Assembly (NCBI RefSeq): GCF_963360655.1
Contig: NZ_OY725712.1
Coordinates: 558,001 to 622,000 of the forward strand
From: Collinsella aerofaciens
GTDB lineage: Bacteria; Actinomycetota; Coriobacteriia; Coriobacteriales; Coriobacteriaceae
Reading direction: 5' to 3'
Length of the DNA stretch: 64,000 nt
Shown here: one piece after another, positions 1 to 64,000 of the stretch
Layout of the letters: each line of letters starts with the position of its first letter
Numbering within the stretch: position 1 is the first letter of the stretch
Notes under the pieces: generated by a model
Told to the model about the DNA's origin: nothing
What the model saw: the letters and a program-made list of their open reading frames with translations, nothing else
Databases searched by the model: none
Made by a program: the position numbers and the translations under genes

Positions 1-1
1 T

Positions 2-25
2 CGGGCAATCTATGCCCGCCCTTTT
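2..25 (+). terminator. Short hairpin with T-run, probable terminator of a gene upstream of the window
   Basis: Six-base arms at 2-7 and 13-18 with a five-base loop, followed by TTTT at 22-25. Nothing upstream is visible, so the gene it serves is unknown. Confidence 0.35.
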
Positions 26-81
26 CAACCCATTGACGGAACGCGCGGCCATGCGTTTCGCATTTATGACCAAGGAGCCTC

Positions 82-921
82 ATGGGAGCCGTCCACGTTC
101 GCACGCCTAAGAACTTTGTGCTCGAGGAGCGCCTGGAGCGCTACGCCGATGCGATCGAGACGAACCCCGAGGCTTATGCCGGAGATTGGCGCGAGGCTTG
201 CGCGCCAGCTGGCAGCAAGCCCTTCGAACACCTTCACCTGGATCTTGGCTGTGGCAAGGGAACCTATCTGGTCGAGCGCGCCCACCGCGAGCCCGACACC
301 CTCTTTATCGGCATGGACCAGGAGCCCATCTGCATCGCCTATGCCGCGCAGAAAATCTGCGAACAGGGGCTATCCAACGCACTCGTCCTGCCCCGAGGCG
401 CCGCATCGCTGCCACAGCTGTTTGCCGCAGGCGAGCTCGATGCCATCACCATTATCTTTCCCACGCCGCAGCCCAAGGCCAAGTACGCTAAAAAACGACT
501 CGTCCATGTCGACCATCTGATGCTCTACCGCCCGCTCTTTTCAGCCGGCGCTACCGTCACGCTGCGCACCGATAGCAAGCCGTTGCGCGATTACGCCCTG
601 GGACAGTTTGCCGCGGCCGGCTACGATACGCTTTGGGTAAGCGACGACGTCCGCCGCGACCATCCCGAGCACCCCGAGACCGAATATGAATGCCGCACGC
701 GCGAGATGGGTGCCGCCGTCTATGGCATTTGCGCCACACCCGGCGCGCAGCCCAGCGATGAACAGCTCGCGGCGGGCCGCGCGCAGGAGCAAAGCCTTGC
801 CTGCTACCTGCCCGAAAACCTCGATGCGCTCACCTATGTACCTCTGGGCATGGAAGAGGCCGTCGAGAACTTTAGAAACCGCGCCCGCAAAAGCAAGAAG
901 CGCCTGCCGCAGGAGTCCTAG
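82..921 (+). CDS. TrmB-like tRNA (guanine-N7)-methyltransferase family protein
   Basis: 279 residues. The SAM-binding glycine loop DLGCGKG lies at residues 54-60 after a short N-terminal extension, and a motif FPTPQPK at 126-132 sits where TrmB proteins usually read FPDPWPK; the rest of the family pattern (KKRLVH, then a TEYE-like segment near 198) follows. TrmB methylates G46 of tRNA in the cytoplasm. The start is fixed by AAGGAG at 72-77. Seen: replacement of the Asp and Trp of the FPDPW motif by Thr and Gln, which makes this a divergent member; family assignment is good, exact substrate is inferred. It stands alone, ahead of a 123-bp repeat element. Confidence 0.75.
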   Translation: MGAVHVRTPKNFVLEERLERYADAIETNPEAYAGDWREACAPAGSKPFEHLHLDLGCGKGTYLVERAHREPDTLFIGMDQEPICIAYAAQKICEQGLSNALVLPRGAASLPQLFAAGELDAITIIFPTPQPKAKYAKKRLVHVDHLMLYRPLFSAGATVTLRTDSKPLRDYALGQFAAAGYDTLWVSDDVRRDHPEHPETEYECRTREMGAAVYGICATPGAQPSDEQLAAGRAQEQSLACYLPENLDALTYVPLGMEEAVENFRNRARKSKKRLPQES

Positions 922-986
922 GGGCTTCTGATGGTCGCGGCGTCGGCAAACAAGTGAAAATAGGCGTCAGCGAACGACCCTCAAAC

Positions 987-1109
987 CTAAGTGAGTAGAC
1001 TTTTTTGCAATAGCCAAGCACAACCCGCATAACGAAAACTAAAACCGCAGGTAGAGCTCTTGCGCAAAAGCCATGTGCTCGCGATATTGCAAAAAGTCTA
1101 CTCACTTAG
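987..1109. repeat. 123-bp palindromic element, copy A
   Basis: Begins CTAAGTGAGTAGAC and ends with its reverse complement. The inverted arms extend about 25 bases in this copy (to GCAATA / TATTGC), with one extra T in the left arm. The interior carries AACCGCAGGTAG near 1047-1058, also present in copies B and C. It lies between the TrmB-like gene and the helicase gene. Confidence 0.85.
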
Positions 1110-1231
1110 CTGGCAACTGCACCAAACGGCTGGGCAGAACGCCCATTTCCTGCATTTTCTCGCGCGCTGGCACCCCGCGCCGCTGCTACGCCATAATAGT
1201 TGGCGGACAAACGGCGAGAGAAAGCAACCAC

Positions 1232-3913
1232 ATGGCACAGACCACGACAGATACTTCCGCCAGCACCGTTTCTGGCGCCGGCGCCGCCAGCTCGTTCTCG
1301 GGCGGCACGGGAACCGAAGCCGAATTCGGCTCGCTCGGCGCGCTCTCCCCCACCTGGTGGGAGCCCGAGGATGGTAGCGAGCCCGAACCATGGCTCACGC
1401 CCGATCAGGCCTTCGAACGCTTCTTTGAATGGACAAGCGACCGCGGTATTGAGCTGTGGGACCACCAGGAAGAGGCCCTCATGGATCTAGCCGCCGGTGA
1501 CCATGTCATTTTGGGAACACCGACCGGATCGGGCAAGTCGCTTGTCGCGCTAGGCATGCTCTTTATGGGCATGGCACAGGGCAAGCGCTGTTATTACACG
1601 GCCCCCATCAAGGCTCTGGTCAGCGAAAAGTTTTTCGACCTTGTGCAGGTGCTCGGCCGCGATAACGTCGGCATGATCACCGGCGACACGCATATCAACA
1701 CCAAGGCGCCCGTCATCTGCTGCACGGCAGAAATCCTTGCCAACGATGCACTGCGCGAGGGCGAGGGCGCCGACGTGGGCTGCGTCGCCATGGACGAGTT
1801 CCACTATTTTGCCGACCCCGACCGCGGCTGGGCCTGGCAGGTGCCACTGCTCACCCTGCCTCACACGCAATTCATGCTCATGAGCGCCACGCTCGGCGAT
1901 GTCACTGCCATCGCCGCCTCACTCGAGGAACACACCGGCGCTACCTGCGACTTGGTCGTCGATGCCCCACGCCCCGTGCCGCTGAGCTACGACTACGTGA
2001 CGACCTCCCTCGAGGGCACCGTCGAGCTCGCGATGCGCGGCGGAGAGGCCCCGCTCTATATCGTGCACTTTAGCCAGGATGCCGCCCTTGCGACGGCACA
2101 GTCGCTCGCCAACTTTGGCATTGCCAGCAAGGAGCAGCGCGAGGCCATCAAGGAGGCGGCCAAGGGCACGAGCTTCTCGACGGCCTTCGGCAAGATCCTC
2201 AAGCGTTTGCTTGGCTGCGGCGTCGGCGTGCACCACGCCGGTATGCTGCCGCGTTATCGTCTGCTGGTCGAGCGTTTGGCGCAGCAGGGCCTGCTGCCCG
2301 TCATCTGCGGCACCGATACGCTCGGCGTCGGCATCAACGTACCCATCCACACCGTGGTGCTCACCGCGCTCACCAAGTTCGACGGCTACAAGATGCGTCG
2401 CCTGCGCGCCCGCGAGTTCCATCAGATTGCCGGTCGCGCCGGCCGCTCGGGCTTCGATACCGAGGGCATGGTCATCGCCGAGGCCCCGGAGCACGAGATC
2501 GAGAACGCCAAACTCATGGCCAAGGCGGGCGACGACCCCAAGAAGCTCCGCAAGATTAAAAAGAAGAAGGCCCCCGAGGGCTTTGTCACCTGGAACAAGC
2601 AGACCTTTGAGCGCCTGATCGAGACGCAGCCCGAGACGCTCAAGCCGCGCCTTCGCATCACGCACTCCATGGTGATTAGCGTGGTCGAGCAGGGCGGCGA
2701 TGCCCGAGCCCGCGTACACGACCTCATCGAAACAAGCCTGCAGACCCCTGAGGAAAAGGCAAAGCTCGAGGTTCGTGCCGACGAGATCTTCGCCACGCTC
2801 ATCGATTCCGGCGTCGTCGTTCGCACCGAGGTGCCGCCCGCGCCCGACGCCCCGACTGACGCCGCGCCAGACATCGACTATGCACTGACGGTCGATCTGC
2901 CCGAGGACTTTGCGCTCGACCAGCCGCTCTCGCCGTTTTTGCTTGCCGCGCTGGAGCTGCTCGACCCCGAGAGTGAGACCTATACCATGGATCTGATCTC
3001 GATGGTCGAGGCAACGCTCGAGGACCCCAAGCAGGTATTGCGCGCGCAGGAGCGCGCCGCGCGCGACCGCGCGATGGCCGAAATGAAGGCTGACGGCGTC
3101 GAATATGAGGAACGCCTGGAGCGCATCCAGGATGTCACCTACGAAAAGCCGCTCGAGGACTTGCTCGATGCCGCCTTCGACAAGTACTGCCAAGAAGTAC
3201 CTTGGGCCAACGACTACCAGCTCTCGCCCAAGAGCGTCCTGCGCGACATGCTGGAGAGCGCGAGCGACTTTAAGGGCTATATCCAAAAGCTCGGCATCGC
3301 CCGCTCCGAGGGCATTTTGCTGCGTTACCTGGCAGAGGCCTACCGTTCACTCGACCGCACCGTGCCCATCGAGAAGCGCGACGAGCGCCTGCGCGACATT
3401 ATCTCGTGGCTGGGCTTTGTGGTGCGCTCGGTGGACTCGAGCCTGGTGGATGAGTGGGAGAACGCCGGCAACCCGGCAGCCCTCGATGCTGCGCCGCCGC
3501 AGGGCATCGACGAGGTCGTGGCGGACCGTCGCGGCTGCACGCTATTGGTGCGCAACGCGCTCTTCCGCCGCGTGACCCTTGCCGCCCGCGAGCACGTTCG
3601 CGACCTGGGCGAGCTCGACGACGACTGGGGCATGAGCGAGATCCGCTGGCAAAAAGCACTCGACGCTTACCACGAGCAGCACGAGGAAATCCTCACCGAC
3701 GGAGATGCCCGCAGCGCCGCGATGTTTTCCATTGACGAGTCCGACGAGAAGACCGCGCACGTATGGCACGTGCACCAGATCTTTGCCGACGAGGATGGCG
3801 ACCACGATTTTGGCATCATGGGCGATGTCGATCTGGACGCCACGCAAGACGGCGGCGAGGTCATCTTCAAAAACTACCGCGTCGGCTTTATCGAGGACCT
3901 GCTCGAGGACTAG
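1232..3913 (+). CDS. Ski2/Mtr4-like DExH-box RNA helicase with C-terminal DUF3516-type region
   Basis: 893 residues from the ATG at 1232, chosen because GAGAGAAAG precedes it and the in-frame sequence upstream reads through the 123-bp repeat. Helicase motifs in order: Walker A GTPTGSGKS (95-103), DEFH motif II (188-191), SAT motif III (218-220), VHHAGMLP, a TDTLGVGINVP motif and QIAGRAGRSGFD motif VI. The last ~400 residues match in outline the DUF3516 region of actinobacterial helicases of this type. Family members unwind structured RNA with ATP; a role in RNA turnover is inferred. It ends in a strong shared terminator, converging with the DUF2130 gene. Confidence 0.88.
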   Translation: MAQTTTDTSASTVSGAGAASSFSGGTGTEAEFGSLGALSPTWWEPEDGSEPEPWLTPDQAFERFFEWTSDRGIELWDHQEEALMDLAAGDHVILGTPTGSGKSLVALGMLFMGMAQGKRCYYTAPIKALVSEKFFDLVQVLGRDNVGMITGDTHINTKAPVICCTAEILANDALREGEGADVGCVAMDEFHYFADPDRGWAWQVPLLTLPHTQFMLMSATLGDVTAIAASLEEHTGATCDLVVDAPRPVPLSYDYVTTSLEGTVELAMRGGEAPLYIVHFSQDAALATAQSLANFGIASKEQREAIKEAAKGTSFSTAFGKILKRLLGCGVGVHHAGMLPRYRLLVERLAQQGLLPVICGTDTLGVGINVPIHTVVLTALTKFDGYKMRRLRAREFHQIAGRAGRSGFDTEGMVIAEAPEHEIENAKLMAKAGDDPKKLRKIKKKKAPEGFVTWNKQTFERLIETQPETLKPRLRITHSMVISVVEQGGDARARVHDLIETSLQTPEEKAKLEVRADEIFATLIDSGVVVRTEVPPAPDAPTDAAPDIDYALTVDLPEDFALDQPLSPFLLAALELLDPESETYTMDLISMVEATLEDPKQVLRAQERAARDRAMAEMKADGVEYEERLERIQDVTYEKPLEDLLDAAFDKYCQEVPWANDYQLSPKSVLRDMLESASDFKGYIQKLGIARSEGILLRYLAEAYRSLDRTVPIEKRDERLRDIISWLGFVVRSVDSSLVDEWENAGNPAALDAAPPQGIDEVVADRRGCTLLVRNALFRRVTLAAREHVRDLGELDDDWGMSEIRWQKALDAYHEQHEEILTDGDARSAAMFSIDESDEKTAHVWHVHQIFADEDGDHDFGIMGDVDLDATQDGGEVIFKNYRVGFIEDLLED

Positions 3914-3937
3914 CCGAACATACTGGAACGAAACGAA

Positions 3938-3976
3938 GCGGGGCCGCTGGCAATATAGCCAGCGGCCCCGCTTTTG
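3938..3976. terminator. Bidirectional terminator between convergent genes
   Basis: Perfect 14-bp stem (3938-3951 with 3958-3971), six-base loop, T-run on the plus strand. It lies between the helicase stop and the stop of the DUF2130 gene. Confidence 0.9.
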
Positions 3977-3992
3977 CGCTATACGCTATGCC

Positions 3993-5750
3993 TTACTCGG
4001 CACCCTCGACCTCATACGAATCCGCCTCGGCTGGCTCATCGTTTGTCTCTGTCGCAGCCCCGCGCGCCTCGTCAAACGCGGCCTTCATGGTCTTGTTGCC
4101 CCACGTGAGCTTGCGAATGGTAAGATCGTCCGCCTTCTTGTTGGCTAGGCGCAGATTGTTCTCGGAGGACAGCAACGCCTCCTTGGTTTTCTGCAGGTGG
4201 CTAATCGTCTTATCGATCTCATCGATCGCCGTTTGGAACTTGCGGCTCGCGATCTCGTAGTTGCGGCCGAAATCATTCTTGAACTTTTCCATCTTGGCTT
4301 CGAAGTTCGTGACGTCGATATTCTGCTGCTTGTACTCCGCCAGCTCCTGCTTATAGCGCAGCGAACCCATGGCGGCGTTGCGCAGCAGCGTGATCATGGG
4401 AATGAAGAACTGCGGGCGGATCACGTACATCTTCTCATAGCGGTAACTCACGTCGACTATCCCTGCGTTATAGAGCTCGCTTTCGGGCTCGAGCAGTGTG
4501 CAGAGCACCGCGTACTCACAGCCTTTCTGGCGACGATCGTGATCGAGTTTCTTAAAGAAGTCCTCGTTTTTGTGCTTGGTCGCGGTCTCGTCGTTCTCGT
4601 TTTTCATCTCGAACATAATCGAAATGACCTCGTTACCGCTTGCGTCGCACTCGCGGAAGATAAAGTCGCCCTTGGTGCCCTCGGACGCATCGTTATCCTT
4701 CTCGAAGTACGCGTTAGGAAACGCCGTCATGCGCAGACGGTTGAACTCGGTCTCGCAGTGCTGCTCGAGCGACTCGCCCACCATCTTGGTGGACAGGCGG
4801 ACCTTCATGTCCTTAAGGCGCTCAATCTCTTCGTCCTTGTAGCGAATCAGGTCATCGCTCGCGCGCTTGGCCTGCGCAAGCTCGAGCTCGTGTGCCGCCT
4901 TGACCTGTTCCTCGCGAGAATCGCGCACCGCCAGCTCGCTCGTCAGTTTGGCACGCGCCTCATCGCGCTCTCGCTCCGCCGCGGCGACCGCCTCTGACAG
5001 GTTCATTTTTGCCATCAGTTCCTGCTCGCGCAGCTGGGCACGCAGGCCCTCGGCCTCTTGCTCGGACTGAGCCTTTGCGGCGGAAAACTTCTCTTGCACC
5101 TTCGCGCGATAGTCAGCAAGCGCGCGCTCGGCCTCGCTGCGAGCGGCATCGAGCTCACGCTGCGACTCTGCCGCGGCAGCGGCAAGCGCCATCTCCTGGG
5201 CCTTGTCCGCCGCGGCAAGCCTGGCCTGCAGCTCGGCAATCTGAGCGTCGCGTGCAGCTAAATCGTTTTGAGCAGCGTTGCGCGCCGCCGACTCGGCAAG
5301 CTTTGCTTCGTCATCTTTGCGCCCAAGCTGCGCACGCAGGCTATCAATCTCACGCTGGAGTTCGGCATTCTCTTTTTGAGCATTGGCTCGTGCCTCAACC
5401 GCCGCGCGCTGGCTTGCACTCTCGCGCTCTGCGGCAGCGCCCTCGAGCTTAGCGCGCAGCTCGGCAAGCTCAGCATCGCGCTTGGCAACCTCTTGCGCCA
5501 GTTTCTGATCCGCAGTGTTCTTCTGCTCGACAAGCTGGGCATTGCGCTGAGACTTTGCCTGTTGCAAGGCAGCCGTCGAACGCGAGCGCTCAAGCTCCAG
5601 CGCCTGCTCACCCTCACGCTGGACTGCCTTCACACGCTCATCCAGGTCGCGCGAGAACTCGGCATCGCGCACCTGCTTGACGATATCCGCATAGCCGGAT
5701 GCATCGACCTTAAAAACTTCGCCGCAATGCGGGCACTTGATCTCGTTCAT
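3993..5750 (-). CDS. DUF2130 domain protein with N-terminal zinc motif and long coiled coil
   Basis: 585 residues. A CPHCGEVF motif (Cys6, Cys9) at the N-terminus suggests metal binding. Residues about 30-320 are almost entirely Ala/Glu/Arg/Gln-rich heptad-like sequence typical of a coiled coil. The C-terminal part, from about residue 330 ([19 protein letters not shown]) through GDFIFRE and [16 protein letters not shown], matches the DUF2130 family, whose biochemical role is not established. The start is set by AGGAG just upstream. It is probably a cytoplasmic, single-gene unit read toward the helicase. Confidence 0.85.
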
Positions 5751-5837
5751 AGCAGCTCCTCGATGGACGCAAATATCAACCGGCTACACTCTACCGCGCC
5801 GCGCGGACAAAAAAGGCGCCGCCGCCATAATGGCAAC

Positions 5838-5890
5838 GGCGCCAGAACCACCACAAAGGTGCCTGTCCCCTTTGTGGTGGCTCTGGCGCC
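5838..5890. repeat. CTGTCC-core hairpin, copy a
   Basis: 22-bp arms (5838-5859, 5869-5890) with one mismatch and loop TGCCTGTCC. It directly abuts the TAG stop (5891-5893) of the phosphoesterase gene, so it may also act as that gene's terminator. It shares its core with hairpins at 43677, 49305, 49960, 51215, 54943 and 59827. Confidence 0.85.
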
Positions 5891-6436
5891 CTATAACCCA
5901 AAGAAGCTAAGAATCTGATCGCGGCTTACGGGCTTGTACTCGTTGGCATCGAGACCGACATCGTAGCGAAAGATAGGGCGCTCGCGATCGCGGTTGCGTG
6001 CGTTGGCGCGGTCACCTCTGCTGTGGATATGCCCATGCAGCATAATGGCGCCACGTGCCTTGCCGTTCCAGCTGAGCATGGGGTAGTGGCTCATAACCAG
6101 ACGATGGCCCTTGGCATAGCCGGGAGCAATCTCCAGGTAATCGCGCACGTCTTCCCAAATCCGCGGTACGTCGGAATCTTCCCAGTCGCCGTCATGGTTA
6201 CCGCGGATGAGCGTCACGTTCTGGCATTCGATACGCTCGCGCAGGCGCACCGCCTCCGCCAGGGGCAAACGATAGGTAAAGTCACCCAGAATATAGAGGC
6301 GGTCGTCCGCAGCCACGCACTCATTGATGGCATCGATGACCTTGCGGTTCATCTCCTCGACCGAGCCAAACGGCCGGTCCATGTCGTGCAAGATATTCGT
6401 ATCGCCCAGGTGCAAGTCGGCGGTAAACCACATCAT
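5891..6436 (-). CDS. Calcineurin-like metallophosphoesterase
   Basis: 181 residues starting at the ATG at 6436; the ATG five codons upstream lacks a ribosome binding site, whereas GAGGA sits eight bases before 6436. Metal-binding motifs appear in the canonical order: DLH (residues 7-9), GD in ILGDFTY, GNHD in RGNHDGDW, then SHYP and HGHIHSRGD near the C-terminus. Family members hydrolyse phosphodi- or monoesters with two metal ions; the substrate here cannot be read from sequence. It is a compact single-domain, cytoplasmic protein. The gene ends against hairpin copy a. Confidence 0.85.
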   Translation of the reverse strand: MMWFTADLHLGDTNILHDMDRPFGSVEEMNRKVIDAINECVAADDRLYILGDFTYRLPLAEAVRLRERIECQNVTLIRGNHDGDWEDSDVPRIWEDVRDYLEIAPGYAKGHRLVMSHYPMLSWNGKARGAIMLHGHIHSRGDRANARNRDRERPIFRYDVGLDANEYKPVSRDQILSFFGL

Positions 6437-6565
6437 CGTCTGTGTCCTCATTTCGCAACGTGTTCAACTCGTGCTAAGTATACAGACGCAGCGATGCGGC
6501 GGTTATCCAAAGAGCCCGCCGAACAGTCCGCGGCGGCGCTTGTCTTGCTTTTTCGAAGCGTCACC

Positions 6566-6682
6566 CTAAGTTTTCTTGTCCCGCCGTTTCTTACGGTCCT
6601 GTTCCAGATCATCGTCGTCGAGCAGCAGATCCCACTCAAACGGATCATCCGTCAAATCGAACAGGTCATCGTCGTCAAACAT
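6566..6682 (-). CDS. Small acidic/basic protein, possibly truncated by an amber codon
   Basis: 38 residues beginning MFDDDDLFDLTDD, with GGAGG four bases before the ATG, directly downstream of the HIRAN gene on the same strand. The N-terminal half is Asp-rich and the end is Lys/Arg-rich (RKKRRDKKT). After the TAG at 6568-6566 the same frame stays open for 20 more codons (GDASKKQDKRR, then GLFGGLFG) to a TAA at 6503. The downstream part looks like a natural tail of the same protein, so either the gene has a nonsense mutation or the amber codon is read through. Function unknown. Confidence 0.6.
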   Translation of the reverse strand: MFDDDDLFDLTDDPFEWDLLLDDDDLEQDRKKRRDKKT

Positions 6683-6700
6683 GGCCGCCTCCATTGCCGA

Positions 6701-7027
6701 CTAGCGGGCATCCACCACATAGAGGCCAACGCGCACCTGGTGCCACGGGCTGCGCTCGGGGGCAACCTGTTGCACGCGGGCCTCAAATACGTCCTCGTGG
6801 CCGTAATACATCATCAAGGACAGCGGGCCGACCTCGTTTCCCGGAACGTAGCCAAGTTTGGTCTTGCCATAGTAGATCGCAACTGCCTCGGGGTCATGGG
6901 GATTATCGCGCTCGGCACACAGCGTCAGCTTATCGCCCGCTTTAAGATCGCCCAGGACCAAGGCGCCATCGGCATACTGAAATCCTGCAATGTGAAATGA
7001 CAGAAGAACACGTGAAGGCTCGTACAT
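6701..7027 (-). CDS. Stand-alone HIRAN-domain protein
   Basis: 108 residues, essentially one HIRAN domain: an AGFQYADG segment, LKAGDKLTLCAERDNPHDPEAV, and KLGYVPGNE. HIRAN domains bind DNA ends or 3' single-strand termini when fused to helicases or nucleases; here the domain is alone. The start is supported by AGGAG. The small acidic gene follows 18 bases downstream, suggesting a two-gene unit. A role in recognising damaged DNA is inference from the family only. Confidence 0.8.
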   Translation of the reverse strand: MYEPSRVLLSFHIAGFQYADGALVLGDLKAGDKLTLCAERDNPHDPEAVAIYYGKTKLGYVPGNEVGPLSLMMYYGHEDVFEARVQQVAPERSPWHQVRVGLYVVDAR

Positions 7028-7263
7028 AGCAGCTCCTCTAACGGCCGGATAAACCGGTGTGTAACCTTATTGAGAAGTCTACGGTCCCGCGCGGACACAA
7101 ATACATCCTGTCTGCGTCCTTCAATCGTTTGCCTCAACGCTTGCGCGACAGAACGCTTGCAGATAAGATAGGAACACGGATGGCACCCGTTGCCGCGGGT
7201 CTTGCCAACTCCGATACACGTTTTCATCGTGAGAAGTGGCCGTCTTCGCTTACGCGGGGGCGG

Positions 7264-7347
7264 CTATTTCATTCGGCCGATAAACAGACCGAGTTCGATA
7301 GCCGCAATCAACAACGCCAATAACGAAATAACATCGCTTACGTTCAT
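7264..7347 (-). CDS. 27-residue hydrophobic peptide
   Basis: The peptide begins MNVSDVISLLALLIAAIELG and ends with GRMK: a short polar start, one transmembrane-length hydrophobic stretch (about residues 6-23) and a basic tail. An AAGGG-type ribosome binding site sits about seven bases before the ATG. The architecture resembles small membrane peptides such as type I toxins or holin-like peptides, but no antisense RNA could be demonstrated by eye. It lies in the otherwise empty interval between the HIRAN gene and the aldehyde dehydrogenase gene. Confidence 0.5.
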   Translation of the reverse strand: MNVSDVISLLALLIAAIELGLFIGRMK

Positions 7348-7410
7348 ACCAAATCCCTTCTAAAGGGAGTTGGCCCATCCGTGCTCCATAACAGTAGTCT
7401 AACGCAAAAT

Positions 7411-7444
7411 GCAGGTAATAGGAACACTTGTTCGTATTACCTGC
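7411..7444 (-). terminator. Terminator of the dehydrogenase operon
   Basis: Sixteen-base arms (7411-7426 with 7429-7444) with one mismatch, just after the aldehyde dehydrogenase stop; on the minus strand it is followed by ATTTTG. Confidence 0.75.
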
Positions 7445-7452
7445 GCCCTTTT

Positions 7453-8832
7453 CTAATGCACAAACATGCGCACGAACTTGTGCTTCCAGCTTGCGTAGGG
7501 CGCATACCGAAACGGCACGTCCAGCCAAGTTGCCTTGTTCACGATGCTCTTCTTGTGGCTAAACGTATCGAAGCTCTCGCGTCCATGGTACTGCCCCATA
7601 CCGCTCGCGCCCATGCCGCCAAAGCCCATATGGCTCGTAGCCAAGTGCATGATCGTGTCGTTGACACAGCCGCCGCCAAAGGGCACGTAGCGCACAAAGC
7701 GTTGCTGAACCGAACGGTCCTGGCTAAAGATATACAGGGCCAGCGGCGTCGGACGATCCGTAATAAACGTCTCGGCCTCGTCTAGGCTCTCAAACGTCAG
7801 CACCGGCAAGATGGGACCGAAGATCTCCTCCTGCATCACGGCGTCATCGGGGGTCACGCCGTCTAGGATCGTCGGCTCAATCTTGAGCGACGACTCGCGC
7901 GCCGTGCCTCCCAGCACGACCTTATCGGGATCGATCAGCCCGCGCACACGCGCAAAATGCTTGGCGTTGACGATATGCCCGTAGTCCTCGTTATCGAGCG
8001 GATGCTCGCCAAACATACGGCGGGCCTCTTCCCTGATGAGGTCCAGCAGCTCGTCGTGCACGCGCGCATCGACCAGCAGGTAGTCGGGCGCCACGCAGGT
8101 CTGCCCCACGTTGAGCCATTTACCAAAGGCGATACGCCGCGCCGCAACCTTCAAGTTTGCCGTCGCATCCACGATGCAGGGGCTCTTGCCGCCCAGCTCA
8201 AGCGTCACGGGCGTGAGGTTTTTACTCGCGCGCTCCATGACGAGCTTGCCGACCGGAACGCTACCGGTAAAGAAGATCTTGTCCCAGCACTCATCGAGCA
8301 ACGCTTCGTTCTCGGCGCGCCCGCCCTCGACAACCGTCACCAGGCGCGGATCAAATGCCTCTTCACAGATTTGCTTGAGCACCGCGCTCGATGCCGGAGC
8401 ATAGGCACTCGGCTTGATGACCACGGTATTGCCCGCGGCAAGGGCGCCGGCGAGCGGCTCGAGTGTTAGCAAAAACGGGTAGTTCCACGGAGCCATGATG
8501 AGCGTGACGCCATAGGGCACGGCTTGCGTTTTGCACGCGCTCACGGCGTTGGCAAGGTCACACGGACGCAGGCGCGGACGACTCCATCGAGCCACGTGAG
8601 CGATCTGATGACGAATCTCGGAAAGCGACGTGCCGATCTCGCACATATATGCCTCGTCATGCGACTTTCCCAAATCGGTCTTGAGTGCATGGGCAATATC
8701 GGCCTCGTGCGCCCGTACCGCATCGCGTAAACTCACGAGCGCGCGACGTCGGGCATCAACATCAAACGTAGCGTGCGTTTTAAAGTAAGTGCGCTGATCG
8801 CCGACGATGCGCGCAATTTCCTCGGTGTTCAT
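7453..8832 (-). CDS. NAD(P)-dependent aldehyde dehydrogenase, class 3 type
   Basis: 459 residues, the short length typical of class 3/fatty or coniferyl aldehyde dehydrogenases. Motifs: PWNYPF cofactor region, the FTGS loop, the general-base glutamate in LELGGKSP, and the catalytic cysteine in GQTCVAPD. It oxidises an aldehyde to the acid; the physiological substrate is unknown. AGGAGGG precedes the start. It lies nine bases downstream of the iron alcohol dehydrogenase gene on the same strand, so the pair could interconvert an alcohol, its aldehyde and the acid. A terminator follows. Confidence 0.88.
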   Translation of the reverse strand: MNTEEIARIVGDQRTYFKTHATFDVDARRRALVSLRDAVRAHEADIAHALKTDLGKSHDEAYMCEIGTSLSEIRHQIAHVARWSRPRLRPCDLANAVSACKTQAVPYGVTLIMAPWNYPFLLTLEPLAGALAAGNTVVIKPSAYAPASSAVLKQICEEAFDPRLVTVVEGGRAENEALLDECWDKIFFTGSVPVGKLVMERASKNLTPVTLELGGKSPCIVDATANLKVAARRIAFGKWLNVGQTCVAPDYLLVDARVHDELLDLIREEARRMFGEHPLDNEDYGHIVNAKHFARVRGLIDPDKVVLGGTARESSLKIEPTILDGVTPDDAVMQEEIFGPILPVLTFESLDEAETFITDRPTPLALYIFSQDRSVQQRFVRYVPFGGGCVNDTIMHLATSHMGFGGMGASGMGQYHGRESFDTFSHKKSIVNKATWLDVPFRYAPYASWKHKFVRMFVH

Positions 8833-8841
8833 GGCACCCTC

Positions 8842-10062
8842 CTAGTTCTCGTCCTCAAACATACCACCCGCGACGACCTCGTACATACGCTCGAGCTCCA
8901 AGCGGTCCATCAAAAGCGGAACGGGGTACAGCGGATTGGCCTCGGCATCGGCATGCGCCGCCATCTCGGGAATGTCGGAGCGGCGAATGCCCGAGACATA
9001 TTTGGGGATTCCCAGGATCTCGTTCATGCGGTCGACCCAATCGAAAAAGGCCTCGGCCGCAAGACTATCCTGCGCGGTAGCCGGCGCAATGCCCGCCATG
9101 CGAGCAAGATCGGCAAGCTTGGGGGCGGCGGCGTCACCATAAGCGCGAAGCATGTGCGGCAGGATGATCGCGTTGGCCAAACCGTGCGGAATTCCGTATC
9201 GGCCGCCCAGACTGTGCGCGATGGCATGCACATATCCGACATAGGAGCGGGTAAACGCAACGCCCGCCTTATACGCCGCCGAAAGCATATTGCGACGAGC
9301 GCGCATGTCGTCACCATGCTCATAGGCCTCGAGCAAATTGTCGTGGATAAGCTGCACCGCCTGTCGCGCCATCTTGCGCGTATAGGGCGTGGTGCTTCGC
9401 CCGATAAAGGCCTCAACGGCATGCGTCAGGGCGTCCATGCCCGTCTGCCCCGTAATGGAAGCGGGCAAGCCGCACGTAAACTCGGGGTCGTGGACTGCAA
9501 AACGCGGGATGAGCACAAAGTCGTTAATGGGGTATTTGTAGTGCGTCTCGTCATCGGTGATAACCGCCGCGAGCGTGACTTCGCTTCCCGTACCGGCGGT
9601 AGTGGGAACCGCAATAAGCAGCGGCAGGAGACGATGAATCCGCAGTAGGCCGCGCATCTTGTTGATGGGCTTGTTTGGCTGCGCAATGCGTGCGCCCACG
9701 CCCTTGGCACAGTCCATGGCCGAGCCACCGCCAAAGCCGATAATGGCCTGGCAGGCGCTCTCTCGATACAGGGACGCCGCTTCTTCCACGTTTGAAACCG
9801 TGGGGTTTGCACGCGTTTCGGCATAGACCGTAACGCCAATCCCCCTGCATGCGAGCGCCGTCTCGAGCGGTGCCGTGAGCCCCAGACGGGCAATGCCGGG
9901 ATCCGTCACGATAAGGACCTTCTGGATCGAGCGCTTTTGAAGCACCGCGGGCACATCCTCGGCATGCTCTAAAATGCGCGGCTCGGTATAGGGCAGGATC
10001 GGCAATGCAATGCGAAAAACCGTCTGATATGTTCGGCACCAGGCACGACGGGCTAGATGCAT
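8842..10062 (-). CDS. Iron-containing alcohol dehydrogenase
   Basis: 406 residues. Cofactor motif GGGSAMDCAKG, then PTTAGTGSE, and the metal-binding region: GMDALTHAVEAF provides Asp and His, and YVHAIAHSLGGRYGIPHG provides two further histidines. Members of this group III family reduce aldehydes or oxidise alcohols with NAD(P) and a divalent metal in the cytoplasm. GAAGGAG lies upstream of the start. It is the first gene of a two-gene operon with the aldehyde dehydrogenase, preceded by a candidate operator at 10081-10096. Confidence 0.88.
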   Translation of the reverse strand: MHLARRAWCRTYQTVFRIALPILPYTEPRILEHAEDVPAVLQKRSIQKVLIVTDPGIARLGLTAPLETALACRGIGVTVYAETRANPTVSNVEEAASLYRESACQAIIGFGGGSAMDCAKGVGARIAQPNKPINKMRGLLRIHRLLPLLIAVPTTAGTGSEVTLAAVITDDETHYKYPINDFVLIPRFAVHDPEFTCGLPASITGQTGMDALTHAVEAFIGRSTTPYTRKMARQAVQLIHDNLLEAYEHGDDMRARRNMLSAAYKAGVAFTRSYVGYVHAIAHSLGGRYGIPHGLANAIILPHMLRAYGDAAAPKLADLARMAGIAPATAQDSLAAEAFFDWVDRMNEILGIPKYVSGIRRSDIPEMAAHADAEANPLYPVPLLMDRLELERMYEVVAGGMFEDEN

Positions 10063-10080
10063 AAAGGAAACTCCTTCATT

Positions 10081-10096
10081 TGTTGATAGGTCAACA
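10081..10096. promoter_or_regulatory. Candidate operator upstream of the alcohol dehydrogenase operon
   Basis: Perfect inverted repeat TGTTGA-TAGG-TCAACA, 18 bases upstream of the alcohol dehydrogenase start. The binding protein is unknown. Confidence 0.45.
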
Positions 10097-10206
10097 TTTG
10101 CTCGCCCGATTGTACTCAGCGGCGGTCAAAGACGGCCTGCCAATCGTTAATCAATCAACATCTTCATATCTCAAAATTGTTTTATTAAAAATCATTCCTA
10201 ATAGGC

Positions 10207-10234
10207 TTCACATTTGGTTGCATTTATGGATAAT
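10207..10234 (+). promoter_or_regulatory. Candidate promoter of the rubrerythrin gene
   Basis: TTCACA at 10207-10212 and GATAAT at 10229-10234 with 16-base spacing, within an AT-rich stretch that contrasts with the surrounding DNA. About 85 bases upstream of the coding start. Confidence 0.45.
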
Positions 10235-10318
10235 AGAACTCGTCAAGACGCACGTCCGGAGAGGGCCCTTACGGGACCGGACGAGCGCACAATCGCCATA
10301 GATCGAAAGGATCGAATC

Positions 10319-10879
10319 ATGAAGTTTGTTTGCCCCGTTTGCGGTTATGTGGAAGAGTTCGACGGCGACCAGCTGCCCGAGGACTTCAAGTGCCCCCAGT
10401 GCGGCGTTCCCGGTTCTCGCTTCCTGAAGCAGGAGGAGGGTCAGCTCGAGTGGGCTGCCGAGCACGTCGTGGGCGTCGCCAAGATGGAGGGCGTCTCCGA
10501 GGACATCGTTGCCGACCTGCGCGCCAACTTTGAGGGCGAGTGCTCCGAGGTCGGTATGTACCTGGCCATGGCGCGCGTCGCTCATCGCGAGGGCTATCCC
10601 GAGATCGGCCTGTACTGGGAGAAGGCTGCCCACGAGGAGGCCGAGCACGCTGCCAAGTTCGCTGAGCTCCTGGGCGAGGTCGTGACCGACTCCACCAAGA
10701 AGAACCTCGAGATGCGCGTTGAGGCCGAGAACGGCGCCACCGCCGGCAAGACCGATCTTGCTAAGCGCGCCAAGGCCGCTGGCCTCGATGCCATCCACGA
10801 CACCGTGCACGAGATGGCTCGCGACGAGGCTCGCCACGGCAAGGCTTTCGCCGGCCTGCTCAAGCGCTACTTCGGCTAA
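10319..10879 (+). CDS. Rubrerythrin with N-terminal rubredoxin domain
   Basis: 186 residues from the ATG at 10319, which has GAAAGGA upstream. Two CxxC knuckles (Cys5/8 and Cys25/28) form an N-terminal rubredoxin-type iron site; residues about 60-186 form a ferritin-like di-iron domain with EEAEH and DEARH motifs. Having rubredoxin first is the reverse of classical rubrerythrin. Family members reduce hydrogen peroxide in anaerobes using electrons passed through the rubredoxin site. It is a monocistronic unit with its own promoter region and terminator, consistent with an inducible oxidative-stress gene; regulation is inferred. Confidence 0.93.
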
Positions 10880-10913
10880 GCCAGCAACCTGAGACATAAC
10901 CTCTAGCTCGATG

Positions 10914-10943
10914 AGGCCCGGACCGCATGGTTCGGGCCTTTTT
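10914..10943 (+). terminator. Rubrerythrin terminator
   Basis: Eleven-base stem (10914-10924 with 10929-10939, one G-T pair), loop GCAT, followed by a T-run. Confidence 0.88.
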
Positions 10944-11009
10944 CGTGCCTCACAAACTTGTTAACTACCTGAAATAGGACCGCCTTCGGCATCGGCTTCT
11001 CGTCAAAAA

Positions 11010-11132
11010 CTAAGTGAGTAGACTTTTTGGAACTTGCCGAGCAGACCATCCATATCACTTTATAAAGCCGCAGGTAAATGCCTTGTTGCAAAACGACCTA
11101 GTCGCCAAAGTGCCAAAAGTCTACTCACTTAG
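11010..11132. repeat. 123-bp palindromic element, copy B
   Basis: Same CTAAGTGAGTAGAC ends and same 123-bp length as copies A and C, in the same orientation, with interior GCCGCAGGTA and GTCGCCAAAGTGC. Its right end overlaps the 3' end of the nuclease-like gene: the last residues (LSE) and the TAG stop are encoded by the repeat terminus. Confidence 0.88.
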
Positions 11133-12248
11133 ATTCGCAGCCGTCCACGATCGAGCCATTTTGTGTCTAGCGGGCATCTTTCCGTCGATTACTCCCAATT
11201 TTGTCCAGTCAACGAATAGTTCAGACCTGAGTAATGTCTCAGCCCTTTGCTCATCTGAGCTTTTATCACGATATTCAGCATCGAGCATCCTGCATATGGC
11301 CTTAACGATCGCGCGGAATCTATCCTCATCCGATATCTGTCTGTGTGTAAGGAGAAGCACATCGTAGCCCATGGCCTGAAGGGCCGTCATGCGGTCAGCG
11401 TCACGCAAGCCATCCCCTGCGCGTCCGTGCGAGGCCTTTCCCTGACATTCAATGGCCACCTGTCGCCTACCGTCCGGCGAAGAAAGAAGTAGGTCGATAT
11501 ATACACGGGACTTTCCCACAATCGCTCGAGCACTTGTGCTTAACGTCACTTCGACATTGAGCTCTATGCCGCAAAACCCTTCGCCTCCCAGGGCTCGCGG
11601 CAGTCCAAGCAACAAAAACGCCTCGACCTCAAAAGGCGACGCGGCACCCAATGGAACGAGTTGCGATACCGCCATAAATCTATTGCCGTAACGCATCCCG
11701 CAAACATCTGAACAAAAACGGTCAAGGTCTCCGCCCAAAACCAAAGCGTCTCGACGCCATAAATTTGAGGCGATGCCGTCCTCGGACGGGCAGCGCACCC
11801 AACCGAACGTTGTCGAAATCGCGCCCGAATCAATTGCACGCGAAAGATCCGCCTCAAGTGCCGCCGGCAGGGCACACACCGCAAACAAGCCACACATCTC
11901 CGCCAATACCAAAAGAAGCTGAAGATCCGTCAGATGCCGCGACATGATGAATGTCGTCAGTAGAGGAGATGTAACCAAAAACCCATGCTCCGTTTCCAGC
12001 ACGGATTCCCTGGGGAGCTCACCAAGAAACAGCCGCTGCCTGATACTGGCAGGACAAGTCCGCTTGTTTCTCGTCCGGACCAATGTATACAACGGAAAGC
12101 CGAGCACAACCGCAGCCGTCGGGTTACGGGCAAGGTCATATCGCTGCCGGTCTTCTTCCGGCCGTGGAAGCGGCGGACACAAAGCGCGGACTTGAGGAGG
12201 CAAACGCCAGTACCTAAAAGCCGATATGTCACAAAGTAGATCCTTCAT
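11121..12248 (-). CDS. Orphan protein with PD-(D/E)XK-like nuclease motif
   Basis: 375 residues from the ATG at 12248; no clear ribosome binding site is seen, and a GTG two codons upstream is the alternative. I do not recognise the full-length family. Near residues 250-300 a pattern resembles PD-(D/E)XK endonucleases: D252 in YIDLLL, E267-x-Q269 in VAIECQGK, then a helix and VLLLTHRQI strand. The N-terminal part (AFRYWRLPPQV onward) could be a DNA-binding or specificity region. Base composition looks lower in GC than its neighbours. The gene is bracketed by 123-bp elements B and C, and B supplies its stop codon. A host-defence or mobile-element nuclease role is only a hypothesis. Confidence 0.55.
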   Translation of the reverse strand: MKDLLCDISAFRYWRLPPQVRALCPPLPRPEEDRQRYDLARNPTAAVVLGFPLYTLVRTRNKRTCPASIRQRLFLGELPRESVLETEHGFLVTSPLLTTFIMSRHLTDLQLLLVLAEMCGLFAVCALPAALEADLSRAIDSGAISTTFGWVRCPSEDGIASNLWRRDALVLGGDLDRFCSDVCGMRYGNRFMAVSQLVPLGAASPFEVEAFLLLGLPRALGGEGFCGIELNVEVTLSTSARAIVGKSRVYIDLLLSSPDGRRQVAIECQGKASHGRAGDGLRDADRMTALQAMGYDVLLLTHRQISDEDRFRAIVKAICRMLDAEYRDKSSDEQRAETLLRSELFVDWTKLGVIDGKMPARHKMARSWTAANLSE

Positions 12249-12331
12249 AGGCACAGGAAAACACGAATTTCAACCCAGTCAGTCACGTATTGGCGCGAAC
12301 GCACCAAAAATGGCGCCGAACGGACTGCCAA

Positions 12332-12397
12332 GTTTTCAACAGCACTCCCCAACTGGCCAAAAGCTTGCCGAGAGCTGGACGAAGCCCTGTTGAAAAC
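12332..12397. repeat. Inverted repeat upstream of the nuclease-like gene
   Basis: GTTTTCAACAG at 12332-12342 and its exact reverse complement at 12387-12397, each flanked by related CAAAAATGG / CCATTTTTT sequence further out. It lies in the 180-base gap between the nuclease-like gene start and element C. No gene is seen in this gap. Confidence 0.55.
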
Positions 12398-12428
12398 CCC
12401 ATTTTTTCTCATGCAGGAGCTTTGCGCG

Positions 12429-12551
12429 GCAAGTGAGTAGACTTTTTTGAACATCCCGAGCAGGCCGGTCATCCTGCTTTTCAAAACCGCAGGTAGATAG
12501 CTTGTTACAAAACTGCCTGGTCGCCAAAGTGCTAAAAGTCTACTCACTTAG
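12429..12551. repeat. 123-bp palindromic element, copy C
   Basis: Same length and orientation as copies A and B; the left terminus starts AAGTGAGTAGAC at 12431 after two divergent bases, and the right terminus ends CTACTCACTTAG at 12551. The interior ACCGCAGGTAG and GGTCGCCAAAGTGC closely match copy B. The TAA stop of the pdxR-like gene lies in its right end. Confidence 0.88.
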
Positions 12552-13981
12552 GTTGCAGAGTGCCCCCCCATTAGCTGCAATTCCAAGCTAGTTAGCACTT
12601 TTGGACTCAGATCGTCATACTGAACAAGAATTTGAGTTGAGTTTTCAGGGACAGATGCGCCATCGGCACACCAAAAACAGTCACCAATATCGATAAAAGG
12701 GATGCTCGAGCGCGTGAGGGCCCGTGCAAAAGTGCTTCCGCCCGTTCCACGCTCCGCAACCACGATACAGTAAAGGCCCGCGTCTGCATGCTCGATCGAG
12801 ACTTCCCCTGCCGGAAACGCCTTCCGCACAAGCGCCGCCAGGCCATCGCGCGCCTCGCGAGCGCGCACGCGCACGCGGTTCACATGTCGCTCGTAATCAC
12901 CCGATTCCAGCAAACGAGCCAAAGCGACCTGGTCAACAGAGCTAACCGACGAGGCGTAAAAACCAAGGTTGCGCCTAAACCGCTCCATTAGCTCATCGGG
13001 CAACACCATGTACGCTAGACGCAACGCCGATGACAGGCTCTTCGAAAACGTGTTGGTGTAAATAACCGACTGGGCGGCATCGATCGATGCGAGCGCAGGA
13101 ATCGGCTTGCCAGCAAGGCGAAACTCACAATCAAAGTCATCTTCGATGAGATACCGACCTGGTCGCTCGGCGGCCCAGCTCAGAAGCGCATAGCGACGCG
13201 CAATGCTCGTCACAAGGCCGGTCGGATACTGATGGGACGGCATCAGGTGAAGGACATCGGTCCCGCTTTTCTGCAGAGTGCTCAAGTCCACGCCCTCATC
13301 ATCCAACGGGATATGTCGAACTTGGCAGCCCATAGCCTGATAGATACGCGTCAGACGCAAATAGCCCGGATCCTCAACCGCATACACCTTGTCCGCGCCA
13401 AGCAACTGAACCAACATGGTATCGAGCAGCTGGGCGCCCGCACCGATAACGATGTTGTTGGGGTCGACATTCATACCCCTTGTCCCGTGCAGATGGTGAG
13501 CAATTGCGCGTCGCAGCCGAGCAGTGCCCTGCGCCGGTGCGGGCGAAAAGATTTCGCGCTCGTCTTCGGATGCCAGCGTCGCCCGTAGCGCGCTTTGCCA
13601 AAGCCGCGCCGCCTCCAAAGCAGAAGGAGAAAGCGCATCGAATCGCTCGACCTGTCCGTTGACATCATGCACGCTGGGGCCCACAGAGACGGCATCTCGG
13701 TCGATGCCCTCCGCAGCCGAAGCCAAAACCGGTGCATCCGGAAGCTCGCAAGCGTAGTAGCCACGACGTGGTATTGAGCAAATATAGCCCTCAGCGAGTA
13801 ACTGGCTATATGCATTCTCGATGGTAATAACACTGATTCCCAGATGACTGGCAAAGGCGCGCTTAGACGGCAAATGCTCCCCCGCCACAATGCGTCCAGC
13901 TACGATATCATCTCGAATTTGCTGGTAAACATACTCATAGAGCGATGCTTCGCCGCGTTTTTCCAAATTGTAGTCAAGCAT
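12548..13981 (-). CDS. pdxR: PdxR-type MocR regulator (GntR DNA-binding domain fused to aminotransferase-like domain)
   Basis: 477 residues from the ATG at 13981, chosen because AGGTGA precedes it and MLDYNLEKRGEASLYEYV is the usual family opening; an ATG 11 codons upstream lacks a binding site. Residues about 10-75 form a winged helix (LPSKRAFASHLGISVITIENAY); the remainder is a fold-type I PLP domain with the lysine in NTFSKSLSS. MocR/PdxR proteins sense PLP and activate vitamin B6 synthesis. It is divergent from pdxS with direct repeats between them, which supports that role. Its stop codon is inside repeat copy C. Confidence 0.88.
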   Translation of the reverse strand: MLDYNLEKRGEASLYEYVYQQIRDDIVAGRIVAGEHLPSKRAFASHLGISVITIENAYSQLLAEGYICSIPRRGYYACELPDAPVLASAAEGIDRDAVSVGPSVHDVNGQVERFDALSPSALEAARLWQSALRATLASEDEREIFSPAPAQGTARLRRAIAHHLHGTRGMNVDPNNIVIGAGAQLLDTMLVQLLGADKVYAVEDPGYLRLTRIYQAMGCQVRHIPLDDEGVDLSTLQKSGTDVLHLMPSHQYPTGLVTSIARRYALLSWAAERPGRYLIEDDFDCEFRLAGKPIPALASIDAAQSVIYTNTFSKSLSSALRLAYMVLPDELMERFRRNLGFYASSVSSVDQVALARLLESGDYERHVNRVRVRAREARDGLAALVRKAFPAGEVSIEHADAGLYCIVVAERGTGGSTFARALTRSSIPFIDIGDCFWCADGASVPENSTQILVQYDDLSPKVLTSLELQLMGGHSAT

Positions 13982-13992
13982 GAGCCTATCAC

Positions 13993-14034
13993 CTGACCTT
14001 ATTAAGTCATTCAATCTGGTATTAGTCTGACCTT
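13993..14034. promoter_or_regulatory. Candidate PdxR binding site: direct repeats CTGACCTT
   Basis: CTGACCTT occurs at 13993-14000 and again at 14027-14034, same orientation, 34 bases apart, in the pdxR-pdxS divergent interval. Paired direct repeats are typical of MocR operators. Confidence 0.6.
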
Positions 14035-14061
14035 GTAATTATCTCGAAAACTGAGTATTTT
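14033..14061 (+). promoter_or_regulatory. Candidate pdxST promoter
   Basis: TTGTAA (14033-14038) and TATTTT (14056-14061) with 17-base spacing, the -35 box overlapping the second CTGACCTT repeat as expected for an activator-controlled promoter. Confidence 0.5.
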
Positions 14062-14126
14062 GTCATACCCAGCTCCCCGATAGGATGTTCCGTCAAGCAA
14101 TGCACATGCCAACCAAGGGAGCAACC

Positions 14127-15017
14127 ATGGCAGAACAGAACAGCAAGGCCGACCGCGTCAAACTCAATCGCGAGCTCGCGCAGATGCTCAAGGGCGGCGT
14201 CATCATGGACGTTACCACGCCCGAGCAGGCACGCATCGCCGAGGAGGCAGGCGCCTGCGCCGTCATGGCCCTCGAGCGCATCCCGGCCGACATCCGTGCC
14301 GCAGGCGGCGTCTCGCGCATGAGCGACCCCAGGATGATCAAGGGCATCCAGGAGGCCGTCTCCATCCCCGTCATGGCCAAGTGCCGCATCGGTCACATCG
14401 TCGAGGCGCAGGTCCTGCAGGCCATCGAGATCGACTACATCGATGAGTCCGAGGTTCTCTCCCCTGCCGATGACGTCTATCACATCGACAAGACCCAGTT
14501 TGACGTGCCGTTTGTCTGCGGCGCCCGTGATCTGGGCGAGGCGCTGCGCCGTGTTGCCGAAGGCGCCACGATGATTCGCACCAAGGGTGAGCCGGGTACG
14601 GGCGACGTCGTTCAGGCCGTGCGTCACATGCGCAAGATCCAAAAGCAGATCCGTGACGTTGTTGCCCTGCGCAACGACGAGCTCTTTGAGGCAGCCAAGC
14701 AACTGCAGGTTCCGGTCGAGCTGGTGCGCGAGGTCCATGCCACGGGTAAGCTTCCCGTCGTGAACTTTGCCGCCGGCGGCGTAGCGACCCCCGCCGACGC
14801 CGCGCTGATGATGCAGCTGGGCGCCGAAGGCGTGTTTGTCGGCTCGGGCATCTTTAAGAGCGGCGACCCCGCCAAGCGCGCAGCCGCCATCGTCAAGGCC
14901 GTGGCAAACTTCACCGATGCCAAGCTCATTGCCGAGCTTTCAGAGGACCTGGGCGAGGCCATGGTGGGCATCAACGCCGACGAGATCGAGATTATCATGG
15001 AAGAGCGCGGGCGCTAG
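14127..15017 (+). CDS. pdxS: Pyridoxal 5'-phosphate synthase, synthase subunit
   Basis: 296 residues from the ATG at 14127, preceded by AAGGGAG; upstream in-frame ATGs have no binding site. This is a near-textbook PdxS (Pdx1): the (beta/alpha)8 protein with Asp28 (IMDV) and Lys85 (MAKCRIGH), the lysine equivalent to the one that forms an imine with ribose 5-phosphate, and the [13 protein letters not shown] phosphate loop. It makes PLP from ribose 5-phosphate, glyceraldehyde 3-phosphate and ammonia delivered by PdxT. pdxT follows 20 bases downstream. Control by the divergent MocR regulator is inferred from layout. Confidence 0.97.
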
Positions 15018-15037
15018 TCCAGCAGAAAGGATCGCAC

Positions 15038-15625
15038 ATGAGCGATTATGCAGACCAAACGGTCGCCGTGCTGGCGGTCCAAGGCGCATTTGCCGAGCAC
15101 GAGGCAAGACTATCCGAGCTGGGCGCGCGCTGTATTGAGCTGAGGCAGGCGGCTGATTTAAAGCAGGACTTTGACCGTCTGGTACTTCCCGGCGGCGAGT
15201 CTACCGTTCAAGGGAAGCTGCTAGATGAGTTGGGCATGCTCGAGGAGCTTCGCACCCGCATTGTTGAAGGCATGCCCGTCCTGGGCACCTGCGCCGGCCT
15301 GATTCTGCTGGCTCACGACCTTGCCGCCCATGACGATAAGGGCACGCCGCGCCTGGCAACCATGGATGTGCTCGTTGAGCGCAATGCCTACGGCAGGCAG
15401 CTCGGCAGTTTTCGAACCAAGGGGCAGGTAGCTGGCATCGACGGTGAAGTGCCGCTGACGTTTATCCGCGCGCCCCGCATCGTCGAGGTCCACGGCGACG
15501 CAAAGGCCTTAGCGAAAGTCGACGGCCGTATCGTCGCCGCGCGCCAGGGCAACCAGCTCGGCGTAACCTTCCACCCCGAACTCGACGAAGACACCCGCCT
15601 CCACGAAATGTTTCTACAAATGTAG
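15038..15625 (+). CDS. pdxT: Pyridoxal 5'-phosphate synthase, glutaminase subunit
   Basis: 195 residues, the usual PdxT length. A class I glutamine amidotransferase: PGGEST loop (51-56), catalytic Cys85 in GTCAGL, and the His/Glu pair in FHPEL near the C-terminus. It hydrolyses glutamine and channels ammonia to PdxS in the 12+12 complex. GAAAGGA lies upstream. It is the second gene of the pdxST operon; a long hairpin (15648-15713) follows. Confidence 0.97.
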   Translation: MSDYADQTVAVLAVQGAFAEHEARLSELGARCIELRQAADLKQDFDRLVLPGGESTVQGKLLDELGMLEELRTRIVEGMPVLGTCAGLILLAHDLAAHDDKGTPRLATMDVLVERNAYGRQLGSFRTKGQVAGIDGEVPLTFIRAPRIVEVHGDAKALAKVDGRIVAARQGNQLGVTFHPELDEDTRLHEMFLQM

Positions 15626-15647
15626 GCATCGAAATCAACAAACAAAA

Positions 15648-15713
15648 TGAGAGTGGATAATCTCCCACTTTGAGCTTGAATGCAGACTCAAACCGGGAGA
15701 TTATCCACTCTCA
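15648..15713. repeat. Long hairpin after pdxT with CCCACTTTGAG core
   Basis: Perfect 19-bp arms (15648-15666 with 15695-15713); inside, TTTGAG and CTCAAA form a nested stem. The loop side resembles that of the hairpin at 45883-45928. It may act as the pdxST terminator although no T-run follows, and it abuts the IS110 remnant. Confidence 0.8.
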
Positions 15714-15760
15714 TGCTATGCAATCGTTGGGTGTTCCTATAGTTTTGTCAACCGTCGGGG

Positions 15761-16344
15761 CTACTCCCGGTAGGGCACCCGGTCGCGCATCACGGCGTAT
15801 ATCGCCCTGAGCCGCTTCCTCGCGACGGCCTTGAGCGCCCGCCCGTGCCCCATGCCCCGCGCCCTGCAGGCCCGGTAGTACTCGCCGTAGCGCCCCGAGG
15901 ACCTCACCGACGTTCCGGAGCTCCTCACCCTCGGGGCTATGCCGCAGTACGAGGCCAGGTGGTCGTGGTCCGGGAACCTCCCGATGTCGACCGACACCGC
16001 GAGCTGCGCCGCGGTCCTCGGGCCGATGCCGGGCACGGTGAGCAGGCACGCGTAGGTCTCGTCGCCCTCGAGCAGCGCCGCCGTCTCGGCCTCGAGGGCC
16101 CCGGCCTCGTCGAGGGCCTCCGATATCCGGGCGGCCAGGAACCTGACCTGCCTGTTCTCGGCCTCGATGAGCGCCGGCGGGGGCGCAGTCGAGGCGGCCG
16201 CGGCCTCCCCGGCGGCCTCGGCCTGCGGCCCCTCGGCCCCCGAGCGGGCGATCCCCCACGCCCCGCCGAACCCGGCGAGCAGCTCCAGCCACCGGCGGTC
16301 CGACAGGTCGACGGCGGCCTCGAGGGCCGGGCAGGACTCGAGCA
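15761..16344 (-). pseudogene. IS110 transposase, C-terminal half
   Basis: Carries the Transposase_20-type segment LLTVPGIGPRTAAQLAVSV and the following GRFPDHDHLASYCGIAP, the part that holds the serine active site in IS110 recombinases. It starts at the junction with the IS21-type element; the first five bases (TGCTC read on the minus strand) are the target duplication. It is separated from its N-terminal half by 4.55 kb and cannot make a whole protein as it stands. Confidence 0.9.
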
Positions 16345-16493
16345 TGTTAGCGCTAATCTAAAATTGACCACTTTCGCAAACGCATCTCGCCGAATGCGCT
16401 AACGCGCTTTCGCCGACCCCGCTAACGTACTTTCACCAACTGCGCTAACGGAACTATGCTCCGATCGGGTATCCGACCCGGGAGGAGCGGGAT

Positions 16494-16841
16494 ATGGAGC
16501 GAAACGTAATGGGAGAGCTGAACGTCTACAGGGGGTCCGGCGCGAAGCCGAACTTCAGCGAGATCGCGAGGAGGCACGGCATGGACCGGCACACGGTCGC
16601 CAAGTACTGGCGGGAGGGCGAGTCCGCCGCCGACGGGAGGTCCGCGAGGGGCAGCGCCTTCGACCCGCTCGAGGAGGTGATCCGCGCGAAGGCCCAGCTG
16701 CCCGGGATGACCAAGATGGCAGTCTACGCGTTCCTGCGCGAGGGCCGCGGGGAGGGGCTGCCCGGGTACGGCGCCTTCACCGCGTGGTGCCGGGCCCGCG
16801 ACGTGCCCTTCGGGGGCGCGGGCGGCCGCGAGCCGCACCCG
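16494..16841 (+). pseudogene. istA: istA of IS-a, N-terminal part
   Basis: 116 codons from an ATG with GGGAGGAG upstream. It contains the IS21 helix-turn-helix region (KPNFSEIARRHGMDRHTVAKYW) and stops at the ACCCG duplication where IS-b is inserted (REPHP at the break). It continues in frame at 19136; the rejoined protein would be 410 residues, matching the intact IstA of IS-b. Confidence 0.9.
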
Positions 16842-16946
16842 TGTTAGCGTCAATATAATTTTCACCATTTCCACCAACGCATTTTCGCCAATCGCGCCAA
16901 CGCGGATACGCCGGATTCGCCAACGCGGATGTGCCGCTTTCGGCGC

Positions 16947-17735
16947 CTAGGCGCCCTCCTCCTTCCCGTCCTCACCGCCGATGGACACGTCCTTCAGGCG
17001 GTACGACCGGCCCGTTATCTTGATCATCGCGCAGTGGTGGCACAGCCTGTCGGCGACCGCCGAGGCCGTGACGTTGCTGCCGAACACGTCGCCCCACCTG
17101 CCGACCGGCACGTTGGTCGTGACGATCGTCGACCGCTTGAGCGCGTAGCGCCTGTTCACCAGCTGGAACAGAAGGTCGGCGCCCTCCTTCCCGATATCGA
17201 GGTAGCCCAGCTCGTCTATTATCAGCAGGCTGCAGTGCTCGTAGAACCGCATCCTGCGCGCCAGCGCCTCCTTCGCCGAGGCGTGCTTGAGGTCCTCGAC
17301 CAGCCTCGAGCAGTCGGCGAAGTACACCTGCTTGCGGGCCATCACCGCCTCGTGGCCTATGGCTATCGACAGGTGGGTCTTGCCGACGCCCGGGCTGCCG
17401 ACGAGCACGACGTTGTCGCCGCGGTCGACGAACTCGAGCGTGGCCAGCTGCTCGACCAGCCCGCGGGGCACGCTCGGCTGGAAACCCCAGTCGAAGTCGG
17501 CCAGCGTCTTTATGTAGGGGAAGTTGGCCATCCTCGTGCGGCGCTCGTCGTCGGCGCGCCGCTTGAGGGCTATCTGGGCGTCGGTGAGCTCGAGCATGGC
17601 GTCGACCAGGCTCTTCCTCCCGTCGGCGACGAGCCTGACGTACTCGGGCACCGACGACGCCATGCCCTCGAGCCCCAGCTCCTCGAGATTGGCCGCCAGG
17701 CGGTTGAGCGGGCTGGCCTGCACCGCGGCGCTCAC
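16947..17735 (-). CDS. istB: IS21-family ATPase helper IstB (IS-b)
   Basis: 262 residues. Start assigned to the GTG at 17735 that overlaps the istA stop (GTGA), giving VSAAVQASPLNRLAANLEEL, the usual IstB opening; longer frames upstream are only the shadow of istA. AAA+ motifs: Walker A GSPGVGKTHL, Walker B LLIIDELGY, sensor-type TTNVPVGRW, and the KITGRSYRLKD tail. IstB assembles on DNA with ATP and targets IstA. Translational coupling with istA is evident from the overlap. Confidence 0.95.
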   Translation of the reverse strand: MSAAVQASPLNRLAANLEELGLEGMASSVPEYVRLVADGRKSLVDAMLELTDAQIALKRRADDERRTRMANFPYIKTLADFDWGFQPSVPRGLVEQLATLEFVDRGDNVVLVGSPGVGKTHLSIAIGHEAVMARKQVYFADCSRLVEDLKHASAKEALARRMRFYEHCSLLIIDELGYLDIGKEGADLLFQLVNRRYALKRSTIVTTNVPVGRWGDVFGSNVTASAVADRLCHHCAMIKITGRSYRLKDVSIGGEDGKEEGA

Positions 17736-18970
17736 AGCGAGCCCCCTATCGAGTCGAGCAGCCCGAGGTTGGCGGCGGCGGCCGCCTCGATGTCGCCGGC
17801 GGCGTCGCCGAACCAGCGCTTCCCGGCCATGGCCTCGGCGTAGTGCGCCGGGTCGTAGGCCGGCCCGCCCGCCACGTGCGTCGCCACCAGCTCGCCGCCG
17901 ACGTAGCAGTCCATCGCGCCGCCGGGCATGCAGACGATGCGGGCGGGCCTGCCGATGCAGCGCCTGGGCACCGACATGGGCTCGCCGTGCGCGCTGACCA
18001 GCATCGTGGCCGGCACCCTGGCCACGCGCACCACGTCGCCCATCGCCTCCTCGAGGGCGCGGAGGTTGCCGACGGGCAGCAGCGCGTCCTTCTCCTCCAT
18101 GAACAGCGCGGAGGGCGGCAGCCCCGTGGTCTCGTTGGGCTCGGAGTTGCTGGCGTCCTCGATCCGCGCGATGATCTCGTCGATGTCGTCCCAGCCGTCG
18201 AAGTCGCCCTGGTAGGCCGCGAGCCGCGACAGGAAGCGGTTCGACGACTCGACCTTGCCCTTGGTCTGGGGGCTGCGCGGGCGGCACAGCTTCAGCTCGA
18301 AGCCGGCGGCCTTGGCGAACTCGTATGCGCGCTGGACCTTGAGGCGCCTGCCGCCCTTGACCGTCACCAGGGCGGACATGTTGTCCGTGACCCACTCGCG
18401 GGGCACGCCGCCGAGCCTCGCGATCGTGGCGTACATGCACCTGACCAGGTCGTCGGTCGTCCTGGTCCCCGACCGGATGAATATGTGCCTGCGGGAATGG
18501 CCCAGCGTCGCCGCGAACACGTTGAACTCGAACAGCTCGCCGTCGCGGTTCGCCATCCTGACCGACTCCTTCCAGTCGAACTGCAGCTGCAGCCCGGGCG
18601 GCGTCTCGAAGCGCGGGTGCGGTTCCGGGCCGACGGAGGCCCCGACGGCGATACCGTTCTTGCGCATGAACTGGGTGAAGGCGTTGTAGCCGGCCAGGTT
18701 CTCGCCGGGATACCTGTGCAGCAGCCACTCGTGGATGCCCTTCTTGGTGACCCCCGGCAGCTGCGCCTTGGCGGCCACCTCCTCGATGTGCGCGTCGAAG
18801 GAGCCCGCCCTGTCGGCGCGCCCGTCGCGGGGCCGGCCGCCCTCGGCCCTCCAGTACGCCGCCACGGTGTGCCTGTCCTTGCCGTAGCGCTTCGCTATGT
18901 CGCTGAAGTTGGGCTTTATGCCCGCTTCCCTGTACATGTCCAACTCTCCGATCAGGTTCTTCTCCGCCAC
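17732..18970 (-). CDS. istA: IS21-family transposase IstA (IS-b)
   Basis: 412 residues from a GTG at 18970 with GGAGGAG upstream. The N-terminal helix-turn-helix (KPNFSDIAKRYGKDRHTVAAYW) is followed by a DDE catalytic core with Asp in FDWKE, Asp in VTDNMSA and Glu in TKGKVESSNRF, and a beta-barrel-like C-terminal region. IstA cuts and joins the element ends with help from IstB. The gene appears intact. Its GC content is higher than that of the host genes. Confidence 0.95.
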   Translation of the reverse strand: MAEKNLIGELDMYREAGIKPNFSDIAKRYGKDRHTVAAYWRAEGGRPRDGRADRAGSFDAHIEEVAAKAQLPGVTKKGIHEWLLHRYPGENLAGYNAFTQFMRKNGIAVGASVGPEPHPRFETPPGLQLQFDWKESVRMANRDGELFEFNVFAATLGHSRRHIFIRSGTRTTDDLVRCMYATIARLGGVPREWVTDNMSALVTVKGGRRLKVQRAYEFAKAAGFELKLCRPRSPQTKGKVESSNRFLSRLAAYQGDFDGWDDIDEIIARIEDASNSEPNETTGLPPSALFMEEKDALLPVGNLRALEEAMGDVVRVARVPATMLVSAHGEPMSVPRRCIGRPARIVCMPGGAMDCYVGGELVATHVAGGPAYDPAHYAEAMAGKRWFGDAAGDIEAAAAANLGLLDSIGGSL

Positions 18971-19135
18971 GGTCGCTCCTCCCGAAAGCATCGTCCGCTT
19001 GTCGGTCGAAGCGTAAGCCCCGGCGTTGGTGGAAATGGTGAAAATGCGTTGGCGCGATTGGGGAAATTGCGTTGGCGGAATCGGCTAAAGTGCGATGGCG
19101 AAATTGGTTGTTTTTACAGTAGCGCTAACAACCCG

Positions 19136-20020
19136 CGGTTCGAGACGCCCCCGGGCAGGCAGCTGCAGTTCGACTGGAAGGAGGGCATGAGGCTCGTCGA
19201 CTCGGAGGGCGAGGTCTTCGAGTTCAGCGTGTTCACCGCGACGCTCGGCTACTCCCGGAAGCACCGCTTCATACCGGTCAGGAGCCGCACGCTCGACGAC
19301 CTGCTGTCCTGCCTGCTCGCCACCTTCACCCGCCTCGGCGGCGTCCCGGAGGAGTGCATCACGGACAACATGTCGTGCCTGGTGACCGTCTCGGGCCGCA
19401 GGAGGACCAGGCAGGAGAGGGCGTGGCGGTTCGCGCGGGAGGCCGGCTTCGAGCTCAGACTCTGCGCGCCGCGCTCGCCGCAGACCAAGGGCAAGGACGA
19501 GTCGGCCAACCGCTTCCTGAACCGCCTGCTCGCCTACGGCGGCGAGTTCACCGGGTGGAGCGGCCTCGCCGAGGCGGTGGCCCGGGTCGAGGCCCAGGCC
19601 AACTCGGAGCCGAACCGCACCACCGGCCTGCCGCCCGACGCGCTGTTCATGCGGGAGAAGGAGAGCCTGCGGCCCATCGGGAACCTCCGGCTCCTCGAGT
19701 CGATGGTGGGCGACGTGAGCGTCCAGACCGTCCCGCCGACCATGCTCGTCAGGGCCGCCGGCAGGGAGTGGTCCGTGCCCAGGCGCTGCATCGGCCGGCG
19801 CGTGAGCGTCATAGCGATGCCCGGCGGCCAGGTCGTTGTGAGGATGGCCGGCGAGGAGGTCGCCGTCCACGACGCCGCGTCCGGGCCGTCGAGGCCCATC
19901 AACTACGACCCCGACCACTATGGGCAGGCCCTCGAGGGGAAGCGGGGCCTGGCCGACGCGGACATCGCCGAGGCCGCGCGCGCCAACCTCGCGCTGCTCG
20001 ACTCGCTCGGAGGGGCGTGA
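19136..20020 (+). pseudogene. istA: istA of IS-a, C-terminal part
   Basis: 295 codons including stop, resuming at RFETPPGRQLQFDWKEG after the second ACCCG copy. It contains the DDE residues (FDWKE, ITDNMS, TKGKDESANRF). One change is visible: the usual KGKVES around the catalytic Glu reads KGKDES, though the Glu itself is kept. In frame with the N-terminal part at 16494-16841. It overlaps istB by one base (TGATG). Confidence 0.92.
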
Positions 20021-20793
20021 TGGGCGCCGTCGCGGAGGGCAGCCCCTCGATCAGGGCGCAGGCGAACCTCTCCGCGCTCGGGCTGCACGAGATGGCGGCG
20101 TCCCTGCCCGACTACGTGAGGATGGTCGCCGCGGGCGAGCGGGGCTTCGCCTCCGCCCTCGAGGAGATGACGCGCGTCGAGGTCGCCGCCCGGGAGGTCA
20201 GGATCACCAACCAGCGCATACGTTCGTCGGGGTTCCCCTACGTCAAGGGGCTGGCGGACTTCGACTGGGACTTCCAGCCGTCGGTCCCGCGCGCAGAGAT
20301 CGAGGAGCTCGCGACCCTGAGGTTCGTCGAGCGGGCCGAGAACGTCCTGTTCGTGGGGAGCCCCGGCGTGGGCAAGACGCACCTCGCCGTCGCGCTGGGC
20401 ATCGAGGCCGTCAGGGCGGGGCGCGAGGTCAGGTTCGTGGACTGCGCCCGGCTCGTCGAGGACCTGGAGGACGCCTCGTCGCGCGGCATCCTCAAGAAGA
20501 GGCTCAAGTACTACGCCCACTCGAGGCTGCTGATCATCGACGAGCTCGGCTACCTCGACGTCGGCAGCGCGGGCGCGGACCTGCTGTTCCAGCTGATATC
20601 GACGCGCTACGAGCAGCGCTCGACGATCATCACCACCAACGTGGGGATCAGCGGCTGGGGCAGGGTGTTCGGGGACGACGTGGCGGCGAGCGCGATCGCG
20701 GACAGGGTGTGCCACCACTGCCACCTGGTCAAGATAACCGGCAGGTCCTACAGGCTGAAGGACCTGCCGAGGGACGGCCCCGTCAAGCCGTGA
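20020..20793 (+). CDS. istB: IS21-family ATPase helper IstB (IS-a)
   Basis: 257 residues from the ATG at 20020 overlapping the istA stop, with GAGG upstream. Walker A GSPGVGKTHL, Walker B LLIIDELGYLD, TTNVGISGW and KITGRSYRLKD are all present. Clearly related to IstB of IS-b but not identical, so the two elements are different members of one subfamily. The gene is intact although its istA partner is broken; IstA from IS-b might act on both elements, which is inference. Confidence 0.95.
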   Translation: MGAVAEGSPSIRAQANLSALGLHEMAASLPDYVRMVAAGERGFASALEEMTRVEVAAREVRITNQRIRSSGFPYVKGLADFDWDFQPSVPRAEIEELATLRFVERAENVLFVGSPGVGKTHLAVALGIEAVRAGREVRFVDCARLVEDLEDASSRGILKKRLKYYAHSRLLIIDELGYLDVGSAGADLLFQLISTRYEQRSTIITTNVGISGWGRVFGDDVAASAIADRVCHHCHLVKITGRSYRLKDLPRDGPVKP

Positions 20794-20894
20794 CCGGAAT
20801 CGGTGAAAATACGTTAGCGCAACCGGTGAAACCGCCTTTGCGCGAACGGCGCGCCTGTTTAGCGAAACTGGTGAAAAATAGATTGACGCTAACA

Positions 20895-21374
20895 GAGCAG
20901 CACGGCGCGCAGGCGGTTCTTGTCCCTGGTCGCGCAGGCGACGACGTGGTCGCGCTGCGACGAGAGGGCGCGCGCGGCCTCGAGGGCCTCGCCGCGGCCC
21001 GGGACCCCCGACAGGGAGTCCGGCACACCCAGGGCGGTCCGCGCGATCACCGCGGCGTCGCGCTCGTCGGTCTTGGCCTCGCCGGCGAACAGCCCGGCGG
21101 CGCGGCTGGCGGCGAGGCCGGGCAGGTGGGCGACCCCCAGACCCGCGGCGCGGGCGCGCCTCACGGCGAGGGACCCTATGTTGCGGAACTGGTCGACCAC
21201 GACGAGCGTGCCGGCGGGCACGGAGGCGAACAGCGCGTCGAGCTCGGCCTCCCTGTTGCGGACGGGGGCGCTGGACAGCACCTCCCCGTCGCGGTCGATC
21301 AGGCAGGCCCAGTGGGAGGACTTGCCGACGTCTAGGCCGAGCACGGCCGCGGGCCTGGTCGATGGCGCTTTCAC
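20895..21374 (-). pseudogene. IS110 transposase, N-terminal half
   Basis: 160 codons from a GTG at 21374 with GGAAGG upstream, up to the TGCTC target duplication. It shows the DEDD/RuvC-like start of IS110 recombinases: GLDVGKSSHWACL, VVVDQFRNIG and KTDERDAAVIA. The frame then enters IS-a and stops (RAVLL then a nonsense codon). Rejoined with the 15761-16339 part it would read RAVLLESCPALEAAVDL, a typical family sequence, so the break is due only to IS-a insertion. Confidence 0.9.
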
Positions 21375-21610
21375 GGTGGTATCCTTCCGGTAGTCGTTCG
21401 ACCGGATGGCCTCCCCCTCGGCACTCACATTACCAGCCGCGGCGCCTGCCCGGCACTTTCCTATCAGCCGTCGGGGGCGGCGCGTCCCGCGCCGGCAGCA
21501 CCCAACAGGCCCTCTCGGGGGCAGGGACATTCGGCCGTGCGCGGGCGCCCGGTCGGCGGCCCGTTCTGGGCGCGCCTCAATCGTAGCCCGAGACGGGCCC
21601 GGGCTGACAA
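21375..21610 (-). ncRNA. Candidate IS110 bridge RNA region
   Basis: About 235 GC-rich non-coding bases upstream of the IS110 transposase start and inside the presumed element. In IS110-group elements this region encodes the bridge RNA that pairs with donor and target DNA. Several inverted repeats are present, but no structure or loop could be matched to target sequence by eye. The call rests on position and family knowledge. Confidence 0.3.
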
Positions 21611-21623
21611 TTTCGACTGTAAT

Positions 21624-21659
21624 GGACGTTCTTAAACGACTAGTCAAACAAGAACGTCC
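21624..21659. repeat. GACGTTC-family inverted repeat
   Basis: GGACGTTCTT (21624-21633) and AAGAACGTCC (21650-21659) with an internal GACTAGTC. It shares GGGGACGTTCTTG and TGACTAGT with the element at 60745-60817. It sits at the outer edge of the IS110 element. Confidence 0.65.
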
Positions 21660-21729
21660 CCAACGACTATCTTTTAGCAGGTCTGGATCATGGCAATGCC
21701 GATGTTTTGGCACCGACAGCGAGCGCCTA

Positions 21730-21815
21730 CCAGAGCGAACAAATTGGCATGAAAAGAGGACGGCATAGACCTTCTGGTCATGCCGTCCTCTTTGAATGAC
21801 AAGTTGTCGCTCTGG
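21730..21815. repeat. 86-base imperfect palindrome
   Basis: Outer arms CCAGAGCGA / TCGCTCTGG, inner perfect 14-bp stem AAAGAGGACGGCAT (21753-21766) with 21780-21793, and an apical GACC/GGTC. It could be a bidirectional terminator, a structured RNA or a decayed mobile repeat. No coding sequence is seen between it and the IS110 edge. Confidence 0.6.
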
Positions 21816-21835
21816 TGGGCGCGCAGCGTCAACTA

Positions 21836-21863
21836 GTTACGCGGTTTGGTAAAACCGCGTAAC
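21836..21863 (-). terminator. Terminator of the RGG protein gene
   Basis: Twelve-base perfect stem GTTACGCGGTTT (21836-21847 with 21852-21863) a few bases beyond the stop codon of the gene on the minus strand. Confidence 0.75.
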
Positions 21864-21867
21864 CCAA

Positions 21868-22779
21868 CTAGAAGCGGTTACCGCGGAAGCCGCCACCGTT
21901 GCGGCCGCCACGGTCGCCACCGCGACCGCCGCGGTCGTTACCACGGTTGCCGCCGAAGCCGCCACGGTTGCCGCCGCGGTCGCCATAGCCACCACGGTTG
22001 CCACCAAAGCCGCCGCGACCGCCACGGTCGCCGCCACGGTCACCAAAGCCGCCACGGCCGCCACGGTCGCCACCGCGACCGCCGCGGTCGCCACCACGGC
22101 CACCACGATCGCCAAAGCCGCCGCGGCCGCCACGGTCGCCGCCACGGCCACCACGGTCGTCACGGCCGCCGCGAGGACCGCGATCCTCGTCCAGGCCCAT
22201 GGCGACGAGCGGAGCGATAACCTTATCGAGAGCGGCCATCAGCTCGGTGGCCTCCTCGTAAGAAAGCTCGGGCAGGAGCTTCTCCTTCTTGTTGGCAAGC
22301 TCGACCAGGCCCTCAGCGGCATCCTCGGCGGCGAAGACAACAATCTTGCGCATATCGCCCTCGGCGTCGTCGATGCGGCCGACCAGATCGGCAGCCTCGG
22401 CCTCGGCCATCAGGCCATCGAGCTCACGAAGGCGCATGCCCAGCAGGTCGGACATTTCCTTCTGCTCCATCTTGGGCTTGAGGTCAAGAAGCTTGATGGC
22501 GCGCTCGATGTTCGCCATGCGCTCGGCCTTGGCCTCCTCCTCCTTGGAAATAGCAAAGCGACGGCTACGCAGCAGGCGGGCGGCCTTCTGCATCTTGTCC
22601 ATCAGCTCTTCGTCATCGTAATCAACGGCGGCCTCGACAACCTCGGCCTCCTCCTCGGCGGAAACCTCGTCAGCAGCCTCAACCTCGGCAGCTTCGGTCT
22701 CCACGGTCTCGACTGCCTCGACCTCGGCAGCCATGGTCTCGTTCTCGGTCTCGTTCATGATCTCTTCGTTCTCGGACAT
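21868..22779 (-). CDS. Acidic protein with C-terminal RGG/GGR repeat tail
   Basis: 303 residues in three parts. Residues 1-55 are Glu-rich; 55-190 is a helical region with LLDLKPKMEQKEMSDLLGMRLRELD-like sequence that could form a winged-helix or small helical domain; from about 200 to the end almost every residue is Arg, Gly, Asp, Phe or Asn in repeats such as GGRGGDRGGRGGFGDR. RGG tails bind RNA and promote condensation in eukaryotes and in some bacterial helicases. GAAGGAG precedes the start. An RNA-binding or translation-linked role is inference. The repeat-rich DNA is prone to length change. Confidence 0.8.
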   Translation of the reverse strand: MSENEEIMNETENETMAAEVEAVETVETEAAEVEAADEVSAEEEAEVVEAAVDYDDEELMDKMQKAARLLRSRRFAISKEEEAKAERMANIERAIKLLDLKPKMEQKEMSDLLGMRLRELDGLMAEAEAADLVGRIDDAEGDMRKIVVFAAEDAAEGLVELANKKEKLLPELSYEEATELMAALDKVIAPLVAMGLDEDRGPRGGRDDRGGRGGDRGGRGGFGDRGGRGGDRGGRGGDRGGRGGFGDRGGDRGGRGGFGGNRGGYGDRGGNRGGFGGNRGNDRGGRGGDRGGRNGGGFRGNRF

Positions 22780-22931
22780 GAGACTCCTTCTTGGCCCTCT
22801 CGGGCATCATCGCCCCATTCGCGGGGCCCGTCGCGCACTCTTTGCGCTTTAAACAATCATGCCTCTCGGCAAAACGTCCATTAGTTTATGGTGTCGCCAT
22901 CCAATCTAGCTGCAGAATCTATGTGCACACA

Positions 22932-24347
22932 TTAATGCGACATGTGTGACTCGCGACGAGCGTACACCAGCGACGCCACGAACCCGACCGCGGCAATTAC
23001 AGCCGCCACACGCACGGCAGCTGCAAATCCAATCGCCTGGGCAACGTCCGTCGCAACGCCAGCGGCGCCGGCAGTCGCCGCAGAACTCGAGAGCAGGCCG
23101 ATAAACAGCGACGGGCCAAACGATGCGGCAATCATGTTCCACGTATTGAGCAATGCCGTTCCGTGAGGATGCTCGGCGGCAGGCAGCGTCTCCAAGCCGG
23201 CCGTCTGCGAGGGGCTCAGCACCAAACCGACTCCGGCATACACCACAACGGTCAGTGCCACGACGACGCCGATGTTCATACTCGCCGCCGTCATCGAGAT
23301 TGCAGTCTGCCCCACGGCAATCAGGGCAAAGCCGACCGGCAGCAGCGGCCATGCGCCACGGGCGTCCATCACGCGTCCGCCCACAATCGAGGTCACGGCG
23401 TTGCAGGCAATCGCCGGCAAAATGAGCAAGCCCGCAGCAAGTGCGGTCATGCCGTATGCGCCCTCAAAATAGAGCGGCAACAAAACGCTCGTCGAGAACG
23501 TCGTCATCATCGACACCACCACAAGCAGACACGCAGGCCAATAACGAACGCTCGCCATGGGACGCACGTTAAGCACCGGATGCTCGAGCTTGAGCTGGCG
23601 GGCCGCAAACAGGCCGAGCAGCACAATGGCGGCGAAAAGCGTCACGATACCGGCAATCAGATTGGTCGAGAACTCGCCTACGGAATACACAAATGCCGTA
23701 ATGCCGGCGGCGAGCAAAACAACCGACAGAATATCAAGCGTGGTGTTCGAGCGCTCTCCAACATTCTGAACAAGCTTTACGCCCGCCGCAGCGACCGCAA
23801 TGCCGCCCACCAGCGGTACTACGAACACCGCCCTCCAGCCAAACAACGTGCACATAAGACCGCTGATCACGGGTCCAAACGCCGGCCCTAGCGTAATGCA
23901 GGCACCGCCCAGGCTCAGATACAGACCAAGCTTCTCGCGCGGGGCGCAAGACAGCACCACGTTCATCATGAGCGGGAACAAGATGCCCGATCCCGCAGCC
24001 TGCAAAATACGGCTTGGCAGCAAAACGCTAAACGACGGAGCGAACAGGCACAGGACTTCGCCGGCGACCATGCATCCGCATGCGAAAAACAGCAGCTTGC
24101 GCGTCGAGAAACGGCCGGACAGGAAGGCCATGATGGCCGTAAAGATCGACGTCACGATCATGTAGCCCGAAACGAGCCACTGCGCCGTGGTGGCACTCAC
24201 CGAAAAGGCCGCCATAATGTCGTGCAACGCCACATTAATGATGTTCTCGTTAAACGCGGCAACAAAGGCTGCGATATACATTACGACGAGAGACGCCGCA
24301 GTGGCCGATGGCGTTTCTTGAACTTGTTGCTGAGATTTGCTCCCCAT
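22932..24347 (-). CDS. MFS multidrug exporter, DHA2-like
   Basis: 471 residues from the ATG at 24347 (GGAAGGAA upstream; the in-frame sequence before it has no binding site). About 14 hydrophobic helices span the protein. The antiporter-type signature GPAFGPVISGL follows WLVSGYMIVTSI and GRFSTRKLLF, as in DHA2 drug:H+ antiporters of the inner membrane. Substrates cannot be predicted. It is a single gene, divergent from the deformylase-like gene, and its 3' neighbour is the RGG protein. Confidence 0.85.
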   Translation of the reverse strand: MGSKSQQQVQETPSATAASLVVMYIAAFVAAFNENIINVALHDIMAAFSVSATTAQWLVSGYMIVTSIFTAIMAFLSGRFSTRKLLFFACGCMVAGEVLCLFAPSFSVLLPSRILQAAGSGILFPLMMNVVLSCAPREKLGLYLSLGGACITLGPAFGPVISGLMCTLFGWRAVFVVPLVGGIAVAAAGVKLVQNVGERSNTTLDILSVVLLAAGITAFVYSVGEFSTNLIAGIVTLFAAIVLLGLFAARQLKLEHPVLNVRPMASVRYWPACLLVVVSMMTTFSTSVLLPLYFEGAYGMTALAAGLLILPAIACNAVTSIVGGRVMDARGAWPLLPVGFALIAVGQTAISMTAASMNIGVVVALTVVVYAGVGLVLSPSQTAGLETLPAAEHPHGTALLNTWNMIAASFGPSLFIGLLSSSAATAGAAGVATDVAQAIGFAAAVRVAAVIAAVGFVASLVYARRESHMSH

Positions 24348-24551
24348 GCATTTCCTTCCTCTTGGAACGACAGTCGCATCGCCCCAGAGGAACAGTCCAG
24401 GGCGAAAATGAGCCCTAGACTTACGCCAGACGCCGTACACGACGAGTCTGGCAACATGGTCCAACGTCGAAAAATTGTAACGCGAACGCGCAGCTTTCCT
24501 TCCGCGCTATTATTAAAAGTCCACGAAAGCATGAGACATGAGGAGCCCGCC

Positions 24552-24962
24552 ATGATTAAGCCCATCATGAAATCCGAGTTCTTTTTGCGCCTGCCTTCCG
24601 AAGACGCGGGACCCGACGATGCCGCGACCGGGCAGGATCTCCTGGATACGCTCCACGAGCATGAGCACGAGTGCGTGGGCCTCGCCGCCAACATGATCGG
24701 CGTGCGCAAACGCATCATCTGCATAAAGGACGGCAACAGGACGCTCCTGATGTACAACCCTCAAATTCTTGAGCAGGTCAATGCCTATCAGACGAGCGAA
24801 GGATGCCTCTCGCTGATCGGCGAGCGTCCCTGCACCCGCTATCGCCGCATTAAGGTGGAGTATTTGGACGAGAACTTCGTCCACCGCATCAAAAACTTCT
24901 CGGGCTACACCGCCGAGATCATCCAGCACGAAATCGACCACTGCAACGGGATCGTTATTTAG
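24552..24962 (+). CDS. Peptide-deformylase-like protein
   Basis: 136 residues from the ATG at 24552 with AGGAG upstream. All three deformylase motifs are recognisable: GLAANMIG (43-50) for motif 1, EGCLS with the metal Cys86 (83-87), and HEIDH (126-130) with both metal histidines and the catalytic Glu. Deformylases remove formyl from N-terminal fMet. Odd: the conserved motif 1 glutamine (GxGxAAxQ) is Met49, and the protein is shorter than usual deformylases. A second, more altered paralog lies at 32176-32595. It could be an accessory deformylase. Confidence 0.8.
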   Translation: MIKPIMKSEFFLRLPSEDAGPDDAATGQDLLDTLHEHEHECVGLAANMIGVRKRIICIKDGNRTLLMYNPQILEQVNAYQTSEGCLSLIGERPCTRYRRIKVEYLDENFVHRIKNFSGYTAEIIQHEIDHCNGIVI

Positions 24963-24977
24963 TTCCGCCGATTCAAG

Positions 24978-25014
24978 AAAGCTCCCTGCAGCAAAGCAAC
25001 TGCAGGGAGCTTTT
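24978..25014. terminator. Terminator between convergent genes
   Basis: Fourteen-base stem (24978-24991 with 25000-25013) followed by TTTT, after the deformylase-like gene and before the stop of the convergent aminotransferase gene. Confidence 0.9.
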
Positions 25015-25037
25015 CATAGTGCGGAACTTCTATCCCA

Positions 25038-26558
25038 CTAGCTCTGGCGGTAATGGTCAAAGAAGTCGGCGAGGTCTTCGAGCGACTCTTTGAGCACTTC
25101 CATGCGCGGCAGGTACACGATGCGGAAGTGATCGGGCTCGGCCCAGTTAAAGCCGCCGCCGCGCGTGATCAGAATCTTCTTCTCGTGCAGCAGGTCGAGG
25201 GCAAACTGCTCGTCATCGGTGATGTTGAACTTCTTAACATCCATCTTGGGGAAGATGTAGAACGCCGCACGCGGCTTAACCACCGAGATGCCGTCAATCT
25301 TGCTGAGTGCCTCATACACAAAGTTGCGCTGCTCGTAGACACGGCCGCCGGGACGGATGTAGTCGTTAACGGACTGATGGCCACCGAGTGCCGTCTGAAC
25401 GATCGACTGAGCCGGCACGTTGGAGCACAGGCGCATGTTGGAGAGCATGTTGATGCCCATGATGAAGTCGCTCATGCAGCGCTGGTTGCCCGAAAGCACC
25501 ATCCAGCCTATACGATAGCCCGCAATCATGTGCGACTTGGAAAGGCCACTAAAGGTAACGCAGGGCAGGTCGGGGGCGAGCGAGGCAATCGAGACGTGCT
25601 CGTAGCCGTCCATGCACAGGCGGTCGTAGATCTCATCGGCAAAAATCATCAGCTGATGCCTGCGTGCAACCTCGACGATGCCCTCGAGCACCTCGCGCGG
25701 ATAGACGGAACCCGTGGGGTTGTTGGGGTTGATGATGACGAGGGCTTTGGTCGCGCTCGTGATCTTGGACTCCATATCCTCCAGGTCGGGATACCAATCC
25801 GCCTGCTCATCGCACAGATAGTGCACGGGATGACCACCGGCAAGTGTTGCGCACGCCGTCCAGAGCGGATAGTCGGGGCTGGGGATCAGAATCTCGTCGC
25901 CATTGTCGAGCAGCGCGTTCATCGAAAGCTGAATGAGCTCGGACACGCCGTTGCCTGTGTAGATATGCTCCATCTGAACGTTGGGCAGACCCTTGATCTG
26001 CGAATACTGCATAATCGCCTTGCGCGCGGAGAACAGGCCGCGCGAGTTGGAATAGCCTTCGCAGTCGGGCAGCTGCTGGCGCATGTCCTTGATAACCTCG
26101 TCGGGCGTGCGGAAACCGAAGGGCGCCGGGTTGCCGATATTGAGCTTGAGGATGCGCTCGCCTTCGTCCTCCATACGGGCAGCCTCGTCGACGACGGGGC
26201 CGCGCACGTCATACAGAACGTTCTCGAGTTTGGTGGATTTGGAAAAAGTACGCATGGTGGTGCTCCTTGGAATTTGAGCTGAGGGATGGGGTTCGGGCTT
26301 GGAAACGTTGCGGGACGATGATGCCTCGCCCTGATCGGCGTCACCGGCGAGCAGCCAGGTAACATCGACCTCCAAGATGCGGGCGAGCAGCTCTGCCACG
26401 TCGCGCCGCGGAATCGTCTTGCCGCTCACATATTGGCTCATCTGACTCTTGCCGAGTTTTTTGCCGAGCATCTCCGATGCGCGGATTACGTCCGACTGGC
26501 GAACGTCGCGATCGGACATAGCCTGTCGCAGGCGATTACTAAACGTCTCTTGGGCCAC
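25038..26558 (-). CDS. XRE-type DNA-binding domain fused to AlaA-like aminotransferase
   Basis: 506 residues from a GTG at 26558, chosen for AAGGAGG five bases upstream. Residues about 5-75 form a Cro/C1 helix-turn-helix (MLGKKLGKSQMSQYVSGKTI); a polar linker follows; residues about 105-506 form a fold-type I aminotransferase with NPNNPTG (277-283), DEIYD (308-312) and the PLP lysine Lys341 in SGLSKSHMIAG. AlaA-type enzymes transfer amino groups between alanine/glutamate and their keto acids. An internal ATG at 26255 has its own AAGGAG and would give a stand-alone 405-residue enzyme. A palindromic operator upstream suggests autoregulation. Confidence 0.88.
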   Translation of the reverse strand: MAQETFSNRLRQAMSDRDVRQSDVIRASEMLGKKLGKSQMSQYVSGKTIPRRDVAELLARILEVDVTWLLAGDADQGEASSSRNVSKPEPHPSAQIPRSTTMRTFSKSTKLENVLYDVRGPVVDEAARMEDEGERILKLNIGNPAPFGFRTPDEVIKDMRQQLPDCEGYSNSRGLFSARKAIMQYSQIKGLPNVQMEHIYTGNGVSELIQLSMNALLDNGDEILIPSPDYPLWTACATLAGGHPVHYLCDEQADWYPDLEDMESKITSATKALVIINPNNPTGSVYPREVLEGIVEVARRHQLMIFADEIYDRLCMDGYEHVSIASLAPDLPCVTFSGLSKSHMIAGYRIGWMVLSGNQRCMSDFIMGINMLSNMRLCSNVPAQSIVQTALGGHQSVNDYIRPGGRVYEQRNFVYEALSKIDGISVVKPRAAFYIFPKMDVKKFNITDDEQFALDLLHEKKILITRGGGFNWAEPDHFRIVYLPRMEVLKESLEDLADFFDHYRQS

Positions 26559-26579
26559 AGGAACCTCCTTGCTGGCAAA

Positions 26580-26661
26580 GTTCAATTTATAGAACACGAA
26601 TTGAACCAAGGTTCAATTTAGCAAGCAGTATAGCGCCGTACCTCATTCGAAAGTTCAATTT
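26580..26661. promoter_or_regulatory. Operator array upstream of the XRE-aminotransferase gene
   Basis: A perfect palindrome AATTGAACC-AA-GGTTCAATT at 26599-26618, plus two further half-sites GTTCAATTT at 26580-26588 and 26653-26661. The palindrome lies about 40 bases upstream of the GTG start and fits a dimeric XRE repressor. Confidence 0.65.
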
Positions 26662-26720
26662 CATAAGAAAACGTACCGAACTTCGAGATTTGCCCAAAGC
26701 GGACAATGACGTGCACGCGT

Positions 26721-27578
26721 TTAGAGGTATTCAAGGAATCGAGCGGCGGCAAGCGAAACGTCGGCCGTGCGATATATCGCATTGATCTGCCGATGGGGAT
26801 GCCCCTCGAGCGGACGCACGGCAACATCGAACTGACAGCGGCGCAAGATGAGCGCAGGAAGAACGCTCACGCCCAGGCCATCCTCCACCATAGCCATAAT
26901 CGCATAGTCATCCCAGGTCGACAGCTTGGAGCGCACCGTCAGCCCCGCCCGACGAAACAGCGGCGTAATCTCATCATCGGTGCCGCGTTCCAGCAGAATA
27001 AACTGCTCGTTGGCCAAATCGGCAAGAGAGACGACCTCTTCAGTGGCAAGCAAAGAGTCTGCCGGCACTACCGCCATCAACTCGTCGCGCACCAAAGACC
27101 GCGACGTCATGCCATTTTCTCGGGGCTCATGCGGGATAAAGCCCAGATCGCAGCGGCCCTCTGCCACCCATTGTTCAATCTCTGAATAGTCGCCCATCAG
27201 CAGCTCGTAATCAATGTCTGGATAATCGGCACGAAAACGAGCAATCACCGGCGGCAGCACGTGGGTCGCCACGCTCGAAAACGTACCGATGCAGATTTTG
27301 CCGCGCATGAGCCCACGCATCTCATCCACGCGTCGCTGCAAGCGAACGAATTCCTCGCAGAGCGCCTCGACAGCCGGCATGACCTGTCGCCCGTCAGCAG
27401 AAAGAGCCACGCCCTCGCGACTGCGGTCGAGCACCTTAAAGCCCCAATCGGCCTCAAGATCGGCCACCATACGGCTCACGCCCGATTGCGAATAGCTCAG
27501 GCGCTCGGCGGCGCGCGTAAAGCTTCCGGCGCGCACTGTCTCGAGCAGCACCTGCATCTTTTGAATATTCGTTTCCAC
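26721..27578 (-). CDS. LysR-family transcriptional regulator
   Basis: 285 residues from a GTG at 27578 (GGAGG seven bases upstream; the ATG seven codons earlier lacks a site). The N-terminal winged helix reads MQVLLETVRAGSFTRAAERL then SYSQSGVSRMVADLE, followed by the periplasmic-binding-like effector domain. It is divergent from the EamA transporter gene with about 120 bases between them, so it most likely controls that gene. Effector unknown. It resembles the LysR at 62306-63172, which also faces an EamA transporter. Confidence 0.88.
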   Translation of the reverse strand: METNIQKMQVLLETVRAGSFTRAAERLSYSQSGVSRMVADLEADWGFKVLDRSREGVALSADGRQVMPAVEALCEEFVRLQRRVDEMRGLMRGKICIGTFSSVATHVLPPVIARFRADYPDIDYELLMGDYSEIEQWVAEGRCDLGFIPHEPRENGMTSRSLVRDELMAVVPADSLLATEEVVSLADLANEQFILLERGTDDEITPLFRRAGLTVRSKLSTWDDYAIMAMVEDGLGVSVLPALILRRCQFDVAVRPLEGHPHRQINAIYRTADVSLAAARFLEYL

Positions 27579-27696
27579 GGCAGTCCTCCATCCTTGCATG
27601 AGCTTTTGTCATGTCAGCCATGCATTATATTCGCTTTTCTTCTAAAGCCAGTTCACCCATAGTGAAGTTGCTCGGATATAGAGGGGATGTCAGCGC

Positions 27697-28608
27697 ATGA
27701 ACAACGGTCTGTTTACGTACTTAGCAGCATTGCTATTGTTTGGCTCCAACGGCATCATCGCCGCTGCCATCGCACTGCCGAGCTCCGATATCGTGCTACT
27801 ACGCACGTTTTTGGGCGCACTCTCGCTTGTCACCATCCTCGCCATCACCCAACGCCATAAGTTGCAGGCGCCATCTCGCCCCCGCGAAGCCGCAGCCCTC
27901 CTCCTCTCGGGAGCCGCGCTGGGCGCCAGCTGGATTTTTCTGTTCCGCGCCTACCAGACGATCGGCGTCGGCGTATCCTCGCTGCTGTACTACTGCGGCC
28001 CCATCATTGTCATGGCGCTCTCCCCGCTCATCTTTGGCGAAAAGCTGACCGGAGGCAAAATCGCCAGCTTTATCGCCGTTGCTTGCGGTGCTTTTCTCAT
28101 TGCAGCGCAAGGTCTAGGCGGCAATATGCCCATTGCGGGTATCGCCTGCGGCATCGCCTCGGCATTTTGCTATGCGCTGATGGTCATCGCTAGCAAGGGT
28201 GCGCCACACATCGAAGGCCTCGAGAACTCCACGCTCCAGGTGAGCGCCGCCTTTGTGACCGCACTGGTCCTCACGCTCATCACGCAGGGCGCTCCCTCGT
28301 TCCTGTCCGCCGGCGTCGCCGCCAGTATTGATTGGCACGCCGTCGCTATGCTCGGCGTCGTCAACACCGGCATTGGTTGCCTGCTCTACTTTAGCGCCGT
28401 CGCCAAGCTGCCCGTCCAGACCGTCGCCGTCGTCGGCTACCTCGAGCCGCTTTCGGCGGTCGTGTTCTCGGCCGCCCTTTTGGGTGAAGCCATAACACCG
28501 GTCCGCCTGCTGGGCGCCGCGCTTATCATCGGCGGCGCGATTTTTTGCGAACTCGCCGGCAAACGCGCAAACGCCAAGGCTGGCATCGCCCAGACAGTAC
28601 GTGCTTAA
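27697..28608 (+). CDS. EamA/DMT-family transporter
   Basis: 303 residues with about ten hydrophobic helices in two EamA repeats (roughly 5-140 and 150-290), ending in a basic tail. Typical features: RTFLGA at the end of helix 2 and GYLEPLSAVVFSAALLGE in the second repeat. DMT exporters move amino acids or metabolites across the inner membrane; the substrate here is unknown. GAGGGG lies upstream. Divergent from the LysR gene. Confidence 0.85.
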   Translation: MNNGLFTYLAALLLFGSNGIIAAAIALPSSDIVLLRTFLGALSLVTILAITQRHKLQAPSRPREAAALLLSGAALGASWIFLFRAYQTIGVGVSSLLYYCGPIIVMALSPLIFGEKLTGGKIASFIAVACGAFLIAAQGLGGNMPIAGIACGIASAFCYALMVIASKGAPHIEGLENSTLQVSAAFVTALVLTLITQGAPSFLSAGVAASIDWHAVAMLGVVNTGIGCLLYFSAVAKLPVQTVAVVGYLEPLSAVVFSAALLGEAITPVRLLGAALIIGGAIFCELAGKRANAKAGIAQTVRA

Positions 28609-28643
28609 AAAGCCCCTGCTTTGAAATGCTACCTGCGTAGATA

Positions 28644-28667
28644 AATAATCCCCAGCTGAGGATTATT
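28644..28667 (+). terminator. Possible terminator after the EamA gene
   Basis: Eight-base stem AATAATCC (28644-28651 with 28660-28667), eight-base loop, weak T content afterwards. Confidence 0.4.
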
Positions 28668-28724
28668 GTCTAAAATAACCCGATGTGCCAAACTGCTCTT
28701 GTATGTATAAAGACGGCATAAAGA

Positions 28725-28745
28725 TTATCTGTCCTAGACAGATAA
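28725..28745. promoter_or_regulatory. Perfect palindrome in the kup leader
   Basis: TTATCTGTC-CTA-GACAGATAA, nine-base perfect arms, 22 bases before the chosen kup start. It may be an operator or a leader hairpin. Confidence 0.5.
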
Positions 28746-28767
28746 CCGGATGTCAAAGGGAGTCCAC

Positions 28768-30999
28768 GTGGCACACAACAAACTGGAGGCAAGCCCCCAA
28801 GACCAGCGTGGTCAAGGCGGGCACGGAGCCATCCCCCTCTCCGCTGGCATGCTGCTCGTAACGCTCGGCGTCGTCTATGGCGACATCGGCACGAGCCCCA
28901 TGTACACCATGAAATCAATCGTCGCCAACAACGGCGGCATCGGTACCGTCAGCGAAGACATGATCTTGGGAGCGCTTTCGCTTGTCATCTGGACCATGAC
29001 GCTCGTGACCACGGTCAAGTACGTGGTTATCGCCATGAAGGCCGATAACCACAACGAGGGCGGCATCTTCGCCCTGTTTAGCTTGGTGCGCAAAGTGGCG
29101 CCGTGGCTGATCCTTCCCGCCATGATCGGCGGCGCGGCGCTGCTCGCCGACGGCATCCTCACCCCCGCCGTCACGGTTACCACGGCCATCGAGGGCTTGC
29201 GCACTATCGAGTGGGGCCACGCGCTTTTGGGTGACGGCCAGACCAACGTAATCATCATCACCATCATCATTATCTGCGGCCTGTTTGCCATGCAGCGCGC
29301 CGGTACCTCGTCGATCGGCAAGCTGTTCGGCCCGCTCATGACGCTGTGGTTCCTGTTCCTGGCAGGCGCCGGCCTGTTCAACATGCTCGGCAACCTGTCC
29401 ATCTTGCGTGCGCTCAACCCCATCCGCGGCATCATGTTCCTGTTCTCGCCCATCAACCACTCGGGCATTATGGTGCTCGGCTTTGTCTTTCTGTCGACGA
29501 CCGGCGCCGAGGCCCTCTACTCGGACATGGGCCACGTTGGCAAGGCAAACATCTATGCATCCTGGCCGTTTGTTAAGGCGGCCCTTATCCTCAACTACCT
29601 GGGTCAGGGCGCTTGGCTGCTCGCCAATAACTCCAACCCCCAGATGCTCGCGATGGATATCGTCAACCCGTTCTACATGATGCTTCCCGAGCCCCTGCGC
29701 CCCTTTGCCATCGTGCTTTCGGCCGTAGCGGCCATCATCGCCTCGCAGGCGCTCATCACCGGCTCGTTCTCGCTGGTATCCGAGGCAACGCGCCTCAACC
29801 TTATGCCGCACCTGCGCATCCACTACCCCAGCGACACCAAGGGCCAGCTCTATATTCCGCTCGTCAACAACATCATGTGGGTCGGCTGCATCTTCATCGT
29901 GCTGCTGTTCCAGAACTCCGAGCGCATGGAGAGCGCCTACGGCCTCGCCATCACCGTGACCATGCTCATGACCACGACGCTTTTGACGAGCTATATCGCC
30001 GGCATCCTCAAGCACAAACTGGGTGCCTGCGTCTTCGCACTGCTCTTTGGCGCCATTGAGCTGTGCTTCTTTGCCTCGTGCCTCACCATGTTCTTTGACG
30101 GCGGCTATGTCATGATCTTCTTGGCCGCGCTGCTGTTTGGCCTTATGTACGTGTGGCGCCGCGGCACCGCCATCGAGCGCACGCAGACCATCCTGCTGCC
30201 CGTCTCCAAGTACATTGACCAGCTCGACCGCCTGCGCAACGACGAGACCTATCCCGTGCTTGCCGACAACCTGGTGTTCCTCACCAACAGCCCCGACCCG
30301 CTCACGCTCGACCGCGATGTGCTCTATTCCATCTTGGATAAGCATCCCAAGCGCGCCAAGGCATACTGGTTCATCAACGTGTACGTTACCGATGAGCCCT
30401 ATACGCACGAGTATTCCGTCGAGACCTTTGGCACGGACTTCCTGTTCCGCGTGCGCCTGGACCTGGGCTTTAAGGTCAACCAGCGCATCAATGCCTACCT
30501 GCGCCAGATCGTTGGCGACCTGATGGCATCGGGTGAGCTGCCGCCGCAGCATCACACCTACTCCATCTACGAGACACGCGGCAACGTGGGCGACTTCCGT
30601 TTTTGCATGCTGCGCAAGATGCTCGCCCCCGAAACGGACATCAACCGCAACGACCACCGCGTGATGGCCATCAAGTACGCCGTCCGCCGCGCCTGCGGAA
30701 GCCCGGCACGCTGGTACGGTCTAGAGAACTCGGCCATCATCATCGAGTACGTGCCCCTCTTTGCCCGCATGCGCCCGGCAGTCAAACTCGTGCGCACCCA
30801 GGTGCCGCTCGAAGTTCAGATCGAGGAAGCCGAGGAAATGGAAGTCGACATCTTCTCGGACGACTTGGTCAACGGCAACGAGGCCGGTAGAAACATGAAC
30901 GTCGATCCCACCGAGCTGCTCGAGAGCGTCGCCGATACGCCCGAACAGCAACAGCTCGACGGCCTCGAGAGCGAACAACTCAACGACGTCAACTTCTAG
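28768..30999 (+). CDS. kup: Kup potassium uptake transporter
   Basis: 743 residues from a GTG at 28768 with AAGGGAG six bases upstream; the in-frame ATG at 28750 lacks a site. The N-terminus shows the family signature GVVYGDIGTSPMYT, followed by about 12 transmembrane helices and a long hydrophilic C-terminal domain (from about residue 480). Kup proteins import K+ with H+ across the inner membrane. Monocistronic with its own terminator. No c-di-AMP riboswitch could be recognised upstream; a perfect palindrome is there instead. Confidence 0.93.
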   Translation: MAHNKLEASPQDQRGQGGHGAIPLSAGMLLVTLGVVYGDIGTSPMYTMKSIVANNGGIGTVSEDMILGALSLVIWTMTLVTTVKYVVIAMKADNHNEGGIFALFSLVRKVAPWLILPAMIGGAALLADGILTPAVTVTTAIEGLRTIEWGHALLGDGQTNVIIITIIIICGLFAMQRAGTSSIGKLFGPLMTLWFLFLAGAGLFNMLGNLSILRALNPIRGIMFLFSPINHSGIMVLGFVFLSTTGAEALYSDMGHVGKANIYASWPFVKAALILNYLGQGAWLLANNSNPQMLAMDIVNPFYMMLPEPLRPFAIVLSAVAAIIASQALITGSFSLVSEATRLNLMPHLRIHYPSDTKGQLYIPLVNNIMWVGCIFIVLLFQNSERMESAYGLAITVTMLMTTTLLTSYIAGILKHKLGACVFALLFGAIELCFFASCLTMFFDGGYVMIFLAALLFGLMYVWRRGTAIERTQTILLPVSKYIDQLDRLRNDETYPVLADNLVFLTNSPDPLTLDRDVLYSILDKHPKRAKAYWFINVYVTDEPYTHEYSVETFGTDFLFRVRLDLGFKVNQRINAYLRQIVGDLMASGELPPQHHTYSIYETRGNVGDFRFCMLRKMLAPETDINRNDHRVMAIKYAVRRACGSPARWYGLENSAIIIEYVPLFARMRPAVKLVRTQVPLEVQIEEAEEMEVDIFSDDLVNGNEAGRNMNVDPTELLESVADTPEQQQLDGLESEQLNDVNF

Positions 31000-31019
31000 T
31001 GACGTCACAAATCAACGAC

Positions 31020-31058
31020 AGCGGCCCTGCACCTCACGAGAGACGCAGGGCCGCTTTG
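31020..31058. terminator. kup terminator
   Basis: Eleven-base perfect stem AGCGGCCCTGC (31020-31030 with 31045-31055) then TTT. It lies between the convergent kup and bile salt hydrolase genes. Confidence 0.85.
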
Positions 31059-31078
31059 CATTGCAGTAAAGCTAGCGG

Positions 31079-32044
31079 CTACGAACGGCGTGGCTCGGGA
31101 ACCACGAGCCTATCGGAGCTCGCGCCCTCGGCATCCATCAGGCTCACGTAGCGAATCGACGGATCCCCATACATCGCGTAGTAATAATTGCCCGTGCGCG
31201 CGCTAAAGCATCCGGTGTAGATAGTCTTCTCGAACTTGCCATCGCCCATCCTGGACGCTCCCTCGATCATCACCACGCCCTCGAGCGAGCGGAACATGCG
31301 AACGACGTTTTCGGTCTCGCTCTCCTTTTGTGGGTAATTGGCATTGAGGTACGCCGCCTTTACAAAACGGCTCGGCGAATAGCAATCGCCCGGAATGCCG
31401 CGCATGCCGGCACCGGCTCCATAGGGCTTAAGCTCGGCGCCACGCCATGTCGCCGTCTGCGGAAAATCGCTTGTGGCGGTGATATAGGTGCGGAGGTTTT
31501 CCATGTGCCACGGGAAGGTGGGCTGATTGGCGAGGGTGTCGACCGGATCGCCGTATACATGCAGGCCGTCAGCCATCATCTCGACCACGATGCTACGCTG
31601 GCTGTCGCCGATAATCCAATGGAGCAGCGACACGCCCAGCCCCTCTCCGGCAGATTTGGCGACAATCACCGTATCGCGCAGCGCAGCCTCGACCTCATCG
31701 ACCGTCGAGAACGTCGCTGCCACCCACAGGGGAAACTCATAGGCCGCGATATTGGTCTTGCCGTCGACAGGGTCCTCGGCATACTCGGCATAACCCGGGA
31801 AATTGAGACCCGCCACGGCAAGGCCTGCATCGTTGCCGCAATCGAAGAACATAGGGTAGTTCTTGTAATCGATGCACATACCGATCACCGCGTGTGCCGC
31901 TGTCGCGTCGTCGATAAACGAATACGGAATGTGAAACCCGCGCGGCATCACGCGAACCTGTTGGCCGTAGTCAAAGCTCCAGTCGAGATTGCGGCCCAGA
32001 TACATGTGGCCAGAATTATCGGTAAATCGAATACTCGTACACAT
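31079..32044 (-). CDS. Choloylglycine hydrolase family: probable bile salt hydrolase
   Basis: 321 residues from the ATG at 32044, fixed by AGGAGG and by the need for Cys2 to become the N-terminal nucleophile (MCTSIRF). The active-site set of bile salt hydrolases is visible: Cys2, Arg18, Asp21 (LGRNLDWSFDYG), Asn81 (GLNFPG), Asn in LANQPTFPWH and Arg in CYSPSRFVKAAY. It would cleave taurine or glycine from conjugated bile acids in the cytoplasm. Penicillin V acylase is the main alternative within this family; the gut-type setting favours the bile salt activity. Confidence 0.87.
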   Translation of the reverse strand: MCTSIRFTDNSGHMYLGRNLDWSFDYGQQVRVMPRGFHIPYSFIDDATAAHAVIGMCIDYKNYPMFFDCGNDAGLAVAGLNFPGYAEYAEDPVDGKTNIAAYEFPLWVAATFSTVDEVEAALRDTVIVAKSAGEGLGVSLLHWIIGDSQRSIVVEMMADGLHVYGDPVDTLANQPTFPWHMENLRTYITATSDFPQTATWRGAELKPYGAGAGMRGIPGDCYSPSRFVKAAYLNANYPQKESETENVVRMFRSLEGVVMIEGASRMGDGKFEKTIYTGCFSARTGNYYYAMYGDPSIRYVSLMDAEGASSDRLVVPEPRRS

Positions 32045-32111
32045 AGCGCCTCCTAGCTTTACGTTCTTGCTAATTTCATTGTCTCCAAACAAAAAGGCGC
32101 TAAACACAAAA

Positions 32112-32143
32112 GCCCGGACATGACAACAATGTCATGCCCGGGC
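32112..32143 (-). terminator. Terminator of the deformylase-like gene
   Basis: Fourteen-base arms (32112-32125 with 32130-32143) with one mismatch and an ACAA loop; on the minus strand followed by TTTTG. Confidence 0.8.
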
Positions 32144-32175
32144 CAAAAGAGACGAAGTGCGGTGCTTTGGTCCCC

Positions 32176-32595
32176 TTAGACCAACTTTCCAAGACAGTGG
32201 TCAATCATGTGTTGAATCATCTGCGCCTCGAAGCCCACAAAGTCCTGCTTGCGCTCGCGCATCTTGCCGTCGACGATCACGTCATAAGCGACCTTGCACT
32301 TGATATAGCGCGTGGACTTGGTGACCTCCTCGTGCGTCAGGCAGCTCTCCTCCATCTTGCTGGCACCCAGGCCAAACACCAGACGGGGGTTGTAGAGCAC
32401 GTGGGGCTCGCCGGCGTCGTCCAGGTAGACGCAGACCTTCTTGGTAACGCCAATCTGGTTAGCGGCAAGGCAGCCGGCATCGTCGAGCGACTTGATGGTA
32501 TCGATCAGGTCCTGTGCCACCGACTCGTCCTCGACGGTCGCAACCTCGCAACGCTGGGACAGAATAGCCTCGTCGTGGCAGAGCTCTTTAATCAT
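32176..32595 (-). CDS. Deformylase-like protein lacking the catalytic glutamate
   Basis: 139 residues from the ATG at 32595, which has GGAGG six bases upstream; the ATG four codons earlier overlaps that site. Motif 1 is CLAANQIG (42-49, glutamine kept), motif 2 is EESCLT with Cys85, and motif 3 reads HMIDH (129-133), so the metal ligands remain but the catalytic Glu of HExxH is Met130. It may bind metal and peptide without hydrolysis, or act by another mechanism. It is a paralog of 24552-24962. It sits alone between the bile salt hydrolase gene and the AzgA permease gene. Confidence 0.75.
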   Translation of the reverse strand: MIKELCHDEAILSQRCEVATVEDESVAQDLIDTIKSLDDAGCLAANQIGVTKKVCVYLDDAGEPHVLYNPRLVFGLGASKMEESCLTHEEVTKSTRYIKCKVAYDVIVDGKMRERKQDFVGFEAQMIQHMIDHCLGKLV

Positions 32596-32788
32596 ACGTT
32601 CCTCCATAGGGGTCGTTGTAACTGCTTAAGTATACGGTACCCACACATTTTCATGCGAAAAATACCGTCTGTCTGCTACAAAGCGCCGAACATCAACATG
32701 CGAGGAACATCAGCCTTTCAAAGGCGATATAGTAGTTGAGTTCGTGTCAATCGGCCTAAACTCGGGGCCGAGCAAGGAAAGGGTATGC

Positions 32789-34099
32789 ATGGACGAACTA
32801 TTTCACGTCAGCGAGCGCAAGTCCACAATCGGGACCGAACTCCGCGCTGGACTGACAACATTCCTGGCGATGGCCTACATCATCGCCGTCAACCCCGCGG
32901 TGCTCTCGGGCGCTGGCATCGATGCGGGAGCGCTCGCCTGCGCCACCTGCCTGGGCGCCGGCATCATGACCATCTGCATGGGCATCTTCGCCAACCGCCC
33001 GCTCGCCTGCGCGTCGGGCTTAGGCGTCAACGCGATGATCGCTGGAATCACCACCACCGTCTGCGGCGGTGACTGGCACGTGGCCATGAGCGTCATCTTC
33101 CTCGAGGGTATCGTCATCTTGCTGCTCGTGCTTTGTGGCCTGCGCGAGGCCATCATGGACGCCATCCCGGTTGTCCTGCGTCACGCCATCTCGGTGGGTC
33201 TGGGCCTGTTCATCGCCATGATTGGCCTGTGCGATGCCGGCATTATCACCGCTGGCGCCGGTACACTCGTCGGTCTGGGCGACATCACCTCCCCCACCTT
33301 CATCGTCGGCATCATCTCCATCCTGGTGACAGTCGCCCTCGCCTGCCGCAACGTCCCCGGCTCGCTGCTCATCGGCATCGTCGTCGCCGTCATCGCCGGT
33401 ATCCCCCTAGGTGTGACCCATGCTCCGACCGGTATCATCGCCCCGCTCGACTTCTCGAGCATCGGTGGCCCCATCGCCGACGCCGGCGGCGTGCCCGCCA
33501 TCGTCAAGGTCCTTACCGACCCCGCGCTCCTCGTCATCTCGTTCTCGCTGCTCATGAGTGACTTCTTCGACACCATGGGCACCGCGATGGCCGTGGCCAA
33601 GCAGGGCGAGTTCCTCACCGACGACGGCAACGTCGAGAATATCAAGGAGATCCTGATCGTCGACTCCGCCGCCGCTGCTGTGGGCGGTTTCATGGGTGTC
33701 TCCTCCATCACCACCTTCGTCGAGTCCACTTCCGGCGCCGCCGACGGTGGCCGCACGGGCCTCACCTCCGTCACCACCGGCGTGCTGTTCATTCTCGCCG
33801 CGTTCTTCTCCCCCATCGTCACCATCGTTTCCAGCGCCGCCACCTGCGGTGCTCTGGTCTACGTCGGCTACCTCATGATGAGCGAGGCCTCCGAGATCGA
33901 CTGGTCCGACGTGTCGCAGGGTTTCCCGGCGTTCATGATTGTCGCCGGCGTGCCCTTCACCTACTCCATCTCTGCCGGCATTGGCCTAGGCTTTATCGCC
34001 TACGTGATCGTCGCGCTCTTTAAGGGCGAGGCCTCCAAGATCAAGCCGCTCATGTGGATCGCAGCTCTCGCCTTCCTCGTCTACTTCTTCGTAGCGTAA
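32789..34099 (+). CDS. AzgA-type NCS2 purine permease
   Basis: 436 residues from the ATG at 32789 (AAGGAAAGG upstream). Opening HVSERKSTIGTELRAGLTTF then LAMAYIIAVNP, GLGVNAMIAG and the DFFDTMGTAM motif are diagnostic of the AzgA/PbuG group, inner-membrane H+ symporters for hypoxanthine, guanine or adenine, with 12-14 helices. No purine riboswitch was recognised upstream. The last 45 bases of the gene are repeated at 36106-36150, a scar of the tandem duplication that created the next two genes. Confidence 0.88.
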   Translation: MDELFHVSERKSTIGTELRAGLTTFLAMAYIIAVNPAVLSGAGIDAGALACATCLGAGIMTICMGIFANRPLACASGLGVNAMIAGITTTVCGGDWHVAMSVIFLEGIVILLLVLCGLREAIMDAIPVVLRHAISVGLGLFIAMIGLCDAGIITAGAGTLVGLGDITSPTFIVGIISILVTVALACRNVPGSLLIGIVVAVIAGIPLGVTHAPTGIIAPLDFSSIGGPIADAGGVPAIVKVLTDPALLVISFSLLMSDFFDTMGTAMAVAKQGEFLTDDGNVENIKEILIVDSAAAAVGGFMGVSSITTFVESTSGAADGGRTGLTSVTTGVLFILAAFFSPIVTIVSSAATCGALVYVGYLMMSEASEIDWSDVSQGFPAFMIVAGVPFTYSISAGIGLGFIAYVIVALFKGEASKIKPLMWIAALAFLVYFFVA

Positions 34100-34126
34100 C
34101 GGCATAGTCTGCTAAAACAGAACACC

Positions 34127-34167
34127 AAAGCGCGGAGTCGCATCGAGCGGCTCCGCGCTTTTCTTTT
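34127..34167 (+). terminator. azgA-type gene terminator
   Basis: Stem AAGCGCGGAG / CTCCGCGCTT around a short loop, followed by TTCTTTT. A second copy, created by the duplication, lies near 36178-36215. Confidence 0.8.
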
Positions 34168-34307
34168 AAAGCCAGGCAACGCACAGACGCGCGATGTTTT
34201 GCTTCCCAAGTTTTGGACATTTTGCCCTCCAAACGGCACTACCGCCGGCTACATCCTGCAGATATGCTGGGCTTAATCGCATAGGCCCTATGAGGATGGG
34301 AGTAACC

Positions 34308-36083
34308 ATGGCCGCCTTGTTCACGACCCCCAATCGCAATGACAAAACCTCTGGAGCCCATTTTGTCGAGCCCGACGTGTGCCGTCGCACGCTGCTCGCA
34401 CACGGCAGCTGGCGCCGCGTGACGCGCCGCATCGTCTGCGGCCTGGCCTGCGCGCTCACGGTGAGCTCGCTGCTCATGCCGAGCGTCTCGCTCGCGGCCG
34501 AGTGGGTGGACGTCGGCGGCGTCCGCCACGAAGCGGCCGCGGGGCCCGCGGGAGACGCCGCCGGCACCTGGAGCTGGGACGGCGCCGATGACATGAAGCT
34601 CAACGGCTATAACGGCGGCGCGATCGAGGCAGCGGGCAAGCTCAACGTGAGCTACGAGGGCGACAACATCGTCACTAACGGCGACGGCCGCGGCATCAAG
34701 GTTAAGGATGGCGCGAACGAGAACGCCGAGCTTAATATTCAGGGCGACGCGTCCAGCACGCTCAACGTGACATCTTCTCGTGACGCCATCACTTCCGTCG
34801 GCAGCATCAACATCGACGGCGCTGGCACTGTCAACGCCACGAGCACCGAGCACGATGCCATCGATGCCGGGGGCGATGTCACCATCAAGGGCTCGGGAAA
34901 CGTTAACGCCACGGGCGATTCGGATGGCATCAGGGCCGACGGCAACATCACGATCGACAACAGCGGAACCGTCACCGCCAAGGCCACCGAGGATCAGGGT
35001 ATCGATGCTAACGAGAACCTCATCATAAAGGGCGGCGGCAAGGTAGAGGCAAGCTCTATCAAAGACAATGCGATTTGGGCCGACGGCAACATCGAGATCT
35101 CGGGTGGCAGCCAGGTCAAGGCAAGCTCCGAGGAAGACGCCACCATCGACGGTAAAAACAGCCTCACGGTCACGAACGCTTCCCTCAACGCAAGTGGCGT
35201 TGGGTATGGCATCTATGTCTACAAGGGCATCACGTTCGATGGCGCAACCGTAACGGTCCGTGCAAGTGCAGGGAACGATGAAGCCAGCGCCCTCTTCACC
35301 GACGAGGACGACATCGTCATCAAGAACGGCTCGATCGTGGATGCGTTCGCAGAAGGCCAGTTCTCGACCGCAATCTTCACCAGAAACTACTACCCCAACG
35401 AAGCGGGTGGTCACATCTACATTAGTGACTCCGTTGTCAAGGCTATAGCCCGCTATGTCGAGTCCGGTAGCGACGGCCCCGATCACTACAGCAACGACCA
35501 AAGTGGCGCGGTCATTCCCGAGCATAGGGGCATGAACATCGGCATCTTTGCCCGGACCAAGGAGGGCATCACGCCCGCGACCATCTCGATTGTCCGCAGT
35601 AAGGTCACAGCTGAGGGAGACACGGCGGCAATCTTCGCCCTTGCCGTGAGCGCGGACGGCGAGACAATCGGCACCATCGAGATCGAAGGCGCTCCCATAC
35701 AGACGCCCACAGGCGGCAAGATCATTGGCTATCGCAACAAGGAAGAACTCGATGACGGCATCTTCTACGTGGTGGGTCAAACCATCGGCACGGGCGACGC
35801 TGTGATCGACTCCCCCTATAACGAAGCTGTCGCCAAGAGCACGGTCATCGCGCCTCCCGAGGAGATCAAACCCGAGGAGAAGCCAGGCGAGACCAAGCCC
35901 GAGGGTTCCAAGTCCGAGGGCACGAAGACGACCAAGACCGTTGCAGTTGCAGCCACGGGAGCAAAGATCGCCGGCAAACTCGCAGCAACCGGCGACGCCT
36001 CGAGCGCAGCCATCGTGGCAGCCGCCCTTGCGGGAACAGCCGCCATCGCCGCGGGCGCCGTGGTGAGCCGCAAGCGCTCGTAA
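34308..36083 (+). CDS. LAXTG-anchored surface protein, beta-helix type (paralog 1)
   Basis: 591 residues from the ATG at 34308 (GGGAG upstream). A long, Arg-rich N-terminal region leads to a signal segment (RRIVCGLACALTVSSLLMPS then SLAAEW). Residues about 85-380 consist of repeated short units such as GSINIDGAGTVNATSTEHDA, typical of a right-handed beta-helix carbohydrate-binding (DUF4353-like) protein. A Pro/Glu/Lys spacer precedes the sorting signal KLAATGD, a hydrophobic helix and RKRS. LAXTG is the motif used by class E sortases, so cell-wall anchoring is likely. Ligand unknown. Tandem paralog of the next gene. Confidence 0.82.
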   Translation: MAALFTTPNRNDKTSGAHFVEPDVCRRTLLAHGSWRRVTRRIVCGLACALTVSSLLMPSVSLAAEWVDVGGVRHEAAAGPAGDAAGTWSWDGADDMKLNGYNGGAIEAAGKLNVSYEGDNIVTNGDGRGIKVKDGANENAELNIQGDASSTLNVTSSRDAITSVGSINIDGAGTVNATSTEHDAIDAGGDVTIKGSGNVNATGDSDGIRADGNITIDNSGTVTAKATEDQGIDANENLIIKGGGKVEASSIKDNAIWADGNIEISGGSQVKASSEEDATIDGKNSLTVTNASLNASGVGYGIYVYKGITFDGATVTVRASAGNDEASALFTDEDDIVIKNGSIVDAFAEGQFSTAIFTRNYYPNEAGGHIYISDSVVKAIARYVESGSDGPDHYSNDQSGAVIPEHRGMNIGIFARTKEGITPATISIVRSKVTAEGDTAAIFALAVSADGETIGTIEIEGAPIQTPTGGKIIGYRNKEELDDGIFYVVGQTIGTGDAVIDSPYNEAVAKSTVIAPPEEIKPEEKPGETKPEGSKSEGTKTTKTVAVAATGAKIAGKLAATGDASSAAIVAAALAGTAAIAAGAVVSRKRS

Positions 36084-36105
36084 ACACTTTTTCGCACGGG
36101 ACGGG

Positions 36106-36150
36106 TGGATCGCGGCCCTTGCCTTCCTCGTCTACTTCTTCGTAGCGTAA
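36106..36150 (+). pseudogene. Duplicated 3' fragment of the AzgA permease gene
   Basis: 45 bases matching, with few changes, the last 15 codons of the permease gene (34055-34099), including FLVYFFVA and stop. It has no start and lies between the two surface-protein genes. The offset of 2051 bases gives the duplication unit: permease 3' end, terminator, leader and surface-protein gene. Confidence 0.88.
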
Positions 36151-36177
36151 GGGCAAGGCTGCAAAAGCTGAACAATA

Positions 36178-36215
36178 AAGCGCGGAGTCGCCATGCGGCC
36201 CCGCGCTTTTCTTTT
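36178..36215 (+). terminator. Duplicated copy of the permease terminator
   Basis: AAGCGCGGAG-type stem closing with CCGCGCTTTTCTTTT, corresponding to 34127-34167. It now terminates paralog 1. Confidence 0.75.
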
Positions 36216-36354
36216 AGCGCCGGTCCCTGCGCCGGCGTGCGGCCTATTTCTCCCCCATTTTGGCCATTTTGCCCTCCAAACGGCACTACCGCCGGCAACA
36301 TCCAGCAGATACGCTGAATCTAGTCGTATAGGCCCTATGAGAACGGGAGCAACC

Positions 36355-38139
36355 ATGGCAGCCTTGTTCACGACCCCCAAACGCAATGACACTACCGCCG
36401 GAACCCATGTTGCCGAACCCGACGTTCGCCGTCGCATAGGACTCGCGCACGGCAGCTGGCGCCGCGTGACGCGCCGCATCGTCTGCGGCCTGGCCTGCGC
36501 GCTCACGGTGAGCTCGCTGCTCATGCCGAGCGTCTCGCTCGCAGCGGAATGGGTCAAGGTCGGCGGCAACAAGTACAACACCGCGGCGAGCGACGAGGCC
36601 GGTACCTGGTCGTGGGACGGCGCCGACGACTTGAAGCTCAACAACTATAACGGCGGCGAGATCCAGGCCGCAGGCAAGCTCAACGTGAATTACTCGGGAA
36701 CCAACATCGTCACTGCCGAATGGATCGAAAGCATCAACGTTTCTCATGGCACTAACGAGAATGCCGAGCTCAATATCCAAGGCGACGAGGGCGGCACGCT
36801 CAGCGTGACATCTACTGAGGACGCTATCCTCACCACGGGTAATATCAACATCGACGGAGCCGGATCCGTCAACGCCACGAGCACTGGGTTTGATGCCATC
36901 AATGCCGGAGGTGATCTCGCTATCAAAGGTTCGGGCAACGTCAACGCCACGGGTGCATCGGATGGCATCAGGGCAAACGGCAATATCACGATTGACGACA
37001 GCGGAGCCGTCACCGCCAGGGCTACCAAGGACAAGGGTATTGGAGCCGACAAGAACCTCACCATCAAGGGTGGCGGGACGGTCGAGGCAAGCTCAGCCGA
37101 TGGTGAGGCCCTTTGGAGCGGCGACAATATCAACATCTCGGACGGCAGCCAGGTCAAGGCAAGCTCCGAGGAAGACGCTGCCGTCGAGGCCAAGGGCAGC
37201 CTCGCAGCCACAAACGCCTCCCTCAACGTAAACGGTGTTGAATATGGCGTCTATGCCCACAAGGGCATCACCCTCGATCATGCAAACGTGACGGTCCGTG
37301 CAAGTAAAGGCAGATACGGTGGCGCCAACGCCCTCTTCACCTACCAGGACGACATCGTCGTCAAGAACGGCTCCACCGTGGACGCGTTTGCGGAAGGCGA
37401 GGTTTCGGCTGCATTCTCCACCAGAAACGATCGACCCAACGAGAAGGGCGGCCACATCTACATCAGCGACTCCGTTGTCAAGGCCATAGCCCGCTATGTC
37501 GAGAACGGCGACGGCCCCATCCCCTACAGCGAAAACCAAGATGGCGAGACGAGGCGCGAACCCCAAGGCGAGAACATCGGCATCATCGCCCAGACCAGCG
37601 AGGGCGTCACACCCGCAGTCATCTCGATCATCCGCAGCAAGGTAACGGCCGAAGGAGATACAGCGGCAATCTTTGCCCGTGCCATGAGCGCTGACGGCAA
37701 GACAATCGGCACCATCAAGATTGAGAACGCCGCCATCCAGACGCCCGAAGGCGGCAAGGTCATTGACTATCGCAAGCTCCGTGACGGCATCTACGAGGCA
37801 GGCCAAGCCATCGGCACGGGCGACGCCACGGTCGACTCCCTCTATATCAAAGCAGTCGCCAAAAGTACGACCATCGCACCTCCCGAGGTAGCCAAGCCGG
37901 AAGACCCCAAGCCCGACGAGACCAAGCCCGCAGAAAGCAAGCCCGCGGAGTCCAAGCAGAACCCCAAGCCTGAGGGCTCAAAGCCGACCAAGGCCGTTGC
38001 GGCTTCAACCACGAAAGCCAAGACTACCGGCGTGCTCGCGGCAACCGGCGACACCTCAGGTGCGGCCATCGTGGCAACCGTCCTTGCGGGAACAGCCGCT
38101 ATCGCCGCAGGCACCATGGCGAGCCGTAAGCGTTCTTAG
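36355..38139 (+). CDS. LAXTG-anchored surface protein, beta-helix type (paralog 2)
   Basis: 594 residues from the ATG at 36355 (GGGAG upstream), with the same architecture as paralog 1: Arg-rich start, nearly identical signal segment (SLLMPSVSLAAEW), beta-helix repeats, a proline-rich spacer longer than in paralog 1 (KPAESKPAESKQNPKPEGSK), then VLAATGD, hydrophobic helix and RKRS. The signal region and leader are almost unchanged while the repeat region has drifted, consistent with a tandem duplication followed by divergence of the exposed part. Probably an adhesin or glycan-binding wall protein; the ligand is unknown. Confidence 0.82.
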   Translation: MAALFTTPKRNDTTAGTHVAEPDVRRRIGLAHGSWRRVTRRIVCGLACALTVSSLLMPSVSLAAEWVKVGGNKYNTAASDEAGTWSWDGADDLKLNNYNGGEIQAAGKLNVNYSGTNIVTAEWIESINVSHGTNENAELNIQGDEGGTLSVTSTEDAILTTGNINIDGAGSVNATSTGFDAINAGGDLAIKGSGNVNATGASDGIRANGNITIDDSGAVTARATKDKGIGADKNLTIKGGGTVEASSADGEALWSGDNINISDGSQVKASSEEDAAVEAKGSLAATNASLNVNGVEYGVYAHKGITLDHANVTVRASKGRYGGANALFTYQDDIVVKNGSTVDAFAEGEVSAAFSTRNDRPNEKGGHIYISDSVVKAIARYVENGDGPIPYSENQDGETRREPQGENIGIIAQTSEGVTPAVISIIRSKVTAEGDTAAIFARAMSADGKTIGTIKIENAAIQTPEGGKVIDYRKLRDGIYEAGQAIGTGDATVDSLYIKAVAKSTTIAPPEVAKPEDPKPDETKPAESKPAESKQNPKPEGSKPTKAVAASTTKAKTTGVLAATGDTSGAAIVATVLAGTAAIAAGTMASRKRS

Positions 38140-38196
38140 ACGCCTCTGCGCACATGGCAGCTCCCGCGAAGGCCCCGAGCCCCAGCACCGTTTAAC

Positions 38197-38236
38197 AACG
38201 CCACCGCCGAGCTCCCCTCCGGCGGTGGCGTTTTCC
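38197..38236 (+). terminator. Terminator after surface-protein paralog 2
   Basis: Thirteen-base perfect stem AACGCCACCGCCG (38197-38209 with 38220-38232) followed by TTTT. Confidence 0.9.
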
Positions 38237-38346
38237 ATATGCGTCCGCAGGGGATGCACGAGATTGTCTTTGGTCTAGCCCAACCGGCATACGCTGGCGT
38301 GCGACAATTGGGGCTGCCGATATCACAACACTGAGAGAAGCCCGTC

Positions 38347-39012
38347 ATGGAAGCGCATCAAAAGCAGATAACCGTTTATTCGAATCATACGGAAAGCGCG
38401 CCTGTCATCTACCTTCCTGTGGTCGTGGGCGACGGCAGCGAGGTTTATAAGTGTTGCCGAGAGCTCGACTGTCCGCCTTTCGCCCTCGTCACCATTGGCG
38501 GGCTCGATTGGAATCGCGAGCTGAGCCCCTGGGCATGCGACGGGACCGTACGCGATGCCGAGCCTTTCGGCGGCCAAGCTGCCGATTTTCTTGATGAGCT
38601 GCTGAATCAGATAATCCCCCAGGTCGAGTCGTCGCTTCCTCAGCCGCCCACCTGGCGCGGCATTGCCGGCTACTCGCTCGCGGGCCTCTTCGCACTCTGG
38701 TCCCTCTGGCAAACCGACGCCTTTGACCGCGCCGCGAGCGCATCGGGGTCGCTATGGTTTCCCGACTTTGTCGACCGTGCCAGCACGGCCCCTTTTGCCG
38801 GCAGCCCGCAAGCCGTCTACCTGTCACTCGGCAAAAAGGAAACCAAGACGCCCAACCGCATGATGCGGCATGTACTCGACGACACACGCGCGATGGAAGC
38901 GTTGCTCGTCGAGCGCGGCATTCCAACAACGCTGGAGCTCAACCCCGGCAATCACTTTGCCCAAACCGACTTACGCATGGCCCGCGGCATCCACTGGATA
39001 CTGACGCATTAA
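38347..39012 (+). CDS. Alpha/beta-hydrolase, esterase D-like
   Basis: 221 residues. The nucleophile elbow GYSLAG (serine in GxSxxG) and a C-terminal NPGNHF histidine are visible, with an oxyanion-type YLPVVVGDG near the N-terminus. The layout fits the esterase D/enterochelin-esterase-like group of soluble serine hydrolases; no signal peptide is seen. GAGAAG precedes the ATG. The substrate cannot be assigned. It converges with the uracil permease gene on a shared terminator. Confidence 0.8.
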   Translation: MEAHQKQITVYSNHTESAPVIYLPVVVGDGSEVYKCCRELDCPPFALVTIGGLDWNRELSPWACDGTVRDAEPFGGQAADFLDELLNQIIPQVESSLPQPPTWRGIAGYSLAGLFALWSLWQTDAFDRAASASGSLWFPDFVDRASTAPFAGSPQAVYLSLGKKETKTPNRMMRHVLDDTRAMEALLVERGIPTTLELNPGNHFAQTDLRMARGIHWILTH

Positions 39013-39014
39013 AA

Positions 39015-39048
39015 ATGGTGCCCACACGCATATACGCATGGGCACCAT
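39015..39048. terminator. Bidirectional terminator
   Basis: Ten-base perfect stem ATGGTGCCCA (39015-39024 with 39039-39048) flanked by A-rich and T-rich tracts, between the esterase and permease stops. Confidence 0.85.
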
Positions 39049-39073
39049 ATCTTGTTTTAGCTGAACGCAGCTG

Positions 39074-40408
39074 CTACTCAGCAGCCTCCTCAAGCTCGGA
39101 GACATCAAACTCAAAGTCGTTACCCGGCAGGATGGCGTTGAGCACGATGCCCACCAGTGAGCCCACGGCAATGCCGGACAGCGAAATGGTCACGCCGCCC
39201 AGCTCCAACACGATGGCGCCGGCGGTGCTGTACGCGATGCCGAGCGAAAGCACGAGCACCAGCGCGGCAACCAGCACGTTGCGGTTGTTCTGGAAATCGA
39301 CCTGGTTCTCGATGAGGTTGCGGACGCCCACAGCGCTGATCATGCCGTAGAGCACGAGCGACACACCGCCGATAACGCATGCCGGCATGGCGGCGATGAC
39401 CGCGGCGAACTTGGGGCAGAACGAAAGCACGATGGCGCAACACGCGGCAATTCGAATTACGCGCGGGTCGAACACGCGCGTCAGGGCGAGCACGCCGGTG
39501 TTCTCGCCATACGTAGTGTTGGCCGGAGCGCCAAAGAGCGAAGCCAGAATCGTGGCAAGGCCGTCGCCGAGCAGCGTGCGATGCAGACCGGGATCGGCAA
39601 TGTAGTTGCGCTCGCAAGTCGAACCGATAGCAGAGATATCGCCGATATGCTCGATCATGGTCGCGAAGGCCAGCGGCATGATGGTGATGATGGCCGTCGT
39701 GGCAAGACCGTTATCGAACTGCGGCCCAAAGAGTGCAAACACGGTGTTGTCCCACACGATGGGCAGACCGACCCACGGAGCGGCGGCAACGCCCGAGAAA
39801 TCAACCTCGCCGAGCGCAGCCGCAACGGCATAGCTCACCACAACGCCCAGCAAAATCGGCACGATCTTGACCATGCCACGGCCCCAGATGTTGCAGATGA
39901 CGATAACGGCAACGCCAATGACAGCCACAAGCCAGTTGGTCTGGCAGTTAGCAATAGCGGAGCTCGCCAGGATCAGACCGATCGAAATGACGATGGGGCC
40001 AGTCACCACCGGCGGGAAGAAACGCATGACACGCTTGGCGCCAAAGGCGCGGAAGAGCGCCGCAAGCACCGGATAAAGCAGGCCGGCGCAAGCAACGCCC
40101 AGACAAGCGTAGGGCAAAAGCTCGGTCTCGCCGTTGGGCGCGATTGCGGCATAACCGGCAATAAAGGCAAACGATGAGCCCAAAAATGCCGGCACCTTAC
40201 CGCGCGACAGGAAGTGGAACAGCAGCGTGCCCAAACCGGCAAACAAAAGCGTTGCCGAAACCGAGAGACCGGTGAGCACGGGCACCAGCACGGTGGCGCC
40301 AAACATGGCAAACAGGTGCTGCAGACCGAGCAAAAACATGCGCGGGCGGCCGAGCGACGATGCGTCGTAGATGGCATCGCTGGCGGCGGGCGTCGAGGAC
40401 TGGGACAT
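39074..40408 (-). CDS. Uracil/xanthine permease, NCS2 family (UraA-like)
   Basis: 444 residues from the ATG at 40408 (AAAGGA upstream). UraA-type signatures: GLQHLFAMFGATVLVPVLTG at the N-terminus, PVVTGPIVISIGL in the middle, EHIGDISAIG and GAPANTTYGENTGVLALT containing the substrate-binding glutamates, and an Asn/Gly-rich C-terminal helix pair. It imports uracil with H+ across the inner membrane; xanthine is an alternative substrate. It lies 123 bases downstream of the MetE-like gene on the same strand, with a separate transcription start likely. Confidence 0.88.
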   Translation of the reverse strand: MSQSSTPAASDAIYDASSLGRPRMFLLGLQHLFAMFGATVLVPVLTGLSVSATLLFAGLGTLLFHFLSRGKVPAFLGSSFAFIAGYAAIAPNGETELLPYACLGVACAGLLYPVLAALFRAFGAKRVMRFFPPVVTGPIVISIGLILASSAIANCQTNWLVAVIGVAVIVICNIWGRGMVKIVPILLGVVVSYAVAAALGEVDFSGVAAAPWVGLPIVWDNTVFALFGPQFDNGLATTAIITIMPLAFATMIEHIGDISAIGSTCERNYIADPGLHRTLLGDGLATILASLFGAPANTTYGENTGVLALTRVFDPRVIRIAACCAIVLSFCPKFAAVIAAMPACVIGGVSLVLYGMISAVGVRNLIENQVDFQNNRNVLVAALVLVLSLGIAYSTAGAIVLELGGVTISLSGIAVGSLVGIVLNAILPGNDFEFDVSELEEAAE

Positions 40409-40531
40409 GAGAGTCCTTTCAAAATGGAAGGGCGCTCGAGCATAGCGGATTACCTGCCCGAACGATACGATCCGAACCATTGTACGCGATGCGCCATGTC
40501 TCGCACGCGCCGTCACCTGCGAACGTTACCG

Positions 40532-41665
40532 CTATTTCCAAACGCGCTCGGCAATACGCTTGACCAGCGCGATCTTTGCCCATTGCTCGTCCTCGGTCAG
40601 CTTGTTGCCAATCTCGCAGCTGGCAAAGCCGCACTGCGGAGACAGATACAGGTTCTCGAGCGGAACATACTTTGCAGCCTCGTGAATACGCTCGACGATG
40701 GCATCCTCGTCCTCAAGCTCAGCGGCCTTGGTGGTCACCAGGCCCAACACGACCTTCTTGCCAGGGGCAACGTACCTCAACGGCTCAAAACCGCCGGCGC
40801 GCGGCGTATCGAACTCCAGGTAAAATGCGTCAACATCCTCGTTTGCGAACAGGTATGGCGCGATGGGGTCATAGCCACCCTCGAAGGCATAGGTAGAGTG
40901 GTAGTTACCGCGGCACACATGCGTGTTAATGACCAGGTCGTCGGGCTTGCCCTCGATAGCGGCGTTGTTGAGCGCCACGCCCAGCTCACTCACCTTTTGC
41001 AGATCAACCGGGCTCATGCCGGTCTTGGACACAAAGTCGGTATCGCAATAGATGCCCCAGGTGCAGTCATCAAACTGGATGTTGCGGCAGCCTGCAGCGT
41101 ACAGGTCGGCGATCACCGTACGATAAGCGGCTGCGATGGCGTCGGCAAGTTCCTCATCGGTCTTATAGACAGCGCGCAGGCTCTCCTGCTGGCCATCGCA
41201 GCGGTCGAGCGTGACCTCAGAGAACGTCTGGATAGGCGCCGGGATGGTCTGGCGTGCAACGTGGTCCTCGCCCTCAAGTGCCTTGACAAACTTAAAGTGC
41301 TCGACGAAGGGGTGGTTCTCGCCGCTGATGGAGCCAGTCACCACGGCGGTATCGGCCGTGGTCTCCTCGTCGTGGAACATATATCCCGTACGCGAGGTGC
41401 GACGCTCGACGCCGTTCAGCCCCCACATAAAATCGAGGTGCCAGTAGCTGCGGCGAAACTCGCCATCGGTGATGACCTGCAGGCCGGCGGCCTTCTGCTT
41501 TGCCACCAAATCGCGAATAGCATCGTCCTCGACGGCCTTAAGGCCGGAAGCGTCAAGTTTACCCGCGACATAGGCGGCACGGGCATCCTTTACAGCCTGC
41601 GGACGAAGAAAACTGCCGACGATATCGGCGCGAAACGGCGCGTTCGGTTGAATCGAAGTGCTCAT
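40532..41665 (-). CDS. Cobalamin-independent methionine synthase-like methyltransferase
   Basis: 377 residues from the ATG at 41665 (AAGGGAG upstream). It corresponds to the C-terminal catalytic barrel of MetE, as in the short YxjG/YxjH group: FRADIVGSFLRP opening, TDGEFRRSYW, DDCTWG, zinc ligands in NTHVCRGNY (His, Cys) and a late Cys in SPQCGFASC. It likely transfers a methyl group to homocysteine or a related thiol; the methyl donor is not clear because the N-terminal MetE half is absent. A LysR gene lies upstream on the same strand, with operator-like palindromes between them. Confidence 0.85.
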   Translation of the reverse strand: MSTSIQPNAPFRADIVGSFLRPQAVKDARAAYVAGKLDASGLKAVEDDAIRDLVAKQKAAGLQVITDGEFRRSYWHLDFMWGLNGVERRTSRTGYMFHDEETTADTAVVTGSISGENHPFVEHFKFVKALEGEDHVARQTIPAPIQTFSEVTLDRCDGQQESLRAVYKTDEELADAIAAAYRTVIADLYAAGCRNIQFDDCTWGIYCDTDFVSKTGMSPVDLQKVSELGVALNNAAIEGKPDDLVINTHVCRGNYHSTYAFEGGYDPIAPYLFANEDVDAFYLEFDTPRAGGFEPLRYVAPGKKVVLGLVTTKAAELEDEDAIVERIHEAAKYVPLENLYLSPQCGFASCEIGNKLTEDEQWAKIALVKRIAERVWK

Positions 41666-41705
41666 AGATATCTCCCTTTGCATTGGTTGCTTTACTGGGA
41701 CAGAG

Positions 41706-41719
41706 TATGAGCGCTCATA
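41706..41719. promoter_or_regulatory. Perfect 14-bp palindrome upstream of the MetE-like gene
   Basis: TATGAGCGCTCATA, 41 bases before the start codon; a candidate operator. Confidence 0.5.
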
Positions 41720-41751
41720 TGGCCATCGTAAAATATACGTTTATAACAGTT

Positions 41752-41774
41752 TGATATAGATGCTTCCTATATCA
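41752..41774. promoter_or_regulatory. Candidate LysR operator
   Basis: TGATATAG-N7-CTATATCA, perfect eight-base arms at 41752-41759 and 41767-41774, between the LysR gene and the MetE-like gene. It fits the T-N11-A style of LysR sites. Confidence 0.55.
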
Positions 41775-41820
41775 GTCTGGACTGTCATAAAGAGACTTGA
41801 ACCGTGCGGAGCACAGCAGC

Positions 41821-42717
41821 CTAGATATGCTGACGAATCGCGTCGATATAGGCCCGACCGTAGCGCGTGAGCGTCGTGTTCTTGCGCGTAATAATGCCGA
41901 TCTCCATGTACTCGTCCACGTCGAGCGGAATCGAGATAATGCCGGGGCCGTTGAGCTCGTGGCTGATCACGCCCGAGCATACCGTGTAGCCGTTGAGGCC
42001 CATGGCCAAATTGAACAGCGTCGCACGGTCACGCACGCGGATATTCTTGCGACGCTCAAAGGTCGAGGTCAGCTCCTCGGAATAATAAAACGAGTTATAG
42101 CTGCCCTGCTCGTAGGACAGGAACGGGTAGTCTTCCAGATCCTCGAGCGTCACGCTGGAGCGGCCCGCCAGCGGATGGTCGGCGCAGACGAAGACATGCG
42201 GCGTGGCGCAGAAGAGCCCTTCGAACACGAGCTCGTTGGCCACCAGCATGCGCTCGATGACCTCGCGATTGTGCTCCGACAGATACAGGATGCCCAGCTC
42301 GCTTTTCATATGCGCGACATCCTCGATAATCTCGTGGGTCTGCTCCTCGCGCAGGGTAAAGTCGTAGCGCGCGGCATCGAACTCGCGGATCACATCGACA
42401 AACGCATTAACGGCAAAGGAATAATGCTGGCAGCTCACACTAAAGTGCGGCACCTGCTCGGACGTACCTTTGTACTTGCCCTCGAGCAGGTCGGCCTGGT
42501 CGAGCACCTGGCGCGCGTACCCCAAGAAGGTCTCGCCCTCCTCGGACACAATGACACCCTTGTTGGTGCGCTCAAAGATATGCACACCCATCTCGTTTTC
42601 GAGATCGCGGATCGACGCGGTAATCGAAGGCTGCGACACAAAGAGCCGGCGCGAGGCCTCGGTGATGCTGCCGCATTCGGCAACTTTGACGACATATCTG
42701 AGTTGCTGGAGCTTCAT
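41821..42717 (-). CDS. LysR-family regulator, CysB/CysL-like
   Basis: 298 residues from the ATG at 42717 (GGGAGAAAG upstream). MKLQQLRYVVKVAECGSITE opens the winged helix, with SQPSITASIRDLENEMG as recognition helix and linker; the effector domain fills residues 90-298. It probably controls the MetE-like gene 155 bases downstream through the palindromes in that gap. The HAD phosphatase gene ends ten bases upstream of it, so the two may be cotranscribed. Effector unknown. Confidence 0.87.
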   Translation of the reverse strand: MKLQQLRYVVKVAECGSITEASRRLFVSQPSITASIRDLENEMGVHIFERTNKGVIVSEEGETFLGYARQVLDQADLLEGKYKGTSEQVPHFSVSCQHYSFAVNAFVDVIREFDAARYDFTLREEQTHEIIEDVAHMKSELGILYLSEHNREVIERMLVANELVFEGLFCATPHVFVCADHPLAGRSSVTLEDLEDYPFLSYEQGSYNSFYYSEELTSTFERRKNIRVRDRATLFNLAMGLNGYTVCSGVISHELNGPGIISIPLDVDEYMEIGIITRKNTTLTRYGRAYIDAIRQHI

Positions 42718-42727
42718 GGCTTTCTCC

Positions 42728-43636
42728 CTAGACGTTCGTGACGTCAAAACCCGCCGTGTCCATTTGGCTCATAAACGACGGCATCTCCCCCGTCGCGGCG
42801 CAGGCGGCAATCTGATGCAGAGCCCCGGCAACCGCATCATCTGCCGCAGCGCCAATATGCCAGCGTGCGGCAGCCGTGACGGCCTCGTTGGCATTGGCGA
42901 CTGCAACGGAGTTAGGAACGGCATCGATCATGGGCAAATCGTTATCGGAATCGCCAAATACGGCCACCTCGTCGGGCGTCAGGCCCAAAGCGCGCGCCAG
43001 CTCCAGCGCAGCGCAGCCCTTGTCCCAGCCGGTCGGAAGAACGTCGAACAGGCGCACGCGGTTGTTGGGAAACACGAGTGAGAGCTCCGGCACCTCAGCG
43101 GCAACACGCTCGCGCAGCTCGGCGAGCTCCTCGCGCGAACGGGCACTCCAGATATTCGCCTTGTATACCGGGGCATCGTCAACGACAGGACGACAGGGAG
43201 CCTCTTCGCCCTTGAGCCACGCGTTGCCGCCTGACTTCATGGCGCGACGCACACGCTCGGGATCGCTTGTCACGCAATAGGCATCGTTATTCCAAAAGTC
43301 ATCACCCAGACGGTAGACCTTCAAATACGTATCGTCGGTCTCCTGTTCAAAATAATCGGCTAAGCGCATAAGGACATCGTTATCGATTGCGCGCGAAGCG
43401 ACTACTTCGCCATCGACAAACATCACCTGGCCGTTGCAAAACGCACCGGTCGAGAAGCACTCGGAGCGATTGCGGAACATCCAGCCCATCGCGGACGGCT
43501 GACGACCCGAAACCGGCCCAAAGTGCAAACCCGCCGCCTGCATGGCATGAATACCCTCAATGGCGTAGTCGCTGGCGCCGTCATGCCCGGCTGGAATCAG
43601 TGTATCGTCCATATCGGTCAGCACAAGTTTGATCAT
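42728..43636 (-). CDS. HAD-superfamily phosphatase, Cof/type IIB
   Basis: 302 residues. Motif I DMDDTL (Asp8, Asp10), a serine motif in GPVSGRQPS, a large type IIB cap, and motif IV GDSDNDLPM with the preceding lysine in GWDKGCA. Such enzymes dephosphorylate sugar phosphates or flavin precursors in the cytoplasm; the substrate is not identifiable. GAGGGG lies upstream. The LysR gene starts ten bases downstream, implying a shared transcript. Confidence 0.85.
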   Translation of the reverse strand: MIKLVLTDMDDTLIPAGHDGASDYAIEGIHAMQAAGLHFGPVSGRQPSAMGWMFRNRSECFSTGAFCNGQVMFVDGEVVASRAIDNDVLMRLADYFEQETDDTYLKVYRLGDDFWNNDAYCVTSDPERVRRAMKSGGNAWLKGEEAPCRPVVDDAPVYKANIWSARSREELAELRERVAAEVPELSLVFPNNRVRLFDVLPTGWDKGCAALELARALGLTPDEVAVFGDSDNDLPMIDAVPNSVAVANANEAVTAAARWHIGAAADDAVAGALHQIAACAATGEMPSFMSQMDTAGFDVTNV

Positions 43637-43676
43637 AAGGTCCCCTCGGTCATTCTTAATCCCATCTATTGTACCG

Positions 43677-43778
43677 ACCTGCCAAAAAGGGACAGGTTTA
43701 TTTCGGCAGGTTTCATCTGGGAAAACGCAAAGTCCCAGTTGTTACCTGCCAAAATAAACCTGTCCCTTTTTGGCAGGT
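43677..43778. repeat. REPIN-like doublet of CTGTCCC elements, copy b
   Basis: Two facing copies: a perfect 27-base inverted repeat (43677-43703 with 43752-43778) containing ACCTGCCAAAAAGGGACAGG. Each unit is itself a mini-hairpin (ACCTGCC/GGCAGGT) and matches the single copy at 59827-59861. A second stem CTGGGA/TCCCAG lies in the spacer. It occupies the gap between the HAD gene and the TPP riboswitch. Confidence 0.88.
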
Positions 43779-43805
43779 GCGCTAGTATAGGGAACAACAG
43801 ATTCG

Positions 43806-43939
43806 ATGCGGGAGTGCCGGCGGTGCAAACCACAAGGCTGAGAGGGCAATGGGCCCAATCCTTTGAACCTGTCAGTTAATGCTGGCGTAGGGAGCATGCC
43901 GCCTTTACAGGGGCGCTGTCTATGCACAGCGCCCCTTTT
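43806..43939 (+). promoter_or_regulatory. TPP riboswitch with terminator, upstream of thiM
   Basis: Conserved THI-element blocks in order: GCGGGAGTGC, GGCTGAGAGGG, TTTGAACCTGTCAG (usual CTTGAACCTGAT) and AATGCTGGCGTAGGGA. A ten-base terminator stem GGGGCGCTGT (43910-43919 with 43926-43935) plus TTTT follows, so control is by termination when thiamine pyrophosphate is bound. Confidence 0.95.
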
Positions 43940-43961
43940 CTATGCCAAGGAGGCATGTGCA

Positions 43962-44801
43962 GTGATTGATTCGGAACAGCTTAAGCAACATATGGTCAAG
44001 GCCGTGGAGGAGATTCGCGCTACCAATCCGATGGCCGGTTCCATCACCAACACGGTGACGATCGACTTTGTCGCCAACGCGCAGCTCGCCGTGGGCGGAT
44101 CGGCCGCCATGGTCTATCTGCCCGACGAGGGCGAGGCACTCGTTGCCGGCGGCGGCGCCATCTATCTCAACATGGGCACGCTCTTCCCCATTTACGAGCA
44201 AACGATTCCCCGCGCGGCCAAGGCGGCACACGACGCCGGTAAGCCCTGGGTGCTCGATCCGGTGGGCCTGGGTATCGGTAGCCTGCGCACCCAGCTGGTC
44301 AACGAGCTCAAGCAGTACAAGCCCGCCATCGTGCGCGGCAACGCCTCCGAGATTATCGCGCTCGCCGGCCTGTGGGGTCTTGAGGGCGAGGCGGCCGATC
44401 TGAGCCGCGTGCGCGGTGTCGATACCACCGACACGGTCGACGCCGCCCGTGGTGCCGCCGTGGCGCTCGCTCGCCACACCGGTGGCGCCGTTGTGGTCTC
44501 GGGCGAAGTCGACCTGATCACCGACGGCACGACGGTGGCCAAGTCTCACGGCGGCAGCCCGCTCATGTCCAAGATCACCGGCTGCGGCTGCTCGCAGGGC
44601 GGCGTGCTGGCCGTGTACGCCTGCGCCGCCGACCCGTTTACGGCAGCCGTCTGCGGCACCGCCGTCTACAACGTGGCCGGCACGCGTGCCGCCGCTGTCG
44701 CCGACGCCCCGGCAAGCTTTAAGGTCGCCTTTATCGACGAGCTCTACCGCGCAACCGCCCAAGACATCGCCGATAACCGACTCGAGCTCGAGGAGGCATA
44801 G
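43962..44801 (+). CDS. thiM: Hydroxyethylthiazole kinase
   Basis: 279 residues from a GTG at 43962 with AAGGAGG at 43947-43953; in-frame sequence further upstream is the riboswitch. Family features: NPMAGSITNTVTIDFVAN, ALVAGGGAIYLNMGTL, VLDPVG, and the ribokinase-like catalytic loop KITGCGCSQGG. It phosphorylates 4-methyl-5-(2-hydroxyethyl)thiazole for thiamine salvage. It is the first gene of the operon thiM, thiamine-binding protein, thiE under TPP control. Confidence 0.95.
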   Translation: MIDSEQLKQHMVKAVEEIRATNPMAGSITNTVTIDFVANAQLAVGGSAAMVYLPDEGEALVAGGGAIYLNMGTLFPIYEQTIPRAAKAAHDAGKPWVLDPVGLGIGSLRTQLVNELKQYKPAIVRGNASEIIALAGLWGLEGEAADLSRVRGVDTTDTVDAARGAAVALARHTGGAVVVSGEVDLITDGTTVAKSHGGSPLMSKITGCGCSQGGVLAVYACAADPFTAAVCGTAVYNVAGTRAAAVADAPASFKVAFIDELYRATAQDIADNRLELEEA

Positions 44802-44804
44802 GCC

Positions 44805-45146
44805 ATGTCCGAGCCCGCAACCAATGCCGGCATGAACACGCTCGTCGCCGTGGCCATCGCCCCGTGCGGCACCGGCGATGAGCTATCCGCCGAGGTCGCC
44901 GAGGTCGTGCGTGTCATTCGCGAGAGCGGCCTGCCCAACCGCACCACCTCCATGTTCACCGAGATCGAGGGCGACTGGGACGAGGTCATGCAGGTCGTGC
45001 GCGACGCAACCTTTGTGTTGGCGAGCAAGGGCATCCGCACCGAAGTCGTGCTCAAAGCCGATATTCGACCCGGATTTACCGACACCATGACCGGCAAGCT
45101 CGAACGCATGGAAGCGCAGATCAAAAAGCAGGAGGAAGCACGATGA
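44805..45146 (+). CDS. Thiamine-binding protein (MTH1187/UPF0045 family)
   Basis: 113 residues, starting three bases after thiM and overlapping thiE by four (ATGA). The family pattern is visible: VAVAIAPCGTGDELSAEVAEVV, then SGLPNRTTSMFTEIEGDWDEVM and KADIRPGF. These small ferredoxin-like proteins bind thiamine or its precursors in the cytoplasm. The operon position supports a role in handling thiamine or the HMP/thiazole moieties; the precise role is inferred. Confidence 0.85.
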   Translation: MSEPATNAGMNTLVAVAIAPCGTGDELSAEVAEVVRVIRESGLPNRTTSMFTEIEGDWDEVMQVVRDATFVLASKGIRTEVVLKADIRPGFTDTMTGKLERMEAQIKKQEEAR

Positions 45147-45838
45147 GCATCCGCGACAACCTTGATATCTCGGCCTATCTGGTACTCGGCCCCGAAAACA
45201 CGCTCGGGCGTCCCGTGGGCGATGTGGTGGCCCAGGCGCTCGACGCCGGCTTTACCTGCATCCAGGTGCGCTCCAAGGTGGCAAGCGCCCGCGAGATCAT
45301 TGCGCTGACGGGCGACGCCGCGCAGGCAATCGCACAGGCCGGCAAAACCGGTCAGGTTGCCCTGCTGATCGACGACCGCCTGGACTGCGTACTCGCCGCG
45401 CGCGAGCAGGGTATTGCTGTCGACGGCGTGCACGTGGGCCAGAGCGACATTCCCGTCGAGGTCTGTCGCAAGCTGCTGGGGCCCAACGCCATCGTGGGCC
45501 TTTCCGCCCGTTGCGAGGAGATGCTCGAGTACGTCAAGACCGCCGACATGAGCCTAGTCGACTACCTGGGCATCGGCCCACTCCACGAGACCGAGACCAA
45601 GCGCGACTGCGGACGCGCGGCCGACGGCTCTATCATCACCAAGAGCTTTGAGGACCTGGCCGCCCTCCACGCGGCAAGCCCCGTGCCCATCGTGGTGGGC
45701 GGCGGCGTCAAGACGGCCGACCTGCCACAGCTCAAGGCCACCGGCGTCGACGGCTTCTTTGTGGTGAGTGCCGTCTGCAGCGCCGATGACCCCTACGCCG
45801 CGGCCAAGGAGCTCGTCGACACCTGGCAGCAGGCGTAA
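45143..45838 (+). CDS. thiE: Thiamine-phosphate synthase
   Basis: 231 residues. TIM-barrel enzyme joining HMP pyrophosphate and thiazole phosphate to thiamine phosphate. Motifs: IQVRSK near residue 33, LLIDDRLDCVLA, DGVHVGQSDIP, VGLSARCEEML, DYLGIGPLHETETKRD and VVGGGVKTADL. It starts inside the previous gene (ATGA overlap), showing translational coupling. With thiM it forms a thiazole salvage route; HMP supply (thiD) is not in this window. Confidence 0.95.
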   Translation: MSIRDNLDISAYLVLGPENTLGRPVGDVVAQALDAGFTCIQVRSKVASAREIIALTGDAAQAIAQAGKTGQVALLIDDRLDCVLAAREQGIAVDGVHVGQSDIPVEVCRKLLGPNAIVGLSARCEEMLEYVKTADMSLVDYLGIGPLHETETKRDCGRAADGSIITKSFEDLAALHAASPVPIVVGGGVKTADLPQLKATGVDGFFVVSAVCSADDPYAAAKELVDTWQQA

Positions 45839-45882
45839 GTCTAGGCCGAGCAGCTGATTCGCAGCCTCATATCTTCAGCAAT

Positions 45883-45928
45883 GGAAAGCGCATCCCAGTT
45901 TGAGCCTCCATTCCGGGATGCGCTTTCC
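45883..45928. repeat. Hairpin with CCCAGTTTGAG core
   Basis: Fourteen-base perfect arms GGAAAGCGCATCCC (45883-45896 with 45915-45928) and a loop beginning AGTTTGAGCCT. The loop side resembles that of the hairpin at 15648-15713 although the stems differ. It lies between the convergent thiE and patatin genes. Confidence 0.8.
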
Positions 45929-45939
45929 GCATGCGACCC

Positions 45940-46809
45940 TTACCCCGCCAGATACGCTTTCAACGCCGGCAAAGTCGCCTCCGCATCTCGACGACCGATC
46001 TGATAGATGCGCTCGAGCTCATCCGGTTCGCGGCACAGCGACGGCACCTTCACCGATTCGCTCGGCCGCACCATAAAGACCTCGCCGGCAGCCTCGCGAC
46101 GCGCCAGGTCATCGAGCGTGGCATTGTAGACCTCATGCCGATGCTCAAGCGCCGCGACAAACTCCGGGTAGTGACGGAACACGCGCCGCAGCATGGGCAT
46201 AACGCTGTTGGGCTGCTTTACAAAGCCCGCCGGTTGCGTCAGCACCACCACGTTGCGGTCGTAGCCCTGCGCAAACAGCCATGCACTGGGAATAGAATCA
46301 GCCACGCCACCATCCAGATATTTGTGTCCCTCAATGACAACAGGACGCGTCGCCACGGGAATAGCCGACGACGCCCGGATCCACTCGATATCGCGCTCAT
46401 CGCCATAGGGCAGGTCGTGGTAGACAGCCTTGCCCGTCTCGATATCGGTACACACGCACGTAAACCGCATGGGACAGGCGCGATATGTCTCCAGGTCGAT
46501 GGGATCGCGCTCGATAGGCACCTCGTGATAGGCAAAATCGGCATTGAACATATCGCCGGTCCGCAGCCAGCTTGCTACACCCGCATAGCGCTTATCGGCA
46601 CAATAGGCCTTGTTATAGCGAATGGCGCGGCCGATCTGGCGCGATTTAAAGTTGTAGCCAAACGCCGCACCCGCCGAGACACCCACCATATGGTCGCAGG
46701 TCAAACCGTGCTCCATCCAAACGTCGAGCACGCCCGCCGTATACATACCGCGGTAGCCGCCTCCCTCGAGCGCAAGCCCCACCGTGTGTGATGTCTCCGG
46801 CTGTGTCAT
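45940..46809 (-). CDS. Patatin-like phospholipase
   Basis: 289 residues. Oxyanion loop GGGYRG (residues about 16-21), serine in GVSAG, and the catalytic aspartate in LDGGVADSIP: the Ser-Asp dyad of patatins, in the YjjU/RssA-like bacterial group. These soluble or membrane-associated lipases hydrolyse acyl esters of phospholipids; the natural substrate is unknown. GGAGATGG precedes the ATG. Single gene facing thiE. Confidence 0.88.
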   Translation of the reverse strand: MTQPETSHTVGLALEGGGYRGMYTAGVLDVWMEHGLTCDHMVGVSAGAAFGYNFKSRQIGRAIRYNKAYCADKRYAGVASWLRTGDMFNADFAYHEVPIERDPIDLETYRACPMRFTCVCTDIETGKAVYHDLPYGDERDIEWIRASSAIPVATRPVVIEGHKYLDGGVADSIPSAWLFAQGYDRNVVVLTQPAGFVKQPNSVMPMLRRVFRHYPEFVAALEHRHEVYNATLDDLARREAAGEVFMVRPSESVKVPSLCREPDELERIYQIGRRDAEATLPALKAYLAG

Positions 46810-47064
46810 GCAACCATCTCCGTTCCCATGCTTTTGAACTCAACAAGTATATCTGTCAACGTATGCCGTCAAAAACGTGTTTATAAGCATTTATCGAACG
46901 TTTCCCAATGCATTCCCCATGCCGTACCGCAATGCCCCTAGATGGCCTTAGGCATGAACGCCCTTAAGAACGTTGCGGGATAAACATCGCCCGCACCATG
47001 CCGACGTCATCGCACGCAACGTGAGATAATTCTCAGCAGAAGTCACCAAAAGCAGAGGGAGTTT

Positions 47065-47691
47065 ATGATGAAGGTTCTTTTGGTCAATGGCAGCCCCAAG
47101 GCAAACGGCAACACCGCCCGCGCACTCGCCGAGATCGCCGAGCAACTCAATGCGGAAGGCATTGATACCGAGGTGTTTCAGCTGGGCGCCAAGCCCATTC
47201 GCGACTGCATCGGCTGCGGTCAGTGCGGCAAGCTTGGCGGTCGCTGCACCTTTGACGATGACGTGGTGAACGAGCTCATCGCTGCCGCCGAGCAGGCAGA
47301 CGGCTTTGTCTTTGGCTCGCCCGTCTACTATGCGCATCCCAGCGGACGCATCCTCTCGGCTCTCGACCGCGCATTCTATGCCGGCGGGCATGCCTTTGAG
47401 CACAAACCCGGCGCCGCGGTCGCCGTCGCCCGTCGCGGCGGCACGTCGACCACCTTCGATGTGCTCAACAAGTACTTCACCATTAAGCAGATGCCCGTAG
47501 TTGCTTCCACCTACTGGAACAACGTGTTTGGCCGCGTGCCCGGCGACGCCGATGGGGATGCCGAGGGCCTTGCCACCATGCGAAACATCGGTAAGAACAT
47601 GGCTTGGCTTCTACGTTGCATCGAGGCCGGACAGGCCGCCGGTATCAACGCACCCGAGGCAGATCGAGCAACGACCAACTTCATCAGGTAG
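47065..47691 (+). CDS. Flavodoxin-fold NAD(P)H/FMN oxidoreductase
   Basis: 208 residues. The N-terminal FMN-binding loop GSPKANGNTARA, a cysteine cluster CIGCGQCGK (residues about 49-57) that may be redox-active, and FGSPVYYAHPSGRILSALDR identify the NADPH-dependent FMN reductase/iron-sulfur flavoprotein group. GAGGGAG lies upstream of a double ATG (47065 or 47068). The ArsC-like gene follows 16 bases downstream, probably in the same transcript. Substrate unknown. The 255 bases upstream show no other gene. Confidence 0.85.
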   Translation: MMKVLLVNGSPKANGNTARALAEIAEQLNAEGIDTEVFQLGAKPIRDCIGCGQCGKLGGRCTFDDDVVNELIAAAEQADGFVFGSPVYYAHPSGRILSALDRAFYAGGHAFEHKPGAAVAVARRGGTSTTFDVLNKYFTIKQMPVVASTYWNNVFGRVPGDADGDAEGLATMRNIGKNMAWLLRCIEAGQAAGINAPEADRATTNFIR

Positions 47692-47707
47692 AACGGCGGA
47701 ACATACT

Positions 47708-48049
47708 ATGAACGTGCAAATCTTCGGCACCAAGAAGTCCTTCGATACCAAGAAGGCACAGCGTTATTTTAAAGAGCGCCGCATTAAGGTGCAGTTTATC
47801 GACCTTAAGGAAAAGGAGATGAGCAAGGGCGAGCTCACGAGCGTGATGCAGGCGGTCGGCGGTATCGACAAGCTGCTCAACCCCAAAGCCAAGGACGAGG
47901 AGACGCTCGCGCTCATTCAGCATCTCACCCCCAGTCAGCGCTTCGACAAGCTGCTCGAGAACCAGCAGGTTCTAGCCGAGCCCATCGTGCGCAACGGCAA
48001 AAAGGCCACCGTCGGTTATTGCCCCGATGTATGGGGAGCCTGGGAGTAG
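47708..48049 (+). CDS. ArsC/Spx-family protein lacking the catalytic cysteine
   Basis: 113 residues, the usual ArsC/Spx length. It has the family topology: IFGTKKSFDTKKAQRYF, VQFIDLKEKEMSKGEL, a NP-K segment and late RNGKKATVGY. The nucleophilic Cys that normally follows the first strand (as in GxxNCDT) is Ser11, so arsenate-reductase chemistry by the normal route is not possible. It may be a structural or RNA-polymerase-binding relative like Spx. The binding site for translation is weak; coupling to the flavodoxin gene is likely. Confidence 0.78.
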   Translation: MNVQIFGTKKSFDTKKAQRYFKERRIKVQFIDLKEKEMSKGELTSVMQAVGGIDKLLNPKAKDEETLALIQHLTPSQRFDKLLENQQVLAEPIVRNGKKATVGYCPDVWGAWE

Positions 48050-48135
48050 CTTGTGTTATTTGCCGGCGCGTGGGTATAAGAGCAGGCGTTTGGCATAAGA
48101 TTCAACTGTAAGCCATGTCTAACAAAGGAGGGCAC

Positions 48136-49266
48136 ATGCCCAACAAACCCGTGAAGATCATCATGCTTACCGGATACCTCGGTGCCGGCAAGACCACGCT
48201 GCTCAACCACATCCTCGCTAACGACGGCGGCATCCGCGCCGCCGTGATCGTCAACGATATCGGCGAGATCAACGTCGACGCCAGCCTTATCGCCGACGGC
48301 GGCCTTTCCGAGACCGATGACCTCATCCCGCTCACCAACGGCTGCATCTGCTGCACGCTTTCGGACGACCTGGCCAACCAGCTGCAGGGCATCGCCGATT
48401 CGGGCAACTTCGATTACATCATCATCGAGGCCTCGGGCATTTGCGAGCCCATCCCCATCGCCTACACCATCTCGAGCTTCTGCGACGAGGCCAAGGTGGG
48501 AGGCGAGCCCAAGCTCGCGCTCGACAACATCGTGGCCGTGGTCGACTGCGCCCGCATGTACGACGAGTTCAACGGCGGTCGCGACCTGCTGGCAGAGGAT
48601 ATCGACGAGGACGACATCGAGAGTCTGCTCATCCAGCAGATCGAGTTCTGCTCCACGCTGATCCTCAACAAGACCGATACCGTGAGCCCTGAGCAGATCG
48701 CCGAGCTTAAGGCCATCGTGCGCAGCCTGCAGAAAGACGCCGTGATCGTCGAGGCCCAAAACGGCGAGGTCCCCATGGAGGAGCTGCTCGACACCGACCG
48801 CTTCGACTTTATGCGCGCCTACAACTCCGCCGCCTGGATCGAGGCCATGGAGCATCCCGAGGAGCACGACGACCCCGAGGTGCTCGAGTACGACATCGAG
48901 ACCTTTGTGTACTCGCGCCGCAAGCCGGTTGACCTGCAAAAGTTCACCGATTTTGTTGAGCAGGAGTGGCCCGACGAGGTCATTCGCGTCAAGGGCCCGC
49001 TGTGGCAGACCGGCGATCCGGACATGTGCTACATGTTTGAGCAGGCCGGCCACCAGATGCGCCTGATGGAGAACGGCCTGTTTGTCGACTCGGCGCCCGA
49101 GGGCGAGAAGCAGAAGATCATCGACGAGAACCCCGAGATCATGCAGATTTGGGACGACGAGACGGGCGACCGCATGACGAGCCTGTGCATCATCGGCCGT
49201 CACATGGACAAGGATGCGCTCATCGCCTCCCTCGATGCCTGCCTGACCGACTGGCACCGCGCCTAG
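48136..49266 (+). CDS. CobW/P47K-family GTPase metallochaperone
   Basis: 376 residues from the ATG at 48136 (AAAGGAGG upstream). G1 loop GYLGAGKT (13-20), the zinc-binding CICC motif (70-73), EASGICEP, and NKTD for guanine binding, followed by the CobW C-terminal domain (from about residue 255). Family members use GTP to deliver zinc or other metals to client enzymes. Which metal is not evident; no zinc-uptake box was recognised upstream. Single gene, followed by a hairpin with a T-run. Confidence 0.88.
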   Translation: MPNKPVKIIMLTGYLGAGKTTLLNHILANDGGIRAAVIVNDIGEINVDASLIADGGLSETDDLIPLTNGCICCTLSDDLANQLQGIADSGNFDYIIIEASGICEPIPIAYTISSFCDEAKVGGEPKLALDNIVAVVDCARMYDEFNGGRDLLAEDIDEDDIESLLIQQIEFCSTLILNKTDTVSPEQIAELKAIVRSLQKDAVIVEAQNGEVPMEELLDTDRFDFMRAYNSAAWIEAMEHPEEHDDPEVLEYDIETFVYSRRKPVDLQKFTDFVEQEWPDEVIRVKGPLWQTGDPDMCYMFEQAGHQMRLMENGLFVDSAPEGEKQKIIDENPEIMQIWDDETGDRMTSLCIIGRHMDKDALIASLDACLTDWHRA

Positions 49267-49304
49267 GTTTATCCAAGCGGACATTTTTCCGCTACGTAAC
49301 CGCC

Positions 49305-49347
49305 AAACCACCACGAAGGTGCCTGTCCCCTTCGTGGTGGTTTTTCG
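49305..49347 (+). terminator. CTGTCC-core hairpin, copy c, acting as terminator
   Basis: Fifteen-base perfect arms (49305-49319 with 49329-49343), loop TGCCTGTCC identical to that of copy a at 5838, then TTTTT. It lies between the CobW-type gene and trmL, so it probably terminates the former. Confidence 0.85.
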
Positions 49348-49366
49348 TTCTGAGCCAAGGAGATTC

Positions 49367-49966
49367 ATGTTCAACATTGTGCTGTATGCGCCCGAGATTC
49401 CGGCCAATACGGGCAATATCGGCCGCACCTGCGTGGTTACCGGCGCCCGCCTGCATCTGGTGGAGCCGCTGGGCTTCTCGCTCGACGACAAAACGGCACG
49501 TCGCGCCGGCCTGGGCTACTGGCAAAACTTGGACGTGACCACCTATGCCAGCTGGGAGGATTTCCTTGCGCGCAATGGCCTCTCCCCTGCCGACGAACGC
49601 CTGCATCTGCTGACCAAAAAGGCACGCCGCACCTATGCGCAGAGCACCTACCGCGACGGCGACTACTTGGTCTTTGGCAGCGAGAGCTCGGGCATTCCCG
49701 AGCCGCTGCTCGCCGCGGCGCCCGAGCGCTGCGAGCGCATCCCTATGCTGCGCGATTGCGACTCGCTCGATAACGCCGAGGCCTGGGAAGCCCACGAGGA
49801 ATCGCTCGGGCATACCGAGGACGGCCACGAAGCCATCCTTCGGCAGGACATCTGCGGCAACTTCGTCAATCCGGACGACTACCGCATCAGCGCACTCAAC
49901 CTCTCCAACAGCGCCGCCATCGTCCTCTACGAAGCCCTGCGCCAAACAGGCTTTCCGGGAATGTGA
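49367..49966 (+). CDS. trmL: tRNA (cytidine(34)-2'-O)-methyltransferase-like SPOUT enzyme
   Basis: 199 residues from the ATG at 49367 (AAGGAG upstream). It opens MFNIVLYAPEIPANTGNIGR, the hallmark of TrmL, then LVEPLGFSLDDK, FGSESSGIPE and the knot region NLSNSAAIVLYEALRQTGF. It methylates the wobble ribose of tRNA-Leu. About 40 residues longer than E. coli TrmL because of an insert around LGHTEDGHEAI. Its TGA stop lies inside hairpin copy d. Confidence 0.9.
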   Translation: MFNIVLYAPEIPANTGNIGRTCVVTGARLHLVEPLGFSLDDKTARRAGLGYWQNLDVTTYASWEDFLARNGLSPADERLHLLTKKARRTYAQSTYRDGDYLVFGSESSGIPEPLLAAAPERCERIPMLRDCDSLDNAEAWEAHEESLGHTEDGHEAILRQDICGNFVNPDDYRISALNLSNSAAIVLYEALRQTGFPGM

Positions 49967-49992
49967 CAAAGGAACTGTCCCTTTGTCACATT
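49960..49992. repeat. CTGTCC-core hairpin, copy d
   Basis: Thirteen-base perfect arms AATGTGACAAAGG (49960-49972 with 49980-49992), loop AACTGTC. The trmL stop codon is in the left arm. The central 31 bases are identical to copy f at 54943-54975. Confidence 0.88.
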
Positions 49993-50061
49993 CAAGCGCC
50001 GCGCCGATGGCGCACACGCCTAATTGATGCTCTAGATAAAGAGCCTCACTTTTAATCAGAA

Positions 50062-50085
50062 TTAACTAAAGTAAAATGAAGTTAA
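50062..50085. promoter_or_regulatory. Candidate promoter/operator of the first AAA ATPase gene
   Basis: TTAACT (50062-50067) and AGTTAA (50080-50085) form an inverted repeat around a TAAAAT box at 50072-50077, in a short AT-rich stretch just before the gene. Confidence 0.4.
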
Positions 50086-50109
50086 ACGGCGGTGTGAAAG
50101 GAGAGCCTT

Positions 50110-51210
50110 GTGGAATATCTCGAGAACCCGTTTACCCCCAGTTTTGGTGAGGTTCCCGCCCATCTCGCTGGCAGACAACAGATTATTCGGGATTTGGACC
50201 GTGCCTTCTTGAGCCAGCGCAGGCGCCCAGAATTGACCTCGATCTTCTCAGGCGCGCGTGGAACCGGTAAAACCGCTCTCATGTCGTCGCTCGCGACAAG
50301 GGCGGAATCCCACGGCTGGATAGCCGTAAAGACGACCGCGCTCCCGGGAATGCTTGAGGAACTCGAGTTCGGGGCGAAACGCGCCGCAGCCCATCTCATC
50401 GACCCGTCCAACCACTTCGAAGTCACCGGCCTCGGAATTGCACCGCTCGGCAGCATCGAGGTCAATCGTGTCCACGATGCCTCAACCTGGCGTTATCGCA
50501 TGAGCGACATCATCGACCAGCTCAACGAGGCGGGCACCGGTCTGCTCGTCACGGTTGACGAGGTGGACCCGACACTCGACGAGATGATTCAGCTCGCAGC
50601 GACGTATCAGCACTTTGTGACCGATGGGAAACGCGTCGCCCTGCTCATGGCGGGACTTCCCAACAACGTCTCGACGTTGCTGAACCACAAGACGGTCTCG
50701 TTCCTTCGCCGCGCCCAACAATATCATCTGGGTCGCATTGCCGACTATGACGTACGCGAGGCCTTGATTCGCACGATCCAGGAAAACGATCGCTTGGCAG
50801 ATGCTGAGGGAATCGATAGAGCCGTTCGCTCGATCTCTGGTTTTCCCTTCCTATTGCAACTCGTAGGCTACCGTGCCTGGGATCTCACAAGCGATTCGAA
50901 GGAGATCTCGTCACGCGACTTTGACCTGGGAATCAAAATCGCGCGCGACGAGATGGACAACCGAATCCTCGCGGCAACCTATCGGGAACTCACTGCAGAG
51001 GACAAGCGATTCCTCATCGCCATGCTCGATGACGAGGAAGAGTCCACCACCGCTGACCTTGTCGAGCGCCTTAGGCGTTCGCCGCAGCAGGTCTCCCGCT
51101 ACCGACGCCGCATGATAGACGCCGGCATCATCGGGGAGCGAGGACGAGGGCTCGTCGCATTTGAATTGCCATTCTTCCGCGACTATCTCTCCGCTCAGTG
51201 CGTGAAATAG
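50110..51210 (+). CDS. AAA/archaeal-type ATPase with C-terminal winged helix (paralog 1)
   Basis: 366 residues from a GTG at 50110 (AAGGAG upstream). Walker A GARGTGKT (48-55), Walker B TVDEVD ending at 154, a sensor region SFLRRAQQYHLG, a lid containing GFPFLLQLVGYRAW, and a C-terminal winged-helix-like part (RLRRSPQQVSRYRRRMIDAG). This ORC/Cdc6-like or STAND-type layout is found in bacterial ATPases of unknown function. It is clearly related to the gene at 53757-54875. It lies between hairpins d and e. Confidence 0.78.
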   Translation: MEYLENPFTPSFGEVPAHLAGRQQIIRDLDRAFLSQRRRPELTSIFSGARGTGKTALMSSLATRAESHGWIAVKTTALPGMLEELEFGAKRAAAHLIDPSNHFEVTGLGIAPLGSIEVNRVHDASTWRYRMSDIIDQLNEAGTGLLVTVDEVDPTLDEMIQLAATYQHFVTDGKRVALLMAGLPNNVSTLLNHKTVSFLRRAQQYHLGRIADYDVREALIRTIQENDRLADAEGIDRAVRSISGFPFLLQLVGYRAWDLTSDSKEISSRDFDLGIKIARDEMDNRILAATYRELTAEDKRFLIAMLDDEEESTTADLVERLRRSPQQVSRYRRRMIDAGIIGERGRGLVAFELPFFRDYLSAQCVK

Positions 51211-51214
51211 GCAT

Positions 51215-51249
51215 CAATGAGGCAAAGGGACTGTCCCTTTGCCTCATTG
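51215..51249. repeat. CTGTCC-core hairpin, copy e
   Basis: Sixteen-base perfect arms CAATGAGGCAAAGGGA (51215-51230 with 51234-51249) around CTG. It sits exactly between the stop codons of two convergent genes (51210 and 51251) and probably terminates both. Confidence 0.88.
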
Positions 51250-51250
51250 T

Positions 51251-53764
51251 CTATAGGTAGCGGCCAGTAACGCTCTTGGGACAGGCAGCGATATCCGCCG
51301 GCGTGCCGGCGCAGACGATTTGCCCGCCGGCGTCGCCACCGCCCGGGCCCATGTCGATCACATAATCGGCGTTACGGATAAGGTCGAGATCGTGTTCGAT
51401 CACGATAACCGTGGCGCCCTTGGAAACAAGGCCGTCGAACACACTCAGCAACACCTGAACATCGAGCGGATGTAGTCCGATCGTGGGCTCGTCGAATACG
51501 AACACGGCATCGTCCTGCACGCGGCCCATCTCGCTCGCGAGCTTAAGGCGTTGTGCCTCGCCGCCCGAGAGCGCCGGCGTGGGCTCACCGAGCGTGAGAT
51601 AGCCCAAGCCTAGGTCATGCAAGGTCTGCAAGCGCGCCTGGACTTTCTTGAGTCCCACCGTGGCGTCGAGGGCCTCGTCCACACTCATGTCCATGAGCTG
51701 CGGCAACGTAAGCAAGCTCCCGTCCTTGCCCTCGCGATGGATATGCGAGGCGGCCTCGGCGTAGCGCGAACCACGGCATGCCGGGCAGATGATCTCGACG
51801 TCGGGCAAAAACTGCACGTCGAGCGATATCGAGCCCGTGCCGTCACACGTAGGGCAGCGCAAGGCGCCGGTGTTGTAGCTAAAGGCGCCCGCCTTGTAGC
51901 CGGCTGCCTTAGCCTCGGGCGTACGGGCGAAGGCGCGGCGCAGCTCGTCATGAATGTCGGCATAGGTCGCTACCGTCGAGCGTACGTTGGCGCCGATGGG
52001 CGTAGCGTCAATCAGATTTGCGCGGCCAATGCCCTCGGCATCGACCCAACGCACGTGCCCCGGCAAGCGCTCGCCAGCTGCCTGCGCCTTAAGTGCAGGA
52101 ATGAGCGTCTCGAGCACGAGCGTCGTCTTACCCGAACCCGAAACGCCCGTTACCGCGACAAGGCGGCCGCGCGGGATATCAACCTCGAGCGGCTTGACGG
52201 TATGGATGGCATCGGTTGCCATGCGGATATGTCCCTGGTCGAACATTTCGTCGTCAGTCACCTGCGGACGCAAGCGCTTGAGCTCGGCGCGCAAAAACGG
52301 CGCGATACGGCTGCCCTGCGATTGCTCGACCTCGTCTACCGTACCAGCGGCGATTACACTGCCGCCGCCTGCTCCGGCAACGGGGCCCATCTCGACCAGA
52401 TAGTCGGCTTCCGCCAGTACGCGCGTATCGTGGTCGACAACAACCACGGTGTTGCCGTCATCCACCAGATCGCGCATCACGCCCACCAAGCCGTCGACAT
52501 TGGCGGGATGTAAGCCGATCGAAGGCTCGTCCAGCACATAGAGCACGCCCGTCGATCGGTTGCGCACCACGCGGGCGAGCTGAACGCGCTGGCGCTCACC
52601 CGTGGAGAGCGTGGCACCAGCGCGGTCGAGTGAAAGGTAATCGAGACCCAGGTCGACCAGACGACGGGCCACGCTCAAAAACGAATCGCAGATATCCGTC
52701 GCCATGGGCCGCATCTCGGGCGGCAAGGATGCGGGCACCCCGCGCACCCACTCAACCGCATCGCCAAGCGTCATGGCCGCGGCCTGCGCCAGATTGATAC
52801 CGCACACCTGGGGCTGGCGCGCAGCCTCGGAGAGACGCGTGCCGCCGCAATCGCGGCATGCTCCCTCGCGCAAAAAGCGCGCAACGCGTTTGAGGCCCTT
52901 GTCGTCCTTAACCTTGGCGAGCGCATTCTCGACGGTATAGACGGCGTTGTAATAGGTGAAGTCGAGCGGCGTGGCACCCTCGCCGTTTTTGGGAACGTAG
53001 AGAATGTGCTTCTTAACCGCCGGGCCGTGGAACACGATGTCGCGTTCTTCAGGCGTGAGCTGGTTAAACGGCACATCGGTGCGCACGCCCATCTCGCCAG
53101 CCACTTGCTTCATCAGATCCCACATGAGCGTACCCCAGGGAAGCACCGCGCCCTCGTTGATAGTCTTTGACTCATCGGGCACCAGGCTCGCTTCGTCCAC
53201 CTCGCGCATGACACCGGTGCCGCCGCAGGTGGGACAGGCACCGCCGCTGTTAAAGGCAAGGTCCTCGGCGCTCGGCGCGTAGAACTCGCGACCGCATGCA
53301 GGGCACGTGAGCGACAGGCCCGCAGCCACGTTAAGGCTCGGCTCCACGCGCGCCCCGCAGTGCGGACACACGTGATGGGCGCAACGGCTAAAGAGCAGGC
53401 GCAGGCTGTTGTTGAGCTCGGTCATGGTACCAAAGGTCGAGCGCACGCCCGGCACGCTGGGGCGCTGATGCAATGCGAGCGCCGCCGGTACGTGCAATAC
53501 CTCATCCACCTGGGCGTGTTCGGCCTGCGTCAGGCGACGTCGAGTATAGGTGCTGAGCGCTTCCAAGTAGCGGCGCGAACCCTCGGCATAAAGAACCCCC
53601 AGTGCCAGCGAACTCTTGCCCGAACCCGATACGCCGGCAATACCCACCAGCTTTCCCAGCGGAATATCGATATCGATGTCTTTGAGGTTATGGACGCGCG
53701 CGCCGCGTACCTCGATAGCCTGCGGGCTCATCTTCTGTTCCGTCACCTTTATCACCCTACTCAT
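51251..53764 (-). CDS. UvrA-like ABC ATPase, short type
   Basis: 837 residues if started at the ATG at 53764, which overlaps the end of the preceding ATPase gene; an ATG at 53731 is an alternative. Two ABC modules: Walker A GVSGSGKSS and GVSGSGKTT, signatures LSTGERQRVQLAR and LSGGEAQRLKLA, plus zinc motifs CPHC/CPAC, CPTC and CPTCDGTG/CPAC. It is shorter than canonical UvrA (about 940) and resembles UvrA2-type paralogs. A DNA-damage or drug-tolerance role is inferred. Translational overlap with the ATPase paralog 2 gene indicates an operon. Confidence 0.87.
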   Translation of the reverse strand: MSRVIKVTEQKMSPQAIEVRGARVHNLKDIDIDIPLGKLVGIAGVSGSGKSSLALGVLYAEGSRRYLEALSTYTRRRLTQAEHAQVDEVLHVPAALALHQRPSVPGVRSTFGTMTELNNSLRLLFSRCAHHVCPHCGARVEPSLNVAAGLSLTCPACGREFYAPSAEDLAFNSGGACPTCGGTGVMREVDEASLVPDESKTINEGAVLPWGTLMWDLMKQVAGEMGVRTDVPFNQLTPEERDIVFHGPAVKKHILYVPKNGEGATPLDFTYYNAVYTVENALAKVKDDKGLKRVARFLREGACRDCGGTRLSEAARQPQVCGINLAQAAAMTLGDAVEWVRGVPASLPPEMRPMATDICDSFLSVARRLVDLGLDYLSLDRAGATLSTGERQRVQLARVVRNRSTGVLYVLDEPSIGLHPANVDGLVGVMRDLVDDGNTVVVVDHDTRVLAEADYLVEMGPVAGAGGGSVIAAGTVDEVEQSQGSRIAPFLRAELKRLRPQVTDDEMFDQGHIRMATDAIHTVKPLEVDIPRGRLVAVTGVSGSGKTTLVLETLIPALKAQAAGERLPGHVRWVDAEGIGRANLIDATPIGANVRSTVATYADIHDELRRAFARTPEAKAAGYKAGAFSYNTGALRCPTCDGTGSISLDVQFLPDVEIICPACRGSRYAEAASHIHREGKDGSLLTLPQLMDMSVDEALDATVGLKKVQARLQTLHDLGLGYLTLGEPTPALSGGEAQRLKLASEMGRVQDDAVFVFDEPTIGLHPLDVQVLLSVFDGLVSKGATVIVIEHDLDLIRNADYVIDMGPGGGDAGGQIVCAGTPADIAACPKSVTGRYL

Positions 53765-54875
53765 GCCATAAAACTCGATCGCGAACGTACGCGCCCAGCA
53801 TGGGCACGGTAAATCGGACGAGGCCGTATCCGGCAGCCTCGATGACACGCTCGCGAATCAGGCTTGCGCGATATTTGCTCGCCCAGCTCTGGGTGCGATC
53901 GCAGCGCTCAATGATATCCGCCATGCGAGTCGGTTTGCCCTCGTCAACCGCCATGGCCTCGATAAAAAGGCGCTGTGGACTGCGCAGCCCGTAATATAGA
54001 GGCGCGTCAACCGCTTCGTAGAACTCGGAGACGGCATCCGCATGGCCATCCTCGACATCGTGCCTTTCGATGACTTGCGAGCCACGCCGGACAGCAGAGC
54101 GCCACATGTAATAGCCCACCAGCTGAACCATATAGGGATGCCCCATGCTCTTGTGTGCCGCAAGATCCGCCGTCCCCGCGTCAACGTAAAGACCAGCGTT
54201 TTTGACCGTCTGGATATATGAATCGCGCACCTTGGGCAAAGAAATCGCCCCCAGCGTACGCTGCTGGGCACGCCGCAAAAACGTCACGCTCGGCTCTTCG
54301 AGCAGATCGTCAACCATACTGGGTAAGCCGGCAAACACCAGCGCAAGACCGCGCTGGTCGCTATCGGACAAGCCCGTGGCATCCTGGTCTCCGAGCACCT
54401 GCTGATAGAGAACGGCAAGGGCCGCCAGCTCCTCGATAGACGCCGATTGTGCCTCGTCAATCGCAAACAGCATGCCTTTGCCTGGATCGAGCTTCTTAAG
54501 GCGCTCGTTGACCAGCCCGCGCAGCGTTTCACCCTTTGCACGCGCCGCCTCGACCGACATGCGCCCGAATGATGGACTGAGTTCCATTGACGTCACAACG
54601 GGTTTATTCGAGCGAAGTGCATCGGCCAAGCGGTCGCATAAGCCAAGCGAAGCGGAATCGGAGACAACCGCCCATCCGCGCTCATTGGCTAGACGTTGCA
54701 GCTCCCGCAGGAGAACCGTCTTGCCGCAACCGCGGTTTCCCGTAATGAGTATGAGCCTGCCCGGCGCTCCGGCGCCGTTATCGAGCCCTTCCTCGAAATC
54801 TTCGATGACCGACTCGCGACCGATGAGTATCGGAGGCCGCTTGCCAGCCGTGGGCTTAAAGGGATTTGGATTCAT
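53757..54875 (-). CDS. AAA/archaeal-type ATPase with C-terminal winged helix (paralog 2)
   Basis: 372 residues, GAGGAGG before the ATG. Walker A GNRGCGKT (46-53), Walker B FAIDEAQ (137-143), VTFLRRAQQRTLG, GHPYMVQLVGYYMWR and a C-terminal helix-turn-helix-like segment (MADIIERCDRTQSWASKYRA). Same architecture as paralog 1, with the FLRRAQQ and QLVGY segments conserved. It overlaps the UvrA-like gene by a few bases, so the two are likely made together. Its promoter region has three 10-base repeats at 54909-54939. Function unknown; ATP-dependent DNA-binding regulation is one possibility. Confidence 0.78.
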   Translation of the reverse strand: MNPNPFKPTAGKRPPILIGRESVIEDFEEGLDNGAGAPGRLILITGNRGCGKTVLLRELQRLANERGWAVVSDSASLGLCDRLADALRSNKPVVTSMELSPSFGRMSVEAARAKGETLRGLVNERLKKLDPGKGMLFAIDEAQSASIEELAALAVLYQQVLGDQDATGLSDSDQRGLALVFAGLPSMVDDLLEEPSVTFLRRAQQRTLGAISLPKVRDSYIQTVKNAGLYVDAGTADLAAHKSMGHPYMVQLVGYYMWRSAVRRGSQVIERHDVEDGHADAVSEFYEAVDAPLYYGLRSPQRLFIEAMAVDEGKPTRMADIIERCDRTQSWASKYRASLIRERVIEAAGYGLVRFTVPMLGAYVRDRVLWHE

Positions 54876-54908
54876 GTCGGCCTCCTCGGATTGGCAAACC
54901 TTGGCAAT

Positions 54909-54939
54909 AGTTATACCAACTTGTACCGAGTTATACCAA
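54909..54939. promoter_or_regulatory. Three phased 10-bp repeats upstream of ATPase paralog 2
   Basis: Read on the minus strand: TTGGTATAAC, TCGGTACAAG, TTGGTATAAC in tandem at helical spacing, about 35-65 bases before the start codon. It may be a cooperative operator. Confidence 0.5.
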
Positions 54940-54942
54940 TAG

Positions 54943-54975
54943 CATGTGACAAAGGAACTGTCCCTTTGTCACATG
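54943..54975. repeat. CTGTCC-core hairpin, copy f
   Basis: Thirteen-base perfect arms CATGTGACAAAGG (54943-54955 with 54963-54975), loop AACTGTC; the core is identical to copy d. The stop codon of the ribosomal-protection GTPase gene lies in its right arm. Confidence 0.88.
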
Positions 54976-56972
54976 TGGCCGAAAAACTCGGCGTCTGCTG
55001 CTCGCCAGGGGCGAAAGGTGGCGGGATCGACCTTTACGTGCGCCGTGGCGGGGACGTCGTGCCACTTGACGGTGTAGCCGGCGCCATGAGAGCAGAAGAC
55101 CGAGTCGGGCGTATTGGGCAGATCGGCCTCGGGCTTATAGGCGGCCGCCTCAATTACGCGCTCAGCATCATGACAGGGCGCGTGGCCGGCAAACTCCAGG
55201 TACAGATGCCCGCGGCCACTCGTATAGGCAGCCACCTCCAGCGCGTAATCCTGCACTTCGGATGCCGGCACGCGGCCCATGAGCTTGGCGCGGTCTCCCG
55301 CCATCGTCGGCGGCTCGTACTCGGCACCCATACGCGTAGCATCCGAAAGCGCCCGGCCCACACACTCCCCCGGCACCTCGAGCTCAAAGTGGTACCACGG
55401 CTCCAACAGCACCGCCGCGCCCGCCTCACGCGCCTGCATGAACCCCTGGCGAATCGCGCGGTACGTGGCCTGGCGAAAATCGCCGCCCTCGGTGTGTTTG
55501 GCATGCGCACGGCCGCCCGTGAGCGTAATGCGCACATCGGTGACGGGCGAGCCAGTCAGCACGCCCAGGTGATCGCGCTCCATGGCGTTGGTGAGCGCCA
55601 GACGCTGCCAGTTCAAGTCGAGCTCGTCAGTCGAGGTCACGGTGCCAAATTGCACGCCCGAGCCCGCCGGTAACGGCTCCAAACGCAGATGTACCTCGGC
55701 ATAGTGGCGCAGCGGCTCAAAGTGGCCCACGCCCTCGACCGGCTGCGAAATAGTCTCCTTATAGAGAATGCCGCCGGGCTCAAACGCAATCGAAAGGCCA
55801 AAACGATCTGCCAACACCCGCTGCACGACCTCGAGTTGCACGGCGCCCATCAGCTGCAGGTGAATCTGCTCCAGATGAGTATTCCAGCTTACGCCGAGCA
55901 TAGGATCTTCGTCCGCTAACTCTGTCAGTGCTTTGAACACCGCGTGGACATCGTGTTCGCCCGGAAGCACCGTATAGGTGAGAACCGGCGCAATGACAGG
56001 CGCATCGCCCGCGGGCTCCGCACCCAGGGCGTCCCCTGGGCGAACGTGCGCAAGACCCGTCACGGCACAAATACCGCCAGCGGCAACTTCTTGGGCAAGC
56101 TCATACTTCTCGCCGTTATAGATGCGCACCTGATCGACCTTCTGCTCCCATGCCTCGGCACCGGAACGTCCGCTAATCATCTGCTTGGCATGCAGCATGC
56201 CGCCCGTCACCTTGACCCAGGCAAGACGCTCGCCACGCTCTCCACGACTCACGCGGTAGACACGCGCGGCGAACTCCTGGGGCCATGTTCGCTCGCGCAT
56301 CAGAGCACATATGCCGTCGAGCAGCTCTGCCACACCCTGGTCCTTGAGCGCCGATCCCGCAAAGCAGGGAAACAATTTGCGCTCGGCAACCATGCGTGAC
56401 AGCATTGCGACAGAAAGCTCACCCGCCTCAAGAAACTCCTCGAGCGCCGCCTCGTCCAACGCAGCAGCGTCCTCCTGAACGGAGCCGCCCGCCAGCAGTT
56501 CGCTGGCATCCAGGCAGCCCTCGGAAAGACGTTGCCCAAGTTGTGCCAGCAAAACATCGCGGCCGGGATTCTCCAAATCGATTTTGTTGATATAGATGAA
56601 CGTCGGGATGTCATAGCGTGCAAGCAGGCGCCACAGGGTTTCGGTGTGCCCCTGCACGCCGTCGTTGGCGCCCACAACTAAAATCGCGTAGTCCAGCGCG
56701 CGCAATGTGCGCTCCGCCTCGGCCGAAAAATCGACATGCCCCGGTGCATCCACGAGCATGACGTGGGTATCGCCATGGTCGAGTACGGCCTGCGACGAGA
56801 AAATCGTGATGCCACGCTCGCGCTCGATCGCGTCAGTGTCCAGATGCGAATCACCATCGTCCACGCGGCCGCGCTTGCGAATGCGACCCGCGTTGAACAG
56901 CATGGCCTCGGCCAGCGTGGTCTTGCCGGCATCGACATGCGCCACAATTCCAACGACCGCTTGCTTCGACAT
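54969..56972 (-). CDS. TetM/OtrA-type ribosomal protection GTPase
   Basis: 667 residues from the ATG at 56972 (GAGGAGAG upstream). EF-G-like: G1 AHVDAGKTT (11-19), RERGIT switch, DAPGH (75-79), NKID (129-132), then EF-G domains II-V with LMGAVQLEVVQRVL and the C-terminal loop region SGRGHLYLEF. The overall layout is that of tetracycline ribosomal protection proteins (about 640-660 residues). Its host-like composition suggests a long-resident chromosomal version rather than a recently acquired tet gene; whether it confers resistance is unknown. A long structured leader lies upstream. Confidence 0.85.
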   Translation of the reverse strand: MSKQAVVGIVAHVDAGKTTLAEAMLFNAGRIRKRGRVDDGDSHLDTDAIERERGITIFSSQAVLDHGDTHVMLVDAPGHVDFSAEAERTLRALDYAILVVGANDGVQGHTETLWRLLARYDIPTFIYINKIDLENPGRDVLLAQLGQRLSEGCLDASELLAGGSVQEDAAALDEAALEEFLEAGELSVAMLSRMVAERKLFPCFAGSALKDQGVAELLDGICALMRERTWPQEFAARVYRVSRGERGERLAWVKVTGGMLHAKQMISGRSGAEAWEQKVDQVRIYNGEKYELAQEVAAGGICAVTGLAHVRPGDALGAEPAGDAPVIAPVLTYTVLPGEHDVHAVFKALTELADEDPMLGVSWNTHLEQIHLQLMGAVQLEVVQRVLADRFGLSIAFEPGGILYKETISQPVEGVGHFEPLRHYAEVHLRLEPLPAGSGVQFGTVTSTDELDLNWQRLALTNAMERDHLGVLTGSPVTDVRITLTGGRAHAKHTEGGDFRQATYRAIRQGFMQAREAGAAVLLEPWYHFELEVPGECVGRALSDATRMGAEYEPPTMAGDRAKLMGRVPASEVQDYALEVAAYTSGRGHLYLEFAGHAPCHDAERVIEAAAYKPEADLPNTPDSVFCSHGAGYTVKWHDVPATAHVKVDPATFRPWRAADAEFFGHM

Positions 56973-57046
56973 GGCTCTCCTCTTATTGCAAGCCCATCGC
57001 ACGCGGCAACGGGCATCCTCGTTCCACACTGGATGATACAATTTAC

Positions 57047-57158
57047 GGGCCGGCGGGCGAAGCGGGCCCTATCCCCCGACCGAGCTCATCGCCCCGCGTT
57101 GCCGCGCGGCGATTTTCGTAGGTTCGCGCCTTGCGAAAGCCGGCACCTCCCTTTTTTG
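57047..57158. ncRNA. GC-rich structured region: possible leader attenuator or small RNA
   Basis: Several strong stems in about 110 bases: GGGCC/GGCCC, TCGCCCCGCG/CGCGCGGCGA, TTCGC/GCGAA and distal GCCGGC pairs, ending in TTTTTT on the plus strand; TACAAT lies just before its plus-strand start at 57037-57042. On the minus strand it would be the leader of the ribosomal-protection gene. Strand and function are unresolved; no known RNA family was recognised. Confidence 0.3.
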
Positions 57159-57216
57159 TCTGCCCGGGGTCATCTGGGACGGTAGCAACGCGAGCCCCAC
57201 AACAACGCGTTTTACC

Positions 57217-57243
57217 AAAAATGGCCCCACTCGGGGCCATTTT
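57217..57243. terminator. Terminator of the acetyltransferase gene
   Basis: Eleven-base stem AAAATGGCCCC / GGGGCCATTTT with loop ACTC and A/T tracts on both sides, downstream of the GNAT stop. Confidence 0.85.
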
Positions 57244-57277
57244 CATTTCGGTGAAACGCTGGTATGTGACTCGGCCT

Positions 57278-57766
57278 TTATGCCTCGCGCAGCCAATCAA
57301 ACGCGACGCGCGGCGTACCGTCCGACACATATACGATACCGGCGCGCTTAAACCCGGCCTTGGCGATGGCTCCCTGCATGGGCAGGTTGTCCTGATGCGT
57401 GTCGATGCGCAGGTGATCGGCACGCTCCTTGGCAAAGGCAAACATCGCAGCCGCGATACCGTGCACGGTGCCATCGGACGCCACACGGTGCAGCACGGCG
57501 TACGGAGTGTCGCTGCGCCATTGACCATCCTCAATTACGTCATAGCACTCGTCCGGGCCGGGCAAAAAGGCAAACGTCGCCACCACGCGGCCATCGACTT
57601 CGCACACATAGCTGCCACCGGCGGCGATATCGGCAGCCAGTTGCTCGGCAGAAGGCGTGCCCTCGGGCCACTGTGTGGCGTTGCCATGCGCGCGCATAAA
57701 GGCGCGGGCCGCGTCATAGATAGCCATGACAGCGGGAATGTCGGTATCGAGGGTTTTTCTGATCAT
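57278..57766 (-). CDS. GNAT-family N-acetyltransferase
   Basis: 162 residues from the ATG at 57766 (GAGGT upstream; a GTG one codon earlier is the alternative). GNAT fold features: MIRKTLDTDIPAVMAIYDAA opening, YVCEVDGRVVATFAFLPGPD strand pair, VASDGTVHGIAAAMFAFA as the acetyl-CoA loop and helix, and a late AIAKAGFKRAG. It transfers acetyl from acetyl-CoA to an unknown amine. It is divergent from the small zinc protein gene, with an inverted repeat between. Confidence 0.85.
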   Translation of the reverse strand: MIRKTLDTDIPAVMAIYDAARAFMRAHGNATQWPEGTPSAEQLAADIAAGGSYVCEVDGRVVATFAFLPGPDECYDVIEDGQWRSDTPYAVLHRVASDGTVHGIAAAMFAFAKERADHLRIDTHQDNLPMQGAIAKAGFKRAGIVYVSDGTPRVAFDWLREA

Positions 57767-57787
57767 CACGCGGCGACCTCACGTTTA

Positions 57788-57819
57788 TTGGTATCACTTT
57801 GATTGAGCAATGATACCAA
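57788..57819. promoter_or_regulatory. Inverted repeat in the divergent GNAT / zinc-protein interval
   Basis: TTGGTATCA (57788-57796) and TGATACCAA (57811-57819), perfect nine-base arms with a 14-base spacer. The TTGGTAT core recurs in the repeats at 54909-54939. Confidence 0.5.
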
Positions 57820-57837
57820 CGTTTGGAGAGGGGCGCG

Positions 57838-58140
57838 ATGCAGATGGGGAGCAAAAAGCGAGCCGCCTGGTCAAAAGCAAAAAGCGAGTTTTTGAGCACT
57901 GCCACCGGCGGCGATATGAGCGACCTGTTTGCACGCGAGGACGAGCGCCGCGACGCCCTGGACGCCGAGCGCGATGAGGCCTGGCGCTACAAGTCGTGCG
58001 AGCGCAAAAACCGTTACGACACGCGCGCCGAGGCCGAGGCCGTTATGGCCGACTGCGAAAACCGCGGGCGGCGCGGTTTGGCCTGCTACAAATGCGAATA
58101 CTGCGGCGGATGGCACCTGACGTCGCACCCTTGGAAATAG
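57838..58140 (+). CDS. Small protein with C-terminal zinc-ribbon-like motif
   Basis: 100 residues from the ATG at 57838 (GGAGAGGGG upstream; ATG at 57844 is also possible). The first half is basic and helical; the second half has KSCERKNRYDTRAEAEAVM and ends CYKCEYCGGWHLTSHP, where Cys residues and the His pair could bind zinc. Such C-terminal modules occur in small phage or nucleic-acid-binding proteins. Function not known. Expressed divergently from the acetyltransferase gene. Confidence 0.65.
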   Translation: MQMGSKKRAAWSKAKSEFLSTATGGDMSDLFAREDERRDALDAERDEAWRYKSCERKNRYDTRAEAEAVMADCENRGRRGLACYKCEYCGGWHLTSHPWK

Positions 58141-58188
58141 GCGCCGCATCGGCACGGCATTGACGGAGCGCCAGCCATCGCACGCAAG

Positions 58189-58893
58189 CTACGGGCGCGG
58201 CGGCACCAAAACATCGTAACGAACGGCCTTGCCCGCAAGTTGATAGCTCGGCTTAACGCCGGCAAGCAGTGGCCCCTTCACCGGCCGCTTGATAACGACC
58301 TTGCGCGGATGCACAGCAAGCGCCGCCTCGACCAGCGATTCCTCATCGGTACATGGCTGTTCCAGATGGTGCAAGAGTTGGAACTTCTTTTTGACCGCCG
58401 CACTTTTGGTGCGCTCGGGAAACATGGGGTCCAGATACACCACGTCGGGGGCGGCAAGCTCGCCCCGCCCGATCAACTCAGCTACATGGCGAAGACCGGC
58501 AATGCTGTCCTCGCCCGCATGTAAGCGCATGCGCGCCACGGCTGTCGCAAGCGCCGGATCATCTGCCGCGCGATCCAAGGCATCCTTGAGGAGCGCCGCG
58601 ATCACGCAATCCTGCTCATACAGATCGACGGCAAAACCCGCAGCCGCCAGCAGCAGCGAATCCTCGCCAAAGCCTGCCGTGGCGTCAATCGCCCATGGGC
58701 TCTCGATGCCTTTTGTGCGCGCGGCCTTTACCAACAGCTCTTGCTGCAGACGGCCCTGCTTGAGTCGCGGCAGCATGCGGCCAAAATCCGCGCGCAGCTC
58801 CATCGTGCCGTCGGTGAGCGTGAGGCCCTCGGGCTTCCCGATCAGCTCAAGCCCCGCGGCCCGAGCAACAGATAAGGGATCGACGACGCCCAT
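58189..58893 (-). CDS. rsmJ: 16S rRNA (guanine(1516)-N2)-methyltransferase-like RsmJ
   Basis: 234 residues from the ATG at 58893 with AAGGAG upstream. Diagnostic RsmJ sequence: IDATAGFGEDSLLLAAAGF (SAM site), then VYLDPMFPERTKSAAVKKKF and a C-terminal KRPVKGPLLAG. It methylates G1516 of 16S rRNA in the small subunit. A stand-alone gene; RlmA, another rRNA methyltransferase, is encoded 1 kb away. Confidence 0.9.
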   Translation of the reverse strand: MGVVDPLSVARAAGLELIGKPEGLTLTDGTMELRADFGRMLPRLKQGRLQQELLVKAARTKGIESPWAIDATAGFGEDSLLLAAAGFAVDLYEQDCVIAALLKDALDRAADDPALATAVARMRLHAGEDSIAGLRHVAELIGRGELAAPDVVYLDPMFPERTKSAAVKKKFQLLHHLEQPCTDEESLVEAALAVHPRKVVIKRPVKGPLLAGVKPSYQLAGKAVRYDVLVPPRP

Positions 58894-58957
58894 GGACACT
58901 CCTTAACAAGCAAAACGAATACGCGGGGCACCGTTTATGTCAGCACCCAACCGTTCG

Positions 58958-59101
58958 CTATTGTCCCACATGCGACATGGCCCACAGCATCCCAATGCAA
59001 AGCACCGTCATCAATCCCGTGCACACGGCAGCGATCGCAGAATCACTCATGCGCCTTCCCAACGACCGCGGCTCATGCACTTGCCCTGCTCCGTACATCA
59101 T
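58958..59101 (-). CDS. 47-residue single-pass membrane protein
   Basis: It starts MMYGAGQVHEPRSLGRRMSD and continues with a hydrophobic helix (AIAAVCTGLMTVLCIGMLWA) before SHVGQ. AAGGAGG lies just upstream of a double ATG. One basic region followed by one transmembrane segment suggests an inner-membrane small protein. An internal ATG 17 codons in also has GGAAGG upstream and would give a 30-residue form. Function unknown. Confidence 0.55.
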   Translation of the reverse strand: MMYGAGQVHEPRSLGRRMSDSAIAAVCTGLMTVLCIGMLWAMSHVGQ

Positions 59102-59333
59102 GGCTCCTCCTTGAGACCAGCTCTTACCATGGACCCATCATCGCAGCGCCGCGCATACGCTGCCATCGATTTGACTTACGCCCAGCCTTCCTTTTTGAAA
59201 GGTTGGGCTTGGCTGCGCGGGCTCAATGCGCTTTCAAACGCATGCATCGCCGCGTTGAACTACAATGTGCTTCACCATATGTGCAGTACATTGGGTGCGC
59301 CAAGTTGGCGTACTCGTATCGAAAGGACCAGCC

Positions 59334-59735
59334 ATGAGCTTCACTCGCAAGACTCTCAAAATCCTTGCTCTCATCTACTTTGTTTTGGGCATCGCCAGCC
59401 TCGTCACCGCCGGCGTCGGTATTGCCACGGGCGGTCTCGATTCCACGTACGGTTCGTACGCCACACTCGCAGCGGTCGTGCTTATCGCCAAGGGTCTCGT
59501 CGACCTTGCCGCAGGCGTCGCCGGTATCAAGGGCGCCAACAAGCCTTCGCAGGTGGACGGCGCGTTTAAGCTCGGTATTGTTGCCGCGGTCGCCACGCTT
59601 GCCCAAGCGGTGCTCACGCTTCCCGCGTTTGGCGGCGACGCCATCAACTTTGGCGCCTTTGTCATCGTGGTGTACGACCTGTTCTTTGTTCAGCAGGCAC
59701 ACGCCGTTAAGGCCGAGAACAAGGACCGCCTATAA
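59334..59735 (+). CDS. Small four-helix membrane protein
   Basis: 133 residues from the ATG at 59334 (GAAAGGA upstream). Four hydrophobic segments are apparent (about 8-30, 40-65, 80-98 and 105-122), with a basic start and a charged tail KAENKDRL. The family is not recognised with confidence; it resembles small hypothetical membrane proteins of Coriobacteriia. Preceded by a 200-base gap, followed by a terminator; probably monocistronic. Confidence 0.65.
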   Translation: MSFTRKTLKILALIYFVLGIASLVTAGVGIATGGLDSTYGSYATLAAVVLIAKGLVDLAAGVAGIKGANKPSQVDGAFKLGIVAAVATLAQAVLTLPAFGGDAINFGAFVIVVYDLFFVQQAHAVKAENKDRL

Positions 59736-59773
59736 GCGCTCGCTTCTCATAACCCCTGCAGCCAGGCAACTAA

Positions 59774-59811
59774 AAAGGGCCGATCGCGCATCTCCGCGGT
59801 CGGCCCTTTAC
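59774..59811 (+). terminator. Terminator after the four-helix membrane protein
   Basis: AAAGGGCCGA / TCGGCCCTTT stem with an inner CGCG/CGCG pairing and T-residues at the 3' side. Confidence 0.8.
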
Positions 59812-59826
59812 GTTTGCCCAGATAAA

Positions 59827-59861
59827 ACCTACCAAAATAAACCTGTCCCTTTTTGGCAGGT
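59827..59861. repeat. CTGTCCC element, single copy g
   Basis: ACCTACC-AAAATAAACCTGTCCC-TTTTTGGCAGGT, nearly identical to each half of the doublet at 43677-43778. It ends two bases before the stop codon of the rlmA gene. Confidence 0.8.
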
Positions 59862-59863
59862 TG

Positions 59864-60679
59864 TTAGCTGTGGCGGTACTCGGCGATGATGAAGTCGATA
59901 TCGGTCTGGAGCGTTTCCAGGTTTGCCAGGCGCTCTTTGTCGGCAGGGCGCGTGCGGTAGTAGTACGGCGTCATCTGGAACACCGCCTCGATATCGGCCT
60001 GGGTCTGGAGCGTAATATTCGCAGACACCCGCTGCGTTCCGACCAACTCGAGCTCGGTGGTCTTCGGCAGCTTCTCATCGTTAAGGTACGGCGTGTCGTA
60101 GAGCACCTCCTTGAGCCCAAAGAGATGACGGGCACCCGGCACCACGGTGTAGAGCGAGCCCTCGGGTGCCAGCACGCGGGCAAACTCGCGCTCGTTAAAG
60201 GGGGCAAAGAGCTCGGTCACCATATCGAAGGCGCCATCGGCCACGGGGACGTCCTTCATGTTGGCCACGAAATAGGTCGCATCGCCGCGCTTGGCGGCAA
60301 GGCGTACCATCTCTTTGCCCAGGTCGAAACCGTAAGCATCCACACCCGGCACCGCGCCCATGGCGCTGGTGTAGTAGCCCTCGCCGCAGCAAATATCGAG
60401 CAACGTCATGGGGCCGTTCGTAGACGCAGCGCACCCAGCCGCCCGCTCACGCACCAGCTCGACCATTGCATCGCGCAACGGCGCATAGTAGCCACGGTTT
60501 AGAAAGTCACGACGGCTGCGTGCCTGCGACTTGGGATCGCCCATGGAGTCGCCGCTCTTGGACGAGCGCAGTAGATATAGATAACCCTCGCGCGCACGGT
60601 CAAACCGGTGTCCGCCCGCACATGCGGCCCCACGCTCATCGTCCACCAACGGTTCATGGCAAACGGGACACAACAACAT
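59864..60679 (-). CDS. rlmA: 23S rRNA (guanine-N1)-methyltransferase RlmA
   Basis: 271 residues, AAGGAG upstream. An N-terminal zinc finger CPVCHEPL...CAGGHRFD, then SRRDFLNRGYYAPLRD, the SAM site LLDICCGEGYYTSAM, and a late MTPYYYRT. This is the RlmA/TlrB family that methylates G745 or G748 of 23S rRNA; TlrB-type members give macrolide tolerance, but sequence alone does not separate the two here. Its stop lies beside repeat copy g. Confidence 0.9.
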   Translation of the reverse strand: MLLCPVCHEPLVDDERGAACAGGHRFDRAREGYLYLLRSSKSGDSMGDPKSQARSRRDFLNRGYYAPLRDAMVELVRERAAGCAASTNGPMTLLDICCGEGYYTSAMGAVPGVDAYGFDLGKEMVRLAAKRGDATYFVANMKDVPVADGAFDMVTELFAPFNEREFARVLAPEGSLYTVVPGARHLFGLKEVLYDTPYLNDEKLPKTTELELVGTQRVSANITLQTQADIEAVFQMTPYYYRTRPADKERLANLETLQTDIDFIIAEYRHS

Positions 60680-60744
60680 GGCAACTCCTTAGCGCGAACA
60701 ACACAACGCCCACCATTGTCTCACGCCTTCCCCACCTAGTCATT

Positions 60745-60817
60745 GGGGACGTTCTTGAATGACTAGTTAGAAGAGATAAGGAGTGTCCCCAGCTGCCGAC
60801 AGAAAAGGAACGTCCCC
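60745..60817. repeat. GACGTTC-family doublet
   Basis: GGGGACGTTC (60745-60754) faces GAACGTCCCC (60808-60817); between them lie TGACTAGT and AGTGTCCCC, and TGCCGAC occurs twice nearby. It shares GGGGACGTTCTTG and TGACTAGT with 21624-21659. It fills the gap between rlmA and the MATE gene. Confidence 0.7.
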
Positions 60818-60895
60818 AAGTGCCGACTGGTTGCATTAGGAGTATCATCATCTGCGCAAATAAGCACGAAAGAGCATGTTAGAGATTGAGAGCGT

Positions 60896-62278
60896 ATGGC
60901 TGACACCGTATCTAAGCACATTGACATGACCACCGGCTCGCTGTGGCGCAATATTCCCCTGTTCGCCTTCCCCGTGGCCGCCACGAGCATCTTGGAGCAG
61001 CTGTCGAACCTCATCGCCACGGTCATTATCGGTAACTTCTCGGGCGACCAGGGAACCCTCGCCATGGCGGCGGTCGGCTCCAATGTTCCGCTTACCAGTC
61101 TTATGCTCAACCTGTTTATTGGCATGTCGCTTGGCTCCAACGTGGTCATCGCCAACGCTATCGGCCGCAACGATCAGAACATGGTCAAACGCGCCGTCCA
61201 TACCTCGATTTTAATGGCACTCGTGGGCTTTGTCGTCATCGCTCTGGGCGAGATCTTTGCCGAGCCCATGCTCGCCGCGCTCAACGTTCCCGCCGAGACC
61301 ATGCCGCTCGCCTCACTCTATCTACGCGTCTTTTTGCTGAGCATGCCCTCGATTTTGCTCTACAACTTTGAGGCCGCGATCTTCCGCTCCGTCGGCATCA
61401 CCCGCATGCCGCTGCAGGCGCTTGCCGTGTCCACCGTCCTCAACATTGGCCTGGACCTCATCTTTGTCCCCGTACTTCACTGGGGCGTCGCGGGCGTCGC
61501 CATCGCCACCGCCATCGCCTACACCGTCAGCGCCGCTACGCTCTTTATCCGCCTGCTCAAGACCGACTCTGTCGTCCGCGTCACCCCGCGTGACTTGGCT
61601 ATCGACCCCGTCGCCCTCAAGCGCATCGTCAAGATCGGCCTGCCAGCCGGCATCCAAAGCGCCGTCTTTGCCGTAGCCAACATCATCATCCAGTCCGCCA
61701 TCAACAGCCTGGGCACCGAGGTCATGGCGGCATCGAGCGCCGCCATGAGCTTGGAGTACGTATGCTACAACCTGCTCAACAGCTTTAGCCAGGCGTGCAC
61801 CACCTTTGTGGGACAAAACCACGGTGCCCGCCAGATCGACCGCTGCACCAAAACGCTCAAGGCCTGCCTGGTCGAAGGCGGTATCGTCGCGCTCACCACG
61901 ATCATCGTTATTGTCGGCCTGGGGCGCGAGATCTTGTCGCTGTTCAACAGCGATCCCAACATCGTCTCGATCGGCTATATCCGCGTGTGCTCGATCTTCC
62001 CGGCGTACGCCTTTAGCATGTTCTACGAAAACATGTCAGGCTACCTGCGCGGCTTTGGCATCTCGCTCACACCCGCCCTCATCACCATGATCTGCGTCTG
62101 CGGCATCCGCTTCTACTGGGTGTTCTGCGTGTTCCCGCACTTCCGCACCTTTGCGAACATCATGATGGTCTACCCCATCAGCCTGGGCACCACGGCGTTC
62201 TTTATGGTCGTGGCGGTACTACTTTGCCACCCGGCACGCACCTATCGCGCCACCCAAGCCAAAGCGACAGCCCGCTAA
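60896..62278 (+). CDS. MATE-family multidrug/cation efflux protein
   Basis: 460 residues with 12 hydrophobic helices in two homologous halves. It opens DMTTGSLWRNIPLFAFPVAA then EQLSNLIATVIIGNF, the usual start of DinF/NorM-like MATE proteins; VGQNHGAR in the second half matches the family's GxNxGA pattern. These antiporters export drugs or metabolites using Na+ or H+ gradients. Substrate unknown. Single gene converging with a LysR gene. Confidence 0.9.
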   Translation: MADTVSKHIDMTTGSLWRNIPLFAFPVAATSILEQLSNLIATVIIGNFSGDQGTLAMAAVGSNVPLTSLMLNLFIGMSLGSNVVIANAIGRNDQNMVKRAVHTSILMALVGFVVIALGEIFAEPMLAALNVPAETMPLASLYLRVFLLSMPSILLYNFEAAIFRSVGITRMPLQALAVSTVLNIGLDLIFVPVLHWGVAGVAIATAIAYTVSAATLFIRLLKTDSVVRVTPRDLAIDPVALKRIVKIGLPAGIQSAVFAVANIIIQSAINSLGTEVMAASSAAMSLEYVCYNLLNSFSQACTTFVGQNHGARQIDRCTKTLKACLVEGGIVALTTIIVIVGLGREILSLFNSDPNIVSIGYIRVCSIFPAYAFSMFYENMSGYLRGFGISLTPALITMICVCGIRFYWVFCVFPHFRTFANIMMVYPISLGTTAFFMVVAVLLCHPARTYRATQAKATAR

Positions 62279-62305
62279 ACACCGCACTCAACGCCACGAC
62301 AGTCA

Positions 62306-63172
62306 TTAATTGACAATATGCGAGCTCATATAGTCGATAAAGCGCCTCGTGGCGATAGGCATGGTGTCCCAGCTGCGCCAGGCGGCCACCACGTCGCGCG
62401 AGGGGGCATGCACGATGGGCCGCACACGAATATCGGCTCGCATGCCCTCCACAGTACGACGGTAGAGCATGCTCACGCCTAGGCCCTCCTCCACCATCGC
62501 CATGATGGTGTAGTCGTCAGTCACCTCGCTCGTCACGTGCGGCGACAGCCCATGCGCCGCAAATGCATCGAGCACCAGGCTCTGTTCGCCCTCATCCAGC
62601 AGTACAAACGGCTCGGACGCCAGGTCGGCGAGTGTCACCTTTTCCTTTGCCGTCAGCGGATGCGCGGCCGGCAACAATGCCACCAACTCGTCGTGATAGA
62701 CCACGCGCTTCTCGAGCCCAGCGGTAAATCCGCGTGCCGTAAAGCAAAAATCAACCACGCCATCGTGCACCCACTGGGCGTTGCGCGTGTAATCGCCCTG
62801 CTTGAGGGTAAAGCGAACGCCCGGGTGCAGGGCTCCAAAATCGCGGATCACGCGCGGCAACACGGTTCGACTCACGTTGGTAAACGTCGCGATGCGAATA
62901 TCAGTCGACGAAAGCCCCAGCAGCTCCTGCCGCTTGCCCTCGAGCTCGAGCTCGGCGGTCACAATCTGGCGCAGGTACGGCAGATATTGTTTACCGTCGC
63001 GCGTAAGCGAAACGCCCTGCTTTCCGCGCTCGATAAGCGTGGTGCCCAGCTCGCGCTCGAGCGCCTTGACGGCCTGGCTCACCGCACTTTGCGTATAGCC
63101 CAACTCGTCCGCCGCGCCTTTAAGGCTGCCGCGGTCGACCACCATACAAACAATCTGATACCGCGATGCCAT
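62306..63172 (-). CDS. LysR-family transcriptional regulator
   Basis: 288 residues, GGAGG before the ATG. The winged helix YQIVCMVVDRGSLKGAADEL then YTQSAVSQAVKALEREL is followed by an effector domain resembling that of the LysR at 26721-27578 (DDYTIMAMVEEGLGVSML versus DDYAIMAMVEDGLGVSVL). It is divergent from an EamA transporter gene, as is its relative, so regulator and transporter probably form a duplicated module. Effector unknown. Confidence 0.9.
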   Translation of the reverse strand: MASRYQIVCMVVDRGSLKGAADELGYTQSAVSQAVKALERELGTTLIERGKQGVSLTRDGKQYLPYLRQIVTAELELEGKRQELLGLSSTDIRIATFTNVSRTVLPRVIRDFGALHPGVRFTLKQGDYTRNAQWVHDGVVDFCFTARGFTAGLEKRVVYHDELVALLPAAHPLTAKEKVTLADLASEPFVLLDEGEQSLVLDAFAAHGLSPHVTSEVTDDYTIMAMVEEGLGVSMLYRRTVEGMRADIRVRPIVHAPSRDVVAAWRSWDTMPIATRRFIDYMSSHIVN

Positions 63173-63330
63173 CGTGCCTCCACATCAATGCAGCCGTAAA
63201 ACGTTTTGCCAGCGCTTTTCGCGCCTACTTTAGCGTTTCTTAATCATACTGAAGATACATTCGCTTTACTACATCAACATCTGAGAGCAGAATCCTTTGT
63301 GCGAAACCGTTCTGTAACAAAAGGAGTCCC

Positions 63331-64000
63331 ATGGATCGCAAAAAAGCAATCGCGCTCTCATTTTCCGTTCCCGTCGCATGGGGCTTTTCGTATCCCCTCA
63401 TGAAGATCGGCATGGACAGCATGAACGCCACGAGCATCGTCGCGTTGCGCTGCATCATCGCCTTTGTGGCCTGTCTGCTGCTCTTCCACAAGCGCGCGTT
63501 CCGCATCAACCGCGACCTTATGGTTCGTGCCGCTATCATCGGCGCCATTATGGCAACCGAGCTCACCTGCATGTGCTTGGGCTCCAGCCTCACTTCTGCC
63601 TCCACTGCCGGCTTTTTGCAGAGCCTGACGGTCGTGATCGTGCCGTTTGCCAACGCCGCCCTGCTGCGCCGCGCCCCCGAGCGCAAGGTGCTCATCGGCA
63701 CGGCTATCGTCACCTGCGGCATGCTGCTGCTCTCGGGCGCCGACTTTACCAGCCTGAATCCCGGCGCGATCATCATGCTGCTCTCGGCCTTTATCTATGC
63801 CAGCCACATTATCGTGGCCAAGCGCTTTGTCGAAGAAGTCGATCCGCTGTCCCTGGGCGTTTGGCAGCTGGGCTTTGGCGGCCTGTTCTCGGGCATTGCC
63901 GCATGCGTCTTTGGCGGTTTCGCACTTCCCAGTACGCCCAGCGAGATCGTGGTCGTCGTTGCCCTCGCGCTCATCTGCTCTGCCTACGGCTTTATCACCC
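63331..64000 (+). CDS. EamA/DMT-family transporter, partial (runs off the window)
   Basis: At least 223 residues from the ATG at 63331 (AAAGGAG at 63320-63326), still open at the window end. It opens MDRKKAIALSFSVPVAWGFS and contains ELTCMCLGSSLTSASTAGFL and SAFIYASHIIVAKRF, typical of the first EamA repeat and the start of the second. It is an inner-membrane exporter of unknown substrate, divergent from the LysR gene and a counterpart of the EamA/LysR pair at 26.7-28.6 kb. Confidence 0.88.
   Translation, partial: MDRKKAIALSFSVPVAWGFSYPLMKIGMDSMNATSIVALRCIIAFVACLLLFHKRAFRINRDLMVRAAIIGAIMATELTCMCLGSSLTSASTAGFLQSLTVVIVPFANAALLRRAPERKVLIGTAIVTCGMLLLSGADFTSLNPGAIIMLLSAFIYASHIIVAKRFVEEVDPLSLGVWQLGFGGLFSGIAACVFGGFALPSTPSEIVVVVALALICSAYGFIT

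Follow-up and report, generated by a model that had tools for sequence, protein, structure and literature searches.

The question raised by this locus is what kind of element is represented by three short palindromes of equal length. They are found in a 64,000-nt stretch of the Collinsella aerofaciens genome (contig NZ_OY725712.1, positions 558,001–622,000), here termed the window. An earlier note, made from the sequence alone, had placed copies at positions 987–1109, 11010–11132 and 12429–12551 (here elements A, B and C, all on the + strand) and had described them as exactly 123 bp in length and in one orientation; all of this was confirmed. The 16-mer AAGTGAGTAGACTTTT, with up to three mismatches allowed, is found six times in the window, vs. 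0.09 times expected from shuffled sequences, and the six form three inverted pairs, each spanning 119 bp between its outer ends. The inverted arms are 16–18 bp long and the interior is oriented. The inverted ends reported before are present, but the sequence given for them is wrong for the third copy: element C starts with GC and not CT, which leaves AAGTGAGTAG as the arm's invariant part. The reported shared interior was kept and corrected to two inverted boxes of the CGAGCAC type and an oriented core, TAAAACCGCAGGTAGA.

In element A the left arm (CTAAGTGAGTAGACTTTT) is at positions 987–1004 (+) and the inverted right arm at 1092–1109 (−), as seen from the inverted 16-mer pairs and the constancy of the arms. 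The left inner box, of the CGAGCAC type, is at 1015–1021 (+) and the inverted right box at 1075–1081 (−); both are defined by alignments and by slow divergence. The core, AAAACCGCAGGTAGA, is at 1041–1055 (+). Element B has its arms at 11010–11027 and 11115–11132 and its core at 11064–11078, and element C has arms at 12429–12446 and 12534–12551 and a core at 12483–12497. The three copies have only the element in common and their flanks are unrelated, which rules out parts of one segmental duplication.

Two genes in the window, both on the − strand, are supplied with their stop codons by element ends. The gene between B and C (positions 11121–12254), with a REase_MTES_1575-like match that is below the curated cut-off, has its stop codon within the right arm of B. 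A gene for a GntR/aminotransferase (MocR-type) regulator (positions 12548–14014) has its TAA stop within the right arm of C. As read from the sequence, CTAAGTGAGTAG has a stop in all three frames.

The window elements belong to a family termed F1. A whole-genome scan shows six pairs in the genome that includes the window, with an identical distance in all. A strict pattern, in which 12 bp of both arms are exact and a gap of 80–110 bp is allowed, finds 1–5 copies in 22 of 43 Collinsella genomes and none in the 22 genomes scanned from other genera of the family. A scan across named genomes yielded at least 80 stretches, all of them Collinsella among the matches listed. Thus the copies have further relatives, both in the same genome and in related ones. 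The copy length is 122–124 bp, nearly always 123, although the pattern permitted other lengths. The copies occupy a small set of orthologous loci and the orientation is constant at each; an inversion of the interior was therefore rejected. Among 90 distinct elements, with 180 arms in all, arm positions 3–12 display a single change. At arm position 13, A>G is seen 9 times on the left and 18 times on the right arm in the same elements, as expected for a motif that is read alike on both arms. One Collinsella locus (L039) has two F1 elements 3 kb apart (positions 3344–3466 and 6375–6497) with a common flank of 48 bp, and 16 bp, beyond the element; a shared flank of this kind is unlike all other pairs compared.

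Judged by the alignments and model matches that follow, the window elements are one branch of a larger Coriobacteriales superfamily of short non-coding DNA elements. Several families, very unlike one another in their arms, share the core AAAACCGCAGGTAGA, and there are at least 20 elements in the genome of the window. The central motif AAACCGCAGGT is present 22 times in this genome, vs. 0 for the reversed control. Beyond F1, the core is found at about 16 more places, most within palindromes with other arms: F2 (CCATCTACTACGTTTAA), F4 (TTTCGGAAGTATGCGGCAAA) and F3 (CAAAACTATGCCGG, with either of two inner modules after it). In a few cases the central motif stands alone, without arms. The F2 arms show one exact spacing of 128 bp. 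Twenty elements of the genome align without gaps from arm to core across families, and the only length difference that is common among them stems from a block of 10 bp, located in F2 and F3 between the core and the right box.

A covariance model, R1, was constructed from 13 F2/F3 elements and contains no F1 sequence. In the window it matches exactly elements A, B and C (E-value = 1.4e-9, 2.1e-4 and 5.2e-8, respectively). Across the order, matches are found in 64 of 297 genomes and in 13 of 107 genera (a count of 11 matches listed for a genome is to be read as at least 11). In 21 of the positive genomes that were examined, most elements have long, nearly perfect arms. These are common to the copies within a genome and mostly different between genomes, and the core and boxes are kept. 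The general build is a large dyad with lineage-specific arms of about 15–45 bp and, at the axis or close to it, the oriented core AAAACCGCAGGTAGA; the inner boxes are of the types CGAGTAGAC, CGAGCAC or CGACCAC. A search of an open-access literature library found no description of the element or of the superfamily.

At seven orthologous loci the mean pairwise divergence is 0.03 in the arms, 0.06 in the core and 0.055–0.07 in the boxes. It is 0.10–0.17 in the rest of the element and, compared without gaps, 0.14–0.18 in the adjoining 20 bp; aligned 60-bp flanks diverge by 0.07–0.38 depending on the locus. Arms, boxes and core thus change about 2–5 times slower than interior and flanks. Gene conversion between copies would be an unlikely cause, since the interiors are locus-specific. 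At the level of sequence comparison the slower change shows constraint, and it points to no particular function.

The geometry is also regular. Of 103 elements, 83 have their symmetry axis 7–8.5 bp from the start of the core, at the center of ACC-GCA-GGT, itself an inverted repeat. In 19 of the 103 it is at 12.5–13 bp, i.e. 5 bp off, and these elements have one extra helical turn; the second axis position results from an extra 10–11 bp on one side. In arrays in two genomes (G101 and G290) and in one element of a third (G084), there are 102 bp between model ends vs. about 123, about two turns shorter. These length steps appear to fit a helical phasing, as judged from few classes and with arm ends uncertain by a few bases.

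The explanation that we lean towards is that the elements are formerly mobile DNA of a MITE- or REPIN-like type which now, constrained in place, serves as putative protein-binding sites. They would have spread as non-autonomous mobile DNA driven by a putative trans-acting protein. In present copies, a putative multimeric protein complex would contact arms, boxes and core in their double-stranded form, and its spacing would be set by the helical turn. The F1 copies may be kept in place because the bound complex acts at the locus, for example by insulating or organizing the 3′ ends of genes. A shared center and geometry with ends that vary by lineage suggests that putative DNA-binding proteins recognize the elements. 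The part on mobility and the part on function in place rest on different evidence, as selection for transposition would not keep a sequence unchanged at one locus.

A further proposal is offered tentatively. The elements may be widespread Coriobacteriales sites in which a conserved core on the axis and boxes in helical phase come together with arms specific to the lineage, the arms coevolving with a putative fast-changing DNA-binding protein and the whole forming an intergenic nucleoprotein complex. The usual conservation pattern of extragenic palindromes is reversed here in common gut bacteria, with a fixed center and variable ends. This opens three points to test: the identity of the protein that recognizes the ends, the way in which the two arms come to change together, and whether the repeats have a function in place.

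A mobile repeat of the MITE or REP type had been suggested in the earlier note. In form this holds: the elements are short, non-coding and extragenic, with terminal inverted repeats, dispersed copies at many loci and lineage-specific families. It is a further step to regard them as plain MITEs, i.e. relics of insertion by a transposase for which the arms serve as terminal inverted repeats, and functionless for the host, and we consider this step unproven and rather unlikely. The size, the terminal inverted repeats and the extragenic position agree with it, as do the several families per genome and the presence/absence differences between genomes. MITEs such as ERIC and the Correia elements (PMC10969869) share the size class, the palindromic form and the intergenic copies. 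There, however, the ends usually define the family; here the center is common and the ends vary, contrary to the usual pattern. The slower change of arms, boxes and core than of interior and flanks at orthologous loci also speaks against plain MITEs.

Sites without the element exist, but none is clean. Locus A is without the element in two genomes (G031 and G033), where extra flank is gone too. The gene at 11121–12254 is missing together with elements B and C in four (G031, G033, G002 and G006), and extra flank is missing on both sides. Other empty sites differ by loss between 39-bp direct repeats. No target duplication was found at the empty sites compared, and a TA duplication at the C-TA/TA-G ends was rejected, as several copies are without TA. 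A mobilizing gene or autonomous parent element was not found among the matches listed. That neither a target duplication nor a parent was found within this scope counts against plain MITEs and may set the elements apart from the described ones; the lack of a clean empty site and of a parent or mobilizing gene counts likewise against the mobile origin in the explanation that we lean towards. No phage or plasmid relatives were found. Short-pattern matches in six viral contigs were attributed to chance (no partner arm and no model match), and a scan of viral contigs with the neighboring regulator gave nothing of use. Families were amplified separately in different genomes, and the elements occur in clusters, e.g. 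three within about 650 bp. Several F2 elements have direct copies of another repeat, of the CCAAAATGATCCGTTTTCCTC type, in their flanks (L179, L182 and L242). At one locus (L223, positions 2010–3473) an IS256-family (Mutator) transposase gene is beside an F3-type element that is seemingly truncated just past the core.

A structured RNA, either a small RNA or a 3′-UTR element on the strand reading AAAACCGCAGGTAGA, was also among the earlier suggestions. The predicted folds are very stable (for the window elements, single-strand folds are 3.9–7.7 standard deviations below shuffles), and a CCGCAGG/CTTGCGG hairpin is possible in most F2/F3 copies (81% of cells paired). In 12 of 17 pairs of F2/F3 arms, both sides have changed; this is no proof of RNA, because inverted protein sites predict the same covariation. 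Among 84 diverse elements, mismatches in the arms are G.T in 26 and A.C in 30 cases, and in the boxes 26 and 21. As the two are about equal, there is no sign of wobble pairing on one strand and an RNA is unsupported. A conserved core hairpin was rejected since it shows no covariation, the F1 arms are constant instead of displaying compensatory changes, and no described Rfam family matches the elements. The RNA suggestion is considered improbable.

Least probable is that the elements are REPINs, or GTAG-tagged REP dimers inside a palindrome, mobilized by a RAYT (Y1 tyrosine) transposase. As in REPINs, which are REP doublets forming hairpins (PMC3116915), invariant 16-mers are inverted at a fixed distance, and the copies are extragenic, clustered and of several groups per genome. 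GTAG is found in 49 of 84 left boxes and Y1_Tnp genes in 37 of 43 Collinsella genomes. Some GTAG dimers are described as set inside a palindrome; in Anabaena variabilis GTAG-15, inverted GTAG motifs are also within a longer palindrome, which is not found without them (PMC3733652). Association with RAYT was nevertheless rejected: in 20 RAYT-type loci, about 5 kb read at each, one element only was found, 2.3 kb from the gene, and several of these genes are adjoined by other palindromes. One genome (G016) has at least 11 matches to R1, yet no Y1_Tnp match. A GTAG-tagged stem-loop in each half was likewise rejected, as no stem-loop was found next to GTAG (mean z 0.12 and −0.23). Unlike REPINs, the elements have additional inner boxes and a conserved core that sits in a fixed orientation on the axis, with arms that vary by lineage and no adjacent RAYT gene; unlike GTAG dimers, their core and geometry are common across genera. 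The Coriobacteriales genera looked for are absent from the main text of PMC3733652. RAYT-type genes at four loci (L388, L389, L392 and L406) have palindromes of their own beside them, and a GGGGAC motif in some resembles terminal inverted repeats in that paper.

The core doubles as an insertion site for an IS110-family element, and some gene segments with pairs of elements around them are found in certain genomes and missing from others. In four cases an IS110-family element splits the core at one position, ACCTGC|GGTTTT, which in element A corresponds to the junction between 1046 and 1047. Three cases are at locus A (G017, G010 and G004) and one is at locus E (G004). The inserted gene shows a Transposase_20 match just under the cut-off and is partly masked. 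Among the matches listed, F1 arms with a longer spacing were noticed once, at 1.42 kb, and this pair is explained by an IS110-family insertion. The IS110 ends were compared with the core for a bridge-RNA guide; there are two 6-base matches, which are not decisive. REPs are known targets of the IS110-family elements IS621, ISPpu9 and ISPpu10, with insertion at one exact position of the palindrome (PMC11208160, PMC1525189). The insertion point is similarly exact here, but it falls within the conserved core of an element that is larger and of another kind. Positions 15761–16345 of the window (− strand) also cover part of a gene for an IS110-type transposase, beside DNA that on reading resembles an IS21-type element.

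A gene for about 2,100 residues is between elements in two genomes, G007 and G025 (L419, positions 2146–8448; L420, positions 1815–8141), and G002 has the same spacing. In the genome of the window this segment is missing and fewer elements are left; the segment was likely lost by recombination between direct copies. Elsewhere in the window, positions 43800–43910 (+) display a TPP riboswitch, just above the gathering score.
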